Origin: Chloroflexota bacterium
GTDB taxonomy: Bacteria; Chloroflexota; Anaerolineae; B4-G1
Direction of reading: 5' to 3'
NCBI GenBank assembly: GCA_024232355.1
Contig: JAAEPW010000681.1
Span: 1-21,954, forward strand
DNA: 21,954 bases
Shown: positions 1 through 21,954 of the stretch, piece by piece
How the letters are laid out: each line of letters opens with the position of its first letter
Numbering within the stretch: the stretch's first letter is position 1
Made by a program: the position numbers and the translations under genes
Notes under the pieces: model-generated
Told to the model about the DNA's origin: nothing
Seen by the model: the letters and a program-made list of their open reading frames with translations, nothing else
The model's database searches: none

Positions 1-114
1 ACTGCGGTCGGTTCATACGCGCACTACCTTTCGGAAGCAAACGCGGTCATGGCAGCGCTTGAGGCGAACAACGGCGGCTCGGACGGATACCAACTCCAAC
101 AATGGGAACCATAA
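1..114 (+). CDS. 3' end of an upstream gene, function unknown (partial)
   Basis: The first frame is open from base 1 to a TAA at 112-114, giving the last 37 residues of a protein whose start lies outside the window. The tail is partly helical and Ala-rich (reads SYAHYLSEANAVMAALEANN) and ends in QLQQWEP. It stops 4 nt before the ATG of the next gene, so the two are probably co-transcribed. No family can be recognised from this fragment. Its position before a virion-like gene suggests, by inference only, a structural or tail-associated role. Confidence 0.6.
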   Translation, partial: TAVGSYAHYLSEANAVMAALEANNGGSDGYQLQQWEP

Positions 115-118
115 CGAA

Positions 119-1954
119 ATGATTACCTATGCCGGAATACCCCTGATCCTCGAAGACCCCGACCAAGTTTTTCAGACTTGGCTTGATCGCTGGTTTTCTT
201 TGGATGATTTGCGATTGTGGGGCCAGCCGACCGGGAGCAACAACCGCACGAGTTCCCGAGGTGCCGGGCAGGCCGCCGTGGGGATACCGACACTTAATTG
301 GCCAGCATCGCCACGAGCCAGGCTCAATTCACTGTGGTGGCCCACCGGAGCTAGCCGATGGGCGGTAGGGCTGTTTCTGGTTGATTCAGTGCGATTGGAT
401 GAAATTATTTCTGCTGTTGGAAACGGTGAATCGGCTGAATTGGATATTCGTCAAAGTGATACGGATCAAGACATTCATCCGCAGATGTTTATGTTGCCGC
501 CACGGCAGATCACGCCGCTGGACACGGGTACGCAAGGGTGGCTTTTACCTTTGGTCGATGAGCGATACTTTTGGCAATTTCGTGACGCCGGCTCCATGGA
601 AATCGAAGATGGGCAAACGTGGGAACAGGTGTTTGACGAATTGGCCAGCCAGTTGAGCACGGCTATAACCTACGATTCGATCTCCAGCAGCTACTACAGT
701 CCCGATCCGATAGAGCTGACCCGCCGCTATGAATCACTTTCTGTGCTACTGGACGCCGTTGCTGCTTGTGTAGGGCAAAGGATTGTTTACACCACAGGGA
801 ATCAACTGCAATCGCAAGGCCATGCCAGTTCGGCTGGCATAGTGAAATCCAACCTTGAAACGTCCCCCTCAAGCTACAATCGCTTGGCCGGTGGAAAAAT
901 GGACAGTGGGGCCGTCGGTGGTTTGCGACCTTCGCAGGTTCGCGTAGTATTTCCGCGATACGAACTGGATGCACCACAAGAAAGCGGCGATGTTTTTGCA
1001 GTTACCCGAGCGGCCAGCTTGTATGGTGTTACGGCTACGCAGGAAGCCGGTACGGTCAAGACGTTTTTCGATACGGCGGGGGCCGACTTTACATCCGATC
1101 CAACAGTGCCTCATAATCTGGCGACTCTGCAATATCTAGCCGGACAAGTTGCTTCTGATTACTACGCTGGATTGAGCGATTATAGCCAGTTCGATTTGAG
1201 CTTCCCTGGGCTGAAGATCTGGACACAAACCGGGTTCGATGATGCAATTTGGTTCCACGTCGGCGGACAGGACGAAAAAAGCGGAGAGTATAGTTGCTTT
1301 ACGCGGGTGAGTAGTTTACCGCCGAACTTTGGCGTATGTGAATTGTTGCATCAGGTGGTCAGTGGGAGTGAGTATTCATCTGCATCGAAGTCTTCGGGTC
1401 AATCTTCGCAGAGTTATTCGTCACAAAGCAGTCAATCAACCGGCGATGGATACACTCGGGTCGAGGTAGTTACCGACGTTTATTGCGTCGATGAAGATAT
1501 TGTAGTTTGCACCCGCGAGTTGGCGTTCCCGAATCGTCTGGGCATACTGGTGAGTGAAGAGGAATGTGAATCTTCATTCTCCAGTTCAGACACGACCTCA
1601 GACGGGGTCACGTCATTCACGTCGGATTCTTATTCCGAAACATCTGTAAGCAGTCAATCGTTAAGCACTTCTTCCACACCGGAAACGCTTATCGTCACTG
1701 GCAACATGGTTCCCGATTGCACTGGCACTTATTCGGCCGGTGATGACTATGGTGGCAAGACGTCCTATGTGGGTGGTTCGTGGGTGATTTGGTGGGACTT
1801 GGCCGAAGAACAATGGATTATCAGTAGTTCTGCTGGAGGTGGCCAGGCCGCCGGAAACTCATGGTGGGAGGGTTTCCATCCGCAACCCAACGGACCTTAC
1901 AATCCCATGGGTGACGCTGTAGGTACGGCAATAGTCACGGCGGATAATTCGTAA
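119..1954 (+). CDS. Putative virion (tail/baseplate-region) protein with Ser-rich linkers
   Basis: This is a 611-aa protein read from the ATG at 119. The frame is open further upstream, to a TTG at 59, but that would overlap the previous gene, and the ATG 4 nt after its stop is the natural start. The N-terminal ~430 residues look globular, with many W/Y/F residues. A Ser/Gln-rich linker (about residues 435-465) and a second Ser/Thr-rich stretch (about 520-550) separate short beta-rich segments, one carrying paired Cys residues (VYCVDEDIVVC). The C-terminus is Gly/Trp-rich. Low-complexity Ser linkers between beta modules are common in phage and planctomycete surface proteins. I do not recognise a named family. 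The virion role is inferred from size, composition and the following Cys-rich and zinc-ribbon genes. Confidence 0.55.
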   Translation: MITYAGIPLILEDPDQVFQTWLDRWFSLDDLRLWGQPTGSNNRTSSRGAGQAAVGIPTLNWPASPRARLNSLWWPTGASRWAVGLFLVDSVRLDEIISAVGNGESAELDIRQSDTDQDIHPQMFMLPPRQITPLDTGTQGWLLPLVDERYFWQFRDAGSMEIEDGQTWEQVFDELASQLSTAITYDSISSSYYSPDPIELTRRYESLSVLLDAVAACVGQRIVYTTGNQLQSQGHASSAGIVKSNLETSPSSYNRLAGGKMDSGAVGGLRPSQVRVVFPRYELDAPQESGDVFAVTRAASLYGVTATQEAGTVKTFFDTAGADFTSDPTVPHNLATLQYLAGQVASDYYAGLSDYSQFDLSFPGLKIWTQTGFDDAIWFHVGGQDEKSGEYSCFTRVSSLPPNFGVCELLHQVVSGSEYSSASKSSGQSSQSYSSQSSQSTGDGYTRVEVVTDVYCVDEDIVVCTRELAFPNRLGILVSEEECESSFSSSDTTSDGVTSFTSDSYSETSVSSQSLSTSSTPETLIVTGNMVPDCTGTYSAGDDYGGKTSYVGGSWVIWWDLAEEQWIISSSAGGGQAAGNSWWEGFHPQPNGPYNPMGDAVGTAIVTADNS

Positions 1955-1969
1955 AGGTGTGGTGAACGC

Positions 1970-2446
1970 ATGGGAAAAGTGCTTACGGGAGATGACGCAT
2001 TATGCTGCTGTGGCGTCGAATGCCCCGTGTGCCAAGATGGAACTACACCGGCAGAAATTACGGTTACGGTTCCCGATGACTGGACACCGGTAGGTGATTG
2101 TATAGACGCGGATTGCGATGATGCTATTGGTGATTTTGTTTTGTCGTTTACGACATCTTCCATAAACAGTTGCACTTGGGAATACTCGTTTACACCGGAG
2201 GATGATTGCCAGTGGATAGAAATCACTCTTAATATCATCAATCAAAGCGGCACGGTCACAATGGCCATATTCATAACTTCCCAAACTCACGTAATAGATT
2301 TTAGTGTTGTGCTTCCTGACGTTGACGACAAGGTTGATTGCACGACTTTCGGCGGGCTCCCGCTGGCAGTTGGCTTCGATGGCGAACGCGGCATCCCTGC
2401 AAATTGCAACTGGGGAGGATCGGATTTAACCGTGACGTTACCGTGA
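1970..2446 (+). CDS. Cys-rich small putative virion-associated protein
   Basis: This is a 158-aa protein with a good Shine-Dalgarno region (AGGTGTGGTGA) before its ATG, 15 nt after the previous stop. It begins with a Cys cluster (CCCGVECPVC, about residues 12-21). This is followed by a beta-rich, acidic, Thr-rich body with further Cys at intervals (DCIDADCDD, SCTWEY, DCQW, DCTTF, NCNW). There is no signal peptide or membrane segment. The paired cysteines could bind zinc or form disulphides in an exported particle. The stop codon overlaps the next start as GTGA, which suggests coupled translation. The family is not recognised. Neighbourhood suggests a small structural or tail accessory protein. 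Confidence 0.55.
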   Translation: MGKVLTGDDALCCCGVECPVCQDGTTPAEITVTVPDDWTPVGDCIDADCDDAIGDFVLSFTTSSINSCTWEYSFTPEDDCQWIEITLNIINQSGTVTMAIFITSQTHVIDFSVVLPDVDDKVDCTTFGGLPLAVGFDGERGIPANCNWGGSDLTVTLP

Positions 2447-2808
2447 TCGACTGCCCACTAGAAAAACACGAACTTGGCTGGACATGCCCGCTATGTGGCT
2501 GGGTGTATCGACATCTATCAGAAAAGCCACCCCGTCGTAATTGCCCAAAGGCCCGCAAAAAACCGAGCTTCGCCAAAAAACTCACCTCTTGGTCAAAAGC
2601 CACCCGCCGCTGGATTAAGGCCGGTCGACCTCGTCGCGGTCACGATGAAGTCCAGCAAATCTATGCGGAAACCTGTTGCCCATGTTCTGATCTGGACAAA
2701 ACGACCAAAAGTTGCAAGATTTGTGGTTGTAAGGTGCGGGCGTCGGGCTTCGCACTGATGAACAAGATCAAAATGGCGACTGAAAGCTGTCCGCTGGGGA
2801 AGTGGTAG
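2443..2808 (+). CDS. Small zinc-ribbon protein ending in CPLGKW
   Basis: The start is taken as the GTG at 2443, which overlaps the preceding stop (GTGA) and gives 121 residues. The frame extends upstream to 2338 but would then overlap the Cys-rich gene by over 100 nt. Two Cys clusters are visible: an N-terminal one (CPLEKHELGWTCPLCGW) and a C-terminal one (CCPCSDLDK, CKICGCKV) ending in ESCPLGKW. The CxxCGC-K...CPLGKW ending is a pattern seen in small zinc-binding phage proteins of unknown function encoded near tail genes. The middle is strongly basic (KK, RR, RPRR), so nucleic-acid contact is possible. The role is unknown. Confidence 0.65.
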   Translation: MIDCPLEKHELGWTCPLCGWVYRHLSEKPPRRNCPKARKKPSFAKKLTSWSKATRRWIKAGRPRRGHDEVQQIYAETCCPCSDLDKTTKSCKICGCKVRASGFALMNKIKMATESCPLGKW

Positions 2809-2836
2809 GCAATTGTTCGACCATCCGGGAATCCAC

Positions 2837-3919
2837 ATGATCTGCACTCACCTAGGAAAACCCATCGGCACGATTTCCACTGGTTTCGGTGAAGAACCGC
2901 AATTCCAGTGCCAACATCGCCAGCATCAATCCTGCACGGCCGCTGAGTGCCTTGTTTGCGGCGACTTCTCTCCATTGACCGTTTCTGCAACCGTGGCCAG
3001 GAACGCTCGGGATAGGCTCCCTCGGCATCCTACAGGGGTCTGCGTGGACCGGTACGATCACGAGGCCGGGGTGGCGGACTTGTATCGGGGTGCTCATTGC
3101 TTTTTAGTGCTCGGCGGGCCGTCATTGAAGAAAATGCCGCTGGAGCTACTTGGTCGCCGTGGCGTGCTGATCATGTCGATCAACAATTGCCCAGCGGCCT
3201 TGCCAGTGGGGGTCCGACCGCATATCTGGACCCACACCGACCCCCCCGGCAAGTTTCTGGACTCGATTTGGAAAGACCCGGCGATTCTGAAGTTCGCCCC
3301 TTGTCGAACGTGGTCGAAATCGAACCCGGATACGAAGAAACGGGACGGGGTTTTCGAGCGGGATCCGGCCACTGGTGAAATTGTCAGTTGTCCGGGGGTC
3401 CGATGCCGGGATATGCCGGGCATCATCGGCTACAACCGGAATACCGGCTTCTATCCTGAAAACTGGCTTTTCGAGCCCTCCATTAACCGGGGGAACGATC
3501 GGAAAAACGCTACCGGGCAGGATAAGCACGGGAAACAAGTGCAAACTCCCAACGGCTGGCCAAGAGTCATAAATACCATGTTTACGGCCGTCCGGCTGGC
3601 TTTCTACCTGGGCATCGAGAACCTGTATTTGATCGGTGCCGACTTCAACATGGGCGACAGCGAAAAACCATACGCCTTCAAGCAAGACAAGTCGGCCGGT
3701 GGCGTTTCGGCCAATAATTGGGCCTTTACCAAAATGTGTGCAATGTTCGACGATCTCCGGCCGCGAATGGAATCCGCCGGGTTTTTCGTCCACAATTGCA
3801 CACCGGATAGCGACCTTTGGAGTTTCGATAATATGCCCTTCGAGGAAGCCATTGAGAGGGCTACCAGGGGCCTAGAGCAAGGAGAAATGAATACTCATGG
3901 ATGGTACACAAAAGACTGA
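2837..3919 (+). CDS. DUF115-like Rossmann-fold protein with N-terminal Cys/His cluster
   Basis: The chosen start is the ATG at 2837, preceded by CCGGGA, giving 360 aa. A TTG start at 2813 is possible but lacks a better ribosome site. The first ~45 residues hold a Cys/His cluster (CTHLG, CQHRQHQSC, CLVCGD) that may bind zinc. The body has a nucleotide-binding-like turn (FLVLGGPSLKKM), then a strand and INN. Late in the protein comes AFYLGIENLYLIGADFNMG. These are hallmarks of the DUF115/MAF_flag10-like family linked to glycan transfer and found in phages beside glycosyltransferases. By inference it belongs with the glycan genes downstream. Its last codons overlap the next gene by 23 nt. The activity is unproven. 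Confidence 0.6.
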   Translation: MICTHLGKPIGTISTGFGEEPQFQCQHRQHQSCTAAECLVCGDFSPLTVSATVARNARDRLPRHPTGVCVDRYDHEAGVADLYRGAHCFLVLGGPSLKKMPLELLGRRGVLIMSINNCPAALPVGVRPHIWTHTDPPGKFLDSIWKDPAILKFAPCRTWSKSNPDTKKRDGVFERDPATGEIVSCPGVRCRDMPGIIGYNRNTGFYPENWLFEPSINRGNDRKNATGQDKHGKQVQTPNGWPRVINTMFTAVRLAFYLGIENLYLIGADFNMGDSEKPYAFKQDKSAGGVSANNWAFTKMCAMFDDLRPRMESAGFFVHNCTPDSDLWSFDNMPFEEAIERATRGLEQGEMNTHGWYTKD

Positions 3920-4301
3920 GGAAAAGACCGAGGAAAGCAGCAACGTCAACGGCGAGGCCCCGCAAGCCACCAATAACAAGACCCATCCGGTGGAGGATGA
4001 AAAACGGTCCGCCTATGTTCGGGCCGACGTCGAGCGGGCCATTGGAAGTGGTCGATACTTGACATTTTCCTGCCACGTCGCAGACGGCAAATTGCACAGC
4101 GGTCCGCTGATTTGTCAAGACTTCCCCAACGGCGACTTCAAGACAGCCGTGAGGGTGTTCCAGCAGGAATGTGGGAACATTATCCGCCGGGCCGACGTTC
4201 CCGAGGGGGTCGAGGTGCCCGGGTTGACTGACGGAAAAGGCAAGGGCAAGGGGAAGGTAATTGACGTGGAGAGCAAGGAAGTGAGCGACGACGATAAATG
4301 A
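3897..4301 (+). CDS. Small acidic/basic-tailed protein, function unknown
   Basis: This is a 134-aa protein starting inside the end of the DUF115-like gene. An AAGGAG lies about 13 nt upstream, which is long spacing, so translation may depend on coupling. The first ~45 residues are disordered and rich in E, N, T and K. A compact middle (YLTFSCHVADGKL ... FKTAVRVFQQECGNIIR) looks folded. The tail has a GKGKGKGK run followed by an acidic end (VSDDDK). No family is recognised. The stop overlaps the next start as ATGA, so it is in one transcription unit with the cupin gene. Confidence 0.55.
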   Translation: MDGTQKTEEKTEESSNVNGEAPQATNNKTHPVEDEKRSAYVRADVERAIGSGRYLTFSCHVADGKLHSGPLICQDFPNGDFKTAVRVFQQECGNIIRRADVPEGVEVPGLTDGKGKGKGKVIDVESKEVSDDDK

Positions 4302-4732
4302 GCTTCCCGATCAATAAACATGCCTGGGGGTATTCGCAATTTGTATTCGCGACCCCCTTCGAGTCACTGGCAAAGGCCACTGGTAAAGCGGGCGGGGCGT
4401 CGAGTTTGCATTATCACCGCCACAAGCATAACACGTTTGCAGTCATCCGGGGGACCATCAAGATTCAGTTCTCTGGAGCCAAGGCAAACCGTTTAGAAAT
4501 GTCGCAATTCGAGTTACTTGAACAAGGGGAATCATTCACGGCTCCCGCTGGTGTGAAGCATCGGATGATTTTCTTAACCGACGCTACCCTACACGAACTG
4601 TATCAGGCTACGAAGGGGCACTTGGTTCAGTCTGACGATATTGTCCGGCTAATGTCTGACTGGGCTCCAGATCACAGCGGAGAGTCGGAAGTGTTAGTGC
4701 CCAACGTATCCACTTCACCGGCCACCGATTGA
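4298..4732 (+). CDS. Cupin-fold protein
   Basis: This is a 144-aa single-domain protein. Cupin motif 1 is visible as His-rich SSLHYHRHKHNTFAVIRG (about residues 35-52). Motif 2 is GESFTAPAGVKHRMI (about 77-91), supplying His88. The usual metal-ligand Glu of motif 1 is not obvious, because the position is occupied by N/T. The His-rich stretch could still bind metal. Cupins near glycosyltransferases are often sugar epimerases or isomerases, or small-molecule binders. That link is inferred from context only. It is the last plus-strand gene of the left module, and its end overlaps the convergent glycosyltransferase gene by 61 nt. Confidence 0.7.
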   Translation: MSFPINKHAWGYSQFVFATPFESLAKATGKAGGASSLHYHRHKHNTFAVIRGTIKIQFSGAKANRLEMSQFELLEQGESFTAPAGVKHRMIFLTDATLHELYQATKGHLVQSDDIVRLMSDWAPDHSGESEVLVPNVSTSPATD

Positions 4733-5469
4733 CGAATCCGATACAGATTCGGCAAGTCAATCCTGCCGTCGACCGGCGGTTTGCCAGATTCTTCACGGGC
4801 CTTCTGGATGATCTTCCGGTAGCGGAAATCGCCTTTGGTATCCTGCCAAGTATCGGCCGGTGATTGGAGTTTCTTATCGTCCGGGCAGTAGCCGTGTTTT
4901 CGGGCCGTGTTGCCGGTGACGATTTGCAGGCCGCCGATTGCGAAGTTGTGGCGTTTGGGCATGAAGTCGTCGGGGTTAATGTCGCGAATCATTATCCCTC
5001 CACCCCAAGCCGCAGGGATGACACCGCTTCCATTTACTGCGTATTCATCACCCAAAGCGTGTGTCTTGTTAATCTGGACTTCGCGGGGGTGGTAAATTAC
5101 ATCATTCTCAAACGCAGGGGCGTTGCCGAGGGCTTCCAGGCAACCGGGACCGAAAACATAGTCAGCATCGGCGAACCAGACTATATCGGCAAGCGTGTGT
5201 TGTGCCATCATGTTGCGGCCTATTTCTCGTCGCAACAAAGAGCCCAGTTCATTCTTCAGGTACGGCACGCGATTAACAATAACCCCCTTGTGTCTTTTTC
5301 TGTATTCTCTGTCGAAGTGAGTCAAGAGATTACTGGTAGCGACATCTTCCGTTGAATGCAGCACCGATACTACAACATCAAACGGCGGCGGGTTCAACAC
5401 CAGCGAAGAAAGCTGGTACGTCAACACGCGGGAATAACGGTAGCAGTGTGTTATGATTTCAAGTCTCAT
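4672..5469 (-). CDS. GT-A fold (GT2-like) glycosyltransferase
   Basis: This is a 265-aa protein, a typical size for a single-domain glycosyltransferase. The N-terminal strand MRLEIITHCYRYSRVLTYQL leads into a nucleotide-sugar-binding region. The metal-binding DxD motif is seen as IVWFADADYVF (D101, D103). A GGG turn (AAWGGGIMIRD) follows in the acceptor half. No membrane segment is evident, so it should act in the cytosol. GGGAG lies 8 nt before the ATG, and the start overlaps the upstream gene's stop (ATGA). It is the last gene of the leftward operon and converges with the cupin gene. The sugar and acceptor are unknown. Confidence 0.75.
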   Translation of the reverse strand: MRLEIITHCYRYSRVLTYQLSSLVLNPPPFDVVVSVLHSTEDVATSNLLTHFDREYRKRHKGVIVNRVPYLKNELGSLLRREIGRNMMAQHTLADIVWFADADYVFGPGCLEALGNAPAFENDVIYHPREVQINKTHALGDEYAVNGSGVIPAAWGGGIMIRDINPDDFMPKRHNFAIGGLQIVTGNTARKHGYCPDDKKLQSPADTWQDTKGDFRYRKIIQKAREESGKPPVDGRIDLPNLYRIRQSVAGEVDTLGTNTSDSPL

Positions 5470-5849
5470 TGTAATAGCTCCCTTAAATCAATATGGCTTT
5501 CTTCGTCATCAAAGAACTCAGACAAGTTTTCGTCGGAATCAAAACCGCTAACCTGAATGGAACCAAAAAGAACGTCACCAGAATTGCATATAGTTCCTCG
5601 ATTTAGTTCTCTTTCTAGTTTACGAAGAAATGCTTGTGTTAATACAATAACCGGCCCCACCGAAAAGCCAGTTGGAGTACGCGAATGTTGTACCGCATGG
5701 CCTTTTATTGCGTCCACTACTGCACGAAAGAGTGGCCCGCCGCATGATTTTTCGCGAGGTATCCCAATGCGTTGCAAGAGCGGTTGCAGTGGTTCTTTGA
5801 TCGAGTACTCGCAGGCTTCAATCAAGGCGTCTGTTGATTGGCTGAACAT
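5466..5849 (-). CDS. Protein of unknown function in the radical SAM operon
   Basis: The start is taken as the ATG at 5849, after GGAGGGAAG, giving 127 aa. A TTG at 5867 would lengthen it but would swallow the ribosome site. The protein is mixed helical and strand, with a Gly/Pro-containing centre (GPLFRAVVDAIKG, TGFSVGPVIVLTQAFLRKLE) and an acidic C-terminus (FDDEESHIDLRELLQ). No motif is recognised. It overlaps the radical SAM gene by 28 nt and the glycosyltransferase by 4 nt, so its product is probably made together with those enzymes. A partner or substrate role is possible but unsupported. Confidence 0.55.
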   Translation of the reverse strand: MFSQSTDALIEACEYSIKEPLQPLLQRIGIPREKSCGGPLFRAVVDAIKGHAVQHSRTPTGFSVGPVIVLTQAFLRKLERELNRGTICNSGDVLFGSIQVSGFDSDENLSEFFDDEESHIDLRELLQ

Positions 5850-6517
5850 TGTAGTACTTCCCTCCAAGATTTAGTAGGCCGTTTATGTTCTTCCAGAATC
5901 TCCGTCAGCGGCAAACAATGCCGATCTTTCCACTCCACCGGTGCCGCAAACACACAATGCTTGCAAATCTTGTCCATGTCCCACGGGCCATGAATTGAAT
6001 CGCTGTATTGTTCGTCGTACCCAAACGTCCGCACGATCGAGATTGCCGATGAACAGGGGAGGTATCCGCGATTGTCGAGAGACACACCGCATAGGCGTGG
6101 CATCGAGCAGGGGTAGCGGAGCGTAAGTCCGAGGTCCGTTGGCGACCAGAGGGTGGGTAGGTGGATTTTTTTGGATGGTCGCCGGCCCGACCAGTGGACC
6201 GCCGGATGATCGGGGATATTTGGACGTGGTAATGTGCCGTTGGTATCGATCTTGATTTTGTTGATTAGCCCGGCGTCGGCGGCTATACAAAGGGATACCA
6301 TAACCTCATTAAATCTCGGGTGGACTAGCGGCTCTCCACCCACAATCTTAATTCGGTTGGCAACTACATTTCGTCTCTTGAGCTGCGAGGTGAACCGCCA
6401 AACATCGGCCACCGTCATATCTGAATCTTCCGCCCAATCCGGCTTCATGTGACAAAGGCGGTTGCAGTTAGGGCAGGCACAATTGCAGCGTAGGGTTATG
6501 TTTAATTCAAAGCGCAT
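5822..6517 (-). CDS. Radical SAM enzyme with C-terminal Cys clusters
   Basis: The start is the ATG at 6517, preceded by GGGAGG about 9 nt upstream, giving 231 aa. The radical SAM iron-sulfur signature CxxxCxxC is present as RCNCACPNC (C11, C15, C18). The SAM-binding GGEP follows as IKIVGGEPLVHP at about residues 63-74. The C-terminal half has additional cysteines (CSMPRLCGVSLDNRGYLPC and ICKHC, then C in DRHCLP) like an auxiliary-cluster SPASM/Twitch region. This architecture is found in peptide-modifying enzymes and also in enzymes sitting in glycan clusters. The substrate cannot be told. It is flanked by two uncharacterised small genes with overlapping ends, and the operon also holds an XRE regulator. 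Confidence 0.8.
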   Translation of the reverse strand: MRFELNITLRCNCACPNCNRLCHMKPDWAEDSDMTVADVWRFTSQLKRRNVVANRIKIVGGEPLVHPRFNEVMVSLCIAADAGLINKIKIDTNGTLPRPNIPDHPAVHWSGRRPSKKIHLPTLWSPTDLGLTLRYPCSMPRLCGVSLDNRGYLPCSSAISIVRTFGYDEQYSDSIHGPWDMDKICKHCVFAAPVEWKDRHCLPLTEILEEHKRPTKSWREVLQCSANQQTP

Positions 6518-6767
6518 CGTGATTTGGCCTCCCAACGGTGAATTGCAATTCAGTCTTCCAGCGGTAAATTGCTGTTTTTATCAATCCACTAAAACTCTCT
6601 CGCGAACAGAGCAGTCCCTTGTCTGGAATACAAGCAACAGCAGCCGCGAACCCTCGTTTTTTATATGTGAATGCAATCAGCAGGGCTTCTTCGTCTCCTG
6701 TCCCTACATCCCAATAAATTACTTCGGCTAAACTGCGGGGATGCTGTGAATTAGAAAAAAAGGCCAT
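6507..6767 (-). CDS. Small protein of unknown function upstream of radical SAM gene
   Basis: This is an 86-aa protein with AAGGA placed 9 nt before its ATG. That ribosome site overlaps the stop of the XRE gene. It shares 11 nt with the radical SAM gene downstream (ATG inside its last codons). The sequence has a folded look (VIYWDVGTGDEEALLIAFTY, AAAVACIPDKGLL) with two Cys residues and no leader-core layout that would mark a RiPP precursor. No family is recognised. Its tight coupling to the radical SAM gene makes it a candidate partner. Confidence 0.55.
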   Translation of the reverse strand: MAFFSNSQHPRSLAEVIYWDVGTGDEEALLIAFTYKKRGFAAAVACIPDKGLLCSRESFSGLIKTAIYRWKTELQFTVGRPNHDAL

Positions 6768-6779
6768 TGATATATTCCT

Positions 6780-6992
6780 TTACTCCGGCAACAATTCTTC
6801 CGGCTTAACCCCCAACGCTTTCGCCACCTTCAACAGCGTTTGCACTGACAACATCCAAACACCCCGCTCGATCTCACTCCAGAAACTCTGACTGATTCCG
6901 GCACGATCGGCGGCGTACTGTTGGGTGATACCTGCCGATAGTCGAGCTTGGCGGATTGATTGGGCGATTTTGGTTATTTGTTTTTTGGTCAT
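6780..6992 (-). CDS. XRE/Cro-family helix-turn-helix regulator
   Basis: This is a 70-aa single-domain DNA-binding protein, essentially just the five-helix XRE fold. The helix-turn-helix is seen as GITQQYAADRAGISQSFWSEIERG (about residues 21-44), followed by LSVQTLLKVAKALGVKPEELL, the standard family ending. An AAGG sits 7 nt upstream of the ATG, and it starts 3 nt after the preceding stop. Small XRE proteins in phages act as repressors or Cro-like switches binding inverted repeats. The perfect inverted repeat in the promoter of this same operon (8565-8581) is the obvious candidate operator, which would make the operon autoregulated. That pairing is inference. Confidence 0.85.
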   Translation of the reverse strand: MTKKQITKIAQSIRQARLSAGITQQYAADRAGISQSFWSEIERGVWMLSVQTLLKVAKALGVKPEELLPE

Positions 6993-6995
6993 AAT

Positions 6996-7352
6996 CTAAC
7001 CTTCGATCTCGGCTGTGATTATGGTATTCACGGGCACCACGGGCACTACAGACACCACAACCATATTACTCGCCCCGTGGTGCCGGCACAACTCTTCAAT
7101 CGTACACCACCCTTCGCCGGTGCTGTATGTCTTGTGACCTTCGATGACAGCGGCCTCACTGTTCACAATGAGCCCGACAACCACAACCGGCTCACCTTTA
7201 CTTGCGTTGTGTAAAGCGACCAGCGTTTCCTCAATGGACTTGGTGAGGGTTCCTGGGGCATCCATAACCTTGCCGATGAACTTGAACGGCTCGTGCATAT
7301 CGAGCGCTTGCATGAGCTTGGTAGTTCGTACGTTTTTGAGTATGAGTTTCAT
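6996..7352 (-). CDS. Small protein of unknown function
   Basis: The start is taken as the ATG at 7352, giving 118 aa. Longer in-frame starts up to 7475 would overlap the upstream gene entirely. GGAGG and GGGA lie 9-22 nt upstream, straddling the previous stop. The protein is strand-rich with a very hydrophobic C-terminal region (VVVSVVPVVPVNTIITAEI) and a hydrophobic centre (EPVVVVGLIVNSEAAVIEG). It looks more like a beta core than a membrane helix. No family is recognised. It sits directly before the XRE gene with a 3-nt gap. Confidence 0.55.
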   Translation of the reverse strand: MKLILKNVRTTKLMQALDMHEPFKFIGKVMDAPGTLTKSIEETLVALHNASKGEPVVVVGLIVNSEAAVIEGHKTYSTGEGWCTIEELCRHHGASNMVVVSVVPVVPVNTIITAEIEG

Positions 7353-7360
7353 GGTTTTGG

Positions 7361-7549
7361 TTATTCCCGGCCTCCGGCCTTTTTGCGTTCGAGATTGCAG
7401 GCTTTGTCGTATGCCCTGGACCGTTCCCTGGCCGCGACATTGAGCGGGTGGTTCGGGTCGTCCGTTGGTTTCCATCGGTAAGGCGTGCCGTATATACTCG
7501 GGCCGCAGTAGTAGTCAGAGAGGTCCTCGTAGAGATATGCTCCTGTCAT
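7361..7549 (-). CDS. Small protein of unknown function
   Basis: This is a 62-aa protein with an excellent ribosome site (AAAGGAGTG) 5-6 nt before its ATG. That site overlaps the stop of the upstream TPGPW-family gene. The N-terminal half is Tyr-rich (AYLYEDLSDYYCGPSIYGTPYRW). The C-terminal half is basic and helical (ERSRAYDKACNLERKKAGGRE). No family is recognised. The ribosome site and packing argue that it is real. Confidence 0.55.
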   Translation of the reverse strand: MTGAYLYEDLSDYYCGPSIYGTPYRWKPTDDPNHPLNVAARERSRAYDKACNLERKKAGGRE

Positions 7550-7553
7550 TAGT

Positions 7554-7844
7554 TCACTCCTTTCCCTCGGCCTTGGCTATGGCGGTTTTTAGTTGTTGCA
7601 TTGTAGCCTCAAAAGAGAAATCGTGGACTTCTACGACGTAGCCAATGACACGCAAAGCATTTCTACATGCTTTCAGTAGATCAGGAGCGGTGGCGATCAG
7701 GCGAGTGTTGGCCTCTTCTTCGCCCCTGTCGTCTCCAGCACGAGCAACCGTCATGGCTATCGGCCTGCGAGATGCCCAGATTTCATCTGCACGACTTTCG
7801 TGTGTATGCCAAGGGCCAGGCGTGTGTTTCATTGTGCTCATCAT
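7554..7844 (-). CDS. Phage TPGPW-motif protein of unknown function
   Basis: This is a 96-aa protein. It opens with KHTPGPWHTHE and later reads EEANTRLIATAPDLLKACRNAL. This pairing of TPGPW at the start and (A)RLIAxAPDLLxA in the middle is a very common signature of small phage proteins whose function is not established. A GGAGA lies 5 nt before the first ATG. It is in the leftward operon of small early-type genes. The C-terminus is a short amphipathic helix (MQQLKTAIAKAEGKE). Confidence 0.75.
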   Translation of the reverse strand: MMSTMKHTPGPWHTHESRADEIWASRRPIAMTVARAGDDRGEEEANTRLIATAPDLLKACRNALRVIGYVVEVHDFSFEATMQQLKTAIAKAEGKE

Positions 7845-7949
7845 CTTATTCTCCTAATTCAGCTTCTCATTATATTCGGCCAGCAACCCCAGCAGCTACC
7901 GGCCAGCCGAGCGTGCGTGAATCACGTCCGGCTTGTGTATTGTTATTGA
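7845..7949. other. Intergenic gap inside the leftward operon
   Basis: These 105 nt lie between the small membrane protein gene and the TPGPW gene. I see only very short open frames here. The gap ends in the GGAGA ribosome site of the TPGPW gene. No hairpin with a T-tract is visible, so transcription may continue through. Confidence 0.4.
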
Positions 7950-8117
7950 TTACGGTTTCCGATCCCAGTATCCACCGCAAGGCTCTGGCGAAGATTGTTG
8001 TTGTGCCGATGGTTGTTGCTGTTGCTGGTTATCACTATCATCATCGCTACCATCCGGTAGGCGGATAGCTAAGTACAGCAGACAAAGCAGTGCGGCGAAT
8101 AGGAGGATGGTTTTCAC
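7950..8117 (-). CDS. Small single-span membrane protein with Gln-rich tail
   Basis: This is a 55-aa frame from a GTG at 8117 to a TAA at 7950-7952. It begins VKT followed by a clear transmembrane or signal-anchor helix (ILLFAALLCLLYLAI, residues 4-18). Next come an acidic patch (DGSDDDSD), a Gln-rich stretch (QQQQQPSAQQQ) and a final PEPCGGYWDRKP. AAGGGAAAG at the end of the upstream gene supplies a ribosome site 13-20 nt away. A single N-terminal hydrophobic helix and a polar tail suggest a small inner-membrane protein, or a lipoprotein-like spanin or exclusion factor. The exact role is unknown. It is short and GTG-started, so some doubt remains. Confidence 0.5.
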   Translation of the reverse strand: MKTILLFAALLCLLYLAIRLPDGSDDDSDNQQQQQPSAQQQSSPEPCGGYWDRKP

Positions 8118-8126
8118 GGGGTTGCT

Positions 8127-8510
8127 TCACTTTCCCTTATGGGCATTGGTGTCACAGATAGTCGAACGTCGAATGTATTTTGGCAACTCAGCATCATCTC
8201 GACAAGTCTGAACAGCTCGAAGCCATAGCTTCTCGGCAGCCCCCCAGGCGTTGCCCCTTTCAGCGGCCTGAGCTTCTTCGACATAACCAAGGCAGGCATC
8301 GTCGCTTTCCATGTCTAGCTCTGGCATCGGAGAGCTTTTCATGGTGTCCCATAAAGACTTTAGCTCACAGCACAAGGTTGCTGTCCGCTTGTGTAGGTCA
8401 TCCACGATAATCCACTCAAGCGGCAATGCTGTACTGAAACAGGTCCGCAGTTCAAGGCGTGCAGTTTCCATTGCCGCAATAGCATTGTTGATTCGCTGTC
8501 GAGTAGTCAT
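8127..8510 (-). CDS. First gene of leftward operon, function unknown
   Basis: The start is taken as the ATG at 8510, which has GGAGAG 5 nt upstream, giving 127 aa. A longer frame begins at 8555, but that ATG sits at the predicted transcription start and its only SD-like bases are too close. The protein is alpha-helical (RQRINNAIAAMETARLELR, CELKSLWDTMKSS, EEAQAAERGNAWGAAEKLW) with several Cys residues. It ends in a polar segment. No family is recognised. It is the promoter-proximal gene and is separated from the membrane protein gene by 9 nt. Confidence 0.55.
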   Translation of the reverse strand: MTTRQRINNAIAAMETARLELRTCFSTALPLEWIIVDDLHKRTATLCCELKSLWDTMKSSPMPELDMESDDACLGYVEEAQAAERGNAWGAAEKLWLRAVQTCRDDAELPKYIRRSTICDTNAHKGK

Positions 8511-8562
8511 CGCTTCTCTCCGTTCGTTTTCGTGAATAGTTATCGTGTTTGCCATACCCCTG

Positions 8563-8590
8563 ATTATCGGTATCCCCGATACTTTGTCAA
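8563..8590 (-). promoter_or_regulatory. Sigma70-type promoter with operator for the leftward operon
   Basis: On the minus strand a perfect -35 box (TTGACA, 8590-8585) is followed after 16 nt by GATAAT (8568-8563), 5 of 6 matches to the -10 consensus. The spacer is filled by the perfect inverted repeat TATCGG-GGATA-CCGATA (8581-8565), an ideal place for a repressor dimer to block polymerase. The expected start of transcription, near 8556, gives a leader of about 45 nt before the ATG at 8510. Confidence 0.75.
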
Positions 8591-8591
8591 T

Positions 8592-8634
8592 ATCCAGAAC
8601 CCCGATATTCTGGATTTTCAGGAAGATAATTATC
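8592..8634. promoter_or_regulatory. Upstream inverted repeats, candidate second operator sites
   Basis: Just upstream of the -35 box is a perfect 8-bp inverted repeat, ATCCAGAA (8592-8599) and TTCTGGAT (8608-8615). Its 8-nt centre shares the CCCCGATA sequence of the main operator. A perfect palindrome GATAATTATC follows at 8625-8634. They could be cooperative repressor or activator sites. No protein is assigned by sequence alone. Confidence 0.45.
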
Positions 8635-8697
8635 CAACGGGGGGTTATCTACAGAAAAACAACTCACTACGCCCATATATTGGGGCTGAATTATTTT

Positions 8698-8732
8698 GGA
8701 GAATCGGCTATATTGCCGCTTGTGGATTCTCC
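8698..8732. repeat. Nested inverted repeat in intergenic region
   Basis: GGAGAATC (8698-8705) pairs with GATTCTCC (8725-8732), and inside it CGGC pairs with GCCG across TATATT. It lies between the end of the glycan operon (8779) and the leftward promoter. Neither side is followed by a T-tract, so it is not a standard intrinsic terminator. It may be an RNA hairpin at the 3' end of the glycan mRNA or a protein site. Confidence 0.45.
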
Positions 8733-8778
8733 AGGAGCATCCTCGTTTGGCTGTTTTAGTCGGGCGGGGGTGCTTTTT

Positions 8779-9588
8779 CTACATGGCCCGGACGTATTTG
8801 TCGTACTTCCCAGCCCACTCGGCCAGCCCGCCGATATTCGCGGTCTTTGTTCGCTCGAAAGCCGGTAGCCACAATTCCCGGCCCTGCGGTTTTTTGATAT
8901 GCTTATCGCCGTGGAAGTGCCAGATTTTAGCCTCATCCTTGTGCGTGCCGAATGTCGGTGAACAATTCCACCGATCGTCAATCACTCGATAATCCTCACC
9001 CTCTTCCATATCGGCCTGGAGCAACTGCATGGCGATTTCATCGCTGATAAACGTTCCGGCCGCTGCCACTGTTATCGAGGCCCACTTTGCCAACGGCAGG
9101 TGATTCTTCCGAAAACAAAAAACGCCCGTGTTAATCGCCGGGTAGCTCACGGCTAGTTGTTCGTCGATCAGTGCGTCGATCGCCGGTGTCTTGCCCCGGA
9201 AGCCGTTAATACGTTTGGCTATTCTCCGGCCTTGAGATTGCCAATCACTGAATTGAGTGATCGTCAACTGGTGGCCGAATAGATCGTTTAAGTCACCACC
9301 GACAATCAAGGTATCGGCGTCGATGAATAGTGTTTCATCGTATGGTGTCCAGGCCGGGACCATTGACTTGTTCAGGTAAGATGAATTGCGACCGGATGAT
9401 AGCGGCTTGACGCGGATAACGTCAATCGACAGATCATCAGCGGCCCGCTTGGCGATTTCCTCGCAATCGTCAACGGTGGCTAATACGGATACCGGCCCCT
9501 GCCAGTGGTCGCGGAGTGAATGGATTGAAACCATTAACCGCTCGGCGACTGCGTTGCCGGAGAAGAGGTAACAGATTCCTTGTGTCAT
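8779..9588 (-). CDS. GT8-like glycosyltransferase
   Basis: This is a 269-aa protein. The N-terminal strand and loop (GICYLFSGNAVAERLMVSI) fits the start of a GT-A fold. The metal-binding DxD is ETLFIDADTLIVGG (D90, D92). INTGVFCFRK and the late IWHFHGDKH match the NxGxF and HFxGxxK features of the GT8 (glycogenin/LgtC-like) family. The length is near the family core. No transmembrane region is visible, so it is probably cytosolic. The ATG overlaps the FkbM methyltransferase stop by 4 nt. Donor and acceptor are unknown. It is the last gene of the four-gene glycan operon. Confidence 0.8.
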   Translation of the reverse strand: MTQGICYLFSGNAVAERLMVSIHSLRDHWQGPVSVLATVDDCEEIAKRAADDLSIDVIRVKPLSSGRNSSYLNKSMVPAWTPYDETLFIDADTLIVGGDLNDLFGHQLTITQFSDWQSQGRRIAKRINGFRGKTPAIDALIDEQLAVSYPAINTGVFCFRKNHLPLAKWASITVAAAGTFISDEIAMQLLQADMEEGEDYRVIDDRWNCSPTFGTHKDEAKIWHFHGDKHIKKPQGRELWLPAFERTKTANIGGLAEWAGKYDKYVRAM

Positions 9589-10175
9589 ATTCGTTCTTTC
9601 AAAAACATAATGTCGTGGGGGTCGCGACTGTGTTCAATGTATCCGTTGTCGCTAAACCATTGCATAAGCTCATCGTGGTGTGGGTGTCTGTAGGTTTCGT
9701 TATCCTCCCACAACATTTCGATAATGATAGCCTTCGGTCTACTGACTAGATGTTTGACGGCAAACCATTCGGCACCTTCCATATCCAACAGTGCCAAGTC
9801 TATGTCACCAGTGTCGAAGTGATCCAGGCGGACCTTTGGGACCGTTGCATTTGGTTCCCTGGCTAGAACCTTGGGCCTTGTCGATCGGGGAGTGACGTCG
9901 CCCAGACATGACCCACCGTTTCCCATGTCGATGAAATCACAGGTGCCAAACGAATCATGTATCGCGGCCCAATGGATCTCTACGTTGGGGTATTCGGCCG
10001 CACAAATAGCGATATCGCGGTGCAGTCGTAGCGATGGCTCGAATAGCAAGCAACGGACCCTAGGCTCCCAGTAGGAGAACGTCCGGCAAGTGCTGGTGCT
10101 TCCTATGCCCGCCTCCAGCACAACACGAGGATTCCCACCGAAAAGTTTCCTGTAATGCCGCAGCTTGAATCTCAT
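9585..10175 (-). CDS. FkbM-family SAM-dependent methyltransferase
   Basis: This is a 196-aa protein. The SAM-binding start is VVLEAGIGSTSTCRTF, with the acidic end of strand 2 in CLLFEPS. The FkbM hallmark follows as VRLDHFDTGDIDLALLDMEGAEWFAVKHL (about residues 114-142), then AIIIEM. FkbM enzymes O-methylate sugars and related hydroxyls, and they are often next to glycosyltransferases, as here. The start overlaps the upstream methyltransferase stop by one base (TAATG), and the end overlaps the GT8-like gene (ATGA). Methylation of a glycan made by the neighbouring transferases is the likely role (inference). Confidence 0.85.
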   Translation of the reverse strand: MRFKLRHYRKLFGGNPRVVLEAGIGSTSTCRTFSYWEPRVRCLLFEPSLRLHRDIAICAAEYPNVEIHWAAIHDSFGTCDFIDMGNGGSCLGDVTPRSTRPKVLAREPNATVPKVRLDHFDTGDIDLALLDMEGAEWFAVKHLVSRPKAIIIEMLWEDNETYRHPHHDELMQWFSDNGYIEHSRDPHDIMFLKERI

Positions 10176-10756
10176 TATGCTTTCCTGAATACCGTAGGAA
10201 CCCGTTTGCCACTGGATCGCCCGCTTGCGACTCGGAGACGTTGGGTTGCGTCATTATCCACCAACCAATGACGGCGGAGGAATAAATCCTGCACATATTT
10301 CATCGGCTGCGAATTGACATGGCTGTTGTTATGTCCTCGCCAAAGGTCAGCGGCCCAGCTTACGATCATGCCGGCCGAAGGAATGCGACACACATTGTCG
10401 AGCAGGGCATTCTCTAGGTCCGCCTGTACGTGTTCGCCAACTTCGAGGAATAGCCCCCAGTCAACCGAATCGAACCAAGGGCCGCAGTTCCCCGTCAGGT
10501 CAGCGTGAAGCACGTCACCGTCAGTAATTGATTCGATATCTTCGGTTGCGTCCAGACCAAATGCCGCGATTCCCCGCCGCTTCATTAGATATACGAGATC
10601 CCCAGACCCGGCCCCCATGTCAACCACAGTGGCACCTGTCGGGATTGCGTCGATGACCGCTTTATTGTATCGGCCCCCGTTGCTTTGCGAATACCGGGAG
10701 AGCATCCGTTCGCGGTAACGCCTTTGTTGGCTGGATGAAAATGCACCATCAATCAC
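10175..10756 (-). CDS. Class I SAM-dependent methyltransferase
   Basis: This is a 193-aa protein with a clear motif I (VVDMGAGSGDLVYLMKRRG, about residues 44-62) and an acidic strand-2 residue in FGLDATE. Motif II/III-like segments follow (DSVDWGLFLEVGEHV; SAGMIVSWA). SWAADLWRGHNNSHVNSQPMKYV (about residues 133-155) resembles the later part of the Methyltransf_23/11-type domain. The N-terminal ~35 residues are polar with SSSQQRRYRERMLSRY. It overlaps the upstream glycosyltransferase by 8 nt and the FkbM gene by 1 nt. The substrate is likely a glycan or its precursor, judged by context. Confidence 0.8.
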   Translation of the reverse strand: MIDGAFSSSQQRRYRERMLSRYSQSNGGRYNKAVIDAIPTGATVVDMGAGSGDLVYLMKRRGIAAFGLDATEDIESITDGDVLHADLTGNCGPWFDSVDWGLFLEVGEHVQADLENALLDNVCRIPSAGMIVSWAADLWRGHNNSHVNSQPMKYVQDLFLRRHWLVDNDATQRLRVASGRSSGKRVPTVFRKA

Positions 10757-11573
10757 AATAACATTCCCCTGCCTTTCGCAAGACTTCCCTTGCCCGTCGC
10801 CTTACTTTCTGCTCTCCATTGAGCCAGTCCCAGCCGTAATTCTTCATTTTCACTCGGACAATCCCGTCGCCACGGCGGTGAGCTAAATACCAATGATATG
10901 TGTCTTGGCTTGGCACTGGCAGTCTGCCCGGAGCATAGTCAGCAGCCAACTTTGCAAAGGCGGTAGAAACAAAACAACACCATGAAACAATCCGCGGGTG
11001 GCGGATTCTGATGTTTCCCGGCTCGGGCTCTGGCAAGGCGAGTGGCGGATTCGGCCAGCGGACTTCCGGGATGCCTTCAATCCAATCGTCCAATATCATC
11101 GGCCAGGGGCGGTCAGTGTCTCGTGACTTGGTATATCCCCATGGGCTGGCAATTATACTTGGACCACCAACAAACCACCGCTTGTCAATCCACCGACACG
11201 TTTCGGTCGCCACGACGTCAGTGTCAACTTTCAGGAAATACGGCGTCGTCACAAAGGCCGGCGGTGCTTTTACCCACGCAGACAGCATCCTTTCCCGCTG
11301 GCCCATGTCCCCATATTGAGAATCGTCCAGATTCGGCCAATCCCAAAAGACCAGCCGCCGATCGGGATGATCGGACGTGAATCGCAGTTGTTTCTGCCAC
11401 CAGCGGGCATCGCCAGCTTGCGAATCGCAGATTATTACAAGGGGGACGTTGTATAATTCAGGCCGGTGAACTTTCCACGTCGGCCAGACTGATCTGAACT
11501 GATTTATGGTCCGGGCATCGACAACGACACACCACGTCCATTCGGGAATATCTGATTTCCGGGGCTTTACCAT
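10749..11573 (-). CDS. GT-A fold glycosyltransferase-like protein
   Basis: This is a 274-aa protein. It starts a GT-A-like strand (WTWCVVVDARTINQF) and carries a DxD motif in YFLKVDTDVVA (D117, D119) after a helix with QRERMLSAWVK. The C-terminal half has SQDTYHWYLAHRRGDG, plausibly the acceptor or catalytic side, and a basic tail. It resembles uncharacterised nucleotide-diphospho-sugar transferases of phages more than a named family. No strong ribosome site precedes the ATG at 11573. It is the first gene of the leftward glycan operon, facing away from csrA across a 273-nt gap. Confidence 0.65.
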   Translation of the reverse strand: MVKPRKSDIPEWTWCVVVDARTINQFRSVWPTWKVHRPELYNVPLVIICDSQAGDARWWQKQLRFTSDHPDRRLVFWDWPNLDDSQYGDMGQRERMLSAWVKAPPAFVTTPYFLKVDTDVVATETCRWIDKRWFVGGPSIIASPWGYTKSRDTDRPWPMILDDWIEGIPEVRWPNPPLALPEPEPGNIRIRHPRIVSWCCFVSTAFAKLAADYAPGRLPVPSQDTYHWYLAHRRGDGIVRVKMKNYGWDWLNGEQKVRRRAREVLRKAGECYCD

Positions 11574-11846
11574 GCGAGTATCGTGGCAAAATCAACACAT
11601 TTTGGCAACCGGGCATCGTGGGCAATGCCGTGGGAATCCTAATTCTGGGCTTGCTTACCCCCCGGCGAAAATGACCAATTTTGCATTTTTTTGCGATTTC
11701 GTTAAGGTTTGTAAGTGGTTGTGCTGGCAGTAGTTACGTCGAGGCATTGCGGGAATACCGGGCGGAAAGCAAAAATAATCTTGCGGGAAGCCGATTTTAT
11801 GATAGGGTTTTGCCTATCGGATATTCAGTCAAACAAAGGCAATGGA
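11574..11846. promoter_or_regulatory. Divergent intergenic region between glycan operon and csrA
   Basis: This 273-nt region separates divergent genes and must hold promoters for both, but I cannot find a convincing -35/-10 pair in either direction. It contains A/T-rich tracts around 11663-11700. An inverted repeat GATAGG-GTTTTG-CCTATC lies at about 11802-11819, just before csrA, with flanking CCGAT/ATCGG that could form an alternative stem. No gene is supported here. Confidence 0.4.
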
Positions 11847-11854
11847 ATGCCCTT
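11836..11854 (+). promoter_or_regulatory. Candidate CsrA-binding hairpin on the csrA start
   Basis: GGCA (11838-11841) can pair with TGCC (11848-11851), presenting the hexaloop ATGGAA with a central GGA. With a one-base bulge the stem extends to AAGG/CCTT. The hairpin covers the SD-like AAAGG and the ATG at 11847. A GGA in a hairpin loop over the ribosome site is the known CsrA recognition arrangement, so negative autoregulation is plausible (inference). Confidence 0.45.
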
Positions 11855-12056
11855 AACTCTGACCCACGAAAAAGGAGATGTGATTCGCGTCGGTAACGTC
11901 TTGATTACCGTTCGTCGGATCGGTGCTACGCGAATCCGGCTGGCCTATGACGGGCCAGTGGATATAGAAATACGCCGCTTAAACAAAAGCAAGGAAAGGC
12001 GAGAACAAAATGACACGAAAAGACACGGACAAGATTCGACTGGGCGACATGGATGA
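11847..12056 (+). CDS. csrA: CsrA-family RNA-binding translational regulator
   Basis: The start is the ATG at 11847, with AAAGG about 7 nt upstream, giving 69 aa, close to the usual 60-70. Residues 1-48 align by eye over the whole CsrA domain: MPLTLTHEKGDVIRVGN, then VLITVRRIGATRIRLAY, then GPVDIEIRRLNK. The RNA-contact positions at the N-terminal LTxT strand and the Arg of the final strand (IEIRR) are kept. The basic tail is phage-specific. CsrA dimers bind GGA motifs in mRNA leaders and block or stabilise translation. The frame extends upstream without a start that fits the domain. The end overlaps the exonuclease gene by 47 nt, an unusually long overlap. Confidence 0.85.
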   Translation: MPLTLTHEKGDVIRVGNVLITVRRIGATRIRLAYDGPVDIEIRRLNKSKERREQNDTKRHGQDSTGRHG

Positions 12057-13059
12057 TCTGTTTGGGCCGTCGGATCAGGTAGACGACCAAACCCCCGAAT
12101 TACCGGCTCCAGGCCCCACACCGGCCACAGCCGAGCCTCTACCCATGCCGGGCGATGCTGAGGCCGCAGACGCTACAATCTCACTCGAAGAACACCGAAC
12201 CGGGGTAGCCCATTACCGCTCGATCTTCGAGATTTTGGGCATCCCGCCGGGAACCTCCGAAAGCGAAGCGACGGTTTTCGACATCGAAACCGGGCCCCTG
12301 CCTCGGGCAGAAGTGTTGGCCAACACGAAGCCATTCGACGTTACAAAGGTCAAGGGCTATTATGATCTCGGTGCGAAGTTCGACCCCTCGACTGTCAAGT
12401 ACGGCCAGATGAAAGACAAGGCCAAGCGGGCGGACAAGCTGAAGTTGTGTATCGAAAAGCACAACAAAGAACAGGTCGCAATCCAAAAGGCCGTTGACGG
12501 TGGCGAAGAGGCTTGGGCCGCAAAGGCAATGGAAGACGCCGCCCTTCACGCCGAAACCGGCCGGGTTGTGGCGATTGGCTGTAAACAAGGCGGGCGTGAG
12601 ACTGCCATTCACGGGTGGACAAATCCACACAAATCTGTCCACGGCGAGCGAACAATTCTCAGGGATTTCTGGGAGCATGTCTCATACTCCCTCCAGAGAA
12701 AACACCCGATAATCGGATTCAACTCGGACGGCTTCGACTGGCCGTTTCTGGTCAAGAGGTCGCAAATCATGCACGTTGCAGTACCACTCGGCGTAATGAC
12801 TGGCCGGTATTGGAACAAACTATTCGTCGACCTGATGCCACTGTGGAATTGCTTTGACCGCTCACAAACACCAATCAGCCTGAACCGGCTGGCCGGTGTG
12901 TTGGGTGTCGGTGGGAAGCCGGATGATTGCACGGGTGCCCAGTTCGCCGAGATGTGGTTGTCTGGTGATAAGGAAAAGCGGGCAATCGCCAGGAACTATC
13001 TGGCGAACGATCTGGACATGACCTGGGGAGTTGCGAGGCGGATGGGGGTTGTGGCGTAG
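12010..13059 (+). CDS. DEDDy-type 3'-5' exonuclease (PolB-like exonuclease 2)
   Basis: This is a 349-aa protein. After a disordered acidic N-terminus (about 1-85, with a DMDDLFGP stretch), the RNase H-like exonuclease domain shows motif ExoI as VFDIETGPL (D91, E93). ExoII is IGFNSDGFDWPFL (N238, D243), and ExoIII is NYLANDLDMTW (Y330, D334). These are the metal ligands of DEDDy proofreading-type nucleases. The arrangement fits the stand-alone predicted PolB-like exonuclease family found in phages without a fused polymerase. AAGGAAAGG lies upstream of the ATG. Placed before the RecA-fold ATPase and SSB-like genes, it is likely the end-processing nuclease of phage recombination. Confidence 0.85.
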   Translation: MTRKDTDKIRLGDMDDLFGPSDQVDDQTPELPAPGPTPATAEPLPMPGDAEAADATISLEEHRTGVAHYRSIFEILGIPPGTSESEATVFDIETGPLPRAEVLANTKPFDVTKVKGYYDLGAKFDPSTVKYGQMKDKAKRADKLKLCIEKHNKEQVAIQKAVDGGEEAWAAKAMEDAALHAETGRVVAIGCKQGGRETAIHGWTNPHKSVHGERTILRDFWEHVSYSLQRKHPIIGFNSDGFDWPFLVKRSQIMHVAVPLGVMTGRYWNKLFVDLMPLWNCFDRSQTPISLNRLAGVLGVGGKPDDCTGAQFAEMWLSGDKEKRAIARNYLANDLDMTWGVARRMGVVA

Positions 13060-13135
13060 CGACTGACACGAAAGCGAAAACCAAGACACGAAAACCAAGA
13101 CACGAATCCACGAAAACGAAAAAGGAGAACCACTC
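13060..13135 (+). repeat. GA-rich tandem repeat in intergenic region
   Basis: The 14-mer GAAAACCAAGACAC occurs twice in direct tandem (13076-13089 and 13090-13103). Degenerate copies of its CACGAAAA part lie on both sides. The run ends in AAAAAGGAGAA, the ribosome site of the next gene. The repeats are short and imperfect outside the exact pair. Confidence 0.6.
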
Positions 13136-14608
13136 ATGGCAAAAGCTGCCAAAAACGCGGTAATTATACCGCCCGGCCGGTTATACCCAAACGCACCAAG
13201 CGGTGCGGAAATGAAAATTGAGGTTATGGGAGCCACTGGGGATTTCGAGGCAGGGAAGACCATTCTCGGATTGTCGATCGCTCCAGGCAATCACCCCACA
13301 GGTCATCCGTTTGAAGGCAAACCCCGAACGCTCTACCTGGACTTCGAGAAGTCGGGAGGAACCTACGGCGGGTCCGGCTGCAAGCGAATCGACGTACCGG
13401 CAGAGATGCTGAAGGTCTTCGGTGACAAACCATACACGGCCTACGACGTATTTGTGTGGTTTCATACGAAGGTGGTTCAAAAAATCAAGCCAGGTCAATT
13501 CGACGTCGTGTTTGGCGACCCGGCTACTGACCTTGAAGGTGGCTTGGTCGCATGGATCAAGCGACACCCCGAAGCTATGGGCTACACCGCCAATCAGATA
13601 AACAAATCCGGCGGGCTGATGTGGGGTGCGGTCAAGGATCGTTGGAAGCAAATCCTGCTCGAACTGTCCGCTAAATGTCAGACATTCTACTTCACCTCAC
13701 ACCTTCGATCCGTGTGGGCAGGCGATAAACCGGCCCCCGGCGGAAAGAAGGAACCAAAGGGCAAGGAAACGCTGCTTGAATTGGCCAGTCTGTATTTATG
13801 GCTTGAGCGTAAGCCAGGTACAGACGGTAAAGTTCCTGACAAACCGGCCGCCATTGTGCTGAAACAACGGCTGGCCGACACGTTTATGGACGACGAAGGT
13901 TCACTGCAAGTCATCCCGCTGTTACCGCCGCGATTGCCAGTGGCTACGGCGGAGTCAATCCGGCAGTACATTGCCAACCCGCCCAACTACAAATCACTCA
14001 AGCAGGGCGAACGAGTGATCGAAAAGGGGCTGTCCGATGACGAAAAGTTGCTGATTGCCCAACAGACCGCCGAAGCCCAGCGGGATACACAGGAAAATCA
14101 ACTTGCGTTTCTCAATCGCCAGGCTGAGTTGCGGAAGATGAATCAGCAGCGGCAAGATCAACAGGATTTAGTCGGAGCCCCGCCGAAGTCGAGCGACCAG
14201 GTTGCTCAACGGCAGGCAGACAAAACGAAGGCCATCAAGGATGCCGAGAAGGCCCGGGCGGAAGAAGTGGAAGCCGCCAAACTCGAAAGGGAAGTCGCTG
14301 AAGGACTGGCCAAAGGCGAGGCCGCTGGTAAAAAGCTGATGGAAGACAACAACTCCGGGACCAAACACCCATCGGACCCGCCACTACAATTCGCGGCGGA
14401 AATCACCGAAGAACAAGCCGCCGAAATCGAAAAACTTTACACGGAAATCGTCGAAGCCGACGCGAGTTTCCGGGATAAGTTCATCGCAGGGTTGAACAAA
14501 CTCGGAGTAGAAAGAGTGCCCGAGCTAACGGAAGCCGACGCCGCGAGAATGATTGCCAGCCTACAAAAACACTGGCTGTCGATGGCTGATGACGTGCCGT
14601 TCAATTAG
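13136..14608 (+). CDS. RecA-fold ATPase (Sak4-like recombinase) with long coiled-coil extension
   Basis: This is a 490-aa protein. A Walker A motif is seen at GATGDFEAGKT (G35-T42), and a Walker B-like strand at FDVVFGDPATD (D128). Between them is TLYLDFEKSG, the second strand seen in RecA/Sak4-like phage nucleotide-binding proteins. The ATPase core covers about residues 25-290. It is followed by a long charged, Gln/Glu/Lys-rich coiled-coil region (about 295-415) and a small helical C-terminal domain ending DDVPFN. Sak4-like proteins are usually only 220-300 aa, so the tail is unusual. GGAG lies 8 nt upstream. The SSB-like gene immediately downstream is the typical partner of Sak4 annealases. 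Confidence 0.65.
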   Translation: MAKAAKNAVIIPPGRLYPNAPSGAEMKIEVMGATGDFEAGKTILGLSIAPGNHPTGHPFEGKPRTLYLDFEKSGGTYGGSGCKRIDVPAEMLKVFGDKPYTAYDVFVWFHTKVVQKIKPGQFDVVFGDPATDLEGGLVAWIKRHPEAMGYTANQINKSGGLMWGAVKDRWKQILLELSAKCQTFYFTSHLRSVWAGDKPAPGGKKEPKGKETLLELASLYLWLERKPGTDGKVPDKPAAIVLKQRLADTFMDDEGSLQVIPLLPPRLPVATAESIRQYIANPPNYKSLKQGERVIEKGLSDDEKLLIAQQTAEAQRDTQENQLAFLNRQAELRKMNQQRQDQQDLVGAPPKSSDQVAQRQADKTKAIKDAEKARAEEVEAAKLEREVAEGLAKGEAAGKKLMEDNNSGTKHPSDPPLQFAAEITEEQAAEIEKLYTEIVEADASFRDKFIAGLNKLGVERVPELTEADAARMIASLQKHWLSMADDVPFN

Positions 14609-14678
14609 TGAGTTCGTGAGTGAGTGAGTATTTTCAATATCGAAACAAAACCAACAGAAACGAAACAGGAGACGCGAC
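14609..14678 (+). repeat. Short-repeat spacer before SSB-like gene
   Basis: This is a 70-nt gap with GTGAGTTCGTGAGTGAGTGAG followed by A-rich CGAAACA/AGAAACGAAACA copies. It ends in the AGGAG ribosome site of the next gene. It has the same GA-rich style as the gap at 13060-13135. No gene or terminator is visible. Confidence 0.5.
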
Positions 14679-15254
14679 ATGCCTTACGAAATGGACACTG
14701 ACGATGGATTTAACCCCGAAGGGGGCAGCTACAACAATATCAGCGAATCAGGGACGTATCACGTTCACGTCACTGGCATTGACGAAGAGTCCGACGGAAA
14801 CGCAGTGGTTGTCGATTACGAAGTTCTCGGCGGACTACCGGACAGCCAGGTCGGCAAGACGTTTCGGGATTACTTCAACGACAGCCTGAAGGCTCGCGGC
14901 CGTATCGTCAACTTAATGCTGGGCGCCAAGCTCACGACTGTTGACGCCATGAAGGCTGCGAAAGACGAAGGGCGGCCGGTGATATTCGAGTTCTCGCAAC
15001 TCGTAGGCCGGGAGCTAATGATCGAAGTCGCGATGGAAGAATATCAAGGCAAAATCCGCCCGAAGTGTGGCTTCGGTATCTATGCCACCGACGACGATCG
15101 GGCGAAGGCTGTCTTGAACCAAGGCGCGTTAGGAGAAGGAACCGGCAGCACGGAAGCGGCGGCCGGTAGCACGGAAGCTAGCAAGGATGCAGCCACGGAG
15201 GGCGGCGGTGGCGGTGCCACGGAAGCCAAGGAAGACGACAACCTGTTCGGCTAG
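14679..15254 (+). CDS. SSB-like single-stranded DNA-binding protein
   Basis: This is a 191-aa protein with AGGAG 8 nt before its ATG. The N-terminal ~135 residues are beta-rich and fit an OB-fold (GTYHVHVTGIDEES, VVVDYEVLGGL, RELMIEVAMEEY), in the style of DUF669-like phage proteins. The last ~55 residues are Gly/Ala/Thr/Glu low complexity ending EAKEDDNLFG. That is an acidic tail with a terminal aromatic, as in SSB proteins, which use this tip to recruit partners. It directly follows the Sak4-like ATPase, the usual pairing. The OB-fold call rests on pattern and context, not on a strict motif. Confidence 0.65.
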   Translation: MPYEMDTDDGFNPEGGSYNNISESGTYHVHVTGIDEESDGNAVVVDYEVLGGLPDSQVGKTFRDYFNDSLKARGRIVNLMLGAKLTTVDAMKAAKDEGRPVIFEFSQLVGRELMIEVAMEEYQGKIRPKCGFGIYATDDDRAKAVLNQGALGEGTGSTEAAAGSTEASKDAATEGGGGGATEAKEDDNLFG

Positions 15255-15450
15255 GAGAACGACAGGGGGGCGTAGTAGTTCAACCGCTACCGCATGACAC
15301 ACTGGCCCCCCACCGGCCGGACAGCAGCAATGTTTCGCGGTTTCGTGTCTCCGCGATTGGGAACGCCATTGTTGTGGTGATTGATGGTCACGTCGTTCGA
15401 TGTGACGTCGTGCCACCGGCCGGTGGGTTTTTTAACCAAAGGAGAAGGAA
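15255..15450 (+). ncRNA. Structured non-coding segment, possible small RNA or leader
   Basis: These 196 nt show several strong pairing elements. GGGGGGC (15265-15271) pairs with GCCCCCC (15305-15311), with GTAG/CTAC inside. A hairpin TCACGTC-GTTC-GATGTGA follows near 15388. A direct repeat of CCACCGGCCGG occurs at 15310-15320 and 15413-15423. The segment ends in a terminator-like hairpin before the next gene's ribosome site. No coding frame is convincing. Whether it is a separate RNA or the leader of the next gene cannot be told. Confidence 0.4.
15413..15433 (+). terminator. Terminator-like hairpin with T-tract
   Basis: The perfect palindrome CCACCGGCCGGTGG (15413-15426) is followed by G and six T residues (15428-15433). 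This fits an intrinsic terminator with a 5-bp stem and GGCC loop. It ends the exonuclease-ATPase-SSB unit, 17 nt before the next start codon. Confidence 0.6.
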
Positions 15451-16425
15451 GTGAACGAAACAAGAGAGCGAATCGAGATCGGCGTTGAGAAAAGCGGCGA
15501 GGAGTTTGTGAAGCTCTCCCGTGACCTAAAGAGGGCCGCACAAAACTTGAGTCGCCGAAATGCCAGATATTTCATCGACCAATACTACTTGATCCAAGAC
15601 AAGCGGATTCGTGCTGCCAGTCAAGTACGCGAATGCAAGGCGGCCGGCGAACCGTGCGAGTTGGTGGATTGGATGTACGACGCCAATCGGCGACTGGAAG
15701 CGGCGGCACAAGTTGCACTAAGGGAGTACGTCAAGCAATACAAGGTCGGAAATTGGTTACTGGCCCAATACGGCATCGGCCCGGTAATCGCAGCAGCGGC
15801 ACTGGCCCACCTGGAGATCGAAGGCCGCCCAACTGTCGGGGCGTTTTGGCGGTTTGCCGGGCTCGACCCCACAAGCGTATGGAAGAAGAAAACAAAGCGA
15901 CCCTGGAACGCCCAACTCAAATCGATCATGGCGTTCAAAATGGGCGAATCGTTCGTGAAGTTCCACGGCCGGGAAAAATGCTACTACGGCCACTTGTGGA
16001 AGAAGCATAAAGATAAACTGTGGCTGCAAAACATGCAAGGTGCGTTTTCCAAAGCGGCCACGGCCGATGTGACCAGCGAAAAATATGACAAAAAAACGCA
16101 GGCTATCAAGTGGGTGCGCGGCGACTATTCGATTGAGGCCGTGCAAGCGTGGCTGGAGGTTGGCAAGAGTGAGAAGCCACCGGAGGTAAACGGGTCCGGT
16201 GTGCCCATGTTGCCGCCAGCACAAATACACGCCCGGGCCAGGCGGTGGACGGTCAAGCTATTTATGTCCCATTTGCATGAAGTGATGCACTGGGACTGGT
16301 ACGGCGAAGCACCACCGCATCCGTATATTTTCGAGCATCCCGGCGGAGACAAACACGTCCATTTATTGGCCCCGCCGTTGTGGCCGGGCGAGTATAAAGG
16401 GGCGTCGTTGCAGGAGATGAAATAG
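15451..16425 (+). CDS. IS110-type C-terminal (Transposase_20-like) domain protein without DEDD nuclease
   Basis: This is a 324-aa protein from a GTG with GGAGAAGG just upstream. The N-terminal ~100 residues are helical and probably coiled. A helix-hairpin-helix follows (WLLAQYGIGPVIAAAALAHL, about 102-121). Next come VGAFWRFAGLDPT (129-141) and PWNAQLKSIMAFKMGESFV (151-169). That order matches the C-terminal Transposase_20 domain of IS110/IS116/IS902 transposases (GIGP ... hxxFAGLxP ... LKxxL). The RuvC-like DEDD domain that does the chemistry in IS110 is absent, so a true transposase is unlikely. The protein probably binds DNA or RNA. Its last codons (GAAATAGCCA) already form part of the repeat array that follows. 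Confidence 0.6.
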   Translation: MNETRERIEIGVEKSGEEFVKLSRDLKRAAQNLSRRNARYFIDQYYLIQDKRIRAASQVRECKAAGEPCELVDWMYDANRRLEAAAQVALREYVKQYKVGNWLLAQYGIGPVIAAAALAHLEIEGRPTVGAFWRFAGLDPTSVWKKKTKRPWNAQLKSIMAFKMGESFVKFHGREKCYYGHLWKKHKDKLWLQNMQGAFSKAATADVTSEKYDKKTQAIKWVRGDYSIEAVQAWLEVGKSEKPPEVNGSGVPMLPPAQIHARARRWTVKLFMSHLHEVMHWDWYGEAPPHPYIFEHPGGDKHVHLLAPPLWPGEYKGASLQEMK

Positions 16426-17114
16426 CCAACACGGTGGAGAGTCCAGAACCGTTGAGCGAGCCAAGCTTGACGAGAGTACAAAACCGGTGAGCGAACCATG
16501 CCGAGCGAGAATCCATCAAGCTTGAGTGAGCCATCATATCGGAGAGTTCAAACAGGTGAGAGCGAACCAATGTCGCAGAGAGTCCAACCAGCTTGAGTAA
16601 GTCAATAATCGCGAGAGTTCAAAAAAGAAGAGCGAGCCACGTCGAGAAAGAATCCATTTCGGGTGAGCGAACCACGAGTGGAGAGAATCCAACTCAAAGG
16701 AGTGAGCCAATGAACACGATAATACAGCGATGACGAACGAGCCAAAAAACCAGAGAATCTAAAAGTCAAGAGCGAGCCATAGTCATCGAGAGTCCAGGGG
16801 CGACGAGTGAGCCATCGTAAATGAGAGTACAAATCACGGGAGTGAGCCACGTCCCAGGAGAGTTCAGAATATCGGAGCGAGCCAAATACGAAGAGAATCC
16901 AACCTGGTTGAGCGAGCCATTGTTCCGGAGAATCCATACTCGAAGAGCGAGTCACGACACAAGAGAGTCCAGAATATCGGAACGAGCTAAGAATGCTGAG
17001 AGTCCATGATCGAGGAGCGAACCATAAATAGAGAGAATCCAAATTAGAAGAGTGAGCCATGCACATTGAGAAACCAAACAAGTCGAGCGACCCTAAAAAC
17101 CAAAGAGTAACCAC
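16419..17114 (+). repeat. Alternating two-core repeat array, 35-nt period, about 19.5 units
   Basis: Core A (consensus GAGAGTCCA, 9 nt; variants GAGAATCCA, GAGAGTTCA, GAGAGTACA) and core B (GAGCGAGCCA, 10 nt; variants GAGTGAGCCA, GAGCGAACCA) alternate, each followed by an 8-nt variable spacer. Core A starts at 16437, 16472, 16507, 16542, then 16578 and every 35 nt to 17103. The only irregularity is one extra base, in the spacer at 16551-16559. Core B starts at 16454, 16489, 16524, 16560, then every 35 nt. A degenerate core B overlaps the stop codon of the previous gene, and the last degenerate core A (AAGAGTAAC) leads into the next ATG. Spacers differ nearly everywhere; GAATATCG recurs twice. 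No convincing gene lies here, and 35 is not a codon multiple. Confidence 0.9.
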
Positions 17115-17402
17115 ATGACAACCACCGACCAACAACCACCCCTGATCCCACTCCCCAAAACACCGGCCGAGCGACTAGCAGACGTTTTCGCAACCGCCCG
17201 GGCCGTTGTCGATCATTGCGATACCGCTCCAGGGAAGCTGAAGGAAAGGTTCGCGTATTCAGTCGATAAAGTGTTAGTGGTGGAGTTAAAAGCGGCACTG
17301 AAAGCGGTAGAGAGTATGGAGAAGGAAGAAACGAGAAGAGCGGAGAGGAAGGCTAAGGGGAAGAAGGCGATGGCGAAAGCAGGGACAAGACTGGGGCAAT
17401 GA
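17115..17402 (+). CDS. Small protein with basic Lys-rich tail, function unknown
   Basis: This is a 95-aa protein starting right at the end of the repeat array. GAG of the last array core is the nearest SD-like sequence, about 8 nt away. The N-terminus is Pro/Gln-rich (TTTDQQPPLIPLPKTP). The middle is helical (AERLADVFATARAVVDHCD, VDKVLVVELKAALKAVESME), and the tail is strongly basic (RRAERKAKGKKAMAKAG). A basic tail suggests nucleic-acid binding, possibly to the adjacent array (inference). A 19-codon frame from 17059 ends in TGA overlapping this ATG. The stop overlaps the next start (ATGA). Confidence 0.55.
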   Translation: MTTTDQQPPLIPLPKTPAERLADVFATARAVVDHCDTAPGKLKERFAYSVDKVLVVELKAALKAVESMEKEETRRAERKAKGKKAMAKAGTRLGQ

Positions 17403-17605
17403 CACAAGACACCCAAGGCAGCCAAGACACCCAAACAATTCCAATACTACAATTCGGCCCTCCACGATACTACGTTCCTATTTGTATCCGCTGGCCGTGG
17501 GGGTTTGTCGGGGGACCGAGTAGCTATCGTGAAGTAGAGGAAACAGAGAAAAACCGGGACACGATCATTATTGATAGCAAGGATGTGGTAAGACATGCGA
17601 AATAA
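17399..17605 (+). CDS. Small protein of unknown function
   Basis: This is a 68-aa frame beginning in an ATGA overlap and ending 11 nt inside the helicase gene. The N-terminus is polar (TQDTQGSQDTQT). It is followed by a Pro/Trp-rich stretch (FGPPRYYVPICIRWPWGFVGG) and a charged end (EVEETEKNRDTIIIDSKDVVRHAK). There is no clear ribosome site beyond coupling with the upstream gene. The family is not recognised. Its position between overlapping genes favours a real gene. Confidence 0.5.
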   Translation: MTQDTQGSQDTQTIPILQFGPPRYYVPICIRWPWGFVGGPSSYREVEETEKNRDTIIIDSKDVVRHAK

Positions 17606-19898
17606 CGGCAAGATTAACGGCACGATGACATACGATGCTTTCCTTGATGGGAAGATGCAACTCGACGGGCAGTCGGGATTCGATCCGGTGTGGATGCCGG
17701 AGTGGCTGTACGACTTCCAGCAGATGTTGACTACGTGGGCCATACAGAAAGGGAAGGCTGCAATCTTCGCGGACTGCGGCTGCGTAGCTGGCGAGACTAT
17801 ATTGCAGACACCAGATGGTGACATACGTATTGACGAAGCGGCAAGGCGAACGAAACCCATCGCTGTCTGGGCACTTGATTCGATGGGCAGGGCAACCCCA
17901 ACGACAGCATCAGCACCTTTCGCAAAAGGCGTTGCCGATCTCTGGGAGTTTCGATTGGCGTCTGGACGGTCTATCAGGGTAATGATGGATCATGTATTTC
18001 TTACTTCTTCGGGGTGGTCTTTTGCTTGCGACGTTTGTGTAGGTTCTTTGCTTGCCGTTTTCCGTTCAGCCTCATCTTCTTCATCCCTTCAGGCGACCAG
18101 TTCGGAACCTTCCCGGTTAGCTCATGCCGCAGGTGATCGGAATTGCGATTATACAGCCCCAGATTATCCGGGACGTTATTCTGCTTATTCTTATCCTTGT
18201 GATGGACAACTTCCTTCGGGTCAAGATAACGACCAAGCATGTTCTCCATTACGAGCCGATGCTCCCGCACATAGCCGCCGTTTGTCGAGTGTGGATGGTC
18301 GGGTTGGTGTATCAGGACATAACCATCCTTATCAATCATGCGTCCACCGTTCCAAGATGGATTGGCTTCGCCTTTCGGGAAGTTCCAATGTGGCTGTCTT
18401 GGAATGTTCAGTCTCTTCATTAGACTCCAGACGGCCTTATAATCCCTGCCGATTGCCTTCGCAATCTCAGTCGCCCGGACATCTTGCTTTGCAAGATCAC
18501 GAATCTGTTGAATGGTCTCTTCATCAAAAGTCAATGGTCGGCCTGTTCTCATCTGAACGTCCTTTCGTGTCTGTGGATTACGATACCGTTACCTCAATCC
18601 ATTATATCAGAACTGACACGTATTACGACATGAATGTCCCGGTTTTTGGGAATTATTTGGCTAATGGTGTATGGAACCACAATACCGGCAAAACGCCTAT
18701 GCAGTTGGTGTGGGCAGAGAATGTGACACGCAAGACTAACAAGCCGGTGTTGGTTATGACGCCGCTGGCCGTGTCGGCACAAACTCAACGAGAAGCCGAG
18801 AAGTTCGAGATAGAAGTCAACCGGTCCCGCGATGGTAAGCATAGCGGCGGTATCGTAATCACAAACTACGAGCGGCTTCATTACTTTGATCCGTCTGAGT
18901 TTGCTGGCGTGGTATGCGATGAGTCCAGCGCGATCAAGGCGTTTGACGGCAAGCGACGTAAGCAGGTTACCCGCTTTCTTTCCAAAATGCCCTATCGGTT
19001 GTTATGCACTGCCACCGCTGCTCCGAATGATTACATCGAATTGGGCACGTCGTCGGAAGCGTTGGGGTATCTTACGCAATCAGAAATGCTGGCAATGTTT
19101 TTCCGTAGCAGCGACAAGCAGCGGCACTCACTATTTAGGGAGGGCGATTTCTGGAACCGCGATAAGTGGTTTTTTCGGGCACATAGTCAAACACCGTTTT
19201 GGCGATGGGTGTGTTCCTGGGCCAGAGCATTACAGAAGCCAGAAGACCTGGGCTGCGATGGTGCGGCGTTTATTCTTCCAGAGCTAGAGATTCAGCAGCA
19301 TATTATCGAATCAACATGGTGCCCGCCTGGCGAGTTGTTCCCGAGGTTGGCCAAGACGTTAAGAGAACAGCGGGACGAACGGAAACGCACAATGCAAGAG
19401 CGGTGCGAAAAGGTAGCAGAGCTAGTGAAGCATGGTCGGTCTGCTGTGGTATGGTGTCAATACAATGCGGAAGGTGACATGCTGGAAAAGCTCATACCGG
19501 ACGCCGTACAAGTGGCAGGCAAGGATACTGACGAAGACAAGGAAGCCCGGCTAAATGCTTTCACGCTCGGCAATGAACGTGTGCTGGTCACGAAACCTAA
19601 AGTCGGGGCATGGGGCTTGAACTGGCAACACTGCGGGCATCAGGTTATGTTCCCAAGCCACTCGTTCGAGCAATACTACCAAGCCATCCGGCGGTCGTGG
19701 AGGTTCGGGCGAAAGAACCCGGTGCATGTGGACATTGTAACCACCAGCGGCGAGAGCGGAGTCACGGCGAATCTGCAAAAGAAACAGGATAAGGCGACCG
19801 CTATGTTCGCGTCACTCGTTGCCGAAATGAATAACGAGTATCTGGTAAAGACCGAAAACCAACACACTCAATCCCTAGAGGTACCCCCGTGGCTGTAA
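17595..19898 (+). CDS. SNF2-type helicase interrupted by an intein in Walker A
   Basis: The 767-aa precursor splices to a predicted 466-aa helicase, a normal size for phage SNF2-like helicases. The N-extein (residues 1-62) ends KAAIFADCG. The intein is residues 63-363. The C-extein resumes TGKTPMQLVWAE, rebuilding the ATP-binding loop DCGTGKT. Later motifs are VVCDESSAI (II, D442-E443), LCTATAAPN (III), VLVTKPKVGAWGLNW (V) and QAIRRSWRFGRKNP (VI, about 696-709), typical of superfamily 2. The ATPase should be inactive until splicing. GGTAAG and AAGGA lie before the ATG, which overlaps the previous gene. It likely acts in DNA replication or recombination, and it overlaps the methyltransferase by 10 nt. 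Confidence 0.9.
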   Translation: MRNNGKINGTMTYDAFLDGKMQLDGQSGFDPVWMPEWLYDFQQMLTTWAIQKGKAAIFADCGCVAGETILQTPDGDIRIDEAARRTKPIAVWALDSMGRATPTTASAPFAKGVADLWEFRLASGRSIRVMMDHVFLTSSGWSFACDVCVGSLLAVFRSASSSSSLQATSSEPSRLAHAAGDRNCDYTAPDYPGRYSAYSYPCDGQLPSGQDNDQACSPLRADAPAHSRRLSSVDGRVGVSGHNHPYQSCVHRSKMDWLRLSGSSNVAVLECSVSSLDSRRPYNPCRLPSQSQSPGHLALQDHESVEWSLHQKSMVGLFSSERPFVSVDYDTVTSIHYIRTDTYYDMNVPVFGNYLANGVWNHNTGKTPMQLVWAENVTRKTNKPVLVMTPLAVSAQTQREAEKFEIEVNRSRDGKHSGGIVITNYERLHYFDPSEFAGVVCDESSAIKAFDGKRRKQVTRFLSKMPYRLLCTATAAPNDYIELGTSSEALGYLTQSEMLAMFFRSSDKQRHSLFREGDFWNRDKWFFRAHSQTPFWRWVCSWARALQKPEDLGCDGAAFILPELEIQQHIIESTWCPPGELFPRLAKTLREQRDERKRTMQERCEKVAELVKHGRSAVVWCQYNAEGDMLEKLIPDAVQVAGKDTDEDKEARLNAFTLGNERVLVTKPKVGAWGLNWQHCGHQVMFPSHSFEQYYQAIRRSWRFGRKNPVHVDIVTTSGESGVTANLQKKQDKATAMFASLVAEMNNEYLVKTENQHTQSLEVPPWL
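18001..18552 (-). CDS. HNH homing endonuclease encoded antisense inside the intein
   Basis: This is a complete 183-aa gene on the strand opposite the intein. The N-terminal helix-turn-helix (about residues 9-50) reads ETIQQIRDLAKQDVRATEI and AKAIGRDYKAVWSLMKRLNI. The HNH core follows, YVREHRLVMENMLGRYL (H98) and EVVHHKDKNKQNNVPDNLGL (H117, H118, N126, N130), then NSDHLRHEL (H140, H143), as in phage HNH_3-type homing nucleases. The basic tail KRRKQKTTPKK is typical. AAAGGA lies 7 nt before the ATG, and a TGATATAAT promoter lies upstream. Its last ~20 codons are the antisense of the intein segment around block B. It should cleave intein-less helicase alleles and so spread the intein (inference). 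Confidence 0.9.
   Translation of the reverse strand: MRTGRPLTFDEETIQQIRDLAKQDVRATEIAKAIGRDYKAVWSLMKRLNIPRQPHWNFPKGEANPSWNGGRMIDKDGYVLIHQPDHPHSTNGGYVREHRLVMENMLGRYLDPKEVVHHKDKNKQNNVPDNLGLYNRNSDHLRHELTGKVPNWSPEGMKKMRLNGKRQAKNLHKRRKQKTTPKK
18601..18609 (-). promoter_or_regulatory. Extended -10 promoter for the antisense HNH gene
   Basis: Read on the minus strand, TGATATAAT gives a perfect TATAAT with the TG extension, which can function with a poor -35 box (none is clear here). Transcription would start near 18593, leaving about a 41-nt leader to the ATG at 18552 with its AAAGGA site. The promoter lies within codons of the intein's C-terminal splicing region. Confidence 0.6.
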
Positions 19899-20833
19899 TA
19901 GACCAACACGCTACCGATGATTATGCGGTCTGGAACGCGGACTGTATGGAAGTTCTACCGACGCTACCTGATGCCTCGGTTGGGCTGTCGGTATATTCAC
20001 CGCCGTTTCCCGAACTATACCAATACAGCAACGACCCGCGCGACATGTCGAACTGTGCGACGTATGAGGAAGGGTTGTTGCACTACCAGTTTATTGTCTC
20101 GCAGATTCACCGGCTTACGATGCCGGGGCGGATGACATGCGTGCATTGCATGGACTTGAAAAAGGGGACCATGTATCAGAACGACTTCCCCGGTGACATT
20201 GTACGGGCTCACCAAGAGGCTGGGTTCAACTTCGTTTGCCGTGTTACTATTTGGAAAGACCCGTGGCTGATTGCTCGGCGAACTCGGATGCGGTCCCTGA
20301 TGCACAAGACAATTGTTGAGGATTCGTCGAAGTGTCGAGTGGCCGGTCCTGATTATGTAATGATGTTCCGCAAGAGTGGTGAGAATCAGGAGCCCATTAC
20401 GCATAAGCGGGGATTTAAGACCTACGCAGGCGAGACACCTATCCCTCACGACCTGGTTGAGAAGTACGCCAATTTTAAGGGTGACCAAAAAAAGAATCGC
20501 ATGTCACATTGGATATGGCGGCAGTACGCTTCGCCAGTGTGGGGTGACATTCGCACCGGGCGGCTGATGCCATATATTGAAGCCCGAGAGAACGACGAAG
20601 AGAAGCACGTCTGCCCGTTACAGCTTGACGTAATCGAGCGATGCCTTACCTTGTGGTCGAATCCAGGCGACAAGGTGCTCAGTCCGTTTATGGGTGTCGG
20701 ATCGGAAGTGTATTGTGCTGTCGAAAACCGTCGTCGTGGCATCGGCATAGAGCTAAAATCCACATACTACAAGCAGGCCGTAAAGAACCTGGAGCTACTG
20801 GAAGTGCCGAAGGAAGGAACGCTGTTTGACTAA
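19889..20833 (+). CDS. DNA methyltransferase (SPPF, beta-class N4-cytosine/N6-adenine)
   Basis: This is a 314-aa protein from a GTG with AGAGGT 6 nt upstream, overlapping the helicase by 10 nt. The catalytic motif IV is SVYSPPFPELY (S37-F40), preceded by YAVWNADCMEVLPTLPDASV. The SAM-binding motif I comes at the C-terminal end (KVLSPFMGVGSEVYCAVENRRRGIGIEL, F267-G271). That is the motif order of beta-class enzymes. SPPF occurs in both N4-cytosine and N6-adenine members, so the modified base is undecided. The central ~150 residues form the target-recognition region. No restriction nuclease gene is near, so it is probably an orphan enzyme protecting or marking phage DNA. Confidence 0.85.
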   Translation: MAVIDQHATDDYAVWNADCMEVLPTLPDASVGLSVYSPPFPELYQYSNDPRDMSNCATYEEGLLHYQFIVSQIHRLTMPGRMTCVHCMDLKKGTMYQNDFPGDIVRAHQEAGFNFVCRVTIWKDPWLIARRTRMRSLMHKTIVEDSSKCRVAGPDYVMMFRKSGENQEPITHKRGFKTYAGETPIPHDLVEKYANFKGDQKKNRMSHWIWRQYASPVWGDIRTGRLMPYIEARENDEEKHVCPLQLDVIERCLTLWSNPGDKVLSPFMGVGSEVYCAVENRRRGIGIELKSTYYKQAVKNLELLEVPKEGTLFD

Positions 20834-21954
20834 ATGGCCACCAAAAAACGAAAACTCGAAGAAATCACCGGCGAATACGACTTCCAAGTAGCCGTATTCG
20901 GCAACGGTGATTCTCGAACAATCATCGGCAAGCTCGAAATCCAAAACCAAACCGAACCAACCACAATCAAAGGCCCGGCCGTTGAGGATTCGCTGATTTT
21001 GGGTTTGACTTACCGCTTCCTCGGCCAGTGGAAAAACCACCACAAATACGGGCGGCAGTTCGTTTTCAATTCTTTTGTTCAGGCTCGACCGTATGGTGAA
21101 CGGGGGACGGTGCGATATTTGGCACGGGCCAAGGGGATTGGGAAAACGATTGCACAGCGGATATGGAATATCTTCGGTTCAGAATCACTGGACCGACTCC
21201 GGGACGATCCGGCGGCCGTTGTCGTGGGGGTACCTGGCTTACGTCTTGAAGTAGCAAAGGCAGCAGCCGACGCCTTCAGCCACCAACAAGGCATGGAGGC
21301 CGTTACAATCGAATTGACGGACTTATTCGACGGTCGCGGCTTCCCTCGCGGACTGACCGCTCAGGTTATCGACAAGTGGGGCAATGAGGCCGTTGACATC
21401 ATCAAGGAAGAACCATACAAGCTACTGGCGTTCAATGGGGTGGGCTTCCTGCGGGCTGATGCCTTGTATCTGGCCCTCGGGCTCGATCCTGGGGCTATCG
21501 AGCGGCAGGCTCGATGTGCATGGCACGCGATAAACAACGATAGCAATGGCCATACATGGTTTCCTTTGCCGTTTCCCGCACAGGCGATCAAGGCGAATAT
21601 ATCGGGGGCAGAGGCAAATGTCCCGGGAGCCATTCGAGACGCATTCAAGCGGGGGCTTTTGGTGAGGCGGAATGTTGAGGGGGGAACGTGGGTGGCGGAG
21701 GCGAGAAGAGCCCGGAACGAGCGAACGATTTGCGAGTGTTTGCGGTTGGCGGCGAAGGAAATGCCGGACTGGCCTTATATGCTAAAGGTCCGGGATCACC
21801 AACAAGAGGAACTGTCTAAAGCCACACAAGGGATAATCGGAATCTTGGCCGGAAGTCCGGGAACCGGCAAGACGTATTGCACGGCTCAGATGATCGGCGA
21901 GATTATCAAATCAGTGGGCGACGACAGAATAGCAGCTTGTGCCCCCACCGGCAA
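20834..21954 (+). CDS. recD2: RecD2-type DNA helicase, 3' end cut by window
   Basis: The frame is open from the ATG at 20834 to the window end (373 residues seen; a full RecD2 is about 700 or more). It starts directly after the methyltransferase stop. The N-terminal region has the RecD2/TraA start (EITGEYDFQVAVF, FLGQWKNHHKYGRQFVFNSF). Helix-hairpin-helix segments follow (ARAKGIGKTIAQRIWNIFG; AAVVVGVPGLRLEVAKAAAD; KLLAFNGVGFLRADALYLALG). Next comes the superfamily 1 Walker A IIGILAGSPGTGKTYC (G340-T347), then AACAPTG at the cut. This order is characteristic of RecD2 rather than RecD. It unwinds DNA 5' to 3' and completes the recombination-replication set. Confidence 0.85.
   Translation, partial: MATKKRKLEEITGEYDFQVAVFGNGDSRTIIGKLEIQNQTEPTTIKGPAVEDSLILGLTYRFLGQWKNHHKYGRQFVFNSFVQARPYGERGTVRYLARAKGIGKTIAQRIWNIFGSESLDRLRDDPAAVVVGVPGLRLEVAKAAADAFSHQQGMEAVTIELTDLFDGRGFPRGLTAQVIDKWGNEAVDIIKEEPYKLLAFNGVGFLRADALYLALGLDPGAIERQARCAWHAINNDSNGHTWFPLPFPAQAIKANISGAEANVPGAIRDAFKRGLLVRRNVEGGTWVAEARRARNERTICECLRLAAKEMPDWPYMLKVRDHQQEELSKATQGIIGILAGSPGTGKTYCTAQMIGEIIKSVGDDRIAACAPTG

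Follow-up and report, generated by a model that had tools for sequence, protein, structure and literature searches.

A predicted P-loop intein with an HNH nuclease gene on the opposite strand of its loop

Can one stretch of DNA serve on one strand as the loop of an intein and on the other as the complete gene of a homing nuclease? The question is raised by a locus in a contig of a Chloroflexota bacterium (JAAEPW010000681.1), of which 21,954 nucleotides were analysed, referred to here as the window. A phage-like helicase gene in the window contains an intein-like insert, and an HNH nuclease gene runs antisense across the middle of that insert. The reading preferred here, to which we give a probability of about 0.83, is that the insert is a P-loop intein, predicted to splice, with a loop coded on both strands, that the antisense HTH-HNH protein is likely its homing endonuclease and that the layout is a maintained architecture. 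The features concerned are as follows.

17595..19898, plus strand: precursor open reading frame of 767 aa, an SNF2/superfamily 2 helicase with the intein (phrog_62 and phrog_16 DNA helicase, Pfam Helicase_C, Foldseek matches to SNF2-type motors)
17595..17780, plus strand: N-extein, with C-terminal FADCG as the leading half of the interrupted Walker A motif
17781..18683, plus strand: predicted intein of 301 codons, CVAGETIL ... GVWNHN, precursor residues 63-363
17781..17819, plus strand: splicing block A with Cys1
17964..18017, plus strand: splicing block B, GRSIRVMMDHVFLTSSGW
18018..18570, plus strand: sense linker of about 180 codons, the complement of the HNH gene
18618..18683, plus strand: splicing blocks F and G, TYYDMNVPVFGNYLANGVWNHN
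18684..19895, plus strand: C-extein, beginning TGKTPMQLVW with the remainder of Walker A; the +1 residue is Thr
18001..18552, minus strand: antisense HTH-HNH endonuclease gene, 183 aa
18560..18565, minus strand: AAAGGA ribosome-binding site, 7 nt upstream of the HNH ATG

The precursor is a single uninterrupted frame, and the insertion site lies within Walker A, in the order FADCG / CVAGETIL...GVWNHN / TGKTPM. Three intein-less homologues (L001, L002 and P0001) have an uninterrupted N-extein and are continuous across the insertion point, that is, the in-frame insert is missing from other alleles. The splice residues of the window are C63, H133, H362-N363 and T364 in precursor numbering, which supply the nucleophile, the block B His, the His-Asn pair and the +1 residue. 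Among 72 inteins, including that of the window, Cys1 and the block B His were present in all 72, His-Asn in 70 and Ser, Thr or Cys at +1 in 71. The first-pass annotation had described blocks A, B and F as intact; Cys1, the block B His, His-Asn and the +1 Thr are in place, and the block B Thr position is Met in the window. This position is listed among the 72 inteins as T in 30, A in 21, S in 15, P in two, and M and F in one each.

Two published intein families matched the window intein under their cut-offs (PF14890, E 1.9e-06 and 28.2 bits against a cut-off of 35.8 bits; TIGR01445, 21.1 bits against 24.5 bits), and PF14890 was matched at E 1e-3 by 38 of 49 precursors that share the layout, called nested below. 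A profile built from the window intein and four relatives (A2) matched solved inteins, the best being the DnaB intein 1mi8 (E 2e-17). In the structural model of the precursor, the splicing blocks were moderately well folded, and residues 158-325, the linker covered by the antisense gene, had a pLDDT below 50, mostly about 25, with just two short helices. The earlier claim that the sense strand encodes no endonuclease was borne out, as neither Pfam nor PHROG gave a nuclease match for the linker, which is predicted to be disordered. The in-frame endonuclease of a full-length intein was therefore missing. Nor is the host gene divided into two ORFs, as in a split intein or fractured gene. An RNA-level explanation was rejected, the window giving no Rfam matches at gathering scores and no tRNA.

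On the opposite strand, the nuclease gene and the 301-codon intein had the coordinates, strands and lengths given in the first-pass annotation, and its central claim, a separately encoded antisense HNH nuclease inside a contiguous intein, stands, with HNH_3 on the strand opposite to the single frame. The 3' end of the gene overlaps block B by its last 17 bases. The protein consists of an N-terminal helical, HTH-like part followed by the HNH_3 domain (E 7.1e-10), and its model was confident (mean pLDDT 92.8). In a structure search with this model the top solved match was I-HmuI (1u3e; E 0.05, probability 0.99, 24 % identity across 99 columns), and the matches also included an isolated HTH domain (GcrA). 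None had an E value below 0.001, and searching the PDB with the HNH protein sequence gave nothing at E 0.01. The claimed AAAGGA ribosome site is present, with a duplex energy of -5.7 kcal/mol. The claim of an own promoter is not supported, as a scan of 17500-19000 gave a single promoter-like site (1.9 expected from shuffles), situated behind the gene.

Loci with the same antisense insert, for which the first-pass annotation had proposed a search, were collected in two sets. The first set comprised 156 loci fetched via related HNH proteins, with intein presence ignored. In 83 of these the HNH gene lay antisense within a single open frame that included both intein blocks, and a further four were nested and open with the N block only; two were disrupted, 66 had no blocks and one gave no HNH hit. 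By scan, the nested proportion was 4 of 17, 77 of 80 (main viral scan) and 6 of 59. From at least 588 HNH loci the main viral scan took the 80 most similar to the query, a non-random sample in which several loci duplicate each other, and its 77 nested loci had both blocks in 73 cases and the N block only in four. A second viral scan, with terminase-type HNH queries, took the 80 most query-like of at least 340 loci, again non-randomly and with duplicates, and gave 78 new locus ids, of which 32 had the nested layout in an open frame (both blocks in 21, a single block detected in 11), 34 repeated earlier loci, 12 had no blocks and none was disrupted. The nested layout characterises those HNH relatives that are nearest to the window gene, and remoter relatives are mostly free-standing. 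The register was identical in every nested locus.

The two sets were dereplicated separately, from 88 nested sequences to 77 and from 32 to 28, and free-standing loci from 66 to 60 (51 of them in the HNH tree) and from 12 to 11. Splice residues and distances were taken from 72 of the 77, with L030 and the four N-block-only loci left out. Of the two disrupted loci, L041 has a stop after the N block and four stops in the HNH region and lies at a contig end, and L106 has a degraded N half and shares a Polaromonas contig with the intact L105. Host families were scanned in 49 of the 77 dereplicated nested precursors, and 22 of the 49 matched phrog_2, terminase large subunit, others matching helicases, a Sak4-like protein and an SbcC-like protein. 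When inspected by eye, almost every one of the 72 junctions fell in a P-loop motif (e.g. GGNR|SGKT, GNRxGK|T and GPAG|TGK). The confirmed loci came from HNH-based scans; intein-only scans of viral and genome contigs with profile A2 gave none, an intein-only tblastn of named phages gave six records, each aligned to the first 80 residues only, and with precursor-type queries no record reached 80 % query coverage.

The layout was also sought from protein sequences, by scoring whether an intein is compatible with an antisense HNH. This was so for 21 of 23 inteins including that of the window (20 of 22 relatives), in one register only and with scores of 43-158 against 19 or less for shuffles; P0108 and P0250 were below threshold. 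None of five control proteins with other inserts or LAGLIDADG-type inteins was positive. The hosts were the window-type helicase, other helicases and a terminase. One protein that scored positive, P0050, nevertheless resembles a deletion remnant.

Nested HNH genes had no sense stops in 12,626 codons (77 genes) or in 4,352 codons (28 genes). In the same antisense register, their free-standing relatives had 255 stops in 5,592 codons and, in the second set, 41 in 999. As an open frame defines the nested class, this count is informative only because the disrupted class consists of just L041 and L106, and tests of codon context and substitution are sharper. A forbidden context was defined as a codon ending in TT, TC or CT (for L, V, I, S, P, T or A) before a codon starting with A. 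Such contexts were absent from nested genes (0 of 1115 in the first set and 0 of 403 in the second; 0 of 1518 in total) and common in free-standing genes (225 of 643 and 36 of 107; 261 of 750 in total). Before codons not starting with A, codons ending in TT, TC or CT made up 1841 of 3603 (first set) and 631 of 1227 (second set) in nested genes, and 531 of 1288 in free-standing genes of the first set. Phe directly before I, M, T, N or K was likewise absent from nested genes (0 of 206 and 0 of 65) and present in free-standing genes (27 of 89 and 4 of 17). By synonymous permutation, about 0.7 of the 77 nested genes would be expected to be open. For the HNH region of the window (178 codons), 4.4 stops were expected and 0.06 % of synonymous-codon permutations were open.

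Substitutions were counted in 19 close pairs, which have no locus in common but include some near-copies (L062/L063, the Pectobacterium phages, L090/L098) and so are not fully independent. In the HNH region, 495, 374 and 1055 substitutions fell at nuclease codon positions 1, 2 and 3, the third being sense codon position 2. In the C-block and C-extein of the same pairs, the counts at sense positions 1, 2 and 3 were 556, 364 and 1556, the usual third-position excess. Amino acid divergence in the 19 pairs was 0.21 for the HNH protein and 0.41 for the sense linker. The third-position excess and the lower divergence of the nuclease indicate that the nuclease protein is selected and that the sense linker is a spacer that is merely kept open. 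Thus, across the family, purifying selection keeps the nuclease protein and avoidance of stop-making contexts keeps the sense frame. Ribosome sites were stronger at nested HNH starts than at control ATGs (mean -5.3 versus -2.0 kcal/mol, p 4e-14) and marginally stronger at free-standing starts than at their own control ATGs (p 0.054). Residues H98, H118, N126, N130 and H140 of the HNH domain, conserved His and Asn positions that we take to be catalytic, were invariant in all 77 nested genes.

The layout was present in nine named phage genomes, in terminase genes in every case. Eight are Pectobacterium/Dickeya phages (Ymer, Abuela, Taid, Koroua, Sabo, Amona, Pappous and Setonix) and the ninth is Pseudoalteromonas phage PHS3. 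A profile detected the C block in five of these genomes. For PHS3 it was identified in the translated sequence, and its presence in Taid, Setonix and Pappous is deduced from 95.2 % identity across the entire Ymer ORF. Six other phage loci comprised four HNH genes without intein blocks and two that are differently arranged (BL3 and CL2). The PHS3 terminase is 98.3 % identical to that of phage AL outside the intein, and has a clean 900-bp in-frame insert, consisting of intein and antisense HNH, at GGAG|SGKS, where AL has an empty site. Beside the insert the flanks of the two are near-identical, but equal similarity is reached in 4.7 % of 700-bp windows, and co-conversion at these flanks is therefore only suggested. 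This cultured pair opens the homing question to direct testing. In practice the two-strand layout misleads annotation: the PHS3 terminase is called truncated, from a start downstream of the intein, with the nuclease called separately, and none of the seven Pectobacterium records that are annotated shows the antisense nuclease.

The history of the layout was assessed from distances and from a tree of the HNH proteins. Across the 72 loci, intein distances were correlated with HNH distances (r 0.475) and HNH distances with extein distances (r 0.591), with 0 of 2000 permutations as high. In the HNH tree, made by a quick method and containing many weak forks, the nested label was clustered, with 13 changes compared with 41 in shuffles. 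The closest relative of the window gene in this tree, L020, lies in a like helicase at a site two codons off. The correlated divergence of intein, nuclease and host, together with the PHS3/AL pair, suggests that intein and nuclease are copied as one unit. Among the 60 free-standing genes, the nested register was open in five and another register in 16; because a different register is more often open by chance, the common register would reflect shared descent rather than permissiveness. The family likely stems from one or few antisense insertions, and the 13 label changes on a weak tree may point to more than one origin, or to losses. Those changes, the free-standing relatives (66 of the 156 loci without blocks) and L021, a close relative with no detectable intein blocks, are what would be expected if self-moving HNH genes had repeatedly and independently landed in tolerant intein loops, the nested HNH being a parasite that does no homing for the intein. 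We regard such repeated invasion as unlikely, as it sits poorly with a single register when a more permissive one exists, with the correlated distances, and with a difference between PHS3 and AL that consists of a whole intein with the HNH inside.

The first-pass annotation had seen in the window a transient intermediate, one stop codon away from a split intein with a free-standing nuclease. L041, in which the N half ends in a stop with an antisense HNH behind it, has the expected form, and fractured genes are reportedly known from the literature. It is, however, the sole such locus, on a contig that ends before any C half, and the widespread layout, with strong selection for an open frame and no forbidden context in 77 and 28 dereplicated loci, fits a maintained state, so that an intermediate appears quite improbable. 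Still harder to credit is that the sense reading is accidental and only the HNH gene matters, the host gene using other starts or being a pseudogene. The PHS3 terminase is indeed annotated solely from a start downstream of the intein, but the N-extein with its half Walker A and both splicing blocks are conserved, and chance does not yield an absence of forbidden codon contexts. Rarity of open permutations in the window and open frames in the homologues speak against an accident alike, and the refuting outcome named in the first-pass annotation, homologues that are usually broken, was not obtained, with two disrupted against 87 open in the first set and none against 32 in the second. A role in excluding competing phages, with homing secondary, is rather doubtful as the main function under selection. 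There is a precedent in phage HNH homing nucleases, some of which exclude co-infecting phages according to the available part of one report (PMC7468147), but the intein must still destroy the site, as in homing, and the present data do not distinguish between the two.

Under the preferred reading of a splicing intein with a homing nuclease on its other strand, the sense strand would be read straight through as intein linker and the nuclease made as a separate protein. As the conserved splice residues suggest, pairing of the two Hint halves over the disordered linker would lead to excision of the intein and restoration of Walker A. The nuclease would be translated via its own ribosome site, which is present in the sequence, from a proposed antisense transcript. 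During co-infection it would cleave an allele that lacks the intein at its P-loop codons, and repair would then copy intein and nuclease jointly as one in-frame insert. The two-strand layout is likely an overlooked and common route by which such inserts spread, with more than 100 other viral and bacterial loci.

Several known systems resemble this layout in part. The endonucleases of full-length inteins are mostly of the LAGLIDADG type, and an HNH case has been reported. These inteins share with the window the Hint blocks, nuclease coding between blocks B and F and insertion at an active-site motif, but their nuclease is in frame, whereas that of the window is a separate antisense protein and the sense frame is only a spacer. 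One RtcB intein family (NF052663), to which the match was weak (E 0.0074), may contain a related HNH in sense. Split inteins with a free-standing endonuclease were reportedly described by Dassa et al. in 2009 as 'fractured genes'. Their nuclease, as in the window, is separately encoded between the intein halves; the window differs in having a contiguous intein, in a single open frame, which the nuclease gene overlaps on the antisense strand. The HNH homing endonucleases of phages, of the type of the intron-encoded I-HmuI, provided the top structural match of the window HNH model, although the match is remote and the window HNH is nested in an intein rather than an intron. Nuclear group I introns with homing endonuclease genes in antisense are described in the accessible text of Lian et al. 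2022 (PMC9548176). As in the window, the nuclease gene is opposite in strand to a self-splicing element, but, as far as that text goes, this element is an intron that acts as RNA, situated in rDNA, with no protein frame to keep, whereas the antisense gene of the window is codon-constrained.

Three intein configurations, full-length, mini and split, are distinguished in the available part of a review (PMC7765530), and nuclease domains resident in inteins are all inserted at one conserved site according to a portion of a further paper (PMC6801210); in these portions both sources describe the nucleases as part of the intein chain. An antisense nuclease inside an intein was not found in the open-licence literature as far as its text was available, a scope that leaves out most subscription papers and preprints. 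The two-strand layout is a further intein architecture, which suggests a way for a homing nuclease to be expressed separately from the protein that it parasitises. It is also a natural example of DNA with both strands under selection, and its codon rule is open to checking. The two-strand intein probably constitutes a fourth configuration beside full-length, mini and split inteins, in which a separate nuclease is coded antisense through the splicing element; it would be common in P-loop genes of phages (terminases and helicases), would derive from one ancient antisense insertion, and would uncouple the output of the nuclease from that of the host protein while locking their codings together.

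Among the DNA loci retrieved through related HNH genes, one may be a natural split derivative of the nested-HNH intein family, in which the HNH gene lies antisense within a single open intein frame. At this locus (L041, positions 11-773) the N-terminal half of the intein is terminated by a stop codon and is followed by an antisense HNH gene, with four stops in the sense register, and by the end of the contig. Two phage loci carried an N-terminal splicing block at the end of a terminase gene:

L162, positions 1936-2604: Brochothrix phage BL3, intein N block at the end of the annotated large terminase
L163, positions 1670-2590: Lactobacillus phage CL2, intein N block at the end of the annotated large terminase

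The ORF next after the terminase contained a weak match to the C-terminal block in BL3 and was an HNH gene in sense orientation in CL2. Both inteins are possibly split or decayed.

Shortening of the intein was observed in protein P0050, with a length of 195 residues and a linker that scored 42.6 as a partial antisense HNH, versus 14.3 for shuffles. This intein is probably being reduced to a mini-intein. Polaromonas CG9_12 contained two copies on the same contig, one intact (L105) and the other, near the contig start, with a frame-disrupted N half (L106). For Pseudoalteromonas phage PHS3 (L160 and L174), the annotated terminase large subunit begins only downstream of the intein, so that the N-extein and intein are absent from the annotation of the record.

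Upstream of the intein, the window contained two further features:

15451-16425: transposase-like gene (phrog_4285)
16437-17110: array following this gene, about 35-40 alternating short units, apparently non-coding

Units of GAGARTNCA alternate with units of GAGYGARCCA, each followed by approximately 8 variable bases. A search of viral_contigs with a stringent version of this pattern returned 0 matches.

Relatives were also found outside the nested layout. An HNH gene closely related to that of the window (L021, positions 4002-4553) had no detectable intein blocks and retained an open sense-register frame, perhaps a relic of an earlier nested state. The HNH of the window also weakly matched a sense-strand part of the RtcB inteins grouped in NCBIfam NF052663 (RtcB_rel_intein2; E 0.0074). 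This match is a hint that HNHs of related type occur in the ordinary orientation too.
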